From Halorhodospira halochloris (GTDB taxonomy: Bacteria; Pseudomonadota; Gammaproteobacteria; Nitrococcales; Halorhodospiraceae): a DNA stretch of 64,000 nucleotides. The notes below the pieces were generated by a model, which saw nothing but the letters and a program-made list of their open reading frames with translations, made no database searches and was not told where the DNA came from. How positions within the stretch are numbered: position 1 is the stretch's first letter; each line of letters opens with the position of its first letter. The translations under genes and the position numbers were made by a program. Shown piece after piece: positions 1 through 64,000 of the stretch. The stretch is from assembly GCF_002356555.2 (NCBI RefSeq), contig NZ_AP017372.2:1-64000 (forward strand). The letters are read 5' to 3'.

Positions 1-1365
1 ATGTGTATGGATGAGTCTCTCTGGGCAGCATGCCTGCAACAACTTGAGGCAGAGGTTGATGAACAACACCTCAACACTTGGATAAGGCCTCTACAGGCTC
101 AACAAGATGATGGTGTTATGCGCCTCTTCGCCCCAAATCGCTTCGTCCACGACTGGGTGAAGGAGAACTATTTTACGAGAATCCAGGAGTTGCTGTGCAT
201 CTTTGAGCCGACACAAGCTCCAGAACTGGTCATAGAGGTTGGATCATCTGCAAGGACATCTAAGGTCTCATCGGACAACCAGCAAGAAGCTAGCAGGGAC
301 GCCGGAGACGAGCAAAGCCACAAGATTCACCGTAGACCCACAACTGAGACGAACTTGAACCCAAATTTCACCTTCGACACATTCGTCGAAGGTAAATCAA
401 ACCAACTCGCAAGGGCAGCGAGCTCGCAGGTTGCTGAGAACCCTGGTAAGGCATATAACCCATTGTTTCTTTATGGTGGTGTCGGCTTGGGTAAGACACA
501 CCTTATGCATGCTGTTGGCAACGCAATGCATACGAAAAGGCCGTATAGCCAAGTTGTATACTTGCATTCGGAGAGATTCGTTGCAGAGATGGTCAAAGCG
601 TTGCAGCATAACACTATCAACGACTTCAAACGCCACTACAGATCGTTAGACGTATTGCTGATTGATGACATCCAGTTTTTTGCCGGTAAAGAACGTTCTC
701 AAGAGGAGTTCTTCCATACATTCAATGCTCTGCTTGAGGGTGATCAGCAAATAATAATGACCTGCGACCGATATCCGAAGGAAGTAGACGGTTTAGAAGA
801 GAGGCTTAAGTCAAGGTTCGGCTGGGGGCTTACAGTCGCCATAGAGCCACCTGAACTCGAAACTAGGGTTGCAATACTCAAAAGCAAAGCGGATCGTGAC
901 GGTGTAGAACTACCCGACGAGGTGGCATTTTTTGTAGCGAAAAGACTACGATCAAATGTGCGTGAGCTGGAAGGTGCACTGAGGCGTATCACTGCTAATG
1001 CTCAGTTCACAGGTAGATCAATTGACGTTGAATTTGCTAAAGAAGCCCTCCGAGACCTTCTTGCACTACACGACAAGCTCATAACTATAGACAACATTCA
1101 AAAAACAGTTGCTGCTTACTACAAGATTAGGGTTGCTGACCTGCTATCTAAGCGACGAAGCCGATCTATTACTCGACCACGCCATATGGCCATGGCTCTT
1201 GCTAAGGAGATGACAACACATTCACTTCCTGAGATAGGTGACGCATTCGGTGGTCGAGACCACACTACGGTTCTCCATGCAGCACGGAAAACTAAGGAGC
1301 TGATTGAGAGTGACTCACGCATAGCTGAAGACTATGAGAACCTCATGAGAACCCTGAGTACCTGA
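1..1365 (+). CDS. dnaA: Chromosomal replication initiator DnaA
   Basis: Binds DnaA boxes and opens the origin. The 454-residue length fits the family. The N-terminal DnaB-interaction domain covers about residues 1-80, followed by a variable linker. The AAA+ module has Walker [10 protein letters not shown] (residues 159-167) and Walker [10 protein letters not shown]. The C-terminal DNA-binding signature [14 protein letters not shown] lies near residues 420-435. A second in-frame ATG at position 7 is an alternative start; no upstream sequence is available to choose by ribosome binding site. It is followed by dnaN, recF and gyrB in the classical origin order, with DnaA boxes just downstream of the stop. 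Function is certain; only the exact start is open. Confidence 0.98.
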
Positions 1366-1567
1366 TATGAACAAGCTGTGGATAAAAATGAGCTAGATAG
1401 TAAATGATTCTATATCAACAGCTTTTCCACAAGTTGTATGATTAGTTGTAGGCCTTCTAGCAACAGCTAATTATGTATTCATATCAAGACTTTAAGGATC
1501 TTTTCAACAAGCTGCGAAGATACTAATAATAACAAGAACTATCATAATAAATTAATGGTAAATAATC
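1366..1567. other. dnaA-dnaN intergenic, origin-like region with DnaA boxes
   Basis: Directly visible: a consensus DnaA box on the minus strand (TGTGGATAA, 1377-1385) and a one-mismatch box on the plus strand (TTTTCCACA, 1423-1431). There is also a GATCTTTT motif at 1497-1504, like the start of the E. coli 13-mers, and an AT-rich tract at 1530-1560 containing TAATAATAA and ATAATAAATTAA. Together these resemble an oriC with an unwinding element. The region also holds the dnaN promoter and leader. Two boxes is few for a full oriC, so origin function is inferred, and a similar arrangement occurs near 46.1 kb. Confidence 0.55.
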
Positions 1568-2674
1568 ATGAAGCTACAAGCGCAAAGAGAGAACTTGTTA
1601 CCAGTTCTTCAACATCTAGTCAGCATCATTGACCGGAAGCAAACTTGGGCTTTACTTAATAATATTCTTATTAAGGCCGAGGATAATGGTCTAAGATTCG
1701 TAGCCACAGACATGGAGGTAGAACTAGTGGCGAATATTCAGGCAGATGTAACAGATAATGGAATGGTGACATTATCTAGCAGAAAGTTGATGGATATTTG
1801 CCGGAATCTTCCTGAGGAATCATTACTAGATATTGAATTATCAGGAAACAAAGTATTACTCACCTCTGGAAAAAGTCGTTTTAATTTAGGCACAATGCCA
1901 CCTGATGAATTTCCAGTTCTTGGCTCTATCGAAATTGCCGAAAGCGTAACTGTCAAACAGAACGAACTGAAAGACTTAATCGAACGCACATATTTTTCAA
2001 TGGCACAACAGGACGTAAGGCAGACACTCAATGGATTATTGCTCGAACTAACTGGTACTGGAGCAAGAGCAGTTGCAACAGATGGCCACAGATTATCTTT
2101 AGTCGATAGTAGTAGTGCGATAAAAGTGAATAACCCTTACCAGGTCATCCTGCCTCGCAAAGGGGTTCAGGAGCTTTTGCGCTTGCTTTCAAATAGTGAA
2201 GATATAGCTGAACTACAATTAGGCAAGAAACATCTTAGAGTCGAACTAGATGGTATGTGTATGACATCTAATCTGATTGAAGGTAGTTATCCTGATTACA
2301 ATCGCGTCTTCCCATCAGAAATAGACCATAGTCTTGTAGTTTGTCGTGACTCTTTACGTCAAGCTATTTCTAGAGTTATGGTGCTCTCTAGTGAAAAATC
2401 AAGAGGCGTAAGGCTAGCAGCTGAGGAAGATGCTTTGCGAGTTTTCTCACATAATCAAGAAATGGATCAAGAAGAGGCTACAGATGAAATAGAGGCTGAA
2501 TTTGGCGGGGAGTTAATTGAAATAGGATTTAATGGTTCTTATATCCTTGACGCATTGAATGCAATAGAAGGTGAGAAAGTTGAAATACTGATTGGTAGAA
2601 ATAATAGCAGTGGCGTTTTTAAAGGCATAGGTGATGAATCAGCGCGCTATGTGATAATGCCGATGAGACTTTGA
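1568..2674 (+). CDS. dnaN: DNA polymerase III sliding clamp (beta)
   Basis: Processivity clamp that encircles DNA and tethers Pol III and other replication and repair enzymes in the cytoplasm. The 368-residue length and the whole sequence fit the three-domain DnaN family. Examples are the N-terminal MKLQAQRENLLPVLQHLVSI, the middle TDGHRLSLVD segment and the C-terminal VIMPMRL, which ends at the protein-binding cleft. It lies between dnaA and recF on the same strand. The gene is noticeably more AT-rich than gyrB downstream, as is recF. Confidence 0.98.
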   Translation: MKLQAQRENLLPVLQHLVSIIDRKQTWALLNNILIKAEDNGLRFVATDMEVELVANIQADVTDNGMVTLSSRKLMDICRNLPEESLLDIELSGNKVLLTSGKSRFNLGTMPPDEFPVLGSIEIAESVTVKQNELKDLIERTYFSMAQQDVRQTLNGLLLELTGTGARAVATDGHRLSLVDSSSAIKVNNPYQVILPRKGVQELLRLLSNSEDIAELQLGKKHLRVELDGMCMTSNLIEGSYPDYNRVFPSEIDHSLVVCRDSLRQAISRVMVLSSEKSRGVRLAAEEDALRVFSHNQEMDQEEATDEIEAEFGGELIEIGFNGSYILDALNAIEGEKVEILIGRNNSSGVFKGIGDESARYVIMPMRL

Positions 2675-2784
2675 CTTTTAAAATATACAAGTATCATGAT
2701 TTCAAAATTCTTTTGATAGTGCACGACCCGTAATAAGTGATAACCGCGAGAAAATATTTACATAGCAGGATACTTTGAGTACTT

Positions 2785-3840
2785 ATGAACAAGCTTGATA
2801 TAGGAGGGTTTCGAAATATACATCATCTGAAAATGAGGCCCAACCAAAGGACAAATATTATAGTCGGTGATAACGCGGCCGGTAAAACTAGTTTTTTAGA
2901 GGCTATTTTTTATTTATCACGACTTAGGTCATTCAGAACACAGCGATTGGGGCATCTCATAAATTGGTCAAACCAAAAGTGCCATGTCTTCGCAAAACGT
3001 GGAGATGATCGACTAGGAGTAACCCGTAGCGAAAACGCTACTAAAATTCGCGTCAATGGCATGAATATAACCAGCCGTACAGTTCTAGCAAAAAGGTTGC
3101 CAGTACAATTAATCAATACAGAGCATCAACGCCTTATACTAGATGGACCAAAAGTCCGCCGAAATTTTCTCGACTGGGGAGCCTTTCACGTAGACAACAA
3201 ATATCGCAAGATAGCCTTGCGCTACCAAGAGGCATTACGGCAAAGGAATGCGGCTCTGCGTTATGGGCATGACCGTCTTGCAGCATCTTGGATACCCACA
3301 CTTGCTGAAAGCGCTGCGGCTATTGACAAGTCACGGAGGCAATTTATTGACTCCATCCACCCTCTATGGGCTGAGCTTACTTACACCTGGCTAGGGATAG
3401 AGGGTTTAAACTTAACGTACATTGGGAGCTCACCAGAAGATGGTGATTGGCTGAGTTTTTTTTACTCTAACCGCGCTAGAGATTCTAGGCAGGGCTACAC
3501 TTGCAAGGGACCACATCGAGCAGATTTGCGGATGACTCTAACAAAAACACCTGTCGCCGAAATACTATCTCGCGGGCAGCAGAAATTGTTAGTTGTTGCT
3601 CTTCTGTTGGCTGAGGTAAAACTTTGGGCAGATCAGGGTCTACAGCCGCTACTACTTATAGACGATCTTGCTGCTGAACTTGATATCCATCATCTTGCCT
3701 ACGTCATGCAATCGATTGCCAATATTGAAGCCCAAGTATTTCTAACTGCAATAGATTCCAAGCCTTTAGCAGTCATTAACCAAGATGCTGATTGGTATGC
3801 CCTATCATCGGGATGCTTAGAGCCTATGAGGCATTTCTAA
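2785..3840 (+). CDS. recF: DNA replication and repair protein RecF
   Basis: SMC-like ATPase that loads RecA at gaps together with RecO and RecR. Visible features are Walker A GDNAAGKTSF near residues 28-37, the ABC signature LSRGQQKLLVVALLLAE and Walker B LLLIDDLAAELD near the C-terminus. The 351-residue length is typical. The position between dnaN and gyrB is the usual one. The coding sequence is AT-rich relative to most of the window. The following 279 bases up to gyrB hold no gene. They contain a small inverted repeat (3983-4003, GCTTGTT/AACAAGC) and presumably the gyrB promoter. Confidence 0.96.
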   Translation: MNKLDIGGFRNIHHLKMRPNQRTNIIVGDNAAGKTSFLEAIFYLSRLRSFRTQRLGHLINWSNQKCHVFAKRGDDRLGVTRSENATKIRVNGMNITSRTVLAKRLPVQLINTEHQRLILDGPKVRRNFLDWGAFHVDNKYRKIALRYQEALRQRNAALRYGHDRLAASWIPTLAESAAAIDKSRRQFIDSIHPLWAELTYTWLGIEGLNLTYIGSSPEDGDWLSFFYSNRARDSRQGYTCKGPHRADLRMTLTKTPVAEILSRGQQKLLVVALLLAEVKLWADQGLQPLLLIDDLAAELDIHHLAYVMQSIANIEAQVFLTAIDSKPLAVINQDADWYALSSGCLEPMRHF

Positions 3841-4086
3841 TATAGGACGCTTAACGTCACTCAGTTCGCTGTTACAAACTAGTAGCAGATAACCTTACGA
3901 GTCATTACAAATGGCTGGGTAGAGCTGACAAAGGTTTCTGTGTGTAACTGTTCTAATTTCTGCTCTAACGCCTTATATTCACGCTTGTTATAAGAAAACA
4001 AGCTCGTGATGCCTCTGATACAGCTGATTAAGGCAGTCTTTAAGAGCACACAATGTTACAATGTGCAGGTAATTGACCGATTATAG

Positions 4087-6543
<2,457 letters not shown>

Positions 6544-6566
6544 TTTGTATGCCTAGTTTTGAGTGG

Positions 6567-7292
6567 TCAGTCTAACTTCACCATCTCACCTTCAATCCAG
6601 GACTCAACTTGGGCTAATACTTCACCCTTTGTGCGTCCACGGGTCTCTATCGGAGGTCCGATCACGACATCGATAGTCCCTGGATAACGCAGGAAACTTC
6701 TTCTAGGCCAGTGCTTACCAGCATTATGCGCTACCGGAACGATCGGTCGTTCTGACTTGATTGCAAGCTGAACTCCGCCACCCTGATAGCGCGCCTTTTC
6801 CCCCGGCGACACCCGAGTTCCCTCTGGGAATATCAATACCCATAAGCCACTATTCAAACGCTCTATACCCTGCTCCAACACTTGCTGACGGGCATTACTA
6901 GTCGCTCCACGGTCAATAGCGATGGGCCTGAGCAGACTAAGTCCCCACCCAAAAAAGGGTATCCTCAATAGAGATCTCTTTAATACCCAGGTAGTCGGAT
7001 GAAAGTACTTAGCAAGGGCAAGGGTCTCCCAGGCGGATTGGTGCTTTGACATAACAACGCATGGTTGTTGTGGAATGTTTTCCTTGCCACGGACACTGAC
7101 CCGAATACCGCAAAGCGGGCGTAACGAGTCAATGATGAGCCACGACCACGTCATCAAAAAATTATATCGCCATTGGTAGGGCAAAGGTATAACAAATAGG
7201 GCACCGATGGCCCAAAGCGGGGTACTCAAGATCATTAGCGAGAGATGGGCGGTACTACCTAGCAGGATGCGGGGCTTATTTGATTTCATCAC
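6567..7292 (-). CDS. 1-acyl-sn-glycerol-3-phosphate acyltransferase (PlsC family)
   Basis: Membrane-associated acyltransferase of the PlsC/LPLAT family, which makes phosphatidic acid from lysophosphatidate. Visible motifs are the catalytic block KHQSAWE (His followed by an acidic residue five positions on, Glu instead of the usual Asp), FPEGTRVSPG and IVPVAHNAGK. A hydrophobic N-terminal segment (about residues 12-45) would anchor it. The 241-residue length is normal. It lies 15 bases downstream of gmhB and closes the glyQ-glyS-gmhB run on the minus strand, an order seen in many Gammaproteobacteria. The exact lipid substrate is not shown by sequence. Confidence 0.9.
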   Translation of the reverse strand: MMKSNKPRILLGSTAHLSLMILSTPLWAIGALFVIPLPYQWRYNFLMTWSWLIIDSLRPLCGIRVSVRGKENIPQQPCVVMSKHQSAWETLALAKYFHPTTWVLKRSLLRIPFFGWGLSLLRPIAIDRGATSNARQQVLEQGIERLNSGLWVLIFPEGTRVSPGEKARYQGGGVQLAIKSERPIVPVAHNAGKHWPRRSFLRYPGTIDVVIGPPIETRGRTKGEVLAQVESWIEGEMVKLD

Positions 7293-7307
7293 GTGATTAT
7301 CCAGGGA

Positions 7308-7871
7308 TTATTGTTCTTGTTGCAGGAGAAAATCAACGACTTGACTAAGATCTTGAAATATTTCGGCTTGACTGACCACATCAGACCCGATACTCATTTC
7401 ACCCTTGCCGGTTCGTACTAGCATAGGGCGAGCTCCTACAGCTACGGCAGCCTCAAGGTCACGCGGAGAGTCGCCAACAACCGGAACATCAGTGAGTTCA
7501 TGACCAAGCTGTCTGGCGAGTTTCTGATACATGCCTGGCTTCGGCTTACGGCAGCTACAGCCATTACTTGGTCCATGTGGGCAATATACCAGTGCAGTGA
7601 TCTTGCCTCCTGCAGACTCAACAGTAGATTCCAGTAATCTGTGGATAGCTACTAAGGTCTCCTCAGAGATGAGGCCACGGTATACCCCAGATTGGTTGGT
7701 AGCTACTGTAACATGCCAACCAGCACGGCTTAGACGAGCAATTGCCTCAATACTGCCGGGCAACGGCACCCATTCATCTGGCGATCGGATAAAGTCATCC
7801 GAGTCGTAATTTATGACTCCGTCTCTATCCAATATTATCCAGGGGGTGTACCCCATACCATGGGAGACCAT
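7308..7871 (-). CDS. gmhB: D-glycero-beta-D-manno-heptose-1,7-bisphosphate 7-phosphatase
   Basis: HAD-superfamily phosphatase that removes the C7 phosphate from heptose bisphosphate on the way to ADP-heptose for lipopolysaccharide core. The DxD nucleophile motif is DRDGVIN and the later acidic motif is VGDSPRDLEAA. The GmhB-type zinc loop is CPHGPSNGCSCRKPKPG, with the characteristic Cys/His pattern. The 187-residue length fits. The start lies three bases after the glyS stop, suggesting co-transcription with glyQS. A start six residues downstream (MGYTPW) is possible. Confidence 0.93.
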   Translation of the reverse strand: MVSHGMGYTPWIILDRDGVINYDSDDFIRSPDEWVPLPGSIEAIARLSRAGWHVTVATNQSGVYRGLISEETLVAIHRLLESTVESAGGKITALVYCPHGPSNGCSCRKPKPGMYQKLARQLGHELTDVPVVGDSPRDLEAAVAVGARPMLVRTGKGEMSIGSDVVSQAEIFQDLSQVVDFLLQQEQ

Positions 7872-7874
7872 TTA

Positions 7875-9959
7875 TTAAGCCGGCAACTCAGAAAGATCGG
7901 CTACGCTTGAAAAGGCAACACGTATACCATCCAGCAGTTGCAGACGCTTCGCTCTTTTACCCGGATCATCATCCATAACCATTACCTCATCAAAAAACCT
8001 ATTAATCGGTACATATAGGTTTGCTAAGGCGATGAGCGCATTACTATAGTCGCCGTCATCGATCAATGGCCTGGCTTTTTGCCAGGATTGCTTCAGGGCG
8101 GAGGCTAACTCTTGCTCTGCTGATTCTGTACCAGGCGGAGGTGTAGCTGGGTCACCCGCTACGCATTCGTCGGCGTTTTTGAGGATATTACGAATCCTTT
8201 TATTGGCAGCTGCTAGACTCTCTGCTTCAGAGAGCTGCCAGAACTGTGCACAAGCAGTTAAGCGGCGATGGAAATCGAACATGGATAAAGGCCTTACTGC
8301 TGCAACAGCTGCATAGAACTCCGCTGCATATCCATGATCAGTGTAATAGCCGCGCAAACGCTCCTGACAAAAACTAAACACCTGATTTGCAACATCATCT
8401 GGTGCTATATCAAGAGGTAACTGGGCAGCAGCCGTCTCGAGTAACTCAAGTAAATTAAGATCATAGCCCCCTTCTATCAAACACCTTAATAACCCGATCG
8501 CTGCTCGTCGCAGAGCAAAGGGGTCCTTATCCGCGCTGGGCGGGCCGTCTGCTGCAAAGATGCTAACCAGTGTATCAACCCGATCGGCAACACTGACAAC
8601 CAAAGCAAGTTCAGTTGACGGGAGCTGATCACCGGCAAAGGCGGGTTTGTAGTGCTCCTTAATAGCTTGGGATACGTCCTCACCCTCCCCGTCAGCCGCG
8701 GCGTAATAACCACCCATGATCCCCTGCAGCTCAGGAAATTCCCCTACCATTTCGGTTACCAAATCTGCCTTGCACAATTCGCCAGCTCGGCGAGCATTAT
8801 CCTTATCAGCCCCTATATAAGGGGCTAAAACTGAGGCAATCTCGGCAATTCTTTGGCTGCGCGAACGCAAATCGCCTAACCGGCGATGGAACGTAACTGC
8901 GGCTAGGTCATCAAGACGTTCTGCGAGACTCTTGCGCCTATCCTGAAGCCAGAAAAATTCGGCATCAGCAAGTCGTGGACGGATTACCCTTTCGTTGCCG
9001 CGCCTAACTTCATCTGGATTGCTGCTCTCAATGTTGGCTACGGCTATAAAACTAGCCAACAGACGTCCACTTTGGCTGCGGACCGGGATACAACGTTGAT
9101 GACCCTGCATGCTCGATATCAGGGCCTCCTCTGGAACGGCAAGAAAGCGTTCATCAAAGTCACCGGTCAAGGCAACCGGCCATTCAACTAAAGCTGTAAT
9201 CTCATCGAGCAGTCCATCATCAATAACTGGAGAGCCACCGAGTCTTTGGGCATGACTGAGTATATCTTGCTCTACACGCTGGCGACGCACATGAAAGTCG
9301 GCTATGACATAGCCTCTCTCCATCAACAACTTTTCATAATCAACGCTTCGTTCAACTACAATTCCTTCTCTGGCTGCGCCGTGGAAACGATGCCCGTAAG
9401 TTACACGGCCGCAAGGAATACCCAGTATGGAACCATCCACAACCTCATCGGCAAGTAGAGCTACGACCCAATGAATTGGCCTGACGAACTCAGCTTCACC
9501 TGCTCCCCAACGCATCCGCTTAGGAATAGGTAACCGCTTCAAAGCAGCTTCAATGGCCTCAGGAATTAAATCCTGGGCATACTTGCCTGGTTGATTGCCT
9601 CTCCAAGCTATCCTTCTACCTTTTTCAGTCTCGACCACCTCGAGACTCTCCGTGTCTACCCCGCAAGAGCGGGCGAATCCAATTGCAGCTTTAGTCCAAT
9701 TACCGTCTTTATCAAGTGCTGCCTCTTCCTTCGGACCGAGACGCTCGACTTGTTCATCTGGCTGGACGCGTTTGATGCTTTCGATCCTGACAGCCAATCG
9801 GCGCGGAGAGGCAAAAGGTTTAACTAGTTGCGGATTGAGCCGCGCCTGATCAAGCTCTTTCACCAGCTCACTGGCGAACGCATCCATCAGCTGTCGCAAC
9901 ACGCGAGGAGGCAACTCCTCAGTTCCTATTTCCACCAACAATGGCGCTTCCTCAGCCAT
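7875..9959 (-). CDS. glyS: Glycyl-tRNA synthetase beta subunit
   Basis: Beta chain of the alpha2beta2 bacterial glycyl-tRNA synthetase; it contributes tRNA binding and is required for charging. The 694 residues match the family. The N-terminal [15 protein letters not shown], the [11 protein letters not shown] block and the long HD-like and DALR-type C-terminal anticodon region are all recognisable. Its ATG overlaps the end of glyQ by eight bases (ATGGCTGA), indicating translational coupling and equal subunit production. gmhB follows almost immediately. Confidence 0.97.
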
Positions 9960-10866
9960 GCTTCGCCTCCTGATTGCGCAGCATTGGGAATCCTAAAGCC
10001 TCACGTGCCGCGTAATAGCTGTTTGCCACCGAACGTGCAAGGTTACGAACACGCAAGATGTATCCTTGTCGTTCAGTGACTGAGATTGCACCCCTGGCGT
10101 CAAGTAAGTTGAACACGTGAGATGCTTTTAATACCTGTTCATATGCAGGCAGCGGCAATTGCTGTTCAACAAGTTTTTGGCACTGCCCCTCGAGTGACTC
10201 AAAGTGTCGTCTAAGCTCATCAACCGGGGCATGCTCAAAGTTATATGCAGATTGCTCACGCTCATTCTGTAGAAATACGTCGCCGTAGGTTACTGGCCCG
10301 GCTTCGGTGTGAGCCCACACTAAGTCATAGACGCTTTCTACGTCTTGAACATACATGGCAATACGCTCTAACCCATAGGTAATCTCGCCCATTACAGGGC
10401 GGCAGTCGAGCCCCCCAACCTGTTGGAAGTATGTGAACTGGGTTATCTCCATGCCATTGAGCCAAACTTCCCAACCTAGACCCCAGGCACCAAGTGTTGG
10501 AGATTCCCAGTCATCTTCAACAAAACGAATGTCATGTACTAACGGATCAATACCTATGCGCTCCAGCGAACGTATAAAACGATCTTGAAAGTCGGCCGGC
10601 GAAGGTTTGAGCACTACCTGATACTGGTAATAGTGTTGGAGTCGATTAGGGTTCTCCCCGTAGCGACCATCAGTAGGGCGACGTGAAGGCTGAACGTAAG
10701 CGGCATGCCAGGGTTCAGGACCTATAGCGCGTAAAAAAGTAGAAGGATGGAAAGTGCCCGCCCCAACTTCCATATCAAGGGGTTGGACTATTACGCACCC
10801 CTGCTCTGCCCAAAACTCTTGCAGTGCAAGTATCAGTTCCTGAAAATCCTGCGGTAGCTGCGCCAA
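9952..10866 (-). CDS. glyQ: Glycyl-tRNA synthetase alpha subunit
   Basis: Catalytic class II aminoacyl-tRNA synthetase chain that activates glycine. The 304-residue length is typical. Signature sequences include [23 protein letters not shown] at the N-terminus (motif 1 region), [18 protein letters not shown] and [10 protein letters not shown]. It heads the minus-strand unit glyQ-glyS-gmhB-plsC. The 125-base gap to the divergent gene at 10992 must hold both promoters; no T-box or other riboswitch is visible in it. Confidence 0.97.
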
Positions 10867-10991
10867 GCTCGCCTCCGTATCAGTGCTTGTTTAGGCGGGC
10901 AGTATAATGGGTTTTGGCCTGTCACCAAATACCATGGGGCTGTATAATCGCGATCTGCTAAAAATGAATGACGTAATTAGTACAAGGATCT

Positions 10992-12047
10992 ATGACCGCA
11001 AAGCGTAAAGCACTTGCCCTCATCTCTGGTGGCCTTGATTCCATGCTTGCTGCTCGAGTTATCCAGGATCAGGGTATCCATGTTGAGGGTGTTAATTTCT
11101 ACACTGGCTTTTGTGTTGAAGGCCATACCCATGCCATCCGCAACAAAGATCAGCATCGACCCAAGCAGAACAATGCGCTGTGGGTAGCTGAGAAACTCAA
11201 CATGCGCCTGCATATTGAGGATGTGATTGAAGAGTACAAGGAAGTCTTAACGAATCCGCGCTATGGTTATGGAGCAAACCTAAACCCCTGTCTTGATTGC
11301 AAGATATTCATGGTACGCAAGGCAAGGGAGTGGATAGAAGCCAACGGTTTTGACTTTATTATAACCGGCGAAGTAGTAGGTCAACGTCCGAAGTCACAGA
11401 AAAAGAAACTCCTCCCCATAATCTCTGACGAGTCAGAAGCCGAAGATCGGCTGCTCCGGCCACTCTCGGCGAAGCTGCTTGAACCATCTCTGCCTGAGCG
11501 TGAGGGTTGGGTTGATCGTGACCAGCTATTTGACTTTCATGGCCGCAGCCGCAAGCCGCAAATGGCACTAGCGCGCCAGCTTGGCATGCAAGAGTGGGCA
11601 CAACCTGCAGGCGGGTGTTGCTTCCTGACTGATGAGAAATACTCGGCTAAGCTAAGCGATCTGTGGCGCTCACGTGGGGCAAAAAACTATGATATGGAAG
11701 ATATCATGATGCTCAAAGTCGGTAGACACTTGCGTCCGCGGGAAAGGTTCAAACTGATCATTGCTCGAGATGAGGGAGAGACAAATTATCTAAAAGGCTA
11801 CCGTGACCGGTTTACATCTTTCCAAACAGTTAGCCATAGCGGACCGATTGCCCTGCTCGATGGCCATATCGAAGAAGGCGACATAAATCTTGCAGCGCGC
11901 ATAGTCGCCCGTTTCTCATCCGGAAGGAGTGAGGCGCAGGTGGAGCTTGAAACCGCCGCACCCGATGGCAGTACTGAGCGGCTAACGGTTGCGCCTCTCC
12001 CGGCAGATCAAGTACCCGATCATTGGTATATCGGAGGGAAAGCTTGA
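10992..12047 (+). CDS. PP-loop tRNA-thiolation-like enzyme (MnmA-like, unusual C-terminal domain)
   Basis: The N-terminal half is an adenylating PP-loop module with SGGLDS at residues 12-17. It has paired cysteines at NPCLDCK (C100, C103) and GGCC (C209, C210), as expected for sulfur insertion into tRNA. The C-terminal part (about residues 230-350, starting LKVGRHLRPRERFKLIIARDEGE) does not look like the usual MnmA barrel. It resembles the NFACT-R-type RNA-binding domain found in some MnmA-like proteins. The stop overlaps the TTG start of a TusA-like sulfur carrier, so the pair probably works together. Such genes are often annotated as 5-methylaminomethyl-2-thiouridylate methyltransferase; the modified nucleoside is not known from the sequence. 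Confidence 0.75.
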   Translation: MTAKRKALALISGGLDSMLAARVIQDQGIHVEGVNFYTGFCVEGHTHAIRNKDQHRPKQNNALWVAEKLNMRLHIEDVIEEYKEVLTNPRYGYGANLNPCLDCKIFMVRKAREWIEANGFDFIITGEVVGQRPKSQKKKLLPIISDESEAEDRLLRPLSAKLLEPSLPEREGWVDRDQLFDFHGRSRKPQMALARQLGMQEWAQPAGGCCFLTDEKYSAKLSDLWRSRGAKNYDMEDIMMLKVGRHLRPRERFKLIIARDEGETNYLKGYRDRFTSFQTVSHSGPIALLDGHIEEGDINLAARIVARFSSGRSEAQVELETAAPDGSTERLTVAPLPADQVPDHWYIGGKA

Positions 12048-12277
12048 AACGTGACTTACTTGACTGCCGCAATCTCCTCTGTCCCATGCCAGTCATCCGC
12101 ACGCAAGCATCAATCGCACGGATGCAGCCAGGCGATGAACTGGAAGTTATCGCGACCGACCCTGGTGCATTACAGGACATACCAGCCTGGTGTCGAGTTC
12201 ATGGCCACGAGCTGCTTGACACCTGGGAGGATGGCAAAGAAATCCACTTGCTGATTCGTGCAAATGCCCCACAATAG
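12044..12277 (+). CDS. TusA-family sulfur carrier protein
   Basis: Small 77-residue protein with the TusA signature CRNLLCPMPVIRTQ, in which the cysteine of CPMP carries the persulfide. It then has the expected second strand (GDELEVIATDPGALQDIPAWC) and the C-terminal LLIRA strand. The start is taken as TTG 12044 because GGAGG lies eight bases upstream. The stop of the preceding PP-loop gene overlaps this codon (TTGA). It most likely feeds sulfur to the upstream tRNA-thiolation-like enzyme, although TusA homologues also serve sulfur oxidation and other pathways. Confidence 0.85.
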   Translation: MKRDLLDCRNLLCPMPVIRTQASIARMQPGDELEVIATDPGALQDIPAWCRVHGHELLDTWEDGKEIHLLIRANAPQ

Positions 12278-12394
12278 TGCCCAGGTATGGCGCGTTGCCC
12301 ATTTTTTGAGCAGCAGCTGTGCGGTAATAGCTGTCGGGCATTCGCCCCTATAGATACTTAACCACGATTTATAACCAAAAGAGGCAAGTTGACA

Positions 12395-13810
12395 ATGGCA
12401 CGCACTGCAGAAGAAGTACTCAAATTGATGAGCGACGAAGATGTGAAATTCGTCGACCTTCGCTTTACCGATACCCGCGGCAAGGAAATGCACGTCACCA
12501 TCCCTGCCGACCAAGTGGACGAGGAGTTATTCGAAGATGGCACCATGTTCGATGGCTCCTCAATTCAGGGCTGGAAAGGCATTCAGGAATCGGACATGAT
12601 CATGTTGCCGGATCCGGATTCAGCCACGCTCGACCCATTCTATGATGAGCCGACACTAAATCTAGTTTGCGATATCCTCGAACCCAGTACACTGCAAGGC
12701 TACGACCGTGATCCGCGTTCCGTTGCCCGCCGTGCCGAGGCTTATCTGGCTTCGAGCGGAGTTGGGGATAGCGCACTTTTCGGGCCCGAACCGGAGTTCT
12801 TCGTCTTTGACGATGTGCGTTGGGGCGCTGATATGAGTGGCTCATTTTATCAAATTGACTCTGAGGAGGCAGGCTGGAACTCTGAGCGCGTCTATAAGGA
12901 CGGCAATATCGGCCATCGACCGAGCGTTAAGGGTGGGTATTTCCCGGTTCCGCCCGTCGACTCCCTGCACGATATTAGAGCCGCGATGTGTCAAGCAATG
13001 GCCGACATGGGACTTGAGCCTGAGGTGCACCACCACGAAGTTGCCACAGCTGGACAATGTGAGATTGGAGTCGCTGCACGCACTTTGGTAAAAAAGGCAG
13101 ACGAGCTGCAAATCCTTAAGTATTGCGTCCATAACGTTGCCCATGCTTACGGCAAAACGGCTACGTTCATGCCCAAGCCGCTAGTCGGCGACAATGGCAG
13201 CGGTATGCATGTTCATCAGTCGATATCGAAAGGAGGCCGCAACATCTTTAGTGGCGACCAGTATGGTGGGCTCTCAGAAGAAGCGCTTTACTATATCGGT
13301 GGTATCATAAAACACGCCAAGGCTATCAACGCCTTCGCCAACGCCTCGACAAATAGCTATAAGCGCCTTGTCCCCGGGTTCGAAGCACCGGTGCTGCTAG
13401 CCTATTCAGCACGCAACCGTTCGGCATCGGTTAGAGTTCCCTACGTTACTAACCCAAAAGCGCGACGCATTGAGGTTCGCTTTCCCGATCCGACCGGCAA
13501 TCCTTATCTGGCTTTCGCCTCAATGCTCATGGCTGGGCTTGATGGTATTCGCAATAGGCTCCATCCGGGCGAAGCAATGGACAAGGACCTCTACGATTTG
13601 CCGGCAGAGGAGGAGAAACAGATTCCGCGGGTTGCAATCCAGCTTGATGAGGCGCTGGAAGCCCTCGACAACGACCGCGAGTTCCTCAAACAAGGCGGAG
13701 TCTTTTCCGATGATATGATCGACGCCTATATTGAGTTAAAGATGGAAGATGTAACCCGCATGCGGATGACTACCCACCCCGTGGAATTCGATCTCTATTA
13801 CAGCTGTTAA
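12395..13810 (+). CDS. glnA: Glutamine synthetase type I
   Basis: ATP-dependent ligation of ammonia to glutamate, the main entry of ammonium. 471 residues, dodecameric GSI-beta type. Visible are the beta-grasp GKEMHVTIP and [13 protein letters not shown], the metal and substrate sites [10 protein letters not shown] and [16 protein letters not shown], and the ATP site [17 protein letters not shown]-like region. The adenylylation loop [14 protein letters not shown] keeps its tyrosine, so GlnE control is expected. ATG 12395 is preferred; a TTG two codons upstream is also open. It is followed by a hairpin and then ntrBC, which would control it. I found no convincing sigma-54 site in the 117-base upstream gap. 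Confidence 0.97.
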
Positions 13811-13830
13811 CTTACGCCGCATCGGCATCG

Positions 13831-13874
13831 CAGCAATGGAGGGGAGGCAGCTCCTCCTCCTCCATTGGCTGCTG
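13831..13874 (+). terminator. Hairpin between glnA and ntrB
   Basis: Inverted repeat beginning CAGCAATGGAGGGGAGG and returning as CCTCCTCCTCCATTGGCTG. It starts 20 bases after the glnA stop and is followed by a weak T-containing stretch. It probably terminates or attenuates glnA transcription so that ntrBC is expressed at a lower level. No strong U-tract is present, so partial readthrough is plausible. Confidence 0.6.
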
Positions 13875-13940
13875 TTATTCAGTGATAGTCTGCGGGGCTC
13901 ATGAGTATCGACCTGGCCTATAACTTGCAAATGATCGTAC

Positions 13941-15020
13941 ATGACCCCGAACATCCACCCATCTAGGCTGATACTCGATGAGCTGACAACCGCCATAATG
14001 GTGGTCGATGCAGAGCATCGCATATTATCTCTAAACCACGCCGCTGAAGAGCTATTTCGCGTTAGCGCACGTCAAGTTCATGGTCAAGAATTAGAACAGG
14101 CCATTCGCGCGACAGATATATTCAGCGAATTGATAAATACTGCCTGCACTTCCGGGGGGAGCTATACACAGCGTGAGCGCCGCGTAAACATCAGCGATCA
14201 GCGCATGGTGACAATAGATTGCACGGTTACTCCTCTTGAAGGTGAGCGGGTGCTGATTGAGATCGCAGAGGTTGATCGCCATACCCGCATCACCAAAGAA
14301 CATAACCTGGTTGTACAGAATAGGGCCATTGCTGAGCTACTCCGTGGTCTGGCTCACGAGGTTAAAAACCCTCTAGGTGGTTTGCGGGGAGCAGCTCAGC
14401 TGCTAGAGGCAGAACTAAGTGATAACGAACTTCGCGAGTATACCCAGGTAATAATCAGTGAGGCCGATCGGCTCAAGAATTTAGTTGACACCCTGCTTGG
14501 CCCCAAAAATCCAACCTCACCTGAGATTGTCAATGTCCATGAGGTGCTTGAAAGGGTTCGTGCCCTAGTCGATGCTGAAGGAATTGAGGGTGAAGCAGGG
14601 GTCGTTATGTCTCCAGTACCTATAGTACGTGATTACGATCCGAGTATTCCCCTACTGTATGTTGAGCGGGACCATCTCATCCAGGCCCTACTCAACCTGG
14701 TTCGCAATGCCCGGCAATCAGCGGGTCCCCAGGGCAATATAATCCTGCGAACCCGGACTCAGCGCCAAATGACTATCGCCGACAAGGTCCATAGATTGGT
14801 TGCGCGTATAGATGTAGAGGACGATGGGCCCGGTATACCGGTTGAACAACAAGAGCAGATCTTCTTCCCCATGGTCACCAGCAGGGCAGAGGGAAGCGGT
14901 CTAGGCCTGCCTATCGCGCAGAATCTGGTAAGCCGGATGGGTGGACTTATAGAGTTCACCAGCGAACCGGGGTGCACCGTATTCACTATATGGTTACCGA
15001 TGGAGACTGATCATGAATGA
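13941..15020 (+). CDS. glnL: Nitrogen regulation sensor kinase/phosphatase NtrB
   Basis: Cytoplasmic histidine kinase that phosphorylates NtrC under nitrogen limitation and dephosphorylates it with PII. The N-terminal PAS domain covers about residues 10-110. The dimerisation and phosphoacceptor motif is GLAHEVKNPLGGLRGAAQ with His139. The HATPase boxes are NLVRNARQSAG, VEDDGPGIP and GSGLGLPIAQNLV. There is no membrane segment, as expected for NtrB (359 residues). It follows glnA and overlaps ntrC by eight bases, so the two are translationally coupled. Confidence 0.95.
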   Translation: MTPNIHPSRLILDELTTAIMVVDAEHRILSLNHAAEELFRVSARQVHGQELEQAIRATDIFSELINTACTSGGSYTQRERRVNISDQRMVTIDCTVTPLEGERVLIEIAEVDRHTRITKEHNLVVQNRAIAELLRGLAHEVKNPLGGLRGAAQLLEAELSDNELREYTQVIISEADRLKNLVDTLLGPKNPTSPEIVNVHEVLERVRALVDAEGIEGEAGVVMSPVPIVRDYDPSIPLLYVERDHLIQALLNLVRNARQSAGPQGNIILRTRTQRQMTIADKVHRLVARIDVEDDGPGIPVEQQEQIFFPMVTSRAEGSGLGLPIAQNLVSRMGGLIEFTSEPGCTVFTIWLPMETDHE

Positions 15021-16518
15021 TGATCTAGGCAGTGTTTGGGTCATCGATGATGACCGGTCCATACGCTGGGTATTGGAAAAAGCCCTACAGCGCGCAGGTT
15101 ATCGAGTTAGGTGCTTTGACAACGCCGACCATGCCCTGGAAGGCCTGCAACATGAACTGCCGGCAGCACTGATAACTGATATCCGCATGCCGGGAACCGA
15201 TGGACATGAATTGCTAGCGCGGACTCGTGCCCAGTGTCCCGAGTTACCGGTTATAGTAATCACCGCCTACTCTGACCTTGATGCCGCGGTTAGCTCTTAT
15301 GAGGGCGGCGCCTTCGAGTATTTACCCAAGCCATTTGATGTTGGTGAAGCAGTTGATCTGATCCACCGCGCCGTAGCTAGCCGTCAACCCAGTCAGCACC
15401 GAGCTGAGCAGCCAGAAGCCACAACCGAGATACTCGGTGAGGCTACGGCGATGCAGGAGGTCTTTCGGGCCATTGGTCGGTTGTCGCGCTCCAGTGTGAC
15501 TGTACTGATAAACGGTGAATCGGGCACTGGCAAGGAGCTGGTTGCTAGGGCACTGCACCGACACAGCCCACGCTCTAGCGGTCCATTTGTAGCCCTAAAC
15601 ATGGCTGCCATACCGCACGATCTGATGGAATCCGAACTGTTTGGCCACGAGAAGGGCGCTTTTACCGGTGCACAGCAAACCCGTCGAGGTCGTTTTGAAC
15701 AAGCTGATGGTGGCACGTTATTCCTAGACGAGATCGGAGATATGCCAGCCGATCTGCAGACTCGGCTGCTACGAGTGCTGGCTGATGGACAGTTTTATCG
15801 GGTCGGCTCGCATACGGCTATGCAGGTAGATGTGCGCATAATAGCTGCGACCCATCAAGATATGGATAAACGTGTCGCTGCCGGATTGTTCCGGGAAGAT
15901 CTATACCATCGGCTCAACGTTATCCGTATCCAACTCCCTGCCTTGCGCCAACGCCGTGAAGATATCCCGCTGTTAGCCAAACACTTCTTAGCAACTGCAG
16001 CCCAAGAGCTAAATGTTGAGCCGAAGGTGCTCAATCCAGTTGTTGAGAAAATGCTTATGGAGCTGGATTGGCCAGGTAACGTCAGGCAGCTTGAGAATAC
16101 TTGCCGGTGGTTGACAGTTATGGCGAGCGGTCAGGAAGTAGTCCCTGAAGATCTTCCTGCGCAACTGCGCGACTCCGGCCGCAATAGTTGCCAACATGCC
16201 GAACAAGAATCGTCTCAGCAACTAGATGCTGCCAACCACGCCAGTCATAAATCTGAGCCAGATGACTATGCAGGCAATGACGAACTCACCACCAATAGCG
16301 ATGACTGGACGCGACCACTAGCCTTATGGGCTGAAAAAACCCTAGCGAACGGCAATCACCATATACTCGATGACGCCTTACCTAAATTGGAAAGGACTCT
16401 AATCAACGCGGCATTAGCCTATACTCAAGGCCATCGCCAAGAGGCGGCCCGACTACTAGGTTGGGGACGCAACACTTTGACGCGCAAGATAAAAGAGCTA
16501 AACATAGGAGAAAATTAG
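15013..16518 (+). CDS. glnG: Nitrogen regulation response regulator NtrC
   Basis: Sigma-54-dependent activator of nitrogen genes. The receiver domain has phosphoacceptor Asp56 (ITDIRMP), acidic pocket DDD at 12-14 and Lys in LPKPFD. The AAA+ domain has Walker A GESGTGKE (168-175), the sigma-54 contact loop GAFTGA (215-220) and LDEIGDMP. The C-terminal Fis-type helix-turn-helix is RQEAARLLGWGRNTLTRKIKEL. At 501 residues it is slightly longer than E. coli NtrC because of an acidic, Ser/Asn-rich linker (about residues 390-430) before the DNA-binding domain. Its partner is the overlapping ntrB upstream. Confidence 0.96.
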   Translation: MNDDLGSVWVIDDDRSIRWVLEKALQRAGYRVRCFDNADHALEGLQHELPAALITDIRMPGTDGHELLARTRAQCPELPVIVITAYSDLDAAVSSYEGGAFEYLPKPFDVGEAVDLIHRAVASRQPSQHRAEQPEATTEILGEATAMQEVFRAIGRLSRSSVTVLINGESGTGKELVARALHRHSPRSSGPFVALNMAAIPHDLMESELFGHEKGAFTGAQQTRRGRFEQADGGTLFLDEIGDMPADLQTRLLRVLADGQFYRVGSHTAMQVDVRIIAATHQDMDKRVAAGLFREDLYHRLNVIRIQLPALRQRREDIPLLAKHFLATAAQELNVEPKVLNPVVEKMLMELDWPGNVRQLENTCRWLTVMASGQEVVPEDLPAQLRDSGRNSCQHAEQESSQQLDAANHASHKSEPDDYAGNDELTTNSDDWTRPLALWAEKTLANGNHHILDDALPKLERTLINAALAYTQGHRQEAARLLGWGRNTLTRKIKELNIGEN

Positions 16519-16524
16519 ATACCC

Positions 16525-17517
16525 TTATACCTCAGCCTTAGGCGTCCTCTCCATAAGTTCAGTTACTGCACGTGCAGGGTCTATGGCCCCACTAACCAGA
16601 CGATAAACACATGAACAGATGGGCATTTCTATAGCATAGCGCGCTGCTAAGGAGTAGAGTTCAGCGGCAGTGCGTGCCCCCTCAACAGTACTACCTACTA
16701 CCTCAAGGGCTTCATCAATAGCCGCTCCTCGGCCGAGCGCCAGCCCGAAACGACGATTGCGGGACTGATCATCGGTACAGGTCAACAACAAATCACCGAG
16801 ACCGGCAAGGCCGATTAGGGTGCGCGGATCAGCACCTAAGGCCGCGCCTAGCCGAGTGATTTCAGCCATTCCGCGGGTCACCAAGGCAGCCCGGGCGTTA
16901 GCTCCGAGGCCCATACCATCACTGACTCCAGTTGCTACGGCTAAGACATTCTTAACCGCACCGCCGAGCTCGACGCCGACCATATCGGGGTTGGTGTATA
17001 GGCGAAAACGCTCGCAGTGAAACGCATCAACCATCTGCGCAGCAAAATCATCACTGCTCGCTGCTACGGTCATGGCAGCTGGTAGACCTTGCCCTACCTC
17101 AGCAGCAAATGTTGGACCGGAGAGCACAGCGATTTGGGGCTCGGGGGTTATCTCCTGTTCAACGATGCCGTGCAAAAACCCGCCCGAATCGGCATCTAGC
17201 CCCTTCGTAGCCCATGCTACACGCTGCGGCCTGAAAGGTGCTAGCCGGCGTATAGTAGCGCGAAAGGCTACACTGGGGGTAGCAACAAGGATCCAGTCGC
17301 TGCCCGTAATGGCAGCAGCGAAATCAGCGGTTGGCTCAATGGTGTCAGGCAGAGGACATCCAGGCAGGTGACGCCGATTCTCACGATCGATGACCATCGC
17401 TTGGACATGATCGGCATCGCGCGCCCAGAGCCTGACCTCGTGTTGATTGTCTCCTAAGACCTTCGCTAGAGCACTGCCCCACGCTCCAGCGCCGAGTACA
17501 GCTATTCTATCTACCAA
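16525..17517 (-). CDS. gpsA: Glycerol-3-phosphate dehydrogenase [NAD(P)+]
   Basis: Reduces dihydroxyacetone phosphate to sn-glycerol-3-phosphate for phospholipid synthesis. The Rossmann motif GAGAWGSALAKVL stands at the N-terminus. The family signature VLSGPTFAAEVGQGLPAAMTVA, the catalytic lysine region ELGGAVKNVLAVATGVSDGMGLG and GLAGLGDLLLTC follow. 330 residues. It begins eight bases after secB, the standard secB-gpsA arrangement, and is convergent with ntrC. Confidence 0.96.
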   Translation of the reverse strand: MVDRIAVLGAGAWGSALAKVLGDNQHEVRLWARDADHVQAMVIDRENRRHLPGCPLPDTIEPTADFAAAITGSDWILVATPSVAFRATIRRLAPFRPQRVAWATKGLDADSGGFLHGIVEQEITPEPQIAVLSGPTFAAEVGQGLPAAMTVAASSDDFAAQMVDAFHCERFRLYTNPDMVGVELGGAVKNVLAVATGVSDGMGLGANARAALVTRGMAEITRLGAALGADPRTLIGLAGLGDLLLTCTDDQSRNRRFGLALGRGAAIDEALEVVGSTVEGARTAAELYSLAARYAIEMPICSCVYRLVSGAIDPARAVTELMERTPKAEV

Positions 17518-17525
17518 GGTAGCCC

Positions 17526-18020
17526 CTACTGTTGGGTGGCTTGCTGACGTTGTTGTTGGTAAAGCGCTTCGAAATTTACCGGAGCCAGTAACAGTTGAGG
17601 GAAACCGCCTTTAACTACAAGATCATTTATTGCCTCACGGGCAAAAGGAAAAAGTTGCCCCGGGCAGAACGCGCCCAGAACGCGATCAAGTTCCTGGTTC
17701 GTAAACCCCTCCAGGCGAAATACTCCACCCTGCTTAACCTCACATAGATAGGCCGTTTGCTCATTGTTCTTAGCTGTAACGGTGACAGTTAGGAGGACAT
17801 CGTAGGTATTCTCATCTAAGTTTTTGGCTCTAGAACCGAGTTCTACATCGACCTGCGGCTTCCACTCAGACCGAAAGGCCTCAGGTGTGTTGGGAGCCTC
17901 AAAAGAGACATCGCTTAGATAGACTTTAGCTATCTGAAATCTTTGTTGCTGGGCATCCTGGCCACCTGCTGCTGTTGCGGAGGAATCCTTGCCGTTACCG
18001 TTAGTATTATCTTCAGCCAT
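17526..18020 (-). CDS. secB: Protein-export chaperone SecB
   Basis: Tetrameric cytoplasmic chaperone that keeps precursor proteins unfolded and delivers them to SecA. The 164-residue sequence has the family core: FQIAKVYLSDVSFEAPNTPEAF, FRLEGFTNQELDRVLGAFCPGQLFPFAREAINDLV and GGFPQLLLAPVNFEALYQQQ. The N-terminal 25 residues are low-complexity (Asn, Gly, Ala, Gln). The ATG at 18020 fits an operon with the rhodanese-like gene upstream and gpsA downstream. grxC, often found between these genes, is missing here. Confidence 0.96.
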   Translation of the reverse strand: MAEDNTNGNGKDSSATAAGGQDAQQQRFQIAKVYLSDVSFEAPNTPEAFRSEWKPQVDVELGSRAKNLDENTYDVLLTVTVTAKNNEQTAYLCEVKQGGVFRLEGFTNQELDRVLGAFCPGQLFPFAREAINDLVVKGGFPQLLLAPVNFEALYQQQRQQATQQ

Positions 18021-18062
18021 TTTTGATAATCCCTGACGAGTCTTGAGAGTTTGAAATGATGC

Positions 18063-18506
18063 TTAGCCCTTGGATTTGACATCTTCAAGTGGATACCCGG
18101 CATTAACCCAGGCGTTGAGACCGCGTTTAAGGCGATAAATTTTAGTGAACCCCTTCTTGCGAAGCTTCCTGCCCATTTTTGCGGCCTCTTTGCCGCTCTC
18201 GTCATATACAATAAGGGGTGAGTCTTCGGCGACCTGCTTGCGGAGTCTGGTCAGCAATTGCTCAATCTCCGCCTCGGGCATGTGAAAGGCCTGGGGCAAG
18301 TGTCCTTTATCGTATTCGCGGCGGGCACGTATATCGATAAACTGAGCCGATTCGCGGTTATAAAGGCGAGTGGCTTGTTCGGCGTCGATAGGTTTAACGC
18401 CACTGTACCAGTGGAACAGCTCGCCACCTATCCAGTAGATGAGGATAAGTAGGAAGGCGAAGGTCATACCCCAATTGGTCAGTGCGAAATCGATAAACTC
18501 TTCCAT
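18063..18506 (-). CDS. Membrane-anchored rhodanese-like protein (YibN type), active-site Cys absent
   Basis: 147 residues: an N-terminal membrane segment (about residues 12-30, FAFLLILIYWIGGELFHW) and a rhodanese-fold domain with FIDIRARREYDKGHLPQAFHMP and GLNAWVNAGYPLE. The loop that normally carries the catalytic cysteine reads LIVYDESGKEAAKMG, so no cysteine is present and classical sulfurtransferase activity is not expected. Position directly upstream of secB-gpsA matches YibN in many Gammaproteobacteria. Its role is not established by the sequence; anchoring or scaffolding at the membrane is a possibility. Confidence 0.8.
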   Translation of the reverse strand: MEEFIDFALTNWGMTFAFLLILIYWIGGELFHWYSGVKPIDAEQATRLYNRESAQFIDIRARREYDKGHLPQAFHMPEAEIEQLLTRLRKQVAEDSPLIVYDESGKEAAKMGRKLRKKGFTKIYRLKRGLNAWVNAGYPLEDVKSKG

Positions 18507-18666
18507 AGGTTAGCGGTGCCTCATCCTCAACAAAGTATCTGTGTATAGCTCAATTCTAACATTGAAAGGTTACGGGCTGGCTCAGCTACTTGAACATAGG
18601 GCATGATACCAGCAGGTTTGCCTTGCTGCAGGCTCGATTGCAGCTACGACTATTAAGTAGGAGCAA

Positions 18667-19833
18667 ATGCCGCGCAGAATGTGGACAAAAGCATACTCTT
18701 GCACGATACGCCCAATACCTCTGATGGCATTTCTGCTCGCATTAGCAGCGCCCGGCCATGGCGCTGAGTACGATAGCGAGCGTGAGCATCTTGAGCAATT
18801 GCGGCAACAGCTCGAGGAGGTCGAACAGCAATTAGCTGAGGACCGGGCAGAGCGTGATGAAGTTGATGAACAGTTGCAGCGTCTTGACCGCAAGGTCAAT
18901 CAGAGTGTTGAGCGCCTCCAGCAGTTACGTCGCCAACGTGCATCGCTGCGAGAGAGTATAGAAGAGCTTGAACAAGATTATCGGCAAGAGCAAGAAAGGC
19001 TCAGCGAGCAGCGCCAGGCACTACGTGAACAGATAGTAGCCGCATATGCAGCTGGCGAAGATGCGCAGTTGAAAATGCTACTAAATGAGACTGATCCAGG
19101 AACCGCGCAACGCCTGCTGGCCTACTATGACTACTTCCACGAGGCTCGTACCGAGCGCATCGAAGATCTGCTCGAGCAGATAAGCAGCCTTATCGATATG
19201 CGCCGTGAACTAAACGCGGAAAGAAGTGAGCTGCTAGCTCTCGAAGAGAGCGTAACTGATGAGCGTGATAATCTGCGCGAGAAGCGCGCTCAGCGCGATC
19301 GCTATCGCCAGGAACTTGAGCAAAGGATTGCCGAACGGGGACGCTCAGCTCAACAACTTGAGGCCGACGTAGCTGAACAGGAGTCGCTGCTTGAAGAGCT
19401 ACGCCAACGTTTGGAAGACATTCCCGAAGATTTAGACATAGACAATTTAGCTGAGGCTCGAGGCAGTCTCCCGTGGCCAGTGGAGGGTGATGTCGAGGCC
19501 GAATTCGGCGAATCGCGTGGCGGTGGATTGGAGCGCACCGGAATTATAATTAGCGCTTCTCGCGAGTCTGAGGTAGTTGCCGTCGGTCCGGGCCGGGTTG
19601 TTTTCAGTGATTGGTTGCGTGGTCTCGGATTGCTAGTCATTATTGACCATGGCGAAGGATTTATGACTCTTTATGGCCATAATGAAGCTCTCTACGTTGA
19701 ATTAGGCGATTGGATCAATGCAGGTGATCGCATCGCGACTGTAGGCAGCAGCGGAGCTCGGCAAGCCCCTGGCCTCTATTTCGAGATACGCCGTGGGGAT
19801 GAGCCGCAGAATCCGATAACATGGTTACGCTAG
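18667..19833 (+). CDS. envC: Murein hydrolase activator EnvC
   Basis: Periplasmic activator of the division amidases. An N-terminal signal sequence (about residues 15-35, ending GHGAEYDS) precedes an extended acidic coiled coil (about residues 36-255, Glu/Gln/Arg-rich). A C-terminal LytM/M23 domain follows (PVEGDVEAEFGE, then HGEGFMTLYGHNEAL and FEIRRGDEPQNPITWLR). The metal-site residues appear incomplete, as expected for an EnvC-type activator rather than an active peptidase. The start is supported by TAGGAG four to five bases upstream. It forms an envC-ctpA-yibQ run. Confidence 0.92.
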   Translation: MPRRMWTKAYSCTIRPIPLMAFLLALAAPGHGAEYDSEREHLEQLRQQLEEVEQQLAEDRAERDEVDEQLQRLDRKVNQSVERLQQLRRQRASLRESIEELEQDYRQEQERLSEQRQALREQIVAAYAAGEDAQLKMLLNETDPGTAQRLLAYYDYFHEARTERIEDLLEQISSLIDMRRELNAERSELLALEESVTDERDNLREKRAQRDRYRQELEQRIAERGRSAQQLEADVAEQESLLEELRQRLEDIPEDLDIDNLAEARGSLPWPVEGDVEAEFGESRGGGLERTGIIISASRESEVVAVGPGRVVFSDWLRGLGLLVIIDHGEGFMTLYGHNEALYVELGDWINAGDRIATVGSSGARQAPGLYFEIRRGDEPQNPITWLR

Positions 19834-19878
19834 TGGGTCATTAGCAGATTGAATAGTTCATAACCCTAAGGAGCTACA

Positions 19879-21249
19879 ATGCATAAGCTGCGTTCCAGCT
19901 GGCTCGCCCTAATCATCGCGACTGCTTTTTTAAGCGGCTGCTTCAGCTTAAACGGCTTGGGAACAGCTCAGGCAGAAGATAATTCACAGGAGCTTTTCGA
20001 GACATCTGAGAAGCTCCCCATGGCTGAGCTGGAGCTGCTTACTGAGGTATACGGGCGTATCAAGCGGGATTATGTCGATGAAATAGAAGATGAAAAACTC
20101 TTCAAGGCGGCTATCCGTGGAATGCTAAATGAGCTAGATGCCCATACCAGTTATCTAGACGATGAGGAATTGGAAAAACTGCGCGAAGGCACGCGCGGTG
20201 AATTCGGTGGCATAGGGCTGGAACTGAGCAGCGATAATGGATTTGTTCAAGTTGTCGCCCCGATCGACGAGACGCCGGCTAGCAAAGCTGGGCTCAAAAC
20301 AGGGGATATTATAACTAGGGTTAACGGCGAATCGGTCCGCGGTATTGGGATAAACCGTATAGTCAATAAACTCCGGGGTGAGCCGGGGACGAAGGTGAGT
20401 CTGACGATCGTCCGCGAAGGTGCTGCCGAACCGCTCTCATTTGAGCTAGAGAGAGACATAATCAAGATCCAGAGCGTGCGCTCCAAGACGCTTACTCCAG
20501 GTTACGCCTACGTACGCATAAGTCAGTTCCAGGAAAGAACTGCTGCAGATCTGCACAAGGCATTGGATGATTTAATCGAAGAAAATGAGGACAAAGGCCT
20601 CAAGGGGATGATCCTGGATCTGCGTAATAACCCCGGTGGGGTTCTTAATGCGGCGATATCTGTCAGTGATGCATTCTTAGAAGGTGGCCAGATAGTTTAC
20701 ACTGAAGGCAGGGCTAAGGATTCGCGTGTCGATTTTGATGCTAGCGATCAAGACCGCATCGATGGGACACCATTGGTAGTTCTGATTAATCGAGGTTCTG
20801 CCTCAGGCTCAGAGATAGTCGCAGGTTCATTACAGGATCGCGATAGGGCGATCATCATGGGACAAACAAGCTTCGGTAAAGGATCTGTGCAAAGTGTAGT
20901 GCCCCTTCTAGGTGGGCCAGCAATGAAGCTTACTACCGCCCGCTACTACACCCCCACAGGTCAATCGATCGATAAAAAAGGTGTTGTGCCTGATATCGAG
21001 GTCGAAGACCTGCGCCTGGCCGAGGCAAAACAAGCGGAGCGTAGCAAAGAGGCAGAGCTTGAAGGGCTTATGCCTGAAGCAGAGACAGACGATCGATCAG
21101 CCGAAGAAGATAAGCTGCGCGATCTTGCGCGTGACGATTATGTCCTGTACGAGGCGCTCAACCTTCTACGCGGTTTAAATATCGTAACTAAAAACTCCCA
21201 AAAGCTCCCCCCGGGCCACTCAACTACCCCGGTGGGGAGGACCCCGTGA
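19879..21249 (+). CDS. ctpA: Carboxyl-terminal processing protease (S41), lipoprotein
   Basis: Periplasmic serine protease of the Prc/CtpA family. The signal peptide ends with a lipobox-like LSGC near residue 21. A PDZ domain occupies about residues 95-175 (GGIGLELSSDNGFVQVVAPIDETPASKAGLKTGD). The catalytic Ser/Lys region is RGSASGSEIVAGSLQDRDRAIIMGQTSFGKGSVQ. AAGGAG lies five bases before the ATG. The last 17 or so codons, including the stop at 21247-21249, lie inside a hairpin repeat (21198-21336). The native C-terminus has therefore been replaced by repeat-encoded residues (LPPGHSTTPVGRTP). Confidence 0.94.
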   Translation: MHKLRSSWLALIIATAFLSGCFSLNGLGTAQAEDNSQELFETSEKLPMAELELLTEVYGRIKRDYVDEIEDEKLFKAAIRGMLNELDAHTSYLDDEELEKLREGTRGEFGGIGLELSSDNGFVQVVAPIDETPASKAGLKTGDIITRVNGESVRGIGINRIVNKLRGEPGTKVSLTIVREGAAEPLSFELERDIIKIQSVRSKTLTPGYAYVRISQFQERTAADLHKALDDLIEENEDKGLKGMILDLRNNPGGVLNAAISVSDAFLEGGQIVYTEGRAKDSRVDFDASDQDRIDGTPLVVLINRGSASGSEIVAGSLQDRDRAIIMGQTSFGKGSVQSVVPLLGGPAMKLTTARYYTPTGQSIDKKGVVPDIEVEDLRLAEAKQAERSKEAELEGLMPEAETDDRSAEEDKLRDLARDDYVLYEALNLLRGLNIVTKNSQKLPPGHSTTPVGRTP

Positions 21250-21336
21250 ATCCATCCCTGGAGGCTTCATGGCGCCATCCCCTGGCGCCAAGACCTCCAC
21301 ACCGGGGTAGTTGAGTGGCCCGGGGGGAGCTTTTGG
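21198..21336. repeat. Dispersed hairpin element, copy A
   Basis: Inverted repeat of 43-base arms (21198-21240 and 21294-21336) that match at 42 of 43 positions. The arms begin CCAAAAGCTCCCCCCGGG and flank a core of about 53 bases containing ATCCCTGGAGGCTTCATG and CCTGGCGCCAAGACC. The same core occurs at 39.2, 45.05 (degenerate) and, inverted, 45.9 kb. The outer 25-30 bases of the arms differ completely between copies. It overlaps the 3' end of ctpA and could terminate transcription in both directions. Confidence 0.9.
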
Positions 21337-21366
21337 ATGGTTCCAACTGGACAATAATCGCTCATT

Positions 21367-22257
21367 ATGGCTACAAGATACTGCGCTATAAGCAAAAGCA
21401 TGACAAATAACCAGAACGCTATTAGGGAGACTGAGTTCGCAGCTAGCAATAAACTGCCGTGGAAACTTTTTATGCTGCTGCTGCTAGTGGCTGGTTTAAG
21501 CGCCGCAAGGGCGGAGCTAGAGGAGTCTACTGTTAGCTCCGATGAGGTAGAGAACGGTGAATATAGATTGGCCGCGCTCATTATTGATGATATCGGTGAT
21601 CTACGCCAACCAGGAATACGAGCTATTAACCTACCGGCTAATGTAGCCATTTCGGTGCTTCCGCATACGCCTTTCGGTACAGAGCTTGCTGAGTTGGCCC
21701 ATGAACAGGGCCGTGAGGTGATGCTACATATGCCTATGGAAGCGAAGAACAGAACCGATCCTGGGCCTGGGGCGATATATCTGGATATGGATGAGCACGA
21801 TGTTCGCCGAGCGATGCGTGCAGCGCTAGCAGATGTCCCTCACGCCCGCGGCGTCAACAACCACATGGGCAGCCTTATTACCCGCCATCCGGGACATATG
21901 CAGTGGGTTATGGAGGAACTCAAAAGAGCCGGAGATCTCTATTTCATCGACAGCCGAACCTCAGCACGCTCGGTAGCGCAAGAGTTAGCCAAGGAATATG
22001 GGTTGAAGAACAGCGCGCGGGTGATCTTCATCGATCCACAGCGTGATGAGGAGATTATTGAGAAGCAGATAAAAGACTTTATAGCTACTGCGCATAGCGA
22101 AGACGGCGCGATAGCGATTGGCCACCCCTATCCAGAGACCCTTGACTTACTAGAAGAGTATTTGCCAAAACTAAGGGGTAAGGGAATCAAATTGGTCCCA
22201 CCTAGTGTCTTAGTCGATAAACCGGCCGGTGACCCGGTAGAGGAGATGCACCCATGA
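21367..22257 (+). CDS. yibQ: Divergent polysaccharide deacetylase family protein (YibQ)
   Basis: Exported or membrane-anchored NodB-like protein. The hydrophobic segment is near residues 30-48 (LPWKLFMLLLLVAGLSAARA). The deacetylase-like core has LAALIIDDIGD, HMPMEAKNRTDPGPGAI, NNHMGSLITR, FIDSRTS and IAIGHPYPETL, which characterise the divergent family next to envC/ctpA. The reaction it performs is not established. The start is uncertain because no clear ribosome binding site precedes ATG 21367; ATG 21400 is the alternative. It follows the hairpin element, so it may be transcriptionally separated from ctpA. The stop overlaps the next gene by four bases. Confidence 0.85.
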   Translation: MATRYCAISKSMTNNQNAIRETEFAASNKLPWKLFMLLLLVAGLSAARAELEESTVSSDEVENGEYRLAALIIDDIGDLRQPGIRAINLPANVAISVLPHTPFGTELAELAHEQGREVMLHMPMEAKNRTDPGPGAIYLDMDEHDVRRAMRAALADVPHARGVNNHMGSLITRHPGHMQWVMEELKRAGDLYFIDSRTSARSVAQELAKEYGLKNSARVIFIDPQRDEEIIEKQIKDFIATAHSEDGAIAIGHPYPETLDLLEEYLPKLRGKGIKLVPPSVLVDKPAGDPVEEMHP

Positions 22258-22817
22258 GCACGCAAGCCTTGCTGCTATTAGCCGAGGGTAGCGAAGAACT
22301 TGAGGCGGTAACAGTCGTTGATTTGTTGCGACGCGCCGGGATAAATATCACAGTAGCTGGCCTAGATAGTGGTCTGGTAAAGGCTAGCAGAGGGGTTGTA
22401 CTCCAACCGGACGTCGCTTTTGACGCTATTGCTGAGCAGAACTTCGATATTGTTATCCTGCCTGGTGGACTAGCAGGCACAGAGAAACTAGAGTCCGATA
22501 CACGGGTAATTGGCCTGCTGAAAAGCCAAAATGAGGCTGGGCGCTGGATTGCTGCCATTTGTGCTGCACCACGGATACTCGTTGAGGCCGACATTCTTAA
22601 CAATCGACGTGCTACTGCATTTCCAACCCAACTTGAATCAAAGGGGGTTGAGCCGGTCGATGAGCCAGTGATGGTCGACGGCAATTTGATCACCTCCCGC
22701 GGCCCCGGAACTGCTATAGACTTTGCGCTACAGATAATAGAAAAATTAGCCGGTGAGGCCAAAGCAGCGGAGGTCGAAGAGTCACTAAAAAGGCCTGCAG
22801 ATCATCGTAAGTATTAA
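22254..22817 (+). CDS. DJ-1/PfpI family protein (ThiJ/YajL-like)
   Basis: 187-residue member of the DJ-1 superfamily. The conserved acidic residue near the N-terminus is in LLLAEGSEELEAVT. The nucleophile elbow has WIAAICAAPRIL, in which the cysteine is the redox-sensitive residue. The later TSRGPGTAIDFAL motif is also typical. Members protect proteins from oxidation or carbonyl damage; the exact activity is debated. The start overlaps the stop of the upstream gene (ATGA) with GAGGAG seven bases before it. It is convergent with ubiB. Confidence 0.9.
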   Translation: MSTQALLLLAEGSEELEAVTVVDLLRRAGINITVAGLDSGLVKASRGVVLQPDVAFDAIAEQNFDIVILPGGLAGTEKLESDTRVIGLLKSQNEAGRWIAAICAAPRILVEADILNNRRATAFPTQLESKGVEPVDEPVMVDGNLITSRGPGTAIDFALQIIEKLAGEAKAAEVEESLKRPADHRKY

Positions 22818-22839
22818 GATGATTGGGGTTGCCCTTTAC

Positions 22840-24495
22840 CTAGCGGCGCAGCGCATACCCCAAGCCGATCAGCCCGGCAGAGCCGAGCAGCCATGCAGCT
22901 AGCGGGACCTCAGCTAGTGAGTCGGTTGCCCCCCCTTGATAGGCAAGAAGCGCGGCAATTATTAGCGCGCTACCAGCAATAACCGCATACATGCGCCGAT
23001 TACTCCGCCGCAGATCGTTACGCAGGTTAGCCATCTCTTGACTTTGGCGCTGCATCTCAGTACGCACTGTTTGCAAATCATTGAGTCCGCGATCGAGTCG
23101 ATTGGGTAATTCCGGCAATTTCTCGCCCCACTCTGGGAACTGCCGGCGCATCTTGCGCATAACCGCATGCGGGCCAAGTTCATCACGCATCCAGCGCTGT
23201 AGGAAAGGCTTAGCTGTTACCCACAAATCCAGGTCGGGATATAGACTGCGGCCAAGCCCCTCAACATTAAGGAGTGTCTTCTGCAACAGCACCAACTGAG
23301 GCTGGACCTGCATATCGAAGCGCCGCCCGGTTTGAAAGAGTCTGATGAGTAACTGCGCAAAGGATATCTCGTGCAGCGGACGCTCAAATATAGGCTCACA
23401 GACGGTGCGAATAGCTGCTTCTAGCTCATCTACCCGGGTGTTCTCAGGTACCCAGCCGGACTCGACGTGCAGCTCTGCAACGCGGCGGTAGTCGCGGTTG
23501 AAAAAAGCCATAAAATTACCGGCTAGGTAGTGATGATCAACTGGTGAGAGCGAACCCATAATACCGAAATCGATCGCTATATAGCGTGGGTCGTCAGGGC
23601 GATTTGGATCTACAAAGACATTCCCTGGGTGCATGTCGGCATGAAAGAAACTGTGCCGAAAGACTTGGGTAAAGAATATTTCCGTGCCGCGTTCGGCTAG
23701 CAACTTAAGGTTGGTGCCATGGGCTCGCAGGGTCTCTATATCACTGACCGGGATACCCTCAATACGCTCCATGACGAGTACATCGCGGCTGGTATACCGC
23801 CAAAAGATAGCCGGCACATAGAGCAGGTTAGAATCCTCGAAGTTGCGGCGCAGCTGGGAGGCGTTGGCGGCCTCGCGCATCAGATCTAGTTCATCATTGA
23901 GGTTTTTTTCCAGCTCAGCTATCACCTCAACTGGATGCAGACGCCTGGCATCGGGGACATAGCGTTCAGCCAAGCGGGCAGCGGTATAGAGTAACTCGAT
24001 ATCGTGATGGATTACGTTCCGAATTCCCGGCCGAACTATCTTAACCACTACTTCGGTACCGTCATGCAGCTTAGCTCCATGGACTTGTGCAATGGAAGCA
24101 GAGGCTATCGGTACATTATTGAATTCGCCAAAGGCGGCGCTAACGGGCTCGCCAAGACTGCGCTCAACAATTCGCCGCGCATCCTCATAAGGGAATGGCG
24201 GGACCTTGTTTTGCAGCATGGCGAGTTCTTCGGCGACATCAGCGGGGAGAAAATCGCGTCGCGTGGAGAGAATCTGGCCAAGCTTGACAAAGATGGGCCC
24301 GAGCTCTTCAAGGGCACGGCGCAGCCTAACACCCCGGGGGACAGATGAGCTACGCACCCAGCGCCACGGCATGAAGATACCGAGAAAACGCAGAGGCCGA
24401 AAAATCGGGGTGGCAAGTACCACCTCATCAACCCCGTTCCGGAGCATAGCGAGCTGGATTCGGGTCAGCCGGAAAAATTGCCCCGGACCGATCAT
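22840..24495 (-). CDS. ubiB: Ubiquinone biosynthesis protein kinase-like UbiB
   Basis: Atypical membrane kinase/ATPase (ABC1/COQ8 family) needed for ubiquinone synthesis. The KxGQ motif is VKLGQILSTRRDFLP, and the invariant A-rich loop occurs as IASASIAQVHGAKL. The catalytic HADMHPGN and AIDFGIMG motifs are present. Two C-terminal transmembrane helices (about residues 500-550) anchor it. 551 residues. It lies 43 bases after ubiE; ubiJ, which often separates the two, is not present here. Confidence 0.95.
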   Translation of the reverse strand: MIGPGQFFRLTRIQLAMLRNGVDEVVLATPIFRPLRFLGIFMPWRWVRSSSVPRGVRLRRALEELGPIFVKLGQILSTRRDFLPADVAEELAMLQNKVPPFPYEDARRIVERSLGEPVSAAFGEFNNVPIASASIAQVHGAKLHDGTEVVVKIVRPGIRNVIHHDIELLYTAARLAERYVPDARRLHPVEVIAELEKNLNDELDLMREAANASQLRRNFEDSNLLYVPAIFWRYTSRDVLVMERIEGIPVSDIETLRAHGTNLKLLAERGTEIFFTQVFRHSFFHADMHPGNVFVDPNRPDDPRYIAIDFGIMGSLSPVDHHYLAGNFMAFFNRDYRRVAELHVESGWVPENTRVDELEAAIRTVCEPIFERPLHEISFAQLLIRLFQTGRRFDMQVQPQLVLLQKTLLNVEGLGRSLYPDLDLWVTAKPFLQRWMRDELGPHAVMRKMRRQFPEWGEKLPELPNRLDRGLNDLQTVRTEMQRQSQEMANLRNDLRRSNRRMYAVIAGSALIIAALLAYQGGATDSLAEVPLAAWLLGSAGLIGLGYALRR

Positions 24496-24538
24496 CGCAA
24501 AAGATTCTTAGCGCTTGGAGCCTGAGCTAAACCGAAGA

Positions 24539-25288
24539 TCAATATACCCACCCATGGTGAATAGCTACTACTCCCGCAGTCAACAAGTTATAGCCGCAGT
24601 CCTCAAAGCCGGCATTTTCCATCATGTTCGATAGTGTCTGAGCATCTGGGTGGACCCGAATTGACTCGGCTAGATAACGATAACTGTCTGGATCATCAAC
24701 AATTAATTTACCCATTATGGGCATGACCCGAAATGAATAAAGGTCATAAAAAGGCCGCAATGCAGCAACCTGAACATGAGAGAACTCAAGGATTATCGCC
24801 CTGCCCCCAGGGCGCAGTACACGTCGCATTTCGGCCAAGGCTCGATCTTTATTTGTGACGTTACGCAGGCCAAAGCCTATAGTTACCCGATCAAAAGAGC
24901 CATCGGGAAAGGGCAGGAACTCGGCATCACAGCGCACATAGGAAGCTTGTGAATCAATGCCCTCATTTATAAACCGATCGCGTCCTCGCTGGAGCATTGC
25001 AGCGTTAATGTCGCTGAGGACAACATGGCCATCATCACCCACCTTATCAAGCGCTAGCCGAGCTAAATCGCCCGTTCCGCCAGCTAAATCGAGCACATCC
25101 TGACCCTTGCTTAGCATGGCTTGGGCTATCGCCCGGCGTTTCCACAACCGGTGCATCCCGGCAGACATTAGATCGTTCATTAAATCATAACGATCTGCCA
25201 CCGAGTCGAATACCGAACCGACGTGACGCGCTTTCTCAGCAACCGGTACTTCTTGGTACCCAAAGTGAGTGGTCTTATCTTCGTTCAA
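24539..25288 (-). CDS. ubiE: Ubiquinone/menaquinone C-methyltransferase UbiE
   Basis: SAM-dependent C-methyltransferase acting in both ubiquinone and menaquinone synthesis. The N-terminal [28 protein letters not shown] motif [12 protein letters not shown] and [15 protein letters not shown] are all standard. 249 residues. It is 60 bases downstream of hslU and heads ubiE-ubiB. The presence of menA at 62.6 kb suggests the dual activity is used in this organism. Confidence 0.96.
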
Positions 25289-25348
25289 TCTTCTTTCCTT
25301 CCCTATCTTGAGGCCTGATCAGCGCATGGCCCCCGAATGAGCTCTGCG

Positions 25349-26686
25349 CTAAAGAATGTACCTGCTCAGATCCTCATCAGAGGCTAGGCCCGAAAGGTTC
25401 TGATCAACATATTCAGCATCAACCGTACGGTTCTGCCCACCTAAATCAGCTGCTTCAAAAGAGAGCTGCTCAAGCAGCCTTTCCATTACGGTGTGTAGCC
25501 GCCGTGCGCCGATATTTTCTGTGCTCTCGTTTACTTGGCGGGCAATCTCAGCGATGCGCTGGACACCATCGTCAGTGATCTCCAAAGTAAGATTTTCGGC
25601 AGACATCAGGGCCTTGTACTGTGCGACCAACGAACTGTCTGGTTCGGTCAATATACGGACAAACTCCTCTGCGCCAAGGGCATCAAGCTCAACACGGATG
25701 GGCAGTCGGCCCTGGAGCTCGGGAATGAGATCTGATGGTTTAGCAACATGGAAAGCGCCAGATGCAATGAACAAGATATGATCGGTACGTACCATGCCGT
25801 GCTTAGTGGACACGGTTGCCCCCTCGACTAGGGGAAGCAAATCACGCTGCACTCCCTCTCGAGAAACATCTCCTCCGCTGCCGCTTTGCTCAGCTCTTTT
25901 GGTCACTTTGTCGATTTCGTCAAGGAAGACAATGCCCTGCTCTTCAACGCGCTTAACAGCCTCGGCTTTGACCTCCTCCTCGTTGACCATCTTAGCAGCC
26001 TCTTCATCGCGGAGAACGCGATGCGCCTCTCGCAAGGGCAGTTTGCGCCGCTGCATACGCTCTTGGCCCATATTCCGAAATAGCCCCTGGAGCTGATTCG
26101 ACATCTCCTCCATGCCTGGTGGAGCCATGATCTCCACACCTGGGCCGCCAGCCTGTACCTCGACCTCTATCTCTTTGTCATCGAGTTCGCCTTTGCGGAT
26201 CTTCTGTCGGAACTTTTCCCGCGTCGCGCTCTCGGAGCGATCTTGGGTACTGTCGGAGCTGCTCGGTCGTGGCAAGAGGGCATCGAGGAGGCGCTCCTCA
26301 GCAGCATATTCGGCTTGCTGCTGCTTCTCCTGGATGGCCTCTTCACGGACCAACTTAAGGGCTTGATCGGTCAGATCGCGGATGATCGATTCGACGTCGC
26401 GACCGACGTACCCTACCTCGGTGAACTTAGTCGCCTCTATCTTGATAAAAGGCGCCCGAGCCAGTTTGGCTAAGCGACGGGCGATCTCAGTCTTACCCAC
26501 CCCGGTAGGACCGATCATGAGAATATTCTTGGGCGTGATCTCGCTGCGCAACGGCTCCTCGACCTGCATCCGCCGCCAGCGATTGCGCAACGCGATTGCC
26601 ACTGCACGCTTGGCCTCAGCTTGGCCTACAATATGCTTATCGAGTTCCTGGACGATTTCGCGCGGTGTCATCGTGGCTTCTGTCAT
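25349..26686 (-). CDS. hslU: ATP-dependent protease ATPase subunit HslU
   Basis: AAA+ unfoldase of the HslUV protease. Walker A is [15 protein letters not shown] and Walker B is [10 protein letters not shown]. The insertion (I) domain is at about residues 110-240, and the C-terminal tail ending DLSRYIL docks into HslV. ATG 26686 is preferred since GAGGAG lies eight bases upstream; a GTG two codons earlier is too close to it. It follows hslV by two bases. Confidence 0.96.
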
Positions 26687-26688
26687 GC

Positions 26689-27246
26689 TCACGGCTCCTC
26701 AGGTGCCTCATCGGGCAATGTTTCGATAGTAATGTGGCGATTAGTGTAGACACATATATCACCAGCAATCTCCAGCGAACGTTTGGTAATCTGTTCGGCA
26801 GATAGCTCTGTCGATTGCATGAGAGCAGTTGCAGCTGCTTGAGCGTAAGGCCCACCAGAGCCAACCGCCATAAGCGAATTCTCGGGCTCGATGACATCGC
26901 CAGTGCCGGATAGGGTAAGGATTGTATCGGTATTGGCGACTATCAGCAGCGCTTCTAGACGGCGCAGAGCACGGTCAGACCGCCACTCCTTAGCTAGTTC
27001 AACGGCCGAGCGAGCCAACTGGCCGTGGTGCTTTTCTAACTGACCCTCGAATCGTTCGAATAATGTAAACGCATCCGCAGTCGCACCGGCAAATCCGGCA
27101 ATCACCCGCCCGTGGTATAGCCGCCTTACTTTACGCGCATTGCCCTTAAGGACTGTGCTGCCCAAAGTAACTTGACCGTCCCCGCCTAGGGCAACACGAC
27201 CGTTGCGGTGCACAGCCAATATTGTGGTTCCATGTAGTTGTTCCAA
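26689..27246 (-). CDS. hslV: ATP-dependent protease subunit HslV
   Basis: Proteasome-like peptidase that forms dodecamers with HslU. The N-terminal threonine nucleophile lies in [12 protein letters not shown], after a short propeptide-like [50 protein letters not shown] and [13 protein letters not shown] follow. The start is drawn at TTG 27246, five bases after GGAGAG; a GTG one codon upstream is an alternative. It is divergent from xerC, a linkage reminiscent of the codV-clpQY group of Firmicutes. Confidence 0.94.
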
Positions 27247-27379
27247 CACAGCTCTCCGTGAAGCTCGGGATTATCTGGACTTCGATCTTTGTGGGGCATA
27301 TTGTACAGAAGGGGAGGGGGATGGTGTTATCTCTGTAGCACCATTGAGAGATCCGCTGTTGATATGGGTAATCTATAAG

Positions 27380-28327
27380 ATGAGTTGTTTATTGGAAGAA
27401 GATTGGCTGACCCGCTTTGAAACTCACCTAGCTACTGAGAGGCGACTGGCAGAGCTGACTCAAAAAAATTACCAAAGAGACCTTAAGGCGTTCATGAAGT
27501 TTTGTGCCGAGCGCGAGGTCGCTTCTTGGAGTAGCGTGAGCGACGCGCTAGTAAGAACGTTTATAGCCCAAGGGCGCCGTCAGGGTTTGGGTTCTGCAAG
27601 CCTTGCTCGGCGCTTGGCCGCACTTCGCTCGTTCTTCCGCTTCCTGATCAGAGAGGGTGTTCTTAACAGCGACCCTGCCCAAGATATACAGGCACCTAGA
27701 GCCAACAAAAGACTGCCCAATACCCTGGATCCAGATGAGGTCGCGGCGCTTCTGGATGGTGGAGTAAAAACCACGACGACTAATCGTGATGCAGATGATG
27801 AGCCACTGCTCATGCGTGATCGAGCCATCTATGAGCTAATCTATTCGAGCGGACTACGGCTAAACGAAGTAGTTAGTCTTAACACCGTCGACGTAGATAT
27901 AGCAGAAGGTGCCGTCAAGGTCTCCGGTAAGGGTGCCAAGGAACGCATAGTTCCAGTAGGTAACTTGGCTATAAGAGCACTCAAGGCTTGGCTACCGGCG
28001 CGATCATTAATGGCAGCGGCTGATGAGCGCGCGATGTTCGTAGGTCGTCACGGTAGGCGGTTGGGGGCGCGGAATGTGCAAAAGAGGTTAAACCAACTAG
28101 CAGCTATGAATGGAGTACAGCGCCGGGTCCATCCTCACATGCTACGTCACTCGTTTGCCACGCATCTACTCGAATCAAGTGGTGATCTGCGGGCTGTTCA
28201 AGAGTTGCTGGGACATGCGAACCTCTCGACTACCCAAATCTACACCCATCTCGATTTCCAACACCTAGCGCAGGTCTACGATAATGCTCACCCGCGAGCC
28301 CGCAAAGGGGGCGAGAACGATTCATAA
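27380..28327 (+). CDS. xerC: Tyrosine recombinase XerC
   Basis: Site-specific recombinase that with XerD resolves chromosome dimers at dif. The SAM-like N-terminal core-binding domain is followed by catalytic residues Arg in YSSGLRLNEVV, Lys in VSGKGAKERIVPV, HxxR in HPHMLRHSFATHLL, His in LGHANLSTTQ and the tyrosine nucleophile in IYTHLD. Start ATG 27380 gives 315 residues. The open frame extends back to 27203, but that part is unlike the family and overlaps the hslV start region. A rho-independent terminator follows. Confidence 0.92.
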   Translation: MSCLLEEDWLTRFETHLATERRLAELTQKNYQRDLKAFMKFCAEREVASWSSVSDALVRTFIAQGRRQGLGSASLARRLAALRSFFRFLIREGVLNSDPAQDIQAPRANKRLPNTLDPDEVAALLDGGVKTTTTNRDADDEPLLMRDRAIYELIYSSGLRLNEVVSLNTVDVDIAEGAVKVSGKGAKERIVPVGNLAIRALKAWLPARSLMAAADERAMFVGRHGRRLGARNVQKRLNQLAAMNGVQRRVHPHMLRHSFATHLLESSGDLRAVQELLGHANLSTTQIYTHLDFQHLAQVYDNAHPRARKGGENDS

Positions 28328-28343
28328 ACCACGCTATAACTCT

Positions 28344-28365
28344 AGGCTATACGTTTAGCCTTTTT
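28344..28365 (+). terminator. Rho-independent terminator of xerC
   Basis: Short stem AGGCTA (28344-28349) and TAGCCT (28356-28361) with a six-base loop, followed directly by TTTTT. It lies 16 bases after the xerC stop and abuts the converging stop codon of the DUF484 gene. Confidence 0.75.
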
Positions 28366-29086
28366 ATTCATTCAGCTCCGTATTGGTCAACAAACGCTGT
28401 AAGGTTACGGCCGCTACCGTGCCTAGTCGACGCAGAAAGACCGTCCCTTGCCCAGCATGGTAGCGCTCAGGATCGCTGCTTCCGATTCCGAGCAGGCCTA
28501 AGGTCCTAGTGTCAGTTACTAAAGGAACAACGGCTGCGCTTGCTAATTGTCTCTCAGTTGTAGGAAAGAGGACTTGCTGTTGAGCCGTGCTAATAGCGCC
28601 ACAGAGCGGTTTTTGACTATCAAAAATCTCTTGTACAGCCTCTAGCTCACTGCTGTCTGCGGCTACCACCTCTGCTATGGAATCGGTGCGTTCTTCTTCC
28701 GCCGCAGACAGGACAAGGACTATCCCCACCGCATCTGCCTGAAAGCCCTCTTGCAGCCCAGAGCGCAGACTAGCAACCGCGCTTTGCAAGTCCTCCGCTC
28801 GAATAAGCTCTATAGTCAACTCGTGGAGGCGCTCGGCTGTCCCATCGTTATGACGTGCAACGTTGAGTAGTTCATGCAAGCGTTGATTCAAAGATTGATT
28901 CTGTTCGCGCAGAACCTTTACCTGGTACTCGATGAGTGATATAGCGTCGCCACACTCATGACGCAGATCAAGTTGATTAAGGATTTGTGGATGCCGAGCA
29001 AAAAAGTCTGGATGCTCTGCTAAGTACTCCGCTACATCCGTCTCGTATACCGCTTTTGATTGTTGTTCCGGTGCGCTTTGGCTCAC
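28364..29086 (-). CDS. DUF484 family protein (GAF-like)
   Basis: 240-residue protein of the DUF484 family, found between dapF and xerC in many Gammaproteobacteria. The typical N-terminal VAEYLAEHPDFFARHPQILNQLDLRH is present, followed by a coiled stretch (KVLREQNQSLNQRLHELL) and a GAF-like domain ending GTVFLRRLGTVAAVTLQRLL. Function is unknown. The start codon is GTG. It follows dapF by seven bases, so it is in the lptM-lysA-dapF unit. Here xerC is on the opposite strand, convergent with this gene, rather than downstream in the operon. Confidence 0.9.
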   Translation of the reverse strand: MSQSAPEQQSKAVYETDVAEYLAEHPDFFARHPQILNQLDLRHECGDAISLIEYQVKVLREQNQSLNQRLHELLNVARHNDGTAERLHELTIELIRAEDLQSAVASLRSGLQEGFQADAVGIVLVLSAAEEERTDSIAEVVAADSSELEAVQEIFDSQKPLCGAISTAQQQVLFPTTERQLASAAVVPLVTDTRTLGLLGIGSSDPERYHAGQGTVFLRRLGTVAAVTLQRLLTNTELNE

Positions 29087-29093
29087 GCCTAAC

Positions 29094-29924
29094 CTATATG
29101 TTTATCTCGCCGTGAAAAACCGCGCGCGCCGGCCCGGTCATCATGACCGGTTCACTGTCCGCGCGCCACCCAATCTCAAGTTGTCCACCTGGCAACTCTA
29201 CATTAACCGTACTGTCAAGTAAGCCGCGCAAGCGCCCGGCCACAACCGCTGCACAGGCACCGGTGCCGCATGCCGGCGTTTCCCCGACCCCTCGTTCATA
29301 TACACGCAGCATTACACTATCACGGCTTTTGACTTGCATGAATCCCACATTGGTGCGATTGGGAAATCGTGGATGTGCCCCAATAACAGTTCCTAGCTCA
29401 TGCACAGGGGCTGTAGCGATATCATCAACGACCAAAACGGCATGTGGATTACCCATCGAGACAGCGCTGATGTCAACGCTGCCTGACGTAGTCTCAAGGT
29501 TGTAAGTAACCTCCTGAGCAGATGCCCTAAATGGTATCATTTCCGGCTTTAGTAAAGGTGCGCCCATATCCACGGTCACCTTGCCGTCACGGGCAATCTC
29601 AACCACATTGATGCCAAGCCCCGTCTCTACATATATCCGGGGACCGCTAACAATCCCTTCGTTTACTAAAAAACGGGCCAAGCAGCGCACGCCGTTACCA
29701 CAATGCTCGACTTCACTACCATCGGCATTGAATATTCGGTAGCGTACATCTGCGCCGACATCACGCGCGGCTTCAGCTAACAAAACCTGGTCGCACCCCA
29801 CACCGCGGCGTCGGTCGGATAATAGCTTTATCTGTTCAGCGCTTAGCTTTAGCGGTTGTTGCATGGCATTAAGGACAACAAAATCGTTGCCCAGCGCTTC
29901 CATTTTAGTAAAGCGCATAGACAC
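29094..29924 (-). CDS. dapF: Diaminopimelate epimerase
   Basis: Converts LL- to meso-diaminopimelate for lysine and peptidoglycan. The two catalytic cysteines are visible in EHCGNGVRCLARFL and PACGTGACAAVVAG. The N-terminal MRFTKMEALGNDFVV is typical. 276 residues. It lies five bases after lysA and before the DUF484 gene on the same strand. Confidence 0.97.
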   Translation of the reverse strand: MSMRFTKMEALGNDFVVLNAMQQPLKLSAEQIKLLSDRRRGVGCDQVLLAEAARDVGADVRYRIFNADGSEVEHCGNGVRCLARFLVNEGIVSGPRIYVETGLGINVVEIARDGKVTVDMGAPLLKPEMIPFRASAQEVTYNLETTSGSVDISAVSMGNPHAVLVVDDIATAPVHELGTVIGAHPRFPNRTNVGFMQVKSRDSVMLRVYERGVGETPACGTGACAAVVAGRLRGLLDSTVNVELPGGQLEIGWRADSEPVMMTGPARAVFHGEINI

Positions 29925-29929
29925 CTATC

Positions 29930-31189
29930 CTAGTCGCCAACAAAGACCGATTCGCCACGCATCAGGTCGTCCAAGGTTTCACGGCGGCGGATGAGGTGGG
30001 TATGGGAGCCGTCTACCAATATCTCAGCCGGCCGCGGGCGGCTGTTGTACTGTGAGGCCATTGCAAACCCATAAGCCCCAGCGCAGCGTACAGCAAGTAT
30101 ATCACCAGGCTGTACGGCCAGCTGGCAGTCTGTGGCAAAGACGTCGGCAGACTCACAAATGGGGCCAACTACGTCAATACTGCGCTGGCCATCCTGACGC
30201 AGGATAATCGGCTCAATGATATGCTCCGCGTTGTAGAGGGCTGGACGCAGGTAATCATTCATACCAGCGTCAACTACCGCGAACTCGCGCTCCCCGTTTT
30301 CTTTAAGGTACTCCACCCGGGTTAGTAAAAGTCCTGCCTCAGCTACTATGGCCCGGCCTGGCTCAAATATTAGCTCTACACCCAGGTTGGCTAACGGCGT
30401 ACTGACCGCAGCTACATGATTGCGCGGATCGGGGGCCTCTTCGTCGACATAACGGACACCAAGGCCACCGCCGACATCGATGTGGGCGATATTAATACCG
30501 CTATCTTGGAGGTGGGCAACAAACTCACCTACTCTTTCAGCTGCCTCGCGCAACGGGCGTGTCGACAGAAGCTGTGAGCCAATGTGAAATGCCACCCCTT
30601 TGACAGCCAAACTCGGACTCTGGGCCGCTCGCTTGTAGATGTCCTCTGCCTCAGCCAAAGGGATGCCAAACTTACTTTGGGCGAGCCCTGTGGATATATA
30701 AGGATGGGTCTCAGGGTCTATATCGGGGTTAATGCGCAGCGCAATTGGTGCACGGGTACGGCTTTCACTGGCTATTTTCTCAATGCGTTCAAGTTCAGCT
30801 GTCGATTCAACATTGAAGCACCGTATGCCAGCGAGCAAGGCACGTCGGATCTCCTGGGCACTCTTACCAACGCCCGAAAAGACAACCCGGCTAGCTTCGC
30901 CCCCTGCGCGTAATACGCGAGCAAGTTCGCCGCCAGAGACGATATCAAATCCAGCTCCAAATCTGGCGAGTAATGAGAGCAGAGCAAGATTGCCGTTGGC
31001 TTTGACTGCGTAACAAATTGAGCCGCGCTTACCCAAAGCCTCTTTATAGGCCATCAAATTTTCTTGCAACATGGCCCTAGAATAGATGTAGCAGGGCGTA
31101 TCAAACCGCTTAGCTATATCCTGAATTGAGACTGACTCAGCCTGCAGTTCGCCGTTCTCGTTGCGGTAAAAGCCGTCGGCTACGGTCAT
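29930..31189 (-). CDS. lysA: Diaminopimelate decarboxylase
   Basis: PLP-dependent decarboxylation of meso-DAP to lysine. The PLP lysine is in CYAVKANGNLALL, HIGSQL and the GGGLGVRY glycine loop bind the cofactor, and GPICESADVFA carries the active-site cysteine. 419 residues. The ATG overlaps the stop of the small lipoprotein gene lptM (ATGA). The unit runs lptM-lysA-dapF-DUF484. Confidence 0.97.
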   Translation of the reverse strand: MTVADGFYRNENGELQAESVSIQDIAKRFDTPCYIYSRAMLQENLMAYKEALGKRGSICYAVKANGNLALLSLLARFGAGFDIVSGGELARVLRAGGEASRVVFSGVGKSAQEIRRALLAGIRCFNVESTAELERIEKIASESRTRAPIALRINPDIDPETHPYISTGLAQSKFGIPLAEAEDIYKRAAQSPSLAVKGVAFHIGSQLLSTRPLREAAERVGEFVAHLQDSGINIAHIDVGGGLGVRYVDEEAPDPRNHVAAVSTPLANLGVELIFEPGRAIVAEAGLLLTRVEYLKENGEREFAVVDAGMNDYLRPALYNAEHIIEPIILRQDGQRSIDVVGPICESADVFATDCQLAVQPGDILAVRCAGAYGFAMASQYNSRPRPAEILVDGSHTHLIRRRETLDDLMRGESVFVGD

Positions 31190-31323
31190 TGTGTCTCCTC
31201 GGCGTTATCTTCCGGTAAGCGGAGTTCAGCCTTTTGGCCGCAGCCAATCAGGGCTAGAAAGAGTAGAGTCAAACAGGAGTAAATGCCTACCTTGGTTACT
31301 TTGCTCAGCCAGAGTTCAGCCAC
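31186..31323 (-). CDS. lptM: Small lipoprotein LptM (YifL)
   Basis: A 45-residue reading frame found by reading the minus strand upstream of lysA. It starts with GTG 31323, six bases after GAGGAGG. It has a hydrophobic signal segment (SCLTLLFLALIG) with a lipobox ending in cysteine, then CGQKAELRLPED, the hallmark of YifL/LptM. LptM associates with the LptDE translocon in the outer membrane. The stop TGA overlaps the lysA ATG, and the gene occupies the standard position before lysA. Confidence 0.9.
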   Translation of the reverse strand: MAELWLSKVTKVGIYSCLTLLFLALIGCGQKAELRLPEDNAEETQ

Positions 31324-31474
31324 CCTATCCTCCTCTGCAGGGCTGCGCAGCTCGCTTCAAAACTGTTATGACCTCTATGCGGGCCATTATAGCCTCTATA
31401 TCAGGTTTTGAGCTATCAATAGCCGAAGTTATACTTACTATACCAATGCATGATAAATAAACGACGGCAGACAA

Positions 31475-32578
31475 ATGAACGATAATCCACTCTTAGGCTT
31501 ACATGGAATCGGCCAGAGCGTCTGGTTCGACAATATTCACCGGGGGATGCTCCCCGACGAGTTGCAGAATATGTGTCAGCGCGATGGTCTTAGTGGGATA
31601 ACTTCCAATCCGGCGATTTTTCAGAAGGCAATAGGCAGTGGCAATGACTATGATGAGGCCATTGCAGAATTGATCGCACAGGGTGAAAGCGATCCCGAGC
31701 GCATCTATGAACATCTTGCTACAAGTGACATCCGAGATGCTGCAGATGTATTGCACTCCGTATACAAACACAGTGGGGGGGCGGATGGCTTTGTCAGCAT
31801 AGAGGTCTCCCCCCGGCTAGCCGATGATGTCAGTGGTACTCTTGAGGAAGCAAAGCGGCTGCTCGAGCTCATTGACCGACCCAATGTCATGATCAAAGTA
31901 CCTGCTACAGAAGCCGGGGTGGCTGCTATAGAAGAGTTAACCGCTTCTGGAGTATCGGTCAACGCCACTCTCCTGTTCTCAACAGCACGCTATCGCCAGG
32001 TGGCTCAAGCCTACATTAAAGGCTTGCAAAGAAGAATCGATAGTGGCTCACCGATCGACGGTATAGCTTCTGTAGCTAGTCTGTTCATCAGTCGTATTGA
32101 CGCTAAAGTTGATCCACAGCTAGAGCAACACGGTGCAGATTACAATGAATTACAAGGCCAAGCTGCTATAGCCAATGCCCGCTGTGCCTACTCTATTTTT
32201 AGAGAACTGTTCCACAGCACAGAGTTCGCCGCTCTTCGGCAGCATAGCGCTAACCCACAACGCTTGTTGTGGGCAAGCACTGGAGTTAAAGGCGACAAGT
32301 ATCCTGCAACGTACTACATAGAAAACCTTGCCGGGCCCGAGACAGTAACAACCATCCCGCCGGCTACCTATGAGGCATACCGTTGCAGCGGCGATCCCGC
32401 CCCTCGTTTGCTTGAGGGAATCGATGCGGCGCCTCAGATTATCGGTAGCATCCGCACCGCCGGTGTCGAACTCGATGCTATCCTGGCGGAGTTAGAGCAG
32501 CAGGGGGTAGATGCTTTCGTTGAGGCCTACGATGCCCTGCTGCAAGACTTAAGCAACAAACTTAAGACTTTCCAATAA
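31475..32578 (+). CDS. tal: Transaldolase (long, mycobacterial/cyanobacterial type)
   Basis: Transfers dihydroxyacetone units between sugar phosphates in the non-oxidative pentose phosphate pathway. The family signatures are GQSVWFDNIHRGML, GITSNPAIFQKAI and the Schiff-base lysine in NVMIKVPATEAG; TGVKGDKYPATYYIENL follows. At 367 residues it belongs to the longer transaldolase subgroup rather than the 316-residue E. coli TalB type. It is divergent from lptM-lysA, with about 150 bases between for promoters, and is followed eight bases later by apaH. Confidence 0.93.
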   Translation: MNDNPLLGLHGIGQSVWFDNIHRGMLPDELQNMCQRDGLSGITSNPAIFQKAIGSGNDYDEAIAELIAQGESDPERIYEHLATSDIRDAADVLHSVYKHSGGADGFVSIEVSPRLADDVSGTLEEAKRLLELIDRPNVMIKVPATEAGVAAIEELTASGVSVNATLLFSTARYRQVAQAYIKGLQRRIDSGSPIDGIASVASLFISRIDAKVDPQLEQHGADYNELQGQAAIANARCAYSIFRELFHSTEFAALRQHSANPQRLLWASTGVKGDKYPATYYIENLAGPETVTTIPPATYEAYRCSGDPAPRLLEGIDAAPQIIGSIRTAGVELDAILAELEQQGVDAFVEAYDALLQDLSNKLKTFQ

Positions 32579-32586
32579 CCGAAGGG

Positions 32587-33435
32587 GTGCCGGCTTTGGC
32601 TACTTACGCGATCGGAGATATCCAGGGTTGCCGGGAGCATCTGGAACGCCTTCTTGAGAGCATAAGATTTGATCCTGCCAAGGATATCATCTGGTTTGTC
32701 GGTGACTTAGTCAATCGTGGCCCCGACTCTCTTGGGGTTTTGCGACTAGTTCGCAACCAATTACGTGAGCGAGCGATCTGTGTTATCGGCAACCATGACA
32801 TTCACTTGATGTCGGTCTGGAGTGGCCATGGTCGGCTCAAGAGCTCGGACACCCTGCGTGCCATCCTCAATGCCGATGACGCCGACGATCTAATAGACTG
32901 GTTGCGCCACCGTCCGGTTATGCACTTGGATGAAGAGCTCGGCTATGCCATGACCCATGCCGGCGTGCCTCCGGTATGGAGCGTGGCCGAGGCACAGTTG
33001 CGTGCTCTAGAGCTAGAAGAAGCGTTGCGTGGCGGGATAGCGTTTGAGGACCTTATGGATAACATCTACGGGAATCTGCCTACGCAATGGTCCGATGAGC
33101 TTACTGGCTACGACCGCCTACGCTATATCACTAACGCCTTCACTAGAATGCGCTTTACCGACTCGAGCGGTCGATTACTGTTGCGTTTTAAAGGGTCACC
33201 TAACGATGCCCCGAAAGACCATATCCCTTGGTTTATTACTCGTCAGCGGCTGCGTTCGCGACGCGATCCCATCAAGTTGCTGACTGGTCACTGGTCACGC
33301 CTAGGGCTGCACAACGAGGCGGGCCTTATCAGCATCGATACTGGTTGTCTTTGGGGCGCATCATTGACAGCAGTGCGTCTGGATGACGGCAGTGAGCAGA
33401 TAACCCGGGTAGATTGTAGCAATCTAGCGGGCTAG
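32587..33435 (+). CDS. apaH: Bis(5'-nucleosyl)-tetraphosphatase, symmetrical
   Basis: Hydrolyses Ap4A to two ADP and removes Np4 caps from RNA. Metallophosphatase motifs are GDIQGCREHLERLL, GDLVNRGPDSLGVLRLVR, GNHDIHL and the later GHWSRLGL with ISIDTGCLWG. 282 residues. GTG 32587 is drawn. TTG 32596 is an alternative that has AAGGGG at a better distance. It is probably co-transcribed with tal. Confidence 0.95.
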   Translation: MPALATYAIGDIQGCREHLERLLESIRFDPAKDIIWFVGDLVNRGPDSLGVLRLVRNQLRERAICVIGNHDIHLMSVWSGHGRLKSSDTLRAILNADDADDLIDWLRHRPVMHLDEELGYAMTHAGVPPVWSVAEAQLRALELEEALRGGIAFEDLMDNIYGNLPTQWSDELTGYDRLRYITNAFTRMRFTDSSGRLLLRFKGSPNDAPKDHIPWFITRQRLRSRRDPIKLLTGHWSRLGLHNEAGLISIDTGCLWGASLTAVRLDDGSEQITRVDCSNLAG

Positions 33436-33519
33436 CCGGCGGTGGATTCTCTTAGCCGCGCCGGTTTGAGGCGACCAAGGTAAGGATCCCCTAGGTTGTA
33501 GGTAGTCGCTTTTCTGGGA

Positions 33520-33549
33520 CGGACACGCATCATCGAAGATGCGTGTCCG
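33520..33549. terminator. Perfect hairpin between convergent apaH and kinase gene
   Basis: A 12-base perfect stem, CGGACACGCATC paired with GATGCGTGTCCG, with a six-base loop. It lies 85 bases past apaH and 60 bases past the convergent kinase gene. No T-tract follows on either strand, so factor-independent termination is uncertain. Confidence 0.5.
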
Positions 33550-33608
33550 GTTTGCAGTGGGCGAGCGGTAGCCTGCCTAGATATAGCAGGACAAAACTAC
33601 CTCATTTA

Positions 33609-34559
33609 TCACCGCCCAATCTCAATCTCCAAAGAACTACCAAAGGCCTTACTGTACCGCTCCTTGAACTGCTCACTGGTGAATGAGTGATTCTGCGTGC
33701 CACTCTGTTCGACCTTTATGGCACCCATCAAAGAGGCGATTCGACCTGTGGTTTCCCAGTCAAGATCGCGAAGCAGTCCAAAAAGCAGCCCGGCACGGAA
33801 GGCATCACCGCATCCAGTTGGATCGGCTACCTGACTGATTGGGGCTGCTGGTACATGGATGACCTTGCCACCGGTGTAGATGTGTGAACCTTCTGCACCA
33901 CGAGTAACTATTAATGCCTGAACCTTCTCCGCGATCTCCTCCAGCTTAAGATTGGTGCGCTCCATCAGCAGCTGCGACTCATAGTCATTGACTGCTACCC
34001 AGGTGGCACCATCAATAAATTCACGCAACTGATCGCCATCGAAGGCGGGCATTGCTTGGCCGGGATCGAAGATGAACGGTATGCCAGCTTCAACGAACTG
34101 TCGGGCATGCTTGACCATTCCTTCCGGTCCGTTAGGTGCTACTACGCCGACTTTTGCGCCGATGTTGGCGGGCACGTCAACCCTGTTTGCCTCGCCCATA
34201 GCACCTGGGTGAAAAGCCGTAATCTGGTTGTCGTCAATGTCGGTAGTAATATAGGCCTGAGCAGTGTAATGCTCATTAAGGGTATGGATGTAGCTCTGAT
34301 CGATACCGTAGCTCTTCATCCAATCTGTATAGGTACCGATGTCGGCGCCGACCGTAGATAGGATCTTCGGCTCCTCACCGAGCATTTTCAGGTTGTAGCC
34401 TATGTTACCGGCGCAGCCGCCGAACTCACGGCGCAGCTTCGGCACCATAAAGGAGACATTTAGTATATGCACCTGCTCAGGCAGTATGTGATTACGAAAA
34501 CGGTCAGGAAAGACCATTATGGTGTCAAAGGCTACAGAGCCACTGATTATGGCGGACAT
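33609..34559 (-). CDS. PfkB-family kinase (adenosine kinase-like)
   Basis: 316-residue ribokinase-fold enzyme. Substrate-binding GGCAGNIGYNLKMLG lies near residues 47-61, with GADIGTYTDWM next. The C-terminal PfkB signature DPTGCGDAFRAGLLFGL carries the catalytic aspartate and anion hole. The N-terminal SGSVAFDTIM pattern and GGCAGN favour adenosine kinase-like members, but sugar substrates cannot be excluded. AGGAGG lies five bases before the ATG. It follows gcvPB by only eleven bases, so it is probably the last gene of the glycine cleavage unit. Confidence 0.85.
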   Translation of the reverse strand: MSAIISGSVAFDTIMVFPDRFRNHILPEQVHILNVSFMVPKLRREFGGCAGNIGYNLKMLGEEPKILSTVGADIGTYTDWMKSYGIDQSYIHTLNEHYTAQAYITTDIDDNQITAFHPGAMGEANRVDVPANIGAKVGVVAPNGPEGMVKHARQFVEAGIPFIFDPGQAMPAFDGDQLREFIDGATWVAVNDYESQLLMERTNLKLEEIAEKVQALIVTRGAEGSHIYTGGKVIHVPAAPISQVADPTGCGDAFRAGLLFGLLRDLDWETTGRIASLMGAIKVEQSGTQNHSFTSEQFKERYSKAFGSSLEIEIGR

Positions 34560-34570
34560 AATTCCTCCTT

Positions 34571-36043
34571 TTATGAATGTTCTTCCCAGCGCAGATCCAG
34601 TTCGCGGGCGGCCTTAACGTCATCAAGTCGACGCACGGGTAAGCAATATGGCGCCCCCTTAACAAGCTCAGGGTTATCACGAGCTTCTTCGCGGATGCGC
34701 TCCATTGCCGCAACGAAACCGTCCATCTCGCCCTTGGACTCCGTCTCGGTGGGCTCTATGAGCAGCGCTTCCGGAACTAGTAGCGGGAAGTAGGTGGTAG
34801 GTGCATGATAGCCAAGGTCCAGCAGACGCTTGGCAAAATCCATCGCGTTGACACCGAACTCTTTGGCTTCGTTTTTGAGACTGACTATGAACTCATGGCT
34901 TGCCCTGCGCTCAGGGTAAGCTACCGTGAAGCCGGCTTCTCGCAAACGCATCATCAAGTAATTGGCATTCAAGGTAGAGTATTCAGCAACGCGAACCATC
35001 CCTTCCCGGCCGAGCATGCGCATGTAGACGTAAGCGCGGAGCAAAATCCCTGAGTTACCATTGTAGGTTCCAAGTCTACCGATGGTATCCGGGCAATCGT
35101 TCTCATCGAGCCAACGATACTGATCGCCATCCCGGGTTGCCCGCGGTATGGGCAGATAGGGGAGCAGACGTTCATTAACTCCTACTGCACCGGCACCTGG
35201 GCCACCACCTCCGTGCGGAGTAGAGAAGGTTTTATGCAGGTTAAGGTGAATTACATCAAAGCCCATATCACCCGGGCGAGCCTTACCTAAAATCGCATTG
35301 AGATTTGCGCCATCGTAATAGAGAAGCCCACCGGCCTCGTGAACCAGAGTGGCAATCTCCGTTATGCGGCTCTCAAAGACACCAACCGTTGAGGGATTAG
35401 TTAGCATTATGCCGGCCGTCTGTGGCCCCAATGCAGCACGCAGTGCCTCCATATCCACATCGCCATCAGCACCGGTTGGAATCTCCCGAACCTTATAGCC
35501 GCACATGGTAGCTGTTGCCGGATTGGTCCCATGAGCGGCGTCGGGAACAATGATCTCGGTGCGCTGCTCGTCGCCGCGGGCCATATGGTAGGCCCGAATC
35601 ATCGCCACCCCGGCGAATTCGCCTTGTGCTCCAGCCATGATCGAAAGTGAGACATCCTGCATGCCAGTAACTACTGCAAGCTCATTTTGAAGCTCATAGA
35701 GGCAGGCGAGAAAACCCTGGCCAGTAGAGTCCGGCGCTAAGGGGTGGCGTTCGATAAACTGCGGCAGCATGGCAAGTTTATTCGCCCCACGTGGGTTGTA
35801 CTTCATAGTACAAGAGCCGAGCGGATAGAAGTGGGTATCTATTGAGAAATTCTTTTGCGACAGCCGGGTGAAATGGCGCACCGTTTCGAGCTCGGAGACC
35901 TCCGGAAGCCTTGGTGGTTTCTGCCGACATAGATGGCGCGGCAAGCGATCAGAGCTAGCCACTGGCCGCGGTGCCTGGGCATACGCACGCCGACCAGAGC
36001 GACTGATAGAGTAAATAAGCTCGGATTGTGACTCTTCAGACAT
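34571..36043 (-). CDS. gcvPB: Glycine dehydrogenase (decarboxylating) subunit 2
   Basis: C-terminal half of the split P protein of the glycine cleavage system. The PLP-binding lysine lies in [37 protein letters not shown] and NPSTVGVFE are further conserved blocks. 490 residues. It acts with GcvPA to decarboxylate glycine and load the aminomethyl group on GcvH. AGGAGAT precedes the ATG. Order on the minus strand is gcvT-gcvH-gcvPA-gcvPB. Confidence 0.96.
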
Positions 36044-36106
36044 AACTGAGTTATCTCCTAGGGGTGTAGACTAATGGCGCAAACAATGGAAATTTCTGGA
36101 TGTGCC

Positions 36107-37465
36107 TTAGCTCAACACCTCGGCTAACGCCGCAGCGTACTGATCAACTTCCTCGTTAGTGCGAGTCTCGGTAGCGCAAACCAACAGCGCAGACCCAAGC
36201 TCTGGGTAATCACTGCTCAGGTCATAGCCGCCGAGGATGCCCCGTTCCGCGAGCCCTGCTAAGACTTGATCAACCGGCTTGGGCAGGCTCAGCGCAGCCT
36301 CATGAAAGAACGGGGTATCAAAAAGGCGTTCTACGCCTTCTATCCCAGTTAATCGGTTAACCAGCAAATTGGTCTGCTCATGGCTGGCCGCTGCGACCCT
36401 GGCTAAGCCCTCGGATCCTAGCAGGGACATATGTATTGTAGCTGCGGTAGCCATAAGACCTTGGTTAGTGCAAATGTTAGATGTAGCCTTGGAACGCCTG
36501 ATATGCTGTTCCCGAGCCTGTAAGGTCAAGGTATAACCGGTCTTGCCATCAAGATCTACGGTCTTGCCCACCACTCGTCCAGGCAATTGGCGGACATGCT
36601 CTTTGCGCGTGGTCATGAAACCAAAATAAGGGCCGCCGGAGGACATCGGAATGCCAAGGGGTTGACCCTCTCCGCAGGCGATATCGGCTCCCGCACTCCC
36701 CCATTCACCTGGCGGTGTCAGTAGCGCCAGAGTTATCGGGTTAACCACAGCTATGGCGAGGGCCTTCATGCTATGCGCCCAGTCGGTCAGAGAATCGACC
36801 TCTTCGAGGACGCCGAAGAAATTCGGCTGCGGGATTATAACCGCAGCAAAAGAATCATCCTCAAAACGCCCAAGAGCCTCGGCATCTATGCGCCCATGGG
36901 TTGCATCGAGCGGGGCATCAACCAGTTCAATACCTTGCGGAGCAACAATCGTCTCCACTACCTGACGATAGCGCGGGTGAATGGTGCGCGGGATTAGTAT
37001 CCGTTTGCTCTTGGCTTTGCGGTTAGCGCGTACCGCCATAAGCACCGCTTCAGCCAACCCGGTTGCTGCATCGTACAGCGAGGCATTGGCAGCATAGAGC
37101 CCAGTGAGTTCTGAGATCATCGTCTGGAACTCATAGATTTGCTGCAGCGTTCCCTGAGATGCCTCGGCCTGATAGGGCGTGTAGGCGCTGTAAAATTCCC
37201 CGCGCGTAGTTAGCTCCCAAACTGCTGCAGGGATATGATGATCATAAGCACCCGCCCCAACGAAGCAGATGGGTTGAGCATCAGACTGGGCGCGGGCTCG
37301 CATCAGTCGAGTTACCTCCATCTCTGTCATGCCACTTGGGATGGCATCGAGAGAGGCTCCCTTGAGCGAAGCGGGTATTTCATCGAAGAGGTCATCTATC
37401 CGCTCGACGCCGAGGGCATCAAGCATCTCCTGAACTTCTTGCTCAGTGTGCGGTACAAAAGGCAT
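36107..37465 (-). CDS. gcvPA: Glycine dehydrogenase (decarboxylating) subunit 1
   Basis: N-terminal half of the split P protein. Typical sequences are [64 protein letters not shown] and [12 protein letters not shown]. 452 residues. The split PA/PB form is common in bacteria outside the enterobacteria, which have a fused GcvP. It lies between gcvH and gcvPB. Confidence 0.96.
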
Positions 37466-37492
37466 GTCTCATTCCCGTATTAGCAAGCGGTC

Positions 37493-37885
37493 TTAACCTT
37501 CCTCAGCGACAAGTTCCTGATAGGCGCTGGCGTCTAAAAGATTATCCAACTCATTCGGGTCACTAAGCTTGACGCGCATTACCCAACCATCGCCATACGG
37601 ATCGTTATTGATTAGTTCCGGGCTGTCGGCGAGTTCTTCATTCGCTTGGACAACTTCGCCCGAGATGGGAGCATATAGGTCTGATGCTGCCTTTACCGAT
37701 TCGATTACAGCACACCCCTCTTCAGCACTGATGCTTGTTCCCTCTTCCGGGGGTTCAGCGAAGACAATGTCGCCCAAAGACTCCTGGGCGTGATCGGTAA
37801 TACCCACAGTTACATGTGCATCGTCCTCGCGACGAACCCACTCGTGATTACGGGTATATTTGAGATCTTCAGGTATCTGGCTCAT
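37493..37885 (-). CDS. gcvH: Glycine cleavage system H protein
   Basis: Lipoyl carrier that shuttles the aminomethyl intermediate. The lipoylated lysine is in [21 protein letters not shown]. The start [18 protein letters not shown] and the C-terminal [23 protein letters not shown] are typical. 130 residues. GAGGAGC lies eight bases before the ATG. Confidence 0.97.
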
Positions 37886-37983
37886 GAGAAACGCTCCTCA
37901 CGGTTCTAAAATATGATTCGGTTCGGTGTAGACTAGACTAAGTCGAAGTCTGACAGACTAGGCCAAAACTGGTGCGATATGGA

Positions 37984-39066
37984 CTAAACAAGCACCTTGC
38001 CGTTGCGCACGAATACCGGCTCTACTATGCGCGCGCCTACCTCGCGGCCGCGGATGATCACGGTTGCCTGCTCTGCAGTGGTAGTGCTCGGTACTTTAGC
38101 GAGCGCAATGGGGCCGCCAACCGTCGGCGCGTGCCCACCGCTGGTGACAATACCTGCACCAGCATCGGTCCGCACCTCGTAACCGCTACGTGCTGGCGCA
38201 CGCCCCTCAACCACCAAACCTACCTGCTTCATAGCGGGCCCTGACTGGCGCTGCTGTTCGAGCGCCGTGCGGCCAATAAAGTCACGATCAGTCGGTTCCC
38301 AGGCAACCGTCCAGGCGAGCCCTGCCTCTAAAGGGGAAGTTCGCTCATCCATCTCATTGCCATTAAGATTGAGTCCCGCTTCTAACCGCAGGCTATCTCT
38401 AGCCCCTAAGCCGCAGGGCTGTGCTCCTTGTTCAATGAGCGACTGCCACAGTTGGGAAGCGTCCGCAGCTGGTAGCGCGATTTCAAACCCGTCCTCACCA
38501 GTGTATCCGGTACGGCCGAAGAAGTAATCACCCAGGTTAGCGCTAGCAAATAGCTTAAGCTCGAGTACTCCCTGCGCTTCTTCACCAAAGATAGCTTCTA
38601 CCGCGGTAGCGGCTTGGGGCCCCTGGATAGCTATTAGTGCCAGCTCATCACGTGGTCTGACTTCAACAGATTCGCGCGCTGCCTCGCTCTGCAGGATCTC
38701 CATGACCCTCTCGCGGGTAGCCGCATTGGAGATTATTCGGTAGCTGTCAGAACCACAGTGGTAAACGATCAAATCGTCTATCACACCACCCTGCTCATTA
38801 AGCAGACAGCTGTATAACGCTTTCCCCTGCTTGCCGTCCAATTTGGCCACATCGTTGGCGAGTAGCCGGCGCAGCAGGCTGCGCGCTCCCCCGCTGAGGT
38901 CGGTTATAACCATGTGGGAGACGTCGAACAAGCCAGCCTTATCGCGCACGGCATGGTGCTCATTCAACTGTGAACCATAGTGCAATGGCAGAGCCCAGCC
39001 ATGGTAATCGACCATACGGGCGCCATTGGCCTGATGTATATCATAGAGCGGAGTACGTTGCGACAT
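37984..39066 (-). CDS. gcvT: Glycine cleavage system aminomethyltransferase T
   Basis: Transfers the methylene group from lipoyl-GcvH to tetrahydrofolate. [33 protein letters not shown] is the standard N-terminus, so the start is ATG 39066 (360 residues). The open frame extends 66 codons further upstream, but that part is translated from the intergenic hairpin element. The conserved [28 protein letters not shown] and [17 protein letters not shown] blocks are present. It heads the gcvT-H-PA-PB unit. I see no glycine riboswitch in the upstream 120 bases. Confidence 0.96.
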
Positions 39067-39170
39067 TTTTGCTATCGTGTCCGAGGGTAAGCGGGATACT
39101 ATACGCACTTTTGGGGCCAAATAACAAATCTTGCCGCCATAATCTCTACCACCCTGGCTATACCTGCTCT

Positions 39171-39341
39171 CTTTAAGGAGACCTCTCAAACTTCTCCCGG
39201 CGCCATTAGCTACCCCGGTGTGGAGGACGCCGTGCATCCCATCTCTGGCCTCTAGAGGCCTCATGGCACAACCCCTGGCGCTAAGACCTTCACACCTGGG
39301 TAGCTAATGGCGCCGGGGGAGGATTAAGAGACGCCCTTAAG
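39171..39341. repeat. Dispersed hairpin element, copy B
   Basis: The inner arms pair closely: CTCCCGGCGCCATTAGCTAC on the left (39194-39213), and the reverse complement of the segment ending near 39321 on the right. Less perfect pairing extends outward to about 39171 and 39341 (CTTTAAGG against CCTTAAG). The core (GTGTGGAGGACGCCGTGCAT, then CCCCTGGCGCTAAGACC) matches copy A in the same orientation. It fills the gap between fbpB and gcvT and reaches the fbpB stop at 39337, where it may end fbpB transcription. Confidence 0.85.
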
Positions 39342-41001
39342 TTGCCCTTGCAGAACCACGCACTAGCAGGATAACCGGCAGTAGGCCAACTATTACCAAG
39401 GTTATCGCAGGAAGCGCTGCGCGCTCCCACTGCCCCTCAAAGGTCATCTCAAATATTCGTATTGCCAGCGTATCCCAACCGAACGGACGCAGCAATAAAG
39501 TCGCCGGCATCTCTTTCATAACATCAACACCGACGAGCAAAAGAGCGGTAAGGAGCCCAGGGGTCAGGATAGGTACGTATACTCTCTTGATTACCTCTCG
39601 CTCCGTAGCTCCGAGGCTACGCGCAGCATCACGCAGTTCGGGACGGATACGCTCAAAACTGCTATCTACAGCACCAAAAGCTACAGCCATGAACCTTATC
39701 ACGTAAGCTAGAATCAGGGCGCCTACGCTGCCGGCAAGAAATGTAGTGCCCAATCCTCCCCACGGTTCAATGAGCGCGGCCAGAGAGTGGTCGATCCAGG
39801 TCAAGGTCAGCATTATGCCTACAGCGAGAACCGAACCGGGCAAAGCGTACCCGAGGGTCGATGCAGTTACTGCTCTACGGGTGATCGTATCGGGCTGAAC
39901 GCGTCTAGCGTAGGCGAGAAGAAGGGCTATTAGTACAGTTAGCACGGCAGCTATTGCGCCGAGGGTAACGGTGTTGCGGATGATGCCAAAGTAAGCCGGA
40001 TCAAAACTATCGATTTCGCTAGCTGCCCAGATTAGCAATTGGATCATCGGCAAAACGAAACCAAGCAACAGTACCGTGCTCGCTGCCGCAGTAGCCGCCC
40101 AGCGCCGCCAACCGCGCAGATAGATACGTTCGACATAGCGAGTAGTAGCGCCTTGATCAAACCGAGCCCGACCTCTTGCCCGGCGCTCGATCCAAAGACC
40201 GGTCAGGACTATCAACAACAAAATGGCGGCAAGCTGTGCAGCCGCCTCTATGCTGTAGAACCCGAACCAAGCGCGATAGATAGCGGTGGTGAAAGTCTGG
40301 AAATTAAAGATTGAGACGGCGCCGAAGTCAGCTAGTGTCTCCATTAGTGCTAAGGCTGTACCCGCTGCAATCGCCGGCCTTGCCATAGGTAAAGCAACCC
40401 GACCGAACGCCGCCCAAGGACCAAGACCTTGAATTCTTGCCGCCTCCAGAGGGGTGCGCCCCTGCGCTAAGAAGGCGGCACGGGTAAGCATATACACATA
40501 GGGATAGAAAACTAGGGCCATGACCAGCACTACACCGGGTGCCGAACGCACCGGCGGGAGTTGGAATTCAGGCCCAAATATATCGCGCAGAGAGGTTTGT
40601 AACGGCCCTGAGTATTCGAAGAAACCTACGAATACGAAAGCGAGGACATAAGCAGGCACGGCTAGGGGCAGCATAAGGGCCCAATCGAAAAACTTACGCC
40701 CGGGAAACTCGCAGACTGCGGTCAGCCAAGCCAACCCCACACCTATGAACATAACCGCAAAGCCAACACCAAAGATCAAAATCGCGGTGTTGCGCAATAT
40801 CTGCGGCAAAAGGGTATTGGCGAGATGGTTCCATATCTCGTACTCAGGGTTTACCCAGGAGATTATGGTGACCATGATTGGGCCGAACATAACGACCCCG
40901 ACGGCTATGGCAAACAACCGCCAGGGTCCAATGCGCTGCCAATATTGGCGCAGCCACGCTGCTCCGTCACGCTTTTGCATGCTTGTGGGCGTGCTGCTCA
41001 C
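39337..41001 (-). CDS. fbpB: Ferric iron ABC transporter permease (fused, FbpB type)
   Basis: 554-residue inner-membrane permease made of two tandem BinPDT domains with about twelve hydrophobic helices. Each half has an EAA-type loop: EAARIQGLGPWAAFGRVALP and DAARSLGATEREVIKRVYVP. This is the FbpB/SfuB architecture for Fe3+ uptake. The start is GTG, nine bases after fbpA. No ATPase gene (fbpC) is nearby; the next gene downstream is gcvT, beyond a hairpin element. Confidence 0.92.
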   Translation of the reverse strand: MSSTPTSMQKRDGAAWLRQYWQRIGPWRLFAIAVGVVMFGPIMVTIISWVNPEYEIWNHLANTLLPQILRNTAILIFGVGFAVMFIGVGLAWLTAVCEFPGRKFFDWALMLPLAVPAYVLAFVFVGFFEYSGPLQTSLRDIFGPEFQLPPVRSAPGVVLVMALVFYPYVYMLTRAAFLAQGRTPLEAARIQGLGPWAAFGRVALPMARPAIAAGTALALMETLADFGAVSIFNFQTFTTAIYRAWFGFYSIEAAAQLAAILLLIVLTGLWIERRARGRARFDQGATTRYVERIYLRGWRRWAATAAASTVLLLGFVLPMIQLLIWAASEIDSFDPAYFGIIRNTVTLGAIAAVLTVLIALLLAYARRVQPDTITRRAVTASTLGYALPGSVLAVGIMLTLTWIDHSLAALIEPWGGLGTTFLAGSVGALILAYVIRFMAVAFGAVDSSFERIRPELRDAARSLGATEREVIKRVYVPILTPGLLTALLLVGVDVMKEMPATLLLRPFGWDTLAIRIFEMTFEGQWERAALPAITLVIVGLLPVILLVRGSARAT

Positions 41002-41010
41002 CAGCCCAGC

Positions 41011-42033
41011 CTAGCGGTATCCGGCACGATCCATGAGCATGGTTGCTTCACGCTGTAATCGACCAGCCTCGCTAACGTTGATGGTGTCCTCTTTGAATTC
41101 TCCCCACTCGGCGACTATAGGGTCGAGATCAACGCCCTCAGCAGCTGGGTACTCCAGATTTAGAGCGGCAAAACTCTCCTGTGCCTCATCACCGGCGAGC
41201 CATTCTATCAACTCTTGAGCCAGTTCTGGGTTGGAGGCATGGCGGGTTACACCAGCTCCAGAGACGTTAACGTGGACCCCACGCTCATCCTGATTGGGCC
41301 AAAACACCTCCACTGGATAATCCGGGTCATCGCGCAATAGACGGCCGAGATAGTAGGTGTTAACAATACCAACATCGCACTGCCCAGCCTCAATGGCCTC
41401 TATCACCGATGTATCGTTGGAGAAAGGATCAGTGGCAAGATTGGCAACCCAGCCCTCAACAACGTCTGTTGTATCTTCCTCACCTAGGTGATGCAGGAGC
41501 ATAGCCACTAAAGATTGGTTATACACTTTTTGTGAGGTGCGGAGACAGAGCCGGTCCTGCCACTTCTCATCGGCAAGCCCCTCGTAAGTATTGAGCTCGT
41601 CAGGATCGACGCGATCCGGGCTATATACTATGGTTCGAGCGCGGACTGACAATCCAAACCAGCGGTCTTCGGGGTCGCGCAGGTGTTCTGGTATGCGCTC
41701 GCCTAATTGCGGTGATTCAATGGGTTTGAGCAGATCGTTGGTCGCGGCCTGATAAAGGTTGCCAGCATCAACCGTCATCAGAACGTCTGCAGGGGTACGT
41801 TCACCTTCGGCACGGAGGCGCTCCATCAAGGGGCCAGCCTCATCCGTTACATAACGCACTGAGATGCCGGTATCTTCACTAAATTTCTCGAAGATAGGCT
41901 TGATGAGGTGCTCTTGGCGGGCTGAGTAGACGGTTATTTCATCATCTGCTACATCTGCACACCCGATGAAAGAGGTTGCTCCAACAGCTATAAGCGCAAG
42001 TCCTACTTGTGAAACAATGGTGTTCCTAGACAT
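41011..42033 (-). CDS. fbpA: Ferric iron ABC transporter substrate-binding protein (FbpA type)
   Basis: Periplasmic Fe3+-binding protein. An N-terminal export signal ends in a lipobox-like FIGC, so it may be lipid-anchored. The mature part opens ITVYSARQEHLIKPIFEKFSEDTGI. The adjacent tyrosines of VGIVNTYYLGRLLRD match the iron ligands of the family. ATG 42033 has AAGAGGG at a proper distance and gives 340 residues; the open frame begins six codons earlier. A Fur-box-like sequence stands immediately upstream. Confidence 0.92.
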   Translation of the reverse strand: MSRNTIVSQVGLALIAVGATSFIGCADVADDEITVYSARQEHLIKPIFEKFSEDTGISVRYVTDEAGPLMERLRAEGERTPADVLMTVDAGNLYQAATNDLLKPIESPQLGERIPEHLRDPEDRWFGLSVRARTIVYSPDRVDPDELNTYEGLADEKWQDRLCLRTSQKVYNQSLVAMLLHHLGEEDTTDVVEGWVANLATDPFSNDTSVIEAIEAGQCDVGIVNTYYLGRLLRDDPDYPVEVFWPNQDERGVHVNVSGAGVTRHASNPELAQELIEWLAGDEAQESFAALNLEYPAAEGVDLDPIVAEWGEFKEDTINVSEAGRLQREATMLMDRAGYR

Positions 42034-42076
42034 TGATGGCCCTCTTGGCAAAATAGCTCTGCTTCGGTCCGGTTAT

Positions 42077-42095
42077 GATAATGATTCTTGTTTAT
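42077..42095 (-). promoter_or_regulatory. Putative Fur box upstream of fbpA
   Basis: GATAATGATTCTTGTTTAT, read on the plus strand. The left half matches the Fur consensus GATAATGAT exactly and 12 of 19 positions match overall. It lies about 45 bases before the fbpA start. Regulation of a ferric uptake gene by Fur is expected biologically, but the right half-site is weak. Confidence 0.55.
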
Positions 42096-43411
42096 AATTT
42101 GCAAGACATCATTGCCTCCACCTCAACCGGATTCTTGGGAACACCCTCAGTCAACACCCAGGGGAGATTGGCAGTGACCGCAACATCGTCTTCGATGCGC
42201 ACCCCAATACCCCGCCAGCGCTCGTCAATCTCGGTGCTTCCTGGCGGACAATAGAGCCCAGGCTCAACAGTAACGACCATGCCCTCTTGGAGCTCTTGCC
42301 ACTTACCTTCTAACGCAAGGGGGCCAACATCGTGAACATCCATGCCCAACCAGTGGCCAGTTCGATGGGGATAGAACCGCCGGTGCTCACCGCGCTCAAT
42401 AAGGTTATCGATATCCCCGCTAAGCCAGTCTAGATCTACCATGCCCTGGACAAGAACTCGCGTTGCTCGCTGATGGAAATCATCAAAGGTACGACCACAG
42501 CATACCTCTTCAATGGCTGCCTGCTGAGCGGCAAGTACTATCTCGTAGACGGCACGCTGTTCACCACTAAATCGGCCATTTACCGGAAAGGTGCGTGTTA
42601 TATCAGCAGCATAGCCGTCAAGCTCGGCTCCGGCATCGATTAGCACTAAATCGCCATCGCGTAGTAATTCGCGGTTGGTGACATAATGCAGTGTGCAAGC
42701 ATTGGCGCCGCCAGCGACAATGCTTGGATATGCCGCTTCGCCACCGTGGCGGTGGAAAATTGCCAGTATCTCAGCAGCAAGTTCATATTCTGGCATCGCG
42801 GGTTGGGCTACCTGCATAGCTCGCCGGTGGGCACTTACCGTAACCCCCGCGGCGCGGTGCATCGCATCAAGCTCCTCAGCGCTTTTAATGAGGCGCATAG
42901 AGTGGATGTTGTTGTCAAAGGTCTGAATGCAAACCGGCGGCTGCTGGGTCGCCCTACACAACCTGCGTGCGCTCCTAAACCAGTCAAGCATGCGCCGATC
43001 TCCATGCTCATCACGGCCAATCGGGTAGTTGATGATCTCTCTGCCCACCAATAATTCAGGCAATTTCTGCCCAATCTCTGCGAGTGGATAGGCCTGATCG
43101 GCTCCGAATAACTCCTTGGCATCTTCGGTTCCATAGCGCTTGCCTGACCAACGCTCCTGTTCAGGATCACGTTCGCGGACAAAAAGGATAAACTCACCAC
43201 CCGCACGATTCGGCAGCAGCACTGCTACGGCATCAGGCTCCGGAAAACCAGTAAGATATAGAAAATCACTATCCTGGCGAAACACATGCTCCACGTCGCG
43301 GTTACGCGTTTTCTCAGAAGCTGCGGGGATAATCAAGGCTTGACGCTCACTGCATTGATTTAGCAGCGCTTGGCGCCTCTTTTCAGAGACTTTCCTGTGA
43401 AGCGAGTCCAT
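42092..43411 (-). CDS. pepP: Xaa-Pro aminopeptidase
   Basis: Proline aminopeptidase P, a dinuclear-metal pita-bread enzyme. Metal ligands are seen in LIDAGAELDGYAADITRTFP (two Asp), HRTGHWLGMDVHDVG (His), VTVEPGLY (Glu) and VRIEDDV (Glu). The N-terminal domain has QALIIPAASEKTRNRDVEHVFRQDSDFLYLTGF. 439 residues. It lies nine bases after ygfB, the standard order; ubiH, which commonly follows, is absent. Confidence 0.96.
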   Translation of the reverse strand: MDSLHRKVSEKRRQALLNQCSERQALIIPAASEKTRNRDVEHVFRQDSDFLYLTGFPEPDAVAVLLPNRAGGEFILFVRERDPEQERWSGKRYGTEDAKELFGADQAYPLAEIGQKLPELLVGREIINYPIGRDEHGDRRMLDWFRSARRLCRATQQPPVCIQTFDNNIHSMRLIKSAEELDAMHRAAGVTVSAHRRAMQVAQPAMPEYELAAEILAIFHRHGGEAAYPSIVAGGANACTLHYVTNRELLRDGDLVLIDAGAELDGYAADITRTFPVNGRFSGEQRAVYEIVLAAQQAAIEEVCCGRTFDDFHQRATRVLVQGMVDLDWLSGDIDNLIERGEHRRFYPHRTGHWLGMDVHDVGPLALEGKWQELQEGMVVTVEPGLYCPPGSTEIDERWRGIGVRIEDDVAVTANLPWVLTEGVPKNPVEVEAMMSCKL

Positions 43412-43420
43412 TCAAAAACC

Positions 43421-43984
43421 TTAATGATTATTGTCGTCAATAAATGTATGCAACAAATGCTCTCGGCACAGCAGCACCGCAACCCTGACGTACTCTACTA
43501 GCTCGGCATAAGACTCTTCATCATCCTCCTCATCATCTGGCTGCGCTGCAACACGCGCAATCTCACTCAAATCATGAAGAACCTCGCGCACATTGGCCGG
43601 TAAAGTTGAGTCGGATCCAGGCTCGCTGCGGCCAATACCGAACAAAAAACCACTGCACCAAGCTGCCAGAGCTCTGCTGCGCTCGGGAAGCGAAGAGTGT
43701 TCGCCAGGCAACATGGGATGAAACTCAAAGTTCTCATCAGCCAATCCGGCCGCTGTCTCATCGTAAAGGATGGTAAGCATCTCCAGACACGCTCGCGCGG
43801 CCTCGCCGCGTGGTTCTGTATCGGCAAGTACGTCAGCTATCCATCGTGCCTGGCTTGTATCTTGCGCTCCTGTTAGCACACCACAGAGCATACCGTGGCT
43901 TTCTGCTGCACCAACATGTGCACCTACTGCCTGAAGTGACTCTTCAACACTGTCGTAACGCTCTTCCCAACCCATCTTTAGCAT
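43421..43984 (-). CDS. ygfB: UPF0149 family protein (YgfB)
   Basis: 187 residues. The family pattern is visible: ESHGMLCGVLTG, FEFHPMLPGE, RALAAWCSGFLFGIG and the acidic C-terminal DDEEDDEESYAELVEYVRVAVLLCREHL. Start ATG 43984 has AAAGGA just upstream; the open frame runs 22 codons further on a TTG without support. YgfB homologues have been linked to regulation in pseudomonads, but no activity follows from the sequence. It is upstream of pepP and divergent from zapB-like/zapA. Confidence 0.9.
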   Translation of the reverse strand: MLKMGWEERYDSVEESLQAVGAHVGAAESHGMLCGVLTGAQDTSQARWIADVLADTEPRGEAARACLEMLTILYDETAAGLADENFEFHPMLPGEHSSLPERSRALAAWCSGFLFGIGRSEPGSDSTLPANVREVLHDLSEIARVAAQPDDEEDDEESYAELVEYVRVAVLLCREHLLHTFIDDNNH

Positions 43985-44146
43985 GCTTCCTTTACGATAA
44001 TTATCCGCATGTCGTAGTGTTTTTACTGATCTTGTGGCAATTATAGGCAATCGAGTATATAGGAATATTGGCCGATAGCGCGATGCATTGCAGATTGACC
44101 CGAGGTTATTGTAAGACTATAGTCGAAAATCCTGGAGGTACTCCAA

Positions 44147-44359
44147 GTGGCTGATAAATCGGTTGAAGAGTTGGACAACTTGGAGCAGCGCGTAGAGCAC
44201 GTTATCGCTGAATGCCAGCGGCTGCGCGAGGAGAACCGCGTCCTCCACGAGACCCAAGAGCAGCTTAAGGCTGAACGTGCCACCCTACAAGAGAAAAACG
44301 AGTTAGCAAGATCGCAGATTGAGTCAATGATCAGCCGACTTAAGGCTATGGAGCAATAG
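44147..44359 (+). CDS. ZapB-like short coiled-coil protein (TIGR02449 type)
   Basis: 70-residue protein that is almost entirely coiled coil with heptad Leu/Glu/Arg pattern (LEQRVEHVIAECQRLREENRVL). The start is GTG with GGAGG nine bases before it. The position just upstream of zapA, four bases away, matches the small family often named cell-division protein ZapB-like. A structural role near the Z ring together with ZapA is inferred from the linkage. Confidence 0.85.
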   Translation: MADKSVEELDNLEQRVEHVIAECQRLREENRVLHETQEQLKAERATLQEKNELARSQIESMISRLKAMEQ

Positions 44360-44363
44360 AACT

Positions 44364-44678
44364 ATGACCGAAGCGGTCAAAGTCAGAATCCTCGAACAGG
44401 ACTACACAATTGCCTGCCCCGAGGATGCAAAAAACAGCTTACTGCAGTCTGCCGACTACGTTGATCGTAAGATGCGCGAGGTGCGTCAAAGCGGCAAGGT
44501 GGTTGGGACCGACCGTGTCGCGGTAATGGCCGCTATAAACATCGCTTACGAATTGCTCGAGGCACACGCTGAAAACCAAGAAATGGCTGATGTACGCAAA
44601 CGTCTGGCCCGCCTTGATGAACGGATAGCAGAGACAGTTGCCAATGATGCTAAGGCCAACACTGGCAAATCTGGTTGA
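44364..44678 (+). CDS. zapA: Cell division protein ZapA
   Basis: Bundles FtsZ filaments at midcell. 104 residues with the N-terminal VKVRILEQDYTIACPEDAKNSLLQSADYVDRKMREVR core, the GTDRVAVMAAINIAYELL helix and a C-terminal coiled coil. It is part of the conserved zapB-like-zapA-6S RNA-fau arrangement. Confidence 0.94.
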   Translation: MTEAVKVRILEQDYTIACPEDAKNSLLQSADYVDRKMREVRQSGKVVGTDRVAVMAAINIAYELLEAHAENQEMADVRKRLARLDERIAETVANDAKANTGKSG

Positions 44679-44739
44679 TCAGGTTTCCCGACTCACCCTG
44701 TTGCAGACCAAACGCTACTAAGTCATCATTGAATTTAAG

Positions 44740-44922
44740 CATCCCCTGCGGCGTTCGAGATCAGGCCAAGTCATCTTGACCCTCAACGAAACGCCCAAGG
44801 GACCAGGCGTGGGCTGACCGGTGAGCATGTCCGCTACCAAGCGGAAAGCCTAAGGCTGCCCCCCTCGTCCCTACCTGAACCTCAGGGTTCAAGGGCAGGC
44901 CTGTACGGCGCCGCGGGGGGTG
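44740..44922 (+). ncRNA. ssrS: 6S RNA
   Basis: The location between zapA and the 5-formyl-THF cyclo-ligase gene is the classical one. The ends pair: ATCCCCTGCGGCG at 44741-44753 with CGCCGCGGGGGGTG at 44909-44922. The inner conserved segments GGTGAGCATGTCCGCTACC and GAACCTCAGGGTTCAAGGG correspond to E. coli 6S RNA (GGUGAGCAUGCUCGGUCCG and GAACCAAGGGUUCAAGGG). 6S RNA mimics an open promoter and sequesters sigma-70 polymerase in stationary phase. End points are approximate. Confidence 0.88.
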
Positions 44923-45040
44923 TCCTCATTCGGGACTACTCAAATCACCAGCGATCTTCCATAATCTTGCGGCGTAGGCCTTTTGCTCAGTTAGGCCCCC
45001 AATCCCCTCCCCTGAACGACTTGATTGTCTCAGTTCAAAT

Positions 45041-45100
45041 GACGCCGTAAACCTATCCCTGCAGGCTGCATAGCGACACCCTTGGCGCCCAAGGCCGACA
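45041..45100. repeat. Degenerate core of the hairpin element, copy D
   Basis: GACGCCGTAAACCTATCCCT, then CAGGCTGCATAGCG and CCTTGGCGCCCAAGGCC follow the core of copy A base for base at roughly three quarters of positions and in the same orientation. No pairing outer arms are visible. It lies between 6S RNA and the following gene, and appears to be an old decayed copy. Confidence 0.6.
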
Positions 45101-45187
45101 TGAGAGGGTAACCAAATGACTCAGAGTGAGCGTTTGAGACACCTAGAGGAGACCTCAAGCGCTTCTAAAGGAGGGCTCATCGAACAC

Positions 45188-45814
45188 ATGCGAAACAGCT
45201 CAGTCCAAGAGAATCACGATTTGAAAAGAGAGTTGCGCCGCAACTTGCGGGCTCAGCGCCGCAACATTGGCTTGGCAAGACGCAGAAAAGCTGAGTACAC
45301 CATTCTTAAACGTACCCTCACCTTGCTGAAGCGACGTCGCGCAAGATCAGTGGCATGCTATCTTGATTCAGATGGAGAAGTGCCGACACAGAAGTTGATC
45401 ACACAAATCACATTGCAAGGGATGGATGTCTATCTGCCAGTTTTACAACATAAGTCAAAGAGACTATGTTTCCGCCGTTATACCTACGCCACACCCATGC
45501 GACCAAATCGCTACGGCATACTCGAGCCGATCCCAGACCAATCCCCAGCTATAGGTGCTAATAGACTGGATGCAGTCTTGTTACCCGTAGTAGGGTTCGA
45601 TAGGCAAGGGAGTCGCTTAGGCATGGGAGGCGGATTCTATGACACCACCCTCAAGTTTCTTCAGCACAGAGACTGGCATCCTCTGATTACGATCGGACTA
45701 GCATTTGAGCTGCAACTAGTGGACTACATTCCTACCGACAGATGGGATATATCTCTGGATAGAGTGGTCACGGAAAGATCCGTCTATCAGGGTCGAGTTA
45801 AGCAGGTTTATTAG
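45188..45814 (+). CDS. fau: 5-formyltetrahydrofolate cyclo-ligase
   Basis: Converts 5-formyl-THF to 5,10-methenyl-THF with ATP. Conserved blocks are LKRELRRNLRAQRR, the catalytic VACYLDSDGEVPT and the phosphate loop VVGFDRQGSRLGMGGGFYD. 208 residues from ATG 45188, which has AAAGGAGGG about twelve bases upstream. The open frame starts earlier at 45116 but that adds unconserved residues from the repeat-derived leader. It is located after 6S RNA as in E. coli ygfA. Confidence 0.9.
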   Translation: MRNSSVQENHDLKRELRRNLRAQRRNIGLARRRKAEYTILKRTLTLLKRRRARSVACYLDSDGEVPTQKLITQITLQGMDVYLPVLQHKSKRLCFRRYTYATPMRPNRYGILEPIPDQSPAIGANRLDAVLLPVVGFDRQGSRLGMGGGFYDTTLKFLQHRDWHPLITIGLAFELQLVDYIPTDRWDISLDRVVTERSVYQGRVKQVY

Positions 45815-45860
45815 GCTAACAGAGACCTCCACAGCTGGGCTACTCTAGTCGCAGTAGGGA

Positions 45861-46003
45861 GCCTCGAAAACTTCGCCGGCGCCACCATCCGCCCCGGTGT
45901 GGAGGTCTTGGCGCCAGGGATGGAGCCATGAAGCCTCCAGGGTTGGATTCATGGCGTCCTCCACACCGGGGCGGATGGTGGCGCCGGCGAAGTTTTTAGA
46001 GGC
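45861..46003. repeat. Dispersed hairpin element, copy C
   Basis: Arms 45861-45905 and 45958-46003 are reverse complements except for one bulge. They contain ACTTCGCCGGCGCCACCATC. The core of about 52 bases (GTCTTGGCGCCAGGGATGG, then AAGCCTCCAGGG and GGATTCATGGCG) is the reverse complement of the copy A core, so this copy is inverted relative to A and B. It lies 46 bases past the fau stop and immediately before an origin-like segment. Confidence 0.9.
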
Positions 46004-46043
46004 CACCAGTAGGGGGTTAAAGTGAGGTATCCTTGGAGAAACC

Positions 46044-46219
46044 TGTGGAAAACTCTGAACAGTAGTACGGACCATATAATGCTACCCAACTTTTCCACAA
46101 CCTGTCCTATGAGTACTGCTATGTTCCATTAACAAGATCTTTTAGTGGCTTATCAGGGAGATACAAGCACTGTCAACATAGGACAATTGATTTAATAATA
46201 ATAATATAATAAATTAAAA
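46044..46219. other. Second origin-like AT-rich segment with paired DnaA-box variants
   Basis: Two inverted DnaA-box variants, TGTGGAAAA (46044-46052) and TTTTCCACA (46091-46099), are followed by GATCTTTT (46136-46143). A 34-base tract of almost pure A/T then runs from 46186 to 46219, with TAATAATAATAATA and ATAATAAATTAA. The same elements in the same order, including the exact 12-mer ATAATAAATTAA, occur between dnaA and dnaN. No gene is visible from 46004 to 46340. The region must also hold the promoter of the downstream glucosaminidase gene. Whether it acts in replication is an inference. Confidence 0.45.
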
Positions 46220-46340
46220 GAACTGTTATAGAGATGTGCACTTGCTTTGCATCTTGACCATGAACAATAAATCTAGCCAGGAAGATAGTATGTTGACAGG
46301 GGATGTCGATTTACCTTTAAAGCTTCCTAGGAGGTAAAAG

Positions 46341-47378
46341 TTGAGTACACCGGAAGATAATACAAATTATAAGCATTTGAAAATAGGCCTGGTAACTGGT
46401 TTTTCGGCCGTTTTGTTGCTTATTATCGGTGTTGGAGGGTTTTTATGGCAGACTAAGGAAATAGATGGGGTTGAAGGCCAAGAAATAAACGAGGATAAAA
46501 CAGCACAGATTGATCCGGATAAAAAAACAGATCAAGGTGCTAATGAAGTTGGTAGCAGCTTAATTGAATCTGATAATTATCTACAGGCTAGACTGAAAAT
46601 TCCTAACCTTAAGCAAGTGTCAGCTAGCTCGGCTACAGATTTATTAACTAAACTGAGAGAAAAAGGCAGCAATAACTGGCCTCCAGAAAAAGAACTTCGA
46701 GGTGTTACAGCCGCAGAATTTCCTGAGGATCTTGCGGAGGTTTCAGTAAATGAGCGCAAAGAGATATTCTACCGTGTCCTTGCTCCAATTGTTATTGCAG
46801 AAAATTTGCGCCTCAGATCGGCGCGCGATTTAATTAGTGATTTATCTCAGAGGCGTCATTCATTAAGTGATGAAGAACAAGAGATAGTTGAGGAACTAGC
46901 CGAATATTACAGGGTTTCACTAGAAAAAGATTCATTTTATAGCGATTTACTACATAGGTTAGATGAAATACCGGTCGACCTAGCGATTGCTCAGGCTGCC
47001 AACGAGAGTGGGTGGGGCACTTCTAGATTTACTCGTCAGGCTAACAATCTGTTTGGTGAGTGGACATGGACTCAAAAGGAAGGTTTAGTGCCGGAACGCC
47101 GTGCTGAGGGGCAAACACATCGAATTAGGGTTTTTGACTCGTTACAACGTTCGGTTCGGTCTTATTTTTATACGCTAAATGTCGGCAATTCATATGAAAA
47201 ATTTCGGGATATGCGAGCCAAACTAAGAGAAAATGGTAAACAGTTAGATGGCTATTATATGGCTAGTGCCCTTACATCATACTCAGAACGTGGACAAGAC
47301 TATGTTGATGAGATACGTGCAATGATCAGTTTCAACAACTTAGACAAGCTCAATAGTTTAGAGCTATCGAATGAATAA
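46341..47378 (+). CDS. Bax-like glucosaminidase-domain protein
   Basis: 345 residues. An N-terminal membrane segment (about residues 14-32, GLVTGFSAVLLLIIGVGGFLW) is followed by an acidic linker and a GH73-type domain. The latter has IPVDLAIAQAANESGWGTSRF, with the conserved catalytic glutamate, and QANNLFGEWTW. RSYFYTLNVGNSYEKFRDMR is typical of E. coli Bax and FlgJ-like peptidoglycan hydrolases. The start is TTG with AGGAGG six bases upstream. The gene is AT-rich compared with most of the window. Confidence 0.85.
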   Translation: MSTPEDNTNYKHLKIGLVTGFSAVLLLIIGVGGFLWQTKEIDGVEGQEINEDKTAQIDPDKKTDQGANEVGSSLIESDNYLQARLKIPNLKQVSASSATDLLTKLREKGSNNWPPEKELRGVTAAEFPEDLAEVSVNERKEIFYRVLAPIVIAENLRLRSARDLISDLSQRRHSLSDEEQEIVEELAEYYRVSLEKDSFYSDLLHRLDEIPVDLAIAQAANESGWGTSRFTRQANNLFGEWTWTQKEGLVPERRAEGQTHRIRVFDSLQRSVRSYFYTLNVGNSYEKFRDMRAKLRENGKQLDGYYMASALTSYSERGQDYVDEIRAMISFNNLDKLNSLELSNE

Positions 47379-47388
47379 AGTAATAAAT

Positions 47389-48378
47389 TTACTTATTATC
47401 ATTAGCTATAGGGAAATTGCTTAAGATAGTATAAACATCTGGCTTTTGCTTAGCGAGCATGCTTATGACTTCAATCCACTCTCTGCTAGCTATCTTGACT
47501 GGCACACCATAAGCCTTTGCGTATGCGTGAAGAAAACGCTTAAAGATCAGTCTAGGGGGGGTGGTTCCTATTAACTTAGGCAGGCCTAGTAAGTGTATAC
47601 GTGACATTTTTTTTAACCGATGAAGGCGAACTGGCTTAGGAAGCCAGCCAATGAAGTAAATATTATCTATGTCTAAGACAGTTAGTGAATGGTGGCCTCT
47701 GTGGTTGACTCCATACAAGAAATTACCACGTATAGGATCCATATGCAAAAATCCTGATCGCACCAAATTACCCCAAGCACGCCCCATTTCGGCAGCTATA
47801 TGTAATCCCGTATTGAGACACACGCTTGTTTTTGCGAGATCCTTAACAGTTATGCCTTCTTCTCTCTCCATGATGTAGATGCCAACAGCCCGTTCGTTTG
47901 TTGTTAAACGGAAAGCTGCGATAGGTTTTGGTGTTGATACACCAGCTGCGATAAGCTTCTCTGCTGTGGCGAACAAATATTTTGGTGGGCGCAAGAAGGA
48001 CTTGATTCTCTCCTTCGGGCCAGTAGGAGAGTAAAGCTTAATTATAAAATCATGTCCGCTGTGGTCACGCCAGCGATAGACATAAGATTTAGATGATTTG
48101 ATTAACTCTAGGGTCCAGCCGTTGTGCTCTATATTACTACTGGAAAGCAATGCACCGATAATACATGAGATTATATCTGTATTTATCTCGGTGCAGAATT
48201 TTGCACGATCTATAGTGCCATCAATATTCATATTGATTCTACGCGCAGTTTCATTGCTCAGCGTCTTTGACATGAGATTATTTAGGGCTGCAAACGGCAA
48301 GGGAATATGGAGTGGATGAATATCTTTTGGGCATAATTTAGTTATCTTGTTGTGTGCCTTTTTTAAAAGAAAATACAC
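47389..48378 (-). CDS. Lipopolysaccharide kinase-like protein (second of a pair)
   Basis: 329-residue protein with a eukaryotic-type small-kinase fold of the RfaP/InaA/KdkA group. It has a beta-lysine region HDFIIKLYSPTGPKERIKSFLRP, then VGIYIMEREEGITVKDL, the catalytic-loop-like SGFLHMDPIRGNFLYG (Asp and Asn in place) and the metal-binding-like VLDIDNIYF. The likely role is phosphorylation of lipopolysaccharide core or heptose, but the substrate is not shown. The drawn GTG start overlaps the upstream kinase gene by 41 bases. An internal ATG at 48273 is an alternative. The gene is AT-rich, consistent with lateral acquisition. Confidence 0.65.
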   Translation of the reverse strand: MYFLLKKAHNKITKLCPKDIHPLHIPLPFAALNNLMSKTLSNETARRINMNIDGTIDRAKFCTEINTDIISCIIGALLSSSNIEHNGWTLELIKSSKSYVYRWRDHSGHDFIIKLYSPTGPKERIKSFLRPPKYLFATAEKLIAAGVSTPKPIAAFRLTTNERAVGIYIMEREEGITVKDLAKTSVCLNTGLHIAAEMGRAWGNLVRSGFLHMDPIRGNFLYGVNHRGHHSLTVLDIDNIYFIGWLPKPVRLHRLKKMSRIHLLGLPKLIGTTPPRLIFKRFLHAYAKAYGVPVKIASREWIEVISMLAKQKPDVYTILSNFPIANDNK

Positions 48379-49261
48379 TGAGCAGTGGGCGTAAACGTCT
48401 ACGGTTGTATCTGACTAGGTGATGTCGAAATGTCCTTAATGGCATATAAATACCCCACAAAAAACGTCTCTGAACAAAGTTTAGATCTTTTTCATTTAGC
48501 TCATTTATATAAGCGGCCCAAGCGGCCTGGAAATAAACTGGTGGTAAACGTAGCTTTAATAACTTTCTTGCCGCACCAAAGAGAGTTAAGTGGCCTTCTC
48601 CTAGTGCTTCTATATCAACGATTGTTAGATTACAAGTGTTACTGCCATGTTCATTGTTTGTGATATCCATAATGTTTGCCATTCTACAATCTTGTAGATG
48701 AACACCGCATCTGTGTAATCTGGCTAGATATGTTCCGATACGTTTTGCAGTGTGAATTAAGATTAGATGTTCATCAGAGCTTTGCTCTTCATTAGGTTCT
48801 GTTAATGGTTGACCGTCGACGTATCGGCTTATTAAACAAGATTTAAAAATATGATCCTTTTCGTAATAATCAACCGCGGCGATTGGTTCACAAACAGATC
48901 CGGGTAGTCCCCGATGCGCTTTTATGCCAATCAGCCATGGGAGGACGGAGGAGCGCCGCTTAGTTTTTCCAGGGTTTGTGTATTTAAGAACAATAGGGCC
49001 AAAATTCAAAGTGTCTAGCAGGTAAACGTTGTGTCGGCGGCGTGCAGAAATCAAAATACCGCTGAAAGGTATTTGATTTTCCCAGAGTGGAAATAACCTG
49101 TTAAAATCAGACGTCGTCAGGACAGAAGAATTGGTTACATAAATTTTTTCATTTCTTAACGTATTATAATCAATATGGGGATCCTGCGAGGAAGCAGCTT
49201 CTACCTTGCATCTTAAGGAAGAAATTCGGTTCATTTTATCGGTGAATTGCTCTAAAAACAT
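48338..49261 (-). CDS. Lipopolysaccharide kinase-like protein (first of a pair)
   Basis: 307 residues with the same type of kinase-like core. IVLKYTNPGKTKRRSSVLPWLIG carries the probable ATP lysine. CLISRYVDGQPLTEP is the hinge, and HRCGVHLQDCRMANIMD the catalytic loop with Asp and Asn. TIVDIEALGEG is the metal-binding segment. The C-terminus is basic and Arg-rich. It precedes and overlaps the second kinase-like gene on the minus strand, so the two are probably co-translated. Substrate unknown; lipopolysaccharide core phosphorylation is the family precedent. Low GC content. Confidence 0.65.
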   Translation of the reverse strand: MFLEQFTDKMNRISSLRCKVEAASSQDPHIDYNTLRNEKIYVTNSSVLTTSDFNRLFPLWENQIPFSGILISARRRHNVYLLDTLNFGPIVLKYTNPGKTKRRSSVLPWLIGIKAHRGLPGSVCEPIAAVDYYEKDHIFKSCLISRYVDGQPLTEPNEEQSSDEHLILIHTAKRIGTYLARLHRCGVHLQDCRMANIMDITNNEHGSNTCNLTIVDIEALGEGHLTLFGAARKLLKLRLPPVYFQAAWAAYINELNEKDLNFVQRRFLWGIYMPLRTFRHHLVRYNRRRLRPLLSVFSFKKGTQQDN

Positions 49262-50000
49262 CGCTAGACAAGATTGGATGAAATATTCCCGCTAAGCTTT
49301 GCAGCTATGGCATAGTTTACGCTATTCTCGGAGGTAGGCGAGTCTCCCAAGGGGTGATTCGGTCCGACCTGCATTATAACACCGGATAGTACCTGCCCGT
49401 GACTAGCTCTGACCTCCGTCAAGGGATTCACTGCTTGAGCTATAGTCTTATCCGCCTGGTCCCAGCACCCTCTATTCTTGCACCTTAACAGATTGGTGGT
49501 GGTTTGCAAGGTGCGCGCTTTACCTTTGTAGGCGAAGCACTGCGGCGCAATACGTTAGAAGTATTCGACCCTCACTATGTATATCTGTTGTCTCCTTCTT
49601 CACAAAGTGGAGGCTCGGGGTAGAACTAAGGGATATAACCATAAATGATCAGCAGCTTTATACGGTTGGTAATAGCAGCTGTGTGAGAGATCCCTCAGTG
49701 AATCTATAAAATCCCCCCTGAGCCTTGTTACCTCGGTGTGGAGGTCGCCATGAAGCCAGCACCACCAAGGCAATTAAGCTCAGTAATGGGAGTGATTAGA
49801 GAGCCCCTCAAAGCCCATGTAAATAGTTTGTTTCAATACTTCGTGAAATGCTAAAACCATGATTTATGGGCACAAAGTAATAATGACGTGGGTCAGGTGT
49901 ATCATTTGTAATGCAACTTTTATTCACTTTCTAAGTCTAGAAAATCTTGCAGCATGAAAAATGCTAATGGAATCAGTCACTCTCAACTCCACCATGGAGC
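49262..50000. other. Long intergenic stretch without a convincing gene
   Basis: About 740 bases between the kinase-like pair and the sigma-54 promoter at 50001. I see no reading frame with recognisable family features; an 81-codon frame on the minus strand (49264-49509) lacks a ribosome binding site and known motifs. The stretch contains the small hairpin-element relic at 49718-49783. It is a plausible place for activator-binding sites of the downstream sigma-54 promoter, though none was identified. Confidence 0.5.
49718..49783. repeat. Short degenerate hairpin-element relic, copy E
   Basis: Begins CTGAGCCTTGTTACCTCGGT and ends with an imperfect reverse complement (CACCAAGGCAATTAAGCTCA). The middle GTGTGGAGGTCGCCATGAAGCC resembles the core of the full copies. 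At 66 bases, most of the core is missing. Confidence 0.55.
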
Positions 50001-50016
50001 TGGCATGACGATTGCA
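50001..50016 (+). promoter_or_regulatory. Sigma-54 (-24/-12) promoter for the secreted-protein operon
   Basis: TGGCATGACGATTGCA matches the RpoN consensus TGGCACG-N4-TTGCA at all but one position. The essential GG and GC are exactly ten bases apart. Transcription would start near 50028, giving a leader of about 100 bases before the gene at 50128. A sigma-54 activator gene lies at 53784-55151 in the same locus. Confidence 0.8.
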
Positions 50017-50127
50017 CTGGTATTGGTGCGAGACAATGGCATAGGAGCCATAGTCTTAGCCCGGCACGTTGACGTAATAAACCACGTAGCCTAAACCCCA
50101 ATATGATGATTGATCAAGGGGAATACC

Positions 50128-50754
50128 ATGAGCAAATACACTACAACAGCCAGTACTCTAGTTTTGGCAATGGCGCTAAGCGGAACTGCTTGGGCGGTTA
50201 CAGATGAAAACAACGCTAACGGCAATGACCAAGGAGGTACCCCATCATCTGTTAATACCCAAGCAGATGCTAGTGGAGCGGCAGCTAGCGAGGGGTCTAC
50301 AGCTCGAGCCGATAACAGAGAAATGACTGAATCGCATAATCATTCTGATTCATATAACCGCAGCATGAGCGATTCAAAAAATCAGCATGATGCCTCGGAT
50401 AACAGCAGCAGTGTAGCCGATTCACACAACGACAACTCTGACCACAGCAAAGACATAGCTGAGTCTTACAATACTATGCACGACTCGCATAACGAGTATG
50501 CTGACTCTTTCAATAACTTCCTGGATATTGAAGCTACTGTAGCTATGTCCGAGCTAAAAGGTACAGTAACAGGAAATACCCTGAGTCTTGGCGGAGAGAG
50601 CGATGCTGTGTTTCGGGTTAACAACTCCCTGCATGAAGGATCCGTATCTGGTAACGCAGGAATTACCCAAGTTTCACAGAATGGAGGGGTGGGTAGTCTG
50701 ATCCAGCAGAATGTAACAATGCAGGGTAACGTGAGCATCAACCCGACCAATTAG
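50128..50754 (+). CDS. Secreted Asn/Asp/Ser/His-rich protein of a Fap-like locus
   Basis: 208 residues. A Sec signal peptide ends near residue 22 (STLVLAMALSGTAWA). A low-complexity segment (about residues 60-135) repeats the pattern D-S-x-N roughly every 6 to 7 residues (DSYN, DSKN, DSHN, DSFN). The C-terminal domain contains NTLSLGG and ends GITQVSQNGGVGSLIQQNV and NVSINPTN, with the regular Asn/Gln spacing often seen in secreted fibre-forming proteins. ATG 50128 follows AAGGGG at a good distance. I do not recognise a named family; the setting suggests an extracellular or periplasmic matrix component. First gene after a sigma-54 promoter. Confidence 0.8.
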   Translation: MSKYTTTASTLVLAMALSGTAWAVTDENNANGNDQGGTPSSVNTQADASGAAASEGSTARADNREMTESHNHSDSYNRSMSDSKNQHDASDNSSSVADSHNDNSDHSKDIAESYNTMHDSHNEYADSFNNFLDIEATVAMSELKGTVTGNTLSLGGESDAVFRVNNSLHEGSVSGNAGITQVSQNGGVGSLIQQNVTMQGNVSINPTN

Positions 50755-50769
50755 AGACAGCAAGCAAAA

Positions 50770-50816
50770 GCCACCGAGCCCGGTCGAGCAGTTACGTTCG
50801 CCGGGCTGCGGTTGGC
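50770..50816 (+). terminator. Hairpin between the first two secreted-protein genes
   Basis: AGCCCGG (50777-50783) pairs with CCGGGCT (50801-50807), extended by an outer GCCA/TGGC pair, with a 17-base loop. It lies 16 bases after the first stop codon. No T-tract follows, so attenuation or mRNA stabilisation, giving more of the first product than of the downstream ones, is more likely than full termination. Confidence 0.5.
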
Positions 50817-50878
50817 AAAGATTTCTAGCGTAGCCATGATCAAAGATAATTGGTGCATTAATCTCAGGAGTATCAGTA

Positions 50879-51274
50879 ATGGAACTTCACTTTCAACCGG
50901 TACAAAAAAGGAAGGTAAAAAGATTAAAAATATTGGTATTAGGTGCTGCGATGACTGCCATGCCGATATATTCAGCTGCTGAAGCACCCTCGTTAGGTCA
51001 GCTAGGGTTTGAGGCATTGCTAGGTGATCCAGTTAATAGCGAGGAATTGGGCTATCAACGCGGACAAGCTGATACCTTTCAACTCCAAGGCAGTGCTATA
51101 TCAGAGCAGGGAGCTGTTTTAGGTAACCAAATTGAGTATAGCCCAAGCGGCTCAAACATCATTAATAGTGGGGCGCTGCACGATAACCATGGACTAACTA
51201 CAGTAATCCAGAACTCAGGACATCATGTGATCATCCAAGAAGCTACCAACATAAATGTTTCGGTAAGGCCATGA
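50879..51274 (+). CDS. Small exported protein of the Fap-like locus
   Basis: 131 residues. The N-terminus is basic then hydrophobic (KRKVKRLKILVLGAAMTAMPIYSAAEA), an export signal. The mature part has ELGYQRGQADTFQLQGSAI, then SGSNIINSGALHDNHGL and TTVIQNSGHHVIIQEATNIN, whose Asn/Gln-spaced strands resemble the C-terminus of the preceding protein. CAGGAG precedes the ATG. Its stop overlaps the ATG of the next gene (ATGA). Not assigned to a named family; probably a secreted partner or minor component of the same structure. Confidence 0.75.
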   Translation: MELHFQPVQKRKVKRLKILVLGAAMTAMPIYSAAEAPSLGQLGFEALLGDPVNSEELGYQRGQADTFQLQGSAISEQGAVLGNQIEYSPSGSNIINSGALHDNHGLTTVIQNSGHHVIIQEATNINVSVRP

Positions 51275-51403
51275 AAAAGGGGATGGGGGGGAACTATTCT
51301 CGGAGTAGCTGTCTGGCTGTCAGCAGCACATGTTGGCGCTGTCCATGGAGCCGCCGTTCCCATTCAGCAACTCGGAGGAGGCCACCAAGTTGCTGTAGAA
51401 AGC
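51271..51403 (+). pseudogene. Frameshifted 5' end (signal peptide) of the C39 peptidase gene
   Basis: ATG 51271 overlaps the stop of the upstream gene. A run of seven G (51285-51291) puts it out of frame with the peptidase. Reading six G instead gives MKKGMGG followed by TILGVAVWLSAAHVGAVHGA, a clean signal peptide that continues without a stop into the C39 domain at 51404. The frame used by the peptidase has no ATG, GTG or TTG between the preceding stop and 51404. This is either a real one-base shift (mutation or phase variation) or a sequencing error. Confidence 0.65.
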
Positions 51404-51973
51404 ATGCAGTCTCTTCGATTCCGCGGGGTCGAGAGGCAACAACTGGATTATAGCTGTGGCTCTGCAGCTGTAGCGACCCTGCTGGCATACCACTACGACT
51501 ATACGAGTAGTGAACCGGAGGTATTCAAAGGAATGATTGCCCTTGCTGATCCGGATATAGTGCAGTCTGAGGGATTCTCGATGCTGGATATGCGGCTATA
51601 TCTCGCTGAGCAAGGTTTTCGTGCGGATGGATTTAACCTTACACTTGAGCAAGTTGCTGAGCTAGAGATACCGGGAATAGTTTTAATTGACACTGGGGGA
51701 TATAAGCATTTCGTGGTTATCAAAGGAATTAAGGGAGATCTTGTGCTAGTCGGTGATCCGGCTATGGGGCTGCGCACTTACAGCGTTGAACGTTTTGCGC
51801 AAATTCGACGCGGACCATTGCTGATAATTCGTGACCGCCACGACTTAGCGCAGCTCTCCTTCAATCCTGAAAGTGCATGGTCTGTTCAGCCTCAGCCACC
51901 GTATAGAACTGCATTTGATCAGCAGTGGTTAGGGGACTTCATGTTGAATTTGCGTCAGCCGGGAGAATGGTGA
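51404..51973 (+). CDS. C39-family peptidase domain protein (FapD-like)
   Basis: 189 residues from ATG 51404. Papain-like C39 features are the nucleophile in LDYSCGSAAVATLLAYHY (Cys18), the histidine in GGYKHFVVIKGI and the aspartate in VLVGDPAMGLRTY. Free-standing, exported C39 domains act in the Fap amyloid system (FapD) and related secretion loci, cleaving or licensing the secreted substrates. Without the upstream frameshifted region this form lacks a signal peptide and would stay in the cytoplasm. Its stop overlaps the next start (TGATG), so the operon is translationally coupled. Confidence 0.8.
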   Translation: MQSLRFRGVERQQLDYSCGSAAVATLLAYHYDYTSSEPEVFKGMIALADPDIVQSEGFSMLDMRLYLAEQGFRADGFNLTLEQVAELEIPGIVLIDTGGYKHFVVIKGIKGDLVLVGDPAMGLRTYSVERFAQIRRGPLLIIRDRHDLAQLSFNPESAWSVQPQPPYRTAFDQQWLGDFMLNLRQPGEW

Positions 51974-52491
51974 TGGCCCTTCACCTTTTTGCGCGGTTGT
52001 ATTCAACAGCTGTCCTGGGGATGGGTGTGATATTGGCCTCTCCCCAACAGTTATTGGCAGCTGACAATGAATATCCTTGGGATGTCCCGTTCGGTAATAT
52101 GACGCATGTGCCTGCAACGGAATTAGCTAATTGGCGTGGCGGATGGACAGACCCGAATGGAGTTGTGGTCCGTTTCGGCTTCCATCACAGCGTGGCCCTG
52201 GACGGCGAAGCTATGAGCAGCATTCAGCTGGATATGGTTAGCTTGCCGCTCAATAGTGACCTTAGGCACATAGCAAATGATGTTGCTAACGCTTTCCGGC
52301 TAACGACCAGCGATGGTGTTGAGATGCGTATCGGCGACCGGGGTGTGGAAATGATCCTCCAAAATAGCCTTGATGGGCGGCTTATCCAGGTGCTGCAGGA
52401 TTTGGATGTCCATCTTGAAGGTGTCCCCATGATGCGATTCAACAAGCAGCTTGAAATGCTACAGAATCAGGTTATTGAGGGCTTGCACTAA
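51973..52491 (+). CDS. Exported protein of the Fap-like locus
   Basis: 172 residues from ATG 51973, eight bases after GGGAG and overlapping the preceding stop. The signal peptide is about residues 1-29 (LYSTAVLGMGVILASPQQLLAA). The mature part has ELANWRGGWTDPNGVVVRFGF, then VALDGEAMSSIQLDMV, and a C-terminal helical or strand segment (RLIQVLQDLDVHLEGVPMMRF). The N-W-R-G-G motif is reminiscent of the Y-Q-R-G segment in the second gene. I do not recognise a named family. By position it may be a chaperone or accessory factor for secretion. Confidence 0.75.
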   Translation: MALHLFARLYSTAVLGMGVILASPQQLLAADNEYPWDVPFGNMTHVPATELANWRGGWTDPNGVVVRFGFHHSVALDGEAMSSIQLDMVSLPLNSDLRHIANDVANAFRLTTSDGVEMRIGDRGVEMILQNSLDGRLIQVLQDLDVHLEGVPMMRFNKQLEMLQNQVIEGLH

Positions 52492-52719
52492 ACGTAAGTG
52501 GTCTCAGTGTAAAATACTTGATTCGGAATATTTCGGATTATAAGAGATACCGCTCAAATACTTTTTCTTAACCATACAGTTATTACCTTTAGTATGCCTT
52601 TATACAAGGAACCTTGAAAAACAACGCCGCTGGTCGAGACTGTTGGAGTTGTACGGTGCAGATTAGCCCTACAGTCACCCCATATTTTGCTAAATTCGCC
52701 TAACAAGTTGAGTTTGCGG

Positions 52720-53787
52720 CTAAAAGCTTATTGGAAGGCGCAGTGAAACACGTGCATCAGGTGCATCCTCAGTAACGCCGACCCCAACAGATAGTCCTAG
52801 GTTAGTTCTTGGCCCAATGCGGTGCGACGTTCCGATCATTAGTGACCCGACCTGGAAACGGTCAAATTCAGCTTGATCTCGATCGCGTCCCCTGGTCTTT
52901 GTGCGCATTACCATTGAATGGTCGTAACCCAAACTCAGAGAAGTTCTATCATTCAGGGCAATGCCAACACCGAAGCTTAAGCTGAGCGAGTCTCCCGGAT
53001 TGATTTTGAGGCTTTCGCCATTATGTGTTTTGACTTCTCGCTCTATGTTGTGCAAGTAGCTAAAGCTGCCATAAAGTACAGCCGGCTCTGAAGGATGTAC
53101 CCAGTTGAGAGTGGGTTGTACACTCCAAAATCCGCTTCCTGTGGGTTGCTCTGTGAAGATTGTTATATCGTCCCCCTCATCTTCGCCAATCTTCCGCCGC
53201 TCTGTTTTGACATCAAAAGGGTCAGTGCCGGTACGACTTTTGATTCTAAGTCCTCCAGTGAAAATAGTACTGCTGCTCGCGCTGGTGTTTATCTGATAGC
53301 GTAGGGAGGCCTCGATATCTCCTAGGCCGCTACCGCTGGAACTGACCGTTCCTGAGTGATCTGTCCCTTTTAACAGCTCTCGCTCGCGTATCTGTTCTTC
53401 GCGGTAAACATAAGGAATGCGCGCTTCGACTTCTAGCCTGTCGGTAAGGCCATAGCGTACGGCGGTCGCAGCAGTTATTGTTTCACGCTGGCTCTCACGA
53501 ACCGAGATAACACCAACGGCTACCGCTGGAAGTATGGTGAAACCGTCAATTGAAACATGCCTTGTCGAGGACTGCGTATAGCTTATGGAAGGATCGACAA
53601 TGAGACTGCCCCGAGGTGTAAGAATGGTGCGCTGCTGTAAACCGCCGGCGGCCTCTTGGGATGGCGGCGGTTCTGTCGTTTGGGGTGGCGCTGCTGCGGT
53701 CTCTGTTTGTGCTATTACAGGGGTACTAATCAGCAAGGCGGATAGAGAAGTGGCCATAACCGCTCTTTTTTTATAAAAGCGTCTCAT
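52720..53787 (-). CDS. Outer-membrane beta-barrel transporter-like protein (FapF/MetA-pathway type)
   Basis: 355 residues. A signal peptide (MATSLSALLISTPVIAQ) is followed by a Pro/Thr/Glu-rich linker (about residues 28-50). A barrel domain of alternating hydrophobic strands ends in a terminal aromatic residue (RVSLRLPISF). The periodic strands (RYGLTDRLEVEARIPYVY, GLGDIEASLRYQI, LSFGVGIALNDRTSLSLGYDH) resemble porin-like transporter proteins of the phenol-degradation MetA group, to which FapF-like exporters may be compared. ATG 53787 overlaps the stop of the activator gene (ATGA), so both are one transcript. It is the likely export channel of this locus. Confidence 0.75.
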   Translation of the reverse strand: MRRFYKKRAVMATSLSALLISTPVIAQTETAAAPPQTTEPPPSQEAAGGLQQRTILTPRGSLIVDPSISYTQSSTRHVSIDGFTILPAVAVGVISVRESQRETITAATAVRYGLTDRLEVEARIPYVYREEQIRERELLKGTDHSGTVSSSGSGLGDIEASLRYQINTSASSSTIFTGGLRIKSRTGTDPFDVKTERRKIGEDEGDDITIFTEQPTGSGFWSVQPTLNWVHPSEPAVLYGSFSYLHNIEREVKTHNGESLKINPGDSLSLSFGVGIALNDRTSLSLGYDHSMVMRTKTRGRDRDQAEFDRFQVGSLMIGTSHRIGPRTNLGLSVGVGVTEDAPDARVSLRLPISF

Positions 53788-55151
53788 GATCGCACCCCTA
53801 GTCGCCGCATTGTGCGATATAAGGTCACACGGGATATCCCTAGCTGGCGGGACGCGGCAGAGATGTTGTGAGAGCAATTAGCAAGTGTTCGCAGAATGAC
53901 AGCTCTTTCCCCCTGAGCGCGCGCCTCTTTGAGAGTTTCAACATTTCGCCATAAGGGATTACGAATCTCGAGGCCCAGATCCTCCGGAGTAATTATGATT
54001 CTATTGTTCATTACTACCGCACGCTCGATTCGGTTGCGCAATTCGCGGACGTTGCCGGGCCATTGGTGGCGGCGCATTGCCCCAAGAGATTGCGGGCTAA
54101 ATGCTCGTGGAGGAGTTTTGTGGAGGCGTTGGAAGCGTTCTAGAAATAAATTGGCGAGCTCAATTATGTCGTCCCCGCGCTCGCGTAAGGGGGGTATGTC
54201 CAGGCGAAGGACATTAAGGCGATAATACAGGTCTTCCCGGAAGCTTTTTGCTTCGACTGCTGCAGCTAAGTCAACGTGGGTTGCCGCAATGACTCGCACA
54301 TCCAAGGCGATGGACTCACTGCCACCGACACGGGTTACGGCCCTTTCTTCCAGAACACGGAGAAGAGACACTTGGTGCTCTAGGCTGAGTTCACCGATCT
54401 CATCAAGCAGTATTGTGCCTCCGTTAGCACGCTCTAAGTGTCCGGTGCGGCGTTGGTGGGCACCGGTAAAAGCACCCCGCTCATGGCCAAAAAGCTCGGA
54501 TTGAACAAGCTCAGTGGGTATGGCTCCGCAATTAACGGTAACAAACGGAGCATGGTAGCGTTGTGATGAATCATGTATGGCCTGAGCTGCAAGTTCCTTG
54601 CCTGAGCCGCTCTCGCCATGAATGAGCACAGTTGCCGAGTTGCGCGCAACTTTTGCTAAGCTGTTGCGCAGTTCTTTGATGATTGGGCTATCACCGAAGA
54701 TGCCCAATTGGCCTTTGTCCAGAGAACCGTCAACATAACTTCGCGCTTGGCGCCGCAAGTTTGCCATGCCAGCAGCATGCCCTAGTGTTAGAGCAAGTAG
54801 CTGTGGATCTGCAGGTATGGTATGAAAATCAAAAAAACAGCTGGAGAGCATTTCAGCCATGATGGGCGTGTGTGCTTTTGAGTTTGAATCTACCAAGGCG
54901 ATCCATTCAATCTGCTCAGTAGCTGTTAAAAGTTCATGACAAGCGTCGAAATTTATTGGGTTAACCTGCATTAGCCCAACTGAGGGGATCTCCTTAGGAG
55001 GTCTGTAATTGATGTCATCTAGGCAGTGAATTAACTCTAGATGCCACCCGGGGACTAAAGGTATTTGTGGCGGGCGGATCTTCATGCCGGGGCTGGCGTG
55101 AAAGGCGCATCGTGAGGATGCAGCGACTGGGGCTAAAATTGGCGCTCCCAT
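53784..55151 (-). CDS. Sigma-54-dependent activator, VpsR-like
   Basis: 455 residues. The N-terminal region (about 30-135, with CFFDFHTIPADPQLLALTLG and HAAGMANLRR) resembles the atypical receiver of VpsR, a biofilm regulator, and has no obvious phosphoacceptor site. The AAA+ domain has Walker A GESGSGKE (179-186), an intact GAFTGA sigma-54 loop (226-231), LLDEIGELS and REDLYYRLNVLRL. The C-terminal Fis-type helix-turn-helix is NISAASRQLGISRVTLYRTMRRL. A -24/-12 promoter precedes it at 55203-55218 and another drives the convergent operon. It probably controls both units, perhaps in response to c-di-GMP as VpsR does. Confidence 0.88.
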   Translation of the reverse strand: MGAPILAPVAASSRCAFHASPGMKIRPPQIPLVPGWHLELIHCLDDINYRPPKEIPSVGLMQVNPINFDACHELLTATEQIEWIALVDSNSKAHTPIMAEMLSSCFFDFHTIPADPQLLALTLGHAAGMANLRRQARSYVDGSLDKGQLGIFGDSPIIKELRNSLAKVARNSATVLIHGESGSGKELAAQAIHDSSQRYHAPFVTVNCGAIPTELVQSELFGHERGAFTGAHQRRTGHLERANGGTILLDEIGELSLEHQVSLLRVLEERAVTRVGGSESIALDVRVIAATHVDLAAAVEAKSFREDLYYRLNVLRLDIPPLRERGDDIIELANLFLERFQRLHKTPPRAFSPQSLGAMRRHQWPGNVRELRNRIERAVVMNNRIIITPEDLGLEIRNPLWRNVETLKEARAQGERAVILRTLANCSHNISAASRQLGISRVTLYRTMRRLGVRS

Positions 55152-55202
55152 CTTATGGACACTCCATACTGAAGATAACTTAATGAAAGTTACATAAGCT
55201 TC

Positions 55203-55218
55203 AGCATAATGCGTGCCA
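55203..55218 (-). promoter_or_regulatory. Sigma-54 (-24/-12) promoter of the activator gene
   Basis: On the minus strand TGGCACGCATTATGCT, with the -24 element TGGCACG exact, GG and GC ten bases apart, and one change in TTGC. The predicted start is near 55191, about 40 bases before the activator ATG at 55151. This suggests autoregulation or control by another enhancer-binding protein. Confidence 0.7.
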
Positions 55219-55575
55219 CATTTTTAACATTATGATAAGTATGATATTTCTGGTTCTGACGTCTAGTCGGATGGGAAAAGTGTAAAGGTTATTAACACTA
55301 TTTGTACTAGGACTGGTGGCGTGACGGAGGAGATTACAGAGCAACCGGAAAGATGCCCGAATCGTGCAAAAAGTATCTTACGGTGCCTTACTGCCGACAG
55401 CGAATCCGCCGGGTTCTGTCGCTGCAGTCTTAGGGAGGTATAGGTTGCCTCTCAGTCATACCTGACAGTTGGCCAAGATGCACCAGGAGAAGACCGAGGG
55501 GCAAGATATGGGCGATACACGGGAACACTCAACACGCGCAAAGGGCGGGTCTTGTGAACCAAATGTTGATTTTGT
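55219..55575. other. Intergenic stretch with a strong hairpin
   Basis: No gene is recognised between the activator promoter and tRNA-Phe. A stable imperfect hairpin occurs at 55395-55421 (CGACA and GAATCC pairing with GGGTTC and TGTCG). A weaker AGGTA/TACCT pair follows near 55436-55472. It could be the 3' end of an unrecognised RNA; I could not match it to a riboswitch. A 67-codon frame here runs into the tRNA and is not a gene. Confidence 0.4.
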
Positions 55576-55651
55576 TGGTGGCCGGGGACGGAATCGAACC
55601 GCCGACACGGGGATTTTCAATCCCCTGCTCTACCGACTGAGCTACCCGGCC
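55576..55651 (-). tRNA. tRNA-Phe (GAA)
   Basis: 76 bases with a complete cloverleaf on the minus strand. The acceptor is GGCCGGG/CCCGGCC, the D-loop AGCTCAGTCGGTAGAGC, the anticodon stem GGGGATTGAAAATCCCC with anticodon GAA, and the T-loop GGTTCGATTCC. The terminal CCA is encoded. Confidence 0.97.
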
Positions 55652-55702
55652 CTGAAAAGATGTGACATTTAAGCTTAAAAGTTGGCGACAGTCAACCGTT
55701 TC

Positions 55703-55921
55703 CTACTTGCGGAAGATCCAGAACAGCAGAGTCAGCACCCCACTGAGCAGCAGCATAGTAGTGATCGGAAAGTAGAAGCTAAACCCCTCCCGCTCTATTG
55801 CTATGTCACCGGGTAGTCTGCCAAGACCTAATTTTCCGATCAGTGGCCAGGCCAAGCCGATCACTACCAGGATAAGTCCAGCAATGATCAGTAGTCTTGG
55901 TATATCTCCCATCAGGATCAC
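55703..55921 (-). CDS. DUF2905 small membrane protein
   Basis: 72 residues with two predicted membrane helices (about residues 8-30 and 50-69) separated by the conserved GKLGLGRLPGDIAIEREGFSFYFPI loop, the signature of DUF2905. Function unknown. It ends close to tRNA-Phe and begins three bases after rpiA. ATG at codon 4 (MGDIPRLL) is an equally plausible start. Confidence 0.88.
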   Translation of the reverse strand: MILMGDIPRLLIIAGLILVVIGLAWPLIGKLGLGRLPGDIAIEREGFSFYFPITTMLLLSGVLTLLFWIFRK

Positions 55922-55924
55922 AAA

Positions 55925-56587
55925 CTATTCAGTTTCCACCTTGCGTACTCCGGAACTGCTGCCCAGTAGAAGCAGGTCGGCCGGGCGCAGAGCGAAAATT
56001 CCGTTGGTTACAACTCCCGGGATGTTATTGATCTCTTGTTCTAACTTCAACGGTTCAGTGATCGATAGTCCATGCACATCGAGAATGATGTTGCCATTAT
56101 CGGTGGTGAAATTTTGCCGCAGTTCAGGGCGGCCGCCTATGCGTACGAGTTCCCTAGCCACTGTACTCCGCGCCATGGGTATGACTTCAATGGGGAGTGG
56201 GAATTCGCCCAACACGTCAACAAGCTTGCTCTCATCAGCTATGCAAATGAATCGCTCTGAGGCCGAGGCTACAATCTTCTCCCGCGTTAAGGCACCACCA
56301 CCGCCTTTTATTAACTGTAGAAAGCGGTTGGATTCATCGGCACCATCAACGTACAGGTCTAGGCGGCCGGCGCTATTAAGGTCAACAACATCTATGCCAT
56401 GCTTACGCAAGCGCTGGGTGCTAGCCTCAGAACTGGAAACGGCGCCGCGGAGTTTCATGCGCATCTCGGCGAGAGCATCTATAAACTTATCCACAGTCGA
56501 GCCAGTGCCAACGCCAATAATGGTGTCTTCCTCGACGTACTTCAGAGCTGCTTCAGCCGCTAGGCGTTTGCCATCGGTTTGATTCAT
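55925..56587 (-). CDS. rpiA: Ribose-5-phosphate isomerase A
   Basis: Interconverts ribose-5-phosphate and ribulose-5-phosphate. Conserved [60 protein letters not shown] and SKLVDVLG are all present. ATG 56587 has GGAGGAG eight bases upstream and gives 220 residues; the open frame starts ten codons earlier. It is divergent from ilvA. Confidence 0.96.
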
Positions 56588-56662
56588 TGCGCTTGCTCCT
56601 CCGCATTTTTTGTTCATCTTTCTAGCTTAGATATAGAGCTGTATCGCAAATAACGCTATCCT

Positions 56663-58243
56663 GTGCCTACTATGCAATGCCAACACAACGACCCGCAACC
56701 AGCATTCAACAACGGCGTAGGAACAGAGTCGCAGCGCAGCTATCTTGAGCGTATTCTCACTGCTTGTGTTTACGATGTTGCTATCCAGAGCCCACTCGAG
56801 CAAGCGCCGATACTCTCTGCGCGTCTTAACAATCAGTTACTGCTCAAACGCGAAGATCTTCAGCCAGTCTTTTCATTCAAGCTGCGCGGAGCTTATAACC
56901 GCATAATCAGATTATCCGCTGAGGCCCGCCAGCGCGGCGTAATCTGTGCTTCTGCGGGAAACCATGCTCAAGGTGTAGCACTCTCGGCCCAGCGCCTTGG
57001 GATTGAGGCGACGATTGTCATGCCGCGCACCACGCCGCAGATAAAGGTAGACGCAGTGCGGCGTTTTGGCGGCCAGGTAGTACTCCACGGCGATGGTTAC
57101 GATGCTGCCTCGGCTAAGGCTCAGGAGCTAATCGAGGAATACGGTCTAACCTATATTCCACCCTATGACCATCCCGACGTAATCGCCGGTCAGGGGACTG
57201 TCGGTATGGAGATCCTTCATCAGCACCCGCGCGATATCCACGCCATCTTCGTGCCAGTAGGTGGTGGCGGGCTAGCGGCCGGTATTGCGGTCTATATTAG
57301 TCAACTGCGCCCGGATATTCGCCTGATCGCGGTTGAGCCTGAGGATGCGCCGACACTGGCTAGCAGCCTCGAAGCAGATGAGCGGGTAACCCTAGATAAA
57401 GTAGGCTTATTTGCTGACGGGGTTGCGGTTCGCCAGATTGGCGAATATACCTTCCCCATACTCCGCCGCTTTATTGACGATGTGGTGCTGGTCAGCACTG
57501 ATGAGATTTGTGCAGCTATCAAGGATACCTTCGAAGAGACCCGCTCAATCCTCGAGCCAGCTGGTGCTCTTGGTGTAGCTGGTGCGAAAAAGTACGTTGA
57601 AAATACACGGATTCGCGGTGAGACCCTGGTAGTAATAAACAGTGGCGCTAACATGAACTTTTCGCGCCTATCTCATGTTGCAGAGCGTGCCGAACTCGGT
57701 GAGCAGCGCGAAGCGGTATTAGCGGTAACGATTCCCGAGCGCCCCGGGGCATTCCGACGCTTTTGTGAGACCATCGGCGAGCGCTCAATTACAGAGTTCA
57801 ACTACCGTATGGCCGACCCCGATGTGGCTCATGTTTATGCTGGTATAGCTCTCAGCCGCGGCGATGAAGAGCGGCGCGAGCTGATCCATAAGCTTGAGGC
57901 AGATGGTTACTCAGTGCTTGATCTAACTCGTGATGAGATGGCTAAGGTGCATGTCCGGCATATGGTCGGAGGGCGTGGTCACGGGGTAGCCAACGAAATA
58001 ATCTACCGTTTCGAGTTCCCTGAGCGCCCAGGGGCACTGATGCAATTCCTGGCCAACGTTGGTGGGCGATGGAACATTAGCCTGTTTCACTATCGTAACA
58101 ATGGAGCAGCTTACGGGCGCGTGCTGTGCGGTATTCAGGTACCAGAGCAAGAGCGTGAGTTGTTTCAAGAATTCATCGGCGGGCTCGACTACAATTTCGC
58201 TGAAGAGACAGAAAACCCGGCCTATAAGCTATTCCTAAGCTAA
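56663..58243 (+). CDS. ilvA: Threonine deaminase (biosynthetic, two ACT-like domains)
   Basis: PLP enzyme that converts threonine to 2-oxobutanoate, first step of isoleucine synthesis. The PLP lysine is in PVFSFKLRGAYNRI, the substrate loop is ASAGNHAQGVALSA and the glycine-rich phosphate cup is VPVGGGGLAAGIAV. Two C-terminal ACT-like regulatory domains (about residues 345-425 and 440-525) indicate feedback control by isoleucine. 526 residues as drawn from GTG 56663. ATG 56672 or a start nearer SYLERILTACVYD is possible, as no ribosome binding site decides. Confidence 0.94.
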   Translation: MPTMQCQHNDPQPAFNNGVGTESQRSYLERILTACVYDVAIQSPLEQAPILSARLNNQLLLKREDLQPVFSFKLRGAYNRIIRLSAEARQRGVICASAGNHAQGVALSAQRLGIEATIVMPRTTPQIKVDAVRRFGGQVVLHGDGYDAASAKAQELIEEYGLTYIPPYDHPDVIAGQGTVGMEILHQHPRDIHAIFVPVGGGGLAAGIAVYISQLRPDIRLIAVEPEDAPTLASSLEADERVTLDKVGLFADGVAVRQIGEYTFPILRRFIDDVVLVSTDEICAAIKDTFEETRSILEPAGALGVAGAKKYVENTRIRGETLVVINSGANMNFSRLSHVAERAELGEQREAVLAVTIPERPGAFRRFCETIGERSITEFNYRMADPDVAHVYAGIALSRGDEERRELIHKLEADGYSVLDLTRDEMAKVHVRHMVGGRGHGVANEIIYRFEFPERPGALMQFLANVGGRWNISLFHYRNNGAAYGRVLCGIQVPEQERELFQEFIGGLDYNFAEETENPAYKLFLS

Positions 58244-58306
58244 GTCAGACAAGGGCTAATTGACATCGCCGCTACTCTGTCGTCCAATTATCCACAAGGA
58301 TTGACT

Positions 58307-59434
58307 ATGATCAAAGATATGTCATCACATACAGTATTGCGCACAACTCTTTTCTCTAGCGCGCTGGTAGCCGCTGTTGTTATCAGCTTTTTACCCAAGG
58401 TAGCTGAGGCAGGCTCGCAAGAGGAAAAGGAGCATCGTGATAGTGCGGTAGTCTTCATGTACCACCGCTTTGGCGAGGATCGTTATCCTTCAACCAGTGT
58501 CCGTCTGGACCAGTTTGATGATCAGCTCGAGTTTCTAGAAGAAAACGATTTCAATGTCTGGTCCATAGAGCGCATTGTCAAGGCCATGCAAGATGGTGAG
58601 CCAATCCCTGACAAGACCGTTGCTATTACTGTGGATGATGCTTACGCGTCAGTCTATGAAGAGGCCTACCCGCGTATGAAGGAGCGGGACTGGCCGATGA
58701 CCTTGTTTGTGGCCACCGATGATGTTGATTCAGGACGCCAGGCCTACATGGATTGGGATCAGATGAGAGAGATGCAGGATAGCGGCCTGGTGACATTTGC
58801 CAATCACTCTGCTACTCACGACTATCTAGTACGCCGGGATCCAGAGCAAGAGAGTAAGGAGGAGTGGGAAAAGCGCATGCGCGAAGATATCAATAAGGCG
58901 CAGCAGCGGTTGCAGGAAGAGCTAGGTGAGGATGTAAATGAAGACCCGCGTCTGTATGCCTATCCGTTTGGAGAATACAATGAGCGTCTTGCCGAGATTA
59001 TAACTGACAAGGGCTACATAGCTTTCGGTCAGCATTCCGGTGCCATGGGCAGTGTCGAGGACCCGCGTGCGCTGCCGCGTTTCCCGGTAAATGAGCAGTT
59101 TGGTGGCATGGACGATTTTAGTCAGCGTGCCCGCAGCTTGCCCTTGCCGGTTAAGGAGATGGAACCGTTCGAACCGGTCCTTGAGGATAATAACCCACCC
59201 AGGATGAAGATCACCCTGAAAGATGATAACGATGTAGCTACTGGTAGGTTGAACTGCTTTGCAAGTCGACAGGGGCTGATGGAGCTGGAATGGCTTGATG
59301 AGCAGCGTAATACCTTCGCTGTGCAGGCTGAAGAAGAGTTTGGCCGGGGCCGCGCCAGATATAACTGCACCGCTCCACATCGCGACGGCAGCGGCAGATT
59401 CTTCTGGTTCAGTAAACAGTGGCTGAATTACTGA
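58307..59434 (+). CDS. Exported polysaccharide deacetylase (NodB domain)
   Basis: 375 residues. A signal sequence (about residues 8-34) is followed by a NodB-type domain. Its motif 1 is AITVDDAYASVYE (two Asp) and its metal site is ANHSATHDYL (His-Ser-x-x-His). The catalytic PFGEYNERLA is also present. The C-terminal 110 residues form an extra domain with two cysteines (NCFAS, NCTAP) that I do not recognise. AAGGA lies six bases before ATG 58307. It precedes the SpoIIE-type phosphatase by 17 bases, so the two are probably co-expressed; an exopolysaccharide or peptidoglycan substrate is likely. Confidence 0.88.
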   Translation: MIKDMSSHTVLRTTLFSSALVAAVVISFLPKVAEAGSQEEKEHRDSAVVFMYHRFGEDRYPSTSVRLDQFDDQLEFLEENDFNVWSIERIVKAMQDGEPIPDKTVAITVDDAYASVYEEAYPRMKERDWPMTLFVATDDVDSGRQAYMDWDQMREMQDSGLVTFANHSATHDYLVRRDPEQESKEEWEKRMREDINKAQQRLQEELGEDVNEDPRLYAYPFGEYNERLAEIITDKGYIAFGQHSGAMGSVEDPRALPRFPVNEQFGGMDDFSQRARSLPLPVKEMEPFEPVLEDNNPPRMKITLKDDNDVATGRLNCFASRQGLMELEWLDEQRNTFAVQAEEEFGRGRARYNCTAPHRDGSGRFFWFSKQWLNY

Positions 59435-59451
59435 CTTGTTGACTTAAACAT

Positions 59452-61599
59452 ATGCGCCTGCTCAAGCTCCGTACCTTTATTATGGCTACTGTTGTTGCAG
59501 TAGCCGTTGCTGTTTTCGGCATAAGCACCTTCTTCTCCTCACTAATCTACGAGAACATCCTAACCCGGCAAGCTGAGCAGGGTTCAGAGTCGATCGCCCG
59601 GCAAACCTTTGAATCGATGTTTCAGGTAATGCGCCTGGGCTGGAGTCGCGAAGAACTAGAATCGTTCATAAATGTTCTTGAGGACTCTTATCAGGATAGC
59701 CCTATCCGCGTCACGATCTATCGCGGTGAGCTAGTAGATTCGCTTTATGGGAGCATTGAGGGGGAGCCGGAAAAGGATGATGCCGTTTATAAGGCCATAG
59801 ACGAGCGCGAGGTACGCAAGACCGAGAAGGGTGATCTGCTGCGCCATATAATGCCGGTACAGACTCGGGATGAGTGTCAGGATTGTCATACTAATGCCGA
59901 TGTCGGCGACGTCCTGGGCGTGGTTGAAGTAAGTCAGGATATAAGTACCGTCAAGGCAGAGGCGAGCGCCGGCCATTACTGGCTGATGGCAGGTATTGCG
60001 CCACTTGCTTTATTACTCGCAGCAACGGTTGGTTACTTGGTTAACCGGCGCATAAAGTATTCGGTTGAGGCGTTTGGTAACCAAGTCGAGCAGGTAAACG
60101 CGGTTAAAGATATTCATCTTATTGAGCCGCGCACTATCGACTTGGGATTTGCGGACCTGAACAGGGTCATGGAGAGCGTAGATGATCTGGTGCGTAGGCT
60201 TAAAGCGATAGCAGTCGACAAAGACATTCTTAAGACCCACCAGGACCGCCTAGAGCAGGAACAGGAAAAGGCCGAACAGATTGTAGCCAAGGCCCTGGAT
60301 TCGGCGGCATTGCAGACTCCGGGATTGCGCTATTTCTATCGTCCTGCAGCGATACTCAGTGGCGATTTGATCCTGGCTGAGTATCGGGCGAACGGCAATC
60401 TTCTGGTTCTGATCGGTGATTTTACCGGCCATGGTATTGGTGCGGCTGTAGGGGTACCGGGTGTAGCTGAGATCTTTTATGAGAGGGTTAGGCGGGGAGC
60501 CCACCCAGCTGAGGTGCTGGATCTGATCAATGACCGGCTCTATCGCACGCTGCCGCCGGATATGTTTATGGGTGCAGCACTAGTGGAGGTAGACTACGCC
60601 AATAACCGTTTAGGTGTGTGGAATGGCGGTATGCCACCTTTATGGTTGCTGCAGGGTAGCCGTGTAGTAGCAACCTTCCAGTCCAGTGAATTGCCGCTGG
60701 GTATAGTTAGCGACCAGCGTGGTGGAAGACGCCGGATCTCATATCACGACCTGCCCGCTGGCGGTTACCTCTATGCTTGCTCTGACGGCGTCGTCGAGGC
60801 TGCTTTGGAAGGCGGATGGATGTACGGTGCTGAGGGTGTAGAAAAGGCCCTTACATCGGTCCCTCCGGGGCAGGGCTTCGACAAAATTCTTGAGCAGCTG
60901 GAGATTTATTGGGATTCTACCGAATCCGATGATGATACAACCCTGCTTGAACTAGATCTGGATCAATTGCTTGCCCGCGGCCCGAAAAGAGGTGTCGGGA
61001 CGAATCCGGCAGCACCGTGGCAGGCGGAGTTAGTGCTTGATGCGGGAACTCTTGGGCGACTCAATCCGGTACCCTCGATAATGGATCTGCTCAGCGATCT
61101 AGGGGCACTGGAAGAGCACCAACAGAGCCTCTACTTCATCATTGCTGAGCTCTATAACAATGCCTTGGAGCATGGCTTGCTGGGTTTGGATTCATCACTA
61201 AAAAGAACGCCTGAGGGATTTGAGGAGTACTATCGCCAGCGCAGCAAGGCCTTAAACGAGTTAAATGAAGGGGAGATTCGCATTCGTATCTCATCGCACT
61301 CCGACCAAGATGCCTCGGATGGTAAAAAACCTTGCGCTATAACAATCGATATAGTTGATAGCGGCCCGGGATTCGACTATCAGGAATGGATGGCGGTTGC
61401 TCGAGCTGGTAATAGAGATGGGCAAAGCTGCGGCGATAGCTCAACCGATGCAGCTATGGCCTACGAGCTGAACAAGCCTGCCGGCCGAGGCATCAGCATG
61501 GTCCGTGAGCTGGCCGATTCGCTGGAGTATTGGCCACCCGGTAATCGCGTGGTGGTGAGCTTTAGTGGGGTGAGTAAAGGCGATGATAGCGAAGAGTAG
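59452..61599 (+). CDS. Membrane SpoIIE-type phosphatase with haem-c sensor and kinase-like C-terminus
   Basis: 715 residues in four parts. Two membrane helices (about 10-32 and 177-197) enclose a periplasmic domain with a c-type haem motif CQDCH (142-146). A signalling helix or coiled coil follows (about 255-280). The SpoIIE/PP2C phosphatase domain has SGDL (303-306), GDFTGHG (322-328) and DDDTT (493-497). The C-terminal HATPase_c domain has ELYNNALEHG (566-575), DSGPGFD and GRGISMVREL, as in anti-sigma kinases of the RsbW type. It likely senses redox or a gas ligand and acts on a phosphorylated anti-sigma-antagonist, none of which is encoded next to it. Confidence 0.88.
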   Translation: MRLLKLRTFIMATVVAVAVAVFGISTFFSSLIYENILTRQAEQGSESIARQTFESMFQVMRLGWSREELESFINVLEDSYQDSPIRVTIYRGELVDSLYGSIEGEPEKDDAVYKAIDEREVRKTEKGDLLRHIMPVQTRDECQDCHTNADVGDVLGVVEVSQDISTVKAEASAGHYWLMAGIAPLALLLAATVGYLVNRRIKYSVEAFGNQVEQVNAVKDIHLIEPRTIDLGFADLNRVMESVDDLVRRLKAIAVDKDILKTHQDRLEQEQEKAEQIVAKALDSAALQTPGLRYFYRPAAILSGDLILAEYRANGNLLVLIGDFTGHGIGAAVGVPGVAEIFYERVRRGAHPAEVLDLINDRLYRTLPPDMFMGAALVEVDYANNRLGVWNGGMPPLWLLQGSRVVATFQSSELPLGIVSDQRGGRRRISYHDLPAGGYLYACSDGVVEAALEGGWMYGAEGVEKALTSVPPGQGFDKILEQLEIYWDSTESDDDTTLLELDLDQLLARGPKRGVGTNPAAPWQAELVLDAGTLGRLNPVPSIMDLLSDLGALEEHQQSLYFIIAELYNNALEHGLLGLDSSLKRTPEGFEEYYRQRSKALNELNEGEIRIRISSHSDQDASDGKKPCAITIDIVDSGPGFDYQEWMAVARAGNRDGQSCGDSSTDAAMAYELNKPAGRGISMVRELADSLEYWPPGNRVVVSFSGVSKGDDSEE

Positions 61600-61610
61600 C
61601 GTAGCAGCCA

Positions 61611-61637
61611 AAGCAAGGCCCGGATAGGGCCTTGCTT
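61611..61637. terminator. Hairpin between convergent genes
   Basis: Perfect 11-base stem AAGCAAGGCCC / GGGCCTTGCTT with a five-base loop. It lies 11 bases after the phosphatase stop and 12 bases before the convergent PH-domain gene. It can serve both strands. The A- and T-ends of the stem provide short T runs. Confidence 0.75.
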
Positions 61638-61649
61638 ACAAGGTATTAT

Positions 61650-62510
61650 TCATCGGCGCATTATTATCTGCCGCAGCCCCTCCGGATCGACAATTCCCGG
61701 AACCTTAAAGCTATATCCATCCTTACAGATGAAGCTTATCTTACCGAATCCTAGTATCTTCCCAAGCAATCCCTGCTGAACGCCTACCGCCTGTAAGTCA
61801 TCACGAGCAAAGAGCCTAGTAGTTCTAACTATCAGTCCGGTGGCTGCGATCAAGCTATACTGGGTGACCTCCAGTTCCGTGTTGAAAAAGACACTCAGAG
61901 AGTGTGCGGCCGTCCCCGGCAGAACTATAAGGTAGAGTATGGTCGCTATGCCGTAACCTATTGTGCCGAGAGGGGCTAAGGTGAAAATTAGAATCAGCGT
62001 GGCCACTACTATGGTAGGAATGAAGACTCCCCAGTGAACCTCAGCCTGATAAAGGACCTCCTCATCTTCCTCAAGCATGGTCTCGGCTAGACGCTCACGA
62101 TCACGCATTGAATAGGTGAGCAGCAATAGGATCACCAGCGGGGGCAGAAGAAGGGTCCCAGCTACCATCAGCATGGTACCCGGAGCGGTGCCGAACCACG
62201 CAATACCGAGTAGCAAGCAGATAAGCGATGATAGAGCTATGCCAACTGCGCTGAGGTTAAGCTTGCGCCGCCAATTGACCCCGTCACGCACTCCCTGTGC
62301 CTGACGCATAGGCCACCAGCGCATCAGAGAGGCTACTACTGTGGTCGGGAAGAGGACCACAAAGAGCAGCAGGAAGATAAAAGAGTGTTCGCCCCAGAAT
62401 GGGAACGATCCTAATAGGGAGCTTATAGTAGCCACTGCCAGGAAGATTATCACCCAGCGGCCAAGCTTCCCTTTTTTGGCCCTACCCTCTATATCTGATG
62501 ACTCGTTCAC
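61650..62510 (-). CDS. Membrane protein with bacterial PH domain (YdbS/bPH2 type)
   Basis: 286 residues. There are several membrane helices (about four in the N-terminal half and two near 165-205). A PH-like domain near the C-terminus (AHSLSVFFNTELEVTQYSLIAATGLIVRTTRLFARDD, then LGFGKISFIC) is typical of the YdbS/YdbT group. The start is GTG 62510, eight bases after GGGAGG; the open frame begins six codons upstream. Function unknown, perhaps membrane stress or lipid sensing. It is downstream of menA on the same strand. Confidence 0.78.
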   Translation of the reverse strand: MNESSDIEGRAKKGKLGRWVIIFLAVATISSLLGSFPFWGEHSFIFLLLFVVLFPTTVVASLMRWWPMRQAQGVRDGVNWRRKLNLSAVGIALSSLICLLLGIAWFGTAPGTMLMVAGTLLLPPLVILLLLTYSMRDRERLAETMLEEDEEVLYQAEVHWGVFIPTIVVATLILIFTLAPLGTIGYGIATILYLIVLPGTAAHSLSVFFNTELEVTQYSLIAATGLIVRTTRLFARDDLQAVGVQQGLLGKILGFGKISFICKDGYSFKVPGIVDPEGLRQIIMRR

Positions 62511-62633
62511 AGTAGTTACCTCCCTCAAAGATGGCAGGCGGGGGGTGGGGCCATTAAAGTGTTTCTGCTTCTATTTCCCAATACCCCCCGGTCAGTCCAA
62601 CAGGACTAAACAGATCAATATCCCAGTAATCTA

Positions 62634-63581
62634 TCAGCCGCCTACCATCACCGCCAACCCTAGGCCTAGACACATGGTTATTGTCACAAGCAACTGAAAG
62701 ATCGCCGTACGGGATAGGCAAGTGTTAAAGGTTTGGGCGTCTTCAGCACTGCTAAGAGTTCGCCATATGCGTACCCCTAAGGGGATTCCGCTTAGTCCTA
62801 GCATTGCCCCAACCCAAGGCCCCCCAGAAGTCGCTATGGCGATGAGCCCAGCTGTGACTAAGAATAGAAAGGCACCATAAAGCCATATAGCCCCTTCTCT
62901 TCCCAGCAGGATTGCTAGCGTTAGTCTGCCGGCACGCTTGTCACTTTCAAGGTCGCGCAAATTGTTCACGAGCAGAACAGCTGCTGCGGGCACTCCAATG
63001 GCCAAGCCCATCAGAATGGTTTTTAAGTCGAAAGGCGCTCCGTAAAGATAAGCAACCCCACCTACCGCCACCAGGCCAAAAAACGCGATAACAAAAACTT
63101 CTCCTAAAGGGCCGCGCGAAACCGGCCAGGGCCCACCAGAGTAAGCGTAAGCGGCGGCAACTGAAAGCATGCCAAGAATGAGGATGGGTAAACCACCCTG
63201 GTAAACCAAATAGGCGCCTAGGAACAAGCCCACAGCATAGGCAAAGTAGGCTGCCCGGATGACCTGTCCAGGGGTTAGCCAGCCGCGCTCGGTCACCCGC
63301 ACTGGTCCGGCTCGATCGGGTTGATCGGTCTCGTTCAGGGTGTCAATAGCATCATTTTGTAAGTTGGTGCCGATTTGAATGATGGCGATAACCAGGACTG
63401 CGACTATGGTTATATCAAGGCGCAATACGCCGGTCTCTACCCAACCTACGGCCGATCCGGCGAGCACTGGAGAAAATGATAGAGGTAAGGTGCGGGGCCG
63501 GATAGCATGCCATACTACGAATGGCCAACTCGGACGGTCATGCTTTTCATAGCGGGATTTGCTGGTAGTTGATGTTTCCAT
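62634..63581 (-). CDS. menA: 1,4-dihydroxy-2-naphthoate polyprenyltransferase
   Basis: UbiA-superfamily prenyltransferase of menaquinone synthesis. The first aspartate-rich motif is NDAIDTLNETDQPDRAGP and the second NNLRDLESDKRAGRLTLAILLGR. About eight to nine membrane helices. The second motif and the RPRTLPLSFSPVLAGSAVG N-terminus favour MenA over UbiA. ATG 63581 gives 315 residues; the open frame starts fifteen codons earlier. Together with UbiE this implies menaquinone in addition to ubiquinone. Confidence 0.88.
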   Translation of the reverse strand: METSTTSKSRYEKHDRPSWPFVVWHAIRPRTLPLSFSPVLAGSAVGWVETGVLRLDITIVAVLVIAIIQIGTNLQNDAIDTLNETDQPDRAGPVRVTERGWLTPGQVIRAAYFAYAVGLFLGAYLVYQGGLPILILGMLSVAAAYAYSGGPWPVSRGPLGEVFVIAFFGLVAVGGVAYLYGAPFDLKTILMGLAIGVPAAAVLLVNNLRDLESDKRAGRLTLAILLGREGAIWLYGAFLFLVTAGLIAIATSGGPWVGAMLGLSGIPLGVRIWRTLSSAEDAQTFNTCLSRTAIFQLLVTITMCLGLGLAVMVGG

Positions 63582-63698
63582 ACTCTCTGCACGGCTCCAA
63601 GTGGCTGGGAGATGTAACGTCAGCACAGGTATAGATGAATATTCTCAAGACTCAATTAGCTGACCTTTGTTTGCGCGTAAGGATAGGCGCACCAGTAA

Positions 63699-63971
63699 TT
63701 ATTCAGAATAGGGCCTAAAGTCTGGTGGTGGGGCTGATCCGCTGCCGAACAGAAAACTCTCCATCTCCCTTTCGAGAAAGCGCCTCGTTTGCGCCTCGGC
63801 AGGATTGAGACGGTACTCATTTATAAGCATGGTCTGTTGACGGAACCACATCTCCCAGGCTGGTTTGCTTATTTGTTCGTATATTCGCTGGCCCAGTTCC
63901 CCTGGATAGGGGGGCTTATCAAGGGCCTCGGCCTCTTGTTTAAGCTTTGCGCAGTTGACTGTCTTCGTCAT
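63699..63971 (-). CDS. Fe(2+)-trafficking protein YggX
   Basis: 90-residue YggX-family protein that protects iron-sulfur clusters from oxidation and helps in iron trafficking. TKTVNCAKLKQEAEALDKPPYPGELGQRIYEQISKPAWEMW with its conserved cysteine and QTMLINEYRLNPAEAQTRRFLEREMESFLF are the family signature. It is often found by mutY; here the window ends 29 bases upstream of its start. Confidence 0.96.
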   Translation of the reverse strand: MTKTVNCAKLKQEAEALDKPPYPGELGQRIYEQISKPAWEMWFRQQTMLINEYRLNPAEAQTRRFLEREMESFLFGSGSAPPPDFRPYSE

Positions 63972-64000
63972 ATCACTCTCATGTAACCCAGTTGACCTTA

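Follow-up and report, generated by a model that had tools for sequence, protein, structure and literature searches.

A seven-base G run parts the start codon of a fapD-like peptidase gene from its signal peptide in Halorhodospira halochloris: a candidate frameshift allele

Does the short G run behind the start of a C39 peptidase gene in Halorhodospira halochloris mark a switch for amyloid export, a gene that is broken in the sequenced strain, or a miscounted base in the assembly? The window, a stretch of 64,000 nucleotides, covers the first 64 kb of one single contig, 2,834,560 bases long. On its plus strand the seven G named in the original prediction are read directly at 51285-51291 (a second ATG, at 51283, takes the first of them as its third base). 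The ATG at 51271 shares bases with the stop codon TGA (51272-51274) that ends the upstream open reading frame (ORF), the two forming ATGA, and, as had also been predicted, leads into a short wrong frame: the ORF list gives a dead end of 60 residues at 51271-51453 (plus strand). The C39 frame (51275-51973, plus strand), which has a signal-peptide-like amino terminus, stays open from 51275 to 51970 and offers no usual start (ATG, GTG or TTG) before 51404; it is also the frame of the upstream gene, from which only that TGA parts it. The run of seven thus puts the overlapping start codon in one frame and the signal peptide and peptidase body in another.

The identity of the peptidase is given by its domain, by its best family match and by its catalytic residues. 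The frame matches Pfam Peptidase_C39 (E 1.6e-18), its best NCBIfam match is the amyloid maturation peptidase FapD (E 4e-41, with a score of 140.7 that lies below the cut-off of 330), and the catalytic Cys61, His145 and Asp161 (C61/H145/D161) are invariant in the six sequences aligned. The peptidase body, including these residues, is intact, and no second FapD-like copy was found in the H. halochloris genome. As in the Pseudomonas fap system, a C39 domain with Cys, His and Asp is joined to a signal-peptide-like amino terminus and has amyloid-subunit-like and FapF-like neighbours; unlike in that system, the FapD score falls short, the fapF-like gene lies on the opposite strand and the start is out of frame. 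The Fil pilus pair FilB/FilC (NCBIfam NF050078/NF050079) likewise combines a C39 peptidase with a pore, but its matches are weaker (E 1e-30 and 8e-17), and both genes score lower with these models than with those of Fap.

Two plus-strand genes precede the peptidase: one encodes an exported, N/S-rich protein of 208 residues with amyloid-like repeats (50128-50754), probably FapB/FapC-like to judge by its position and sequence character, and the other an apparently exported small protein of 131 residues (50879-51274), which shares the ATGA with the fapD-like start. A conserved exported protein of the operon follows (51973-52491, plus strand, 172 residues); it occupies the FapE/FapA position and found no match among Pfam or NCBIfam models, and no family model of either collection matched the subunit-like proteins. 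On the minus strand are a FapF-like outer-membrane pore (52720-53877; best NCBIfam match FapF, E 2.7e-41, score 141.8 against a cut-off of 700), which shows 56-61% identity in four genus members, and, adjoining it, a sigma-54-dependent regulator (53784-55151), the same neighbour as in relatives G003 and G007. A FapF-type pore and repeat-bearing subunit neighbours are thus present alongside the peptidase, in a neighbourhood conserved in G003, G006 and G007. Because the FapD and FapF scores lie below the curated cut-offs, we call the locus (50128-55151) Fap-like, as resembling Fap in its predicted products, and do not file it as Fap proper.

The layout of the locus has some features of its own. 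The fapF-like gene and the sigma-54 regulator are convergent with the subunit and peptidase genes (50110-55151); in G007 both are found upstream, sharing the strand of those genes, with unrelated genes in between. The amyloid-like repeat protein has 208 residues versus 448 in H. halophila (G006), with far fewer repeats; its ORF is uninterrupted. Adjoining the locus, two adjacent minus-strand ORFs at 47389-49261, lipopolysaccharide-type kinase-like and of low GC content (0.41-0.42), were unmatched in the regions of the relatives examined.

The gene start was compared with that in G006 and G007, the closest two relatives in which the locus occurs. Both have the same overlapping ATG in frame with the Sec signal peptide and the peptidase, an arrangement lacking in the H. 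halochloris assembly, and neither has a G run at the fapD-like start. From 51299 on, the C39 frame aligns to both without gaps at 67-70% identity; the part at 51299-51403 covers their signal-peptide region and the PIQQLGGGH segment, so the original prediction was right to read a signal peptide in the peptidase frame, and its view that the tract separates this peptidase from its start, a conserved one, is supported. Against G007, differences at the three codon positions number 44, 45 and 151 over 224 codons, mostly at third positions (dS against the relatives was saturated, NG86 returning -1, and hence no dN/dS is given). Since differences concentrate at third positions and the body is intact, the frame appears to have been long under selection and the break to be young; since the relatives have an in-frame start with no G run, it also appears specific to the H. 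halochloris genome. The nearest species, G002 (92% in IlvA), showed no C39 match beyond a weak one (E 2.6e-8, within a 733-residue frame); no FapD-like peptidase and no protein of the 50879 type were found there, and the porin match was distant only. The Fap-like locus therefore looks dispensable in this branch.

On balance the sequenced strain probably, if only just, carries a real frameshift (off) allele of the fapD-like gene and would not make the secreted FapD; the inactivated copy offered as one option in the original prediction fits the data. The proposed course is that a length change in the short G run immediately behind the start made the overlapped ATG read into the 60-residue dead end, which would leave the signal-peptide-bearing peptidase absent or present in trace amounts only. 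The amyloid-export locus would then be silent in this strain, with its other genes still open, because secretion by the Pseudomonas Fap system needs periplasmic FapD (FapD has a Sec signal peptide and acts in the periplasm, and its knockout abolishes FapC secretion; PMC5557850). This reading takes the run length to be true of the organism, with no functional product made and secretion lost. We rank such an off allele as the most likely reading, with an assembly error second and a switch third. The off allele rests on one assembly, in which a homopolymer miscall would look identical, and the intact peptidase body is also compatible with an assembly error or with a reversible state.

Homopolymer indels are the commonest residual errors in closed genomes. 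A miscalled run in a gene that is intact in the organism is a less likely explanation, though one to be taken seriously: the fapD-like body is perfectly preserved, its start is conserved, and the same assembly holds odd runs of 86 and 45 G, whose lengths are perhaps unreliable. We therefore evaluated G/C tracts in 864 kb of genome stretches, the window included. Runs of at least seven number 51, or about one per 17 kb; a tract of seven is not rare, and it is the broken frame that is remarkable. Forty of these runs are flanked on either side by coding-like sequence; 39 of the forty fall within an unbroken ORF of 100 residues or more, and the run at 51285-51291 is the sole exception. Frame breaks were also sought with a Viterbi coding hidden Markov model (HMM), which recovered 85 of 105 simulated single-base breaks but is blind to breaks in the first codons of a gene (a heuristic scorer with 29% sensitivity on simulated breaks had been dropped in its favour). 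With permissive settings the model made 54 calls in 731 kb of coding sequence, none of them, judged by eye, on a run of at least seven, and many close to a start codon where genes overlap; with stricter settings it made one call in 400 kb of coding sequence, off any homopolymer. In the 864 kb sampled there was no sign that homopolymer errors or switching tracts are widespread, and the 39 in-frame tracts, together with the lack of HMM breaks on runs of at least seven, indicate that such errors do not abound in the assembly, which makes a miscall at this site less likely.

The original prediction also raised an on/off switch of C39 export; on this reading slippage in the G run would toggle secreted FapD, and hence amyloid export, within a population. 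We regard this as unlikely. The place is classic, just behind the start codon of a gene for surface-fibre secretion, and very long G runs are tolerated at other places in this genome. In the 5' frameshift of Listeria inlA a short run likewise follows the start, one length being in frame and the other stopping soon, and 5' tracts of six to seven bases there can revert (PMC2831843); that tract, however, is poly(A), polymorphic in many isolates and of measured reversion, whereas ours is poly(G) in one genome, and the one-base loss from A7 to A6 in the seven-base inlA tract was measured at a rate of about 4e-8 (Orsi et al. 2010, PMC2831843). The phase-variable genes of Neisseria offer a second likeness, with poly-G in the 5' part of surface-related genes, but their tracts are of at least nine bases and vary between isolates, and the run of seven here is below the cut-off for G/C tracts of at least nine used in a published phasome survey (PMC5953494). 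The tract is not retained at the fapD-like start of G006 or G007, MutS is encoded in an open frame of 897 residues, and the other genic G/C tracts of seven to eight bases are in frame, including three within 60 nucleotides of a start. Short length, MutS, non-conservation and the slow inlA rate together lower the odds of a slow contingency switch.

Recoding that would yield some full-length product (transcriptional slippage, +1 ribosomal frameshifting or readthrough of the upstream TGA) seems very improbable: G runs can slip, and only the TGA at 51272-51274 parts the C39 frame from the gene upstream of it, but the arrangement is not conserved in the relatives, the tract has neither a stimulatory RNA structure (z 0.47) nor a known motif for slippage in the required direction, and readthrough would leave the signal peptide buried inside a fusion protein. 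Least credible is a functional cytoplasmic peptidase started at 51404, where an ORF of 189 residues (51404-51973, plus strand; ORF list and Pfam) holds the whole C39 domain without the signal peptide, since its Met is Leu in both G006 and G007, no good ribosome site precedes the ATG and FapD works in the periplasm (PMC5557850).

If the preferred reading of a real off allele holds, a change of one base in length silences an amyloid-export locus, and biofilm or aggregation work on the sequenced strain could mislead; if the run is a miscall, the gene as publicly modelled is missing both its start and its signal peptide. We give little credence to the wider proposal that this extreme haloalkaliphile hedges its bets in amyloid secretion, switching it by slippage of a short G run that uncouples the export signal of the peptidase from its start. 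To our knowledge, though the literature was not searched systematically, a switch here would have no precedent among Fap-like systems. The bet-hedging reading is set in a genome with exceptional G runs, of up to 86 bases, before or between other genes. These runs, which may be real or assembly artefacts, measure 86, 45, 21, 20, 18, 16 and 11 bases (at 378291, 2396068, 2157250, 231785, 449122, 97015 and 1919867, respectively), and in G orientation each is preceded by an A; poly-G in H. halophila reaches at most 15 in the loci examined. The run of 18 ends eight bases before the ATG of an ORF of 81 residues.
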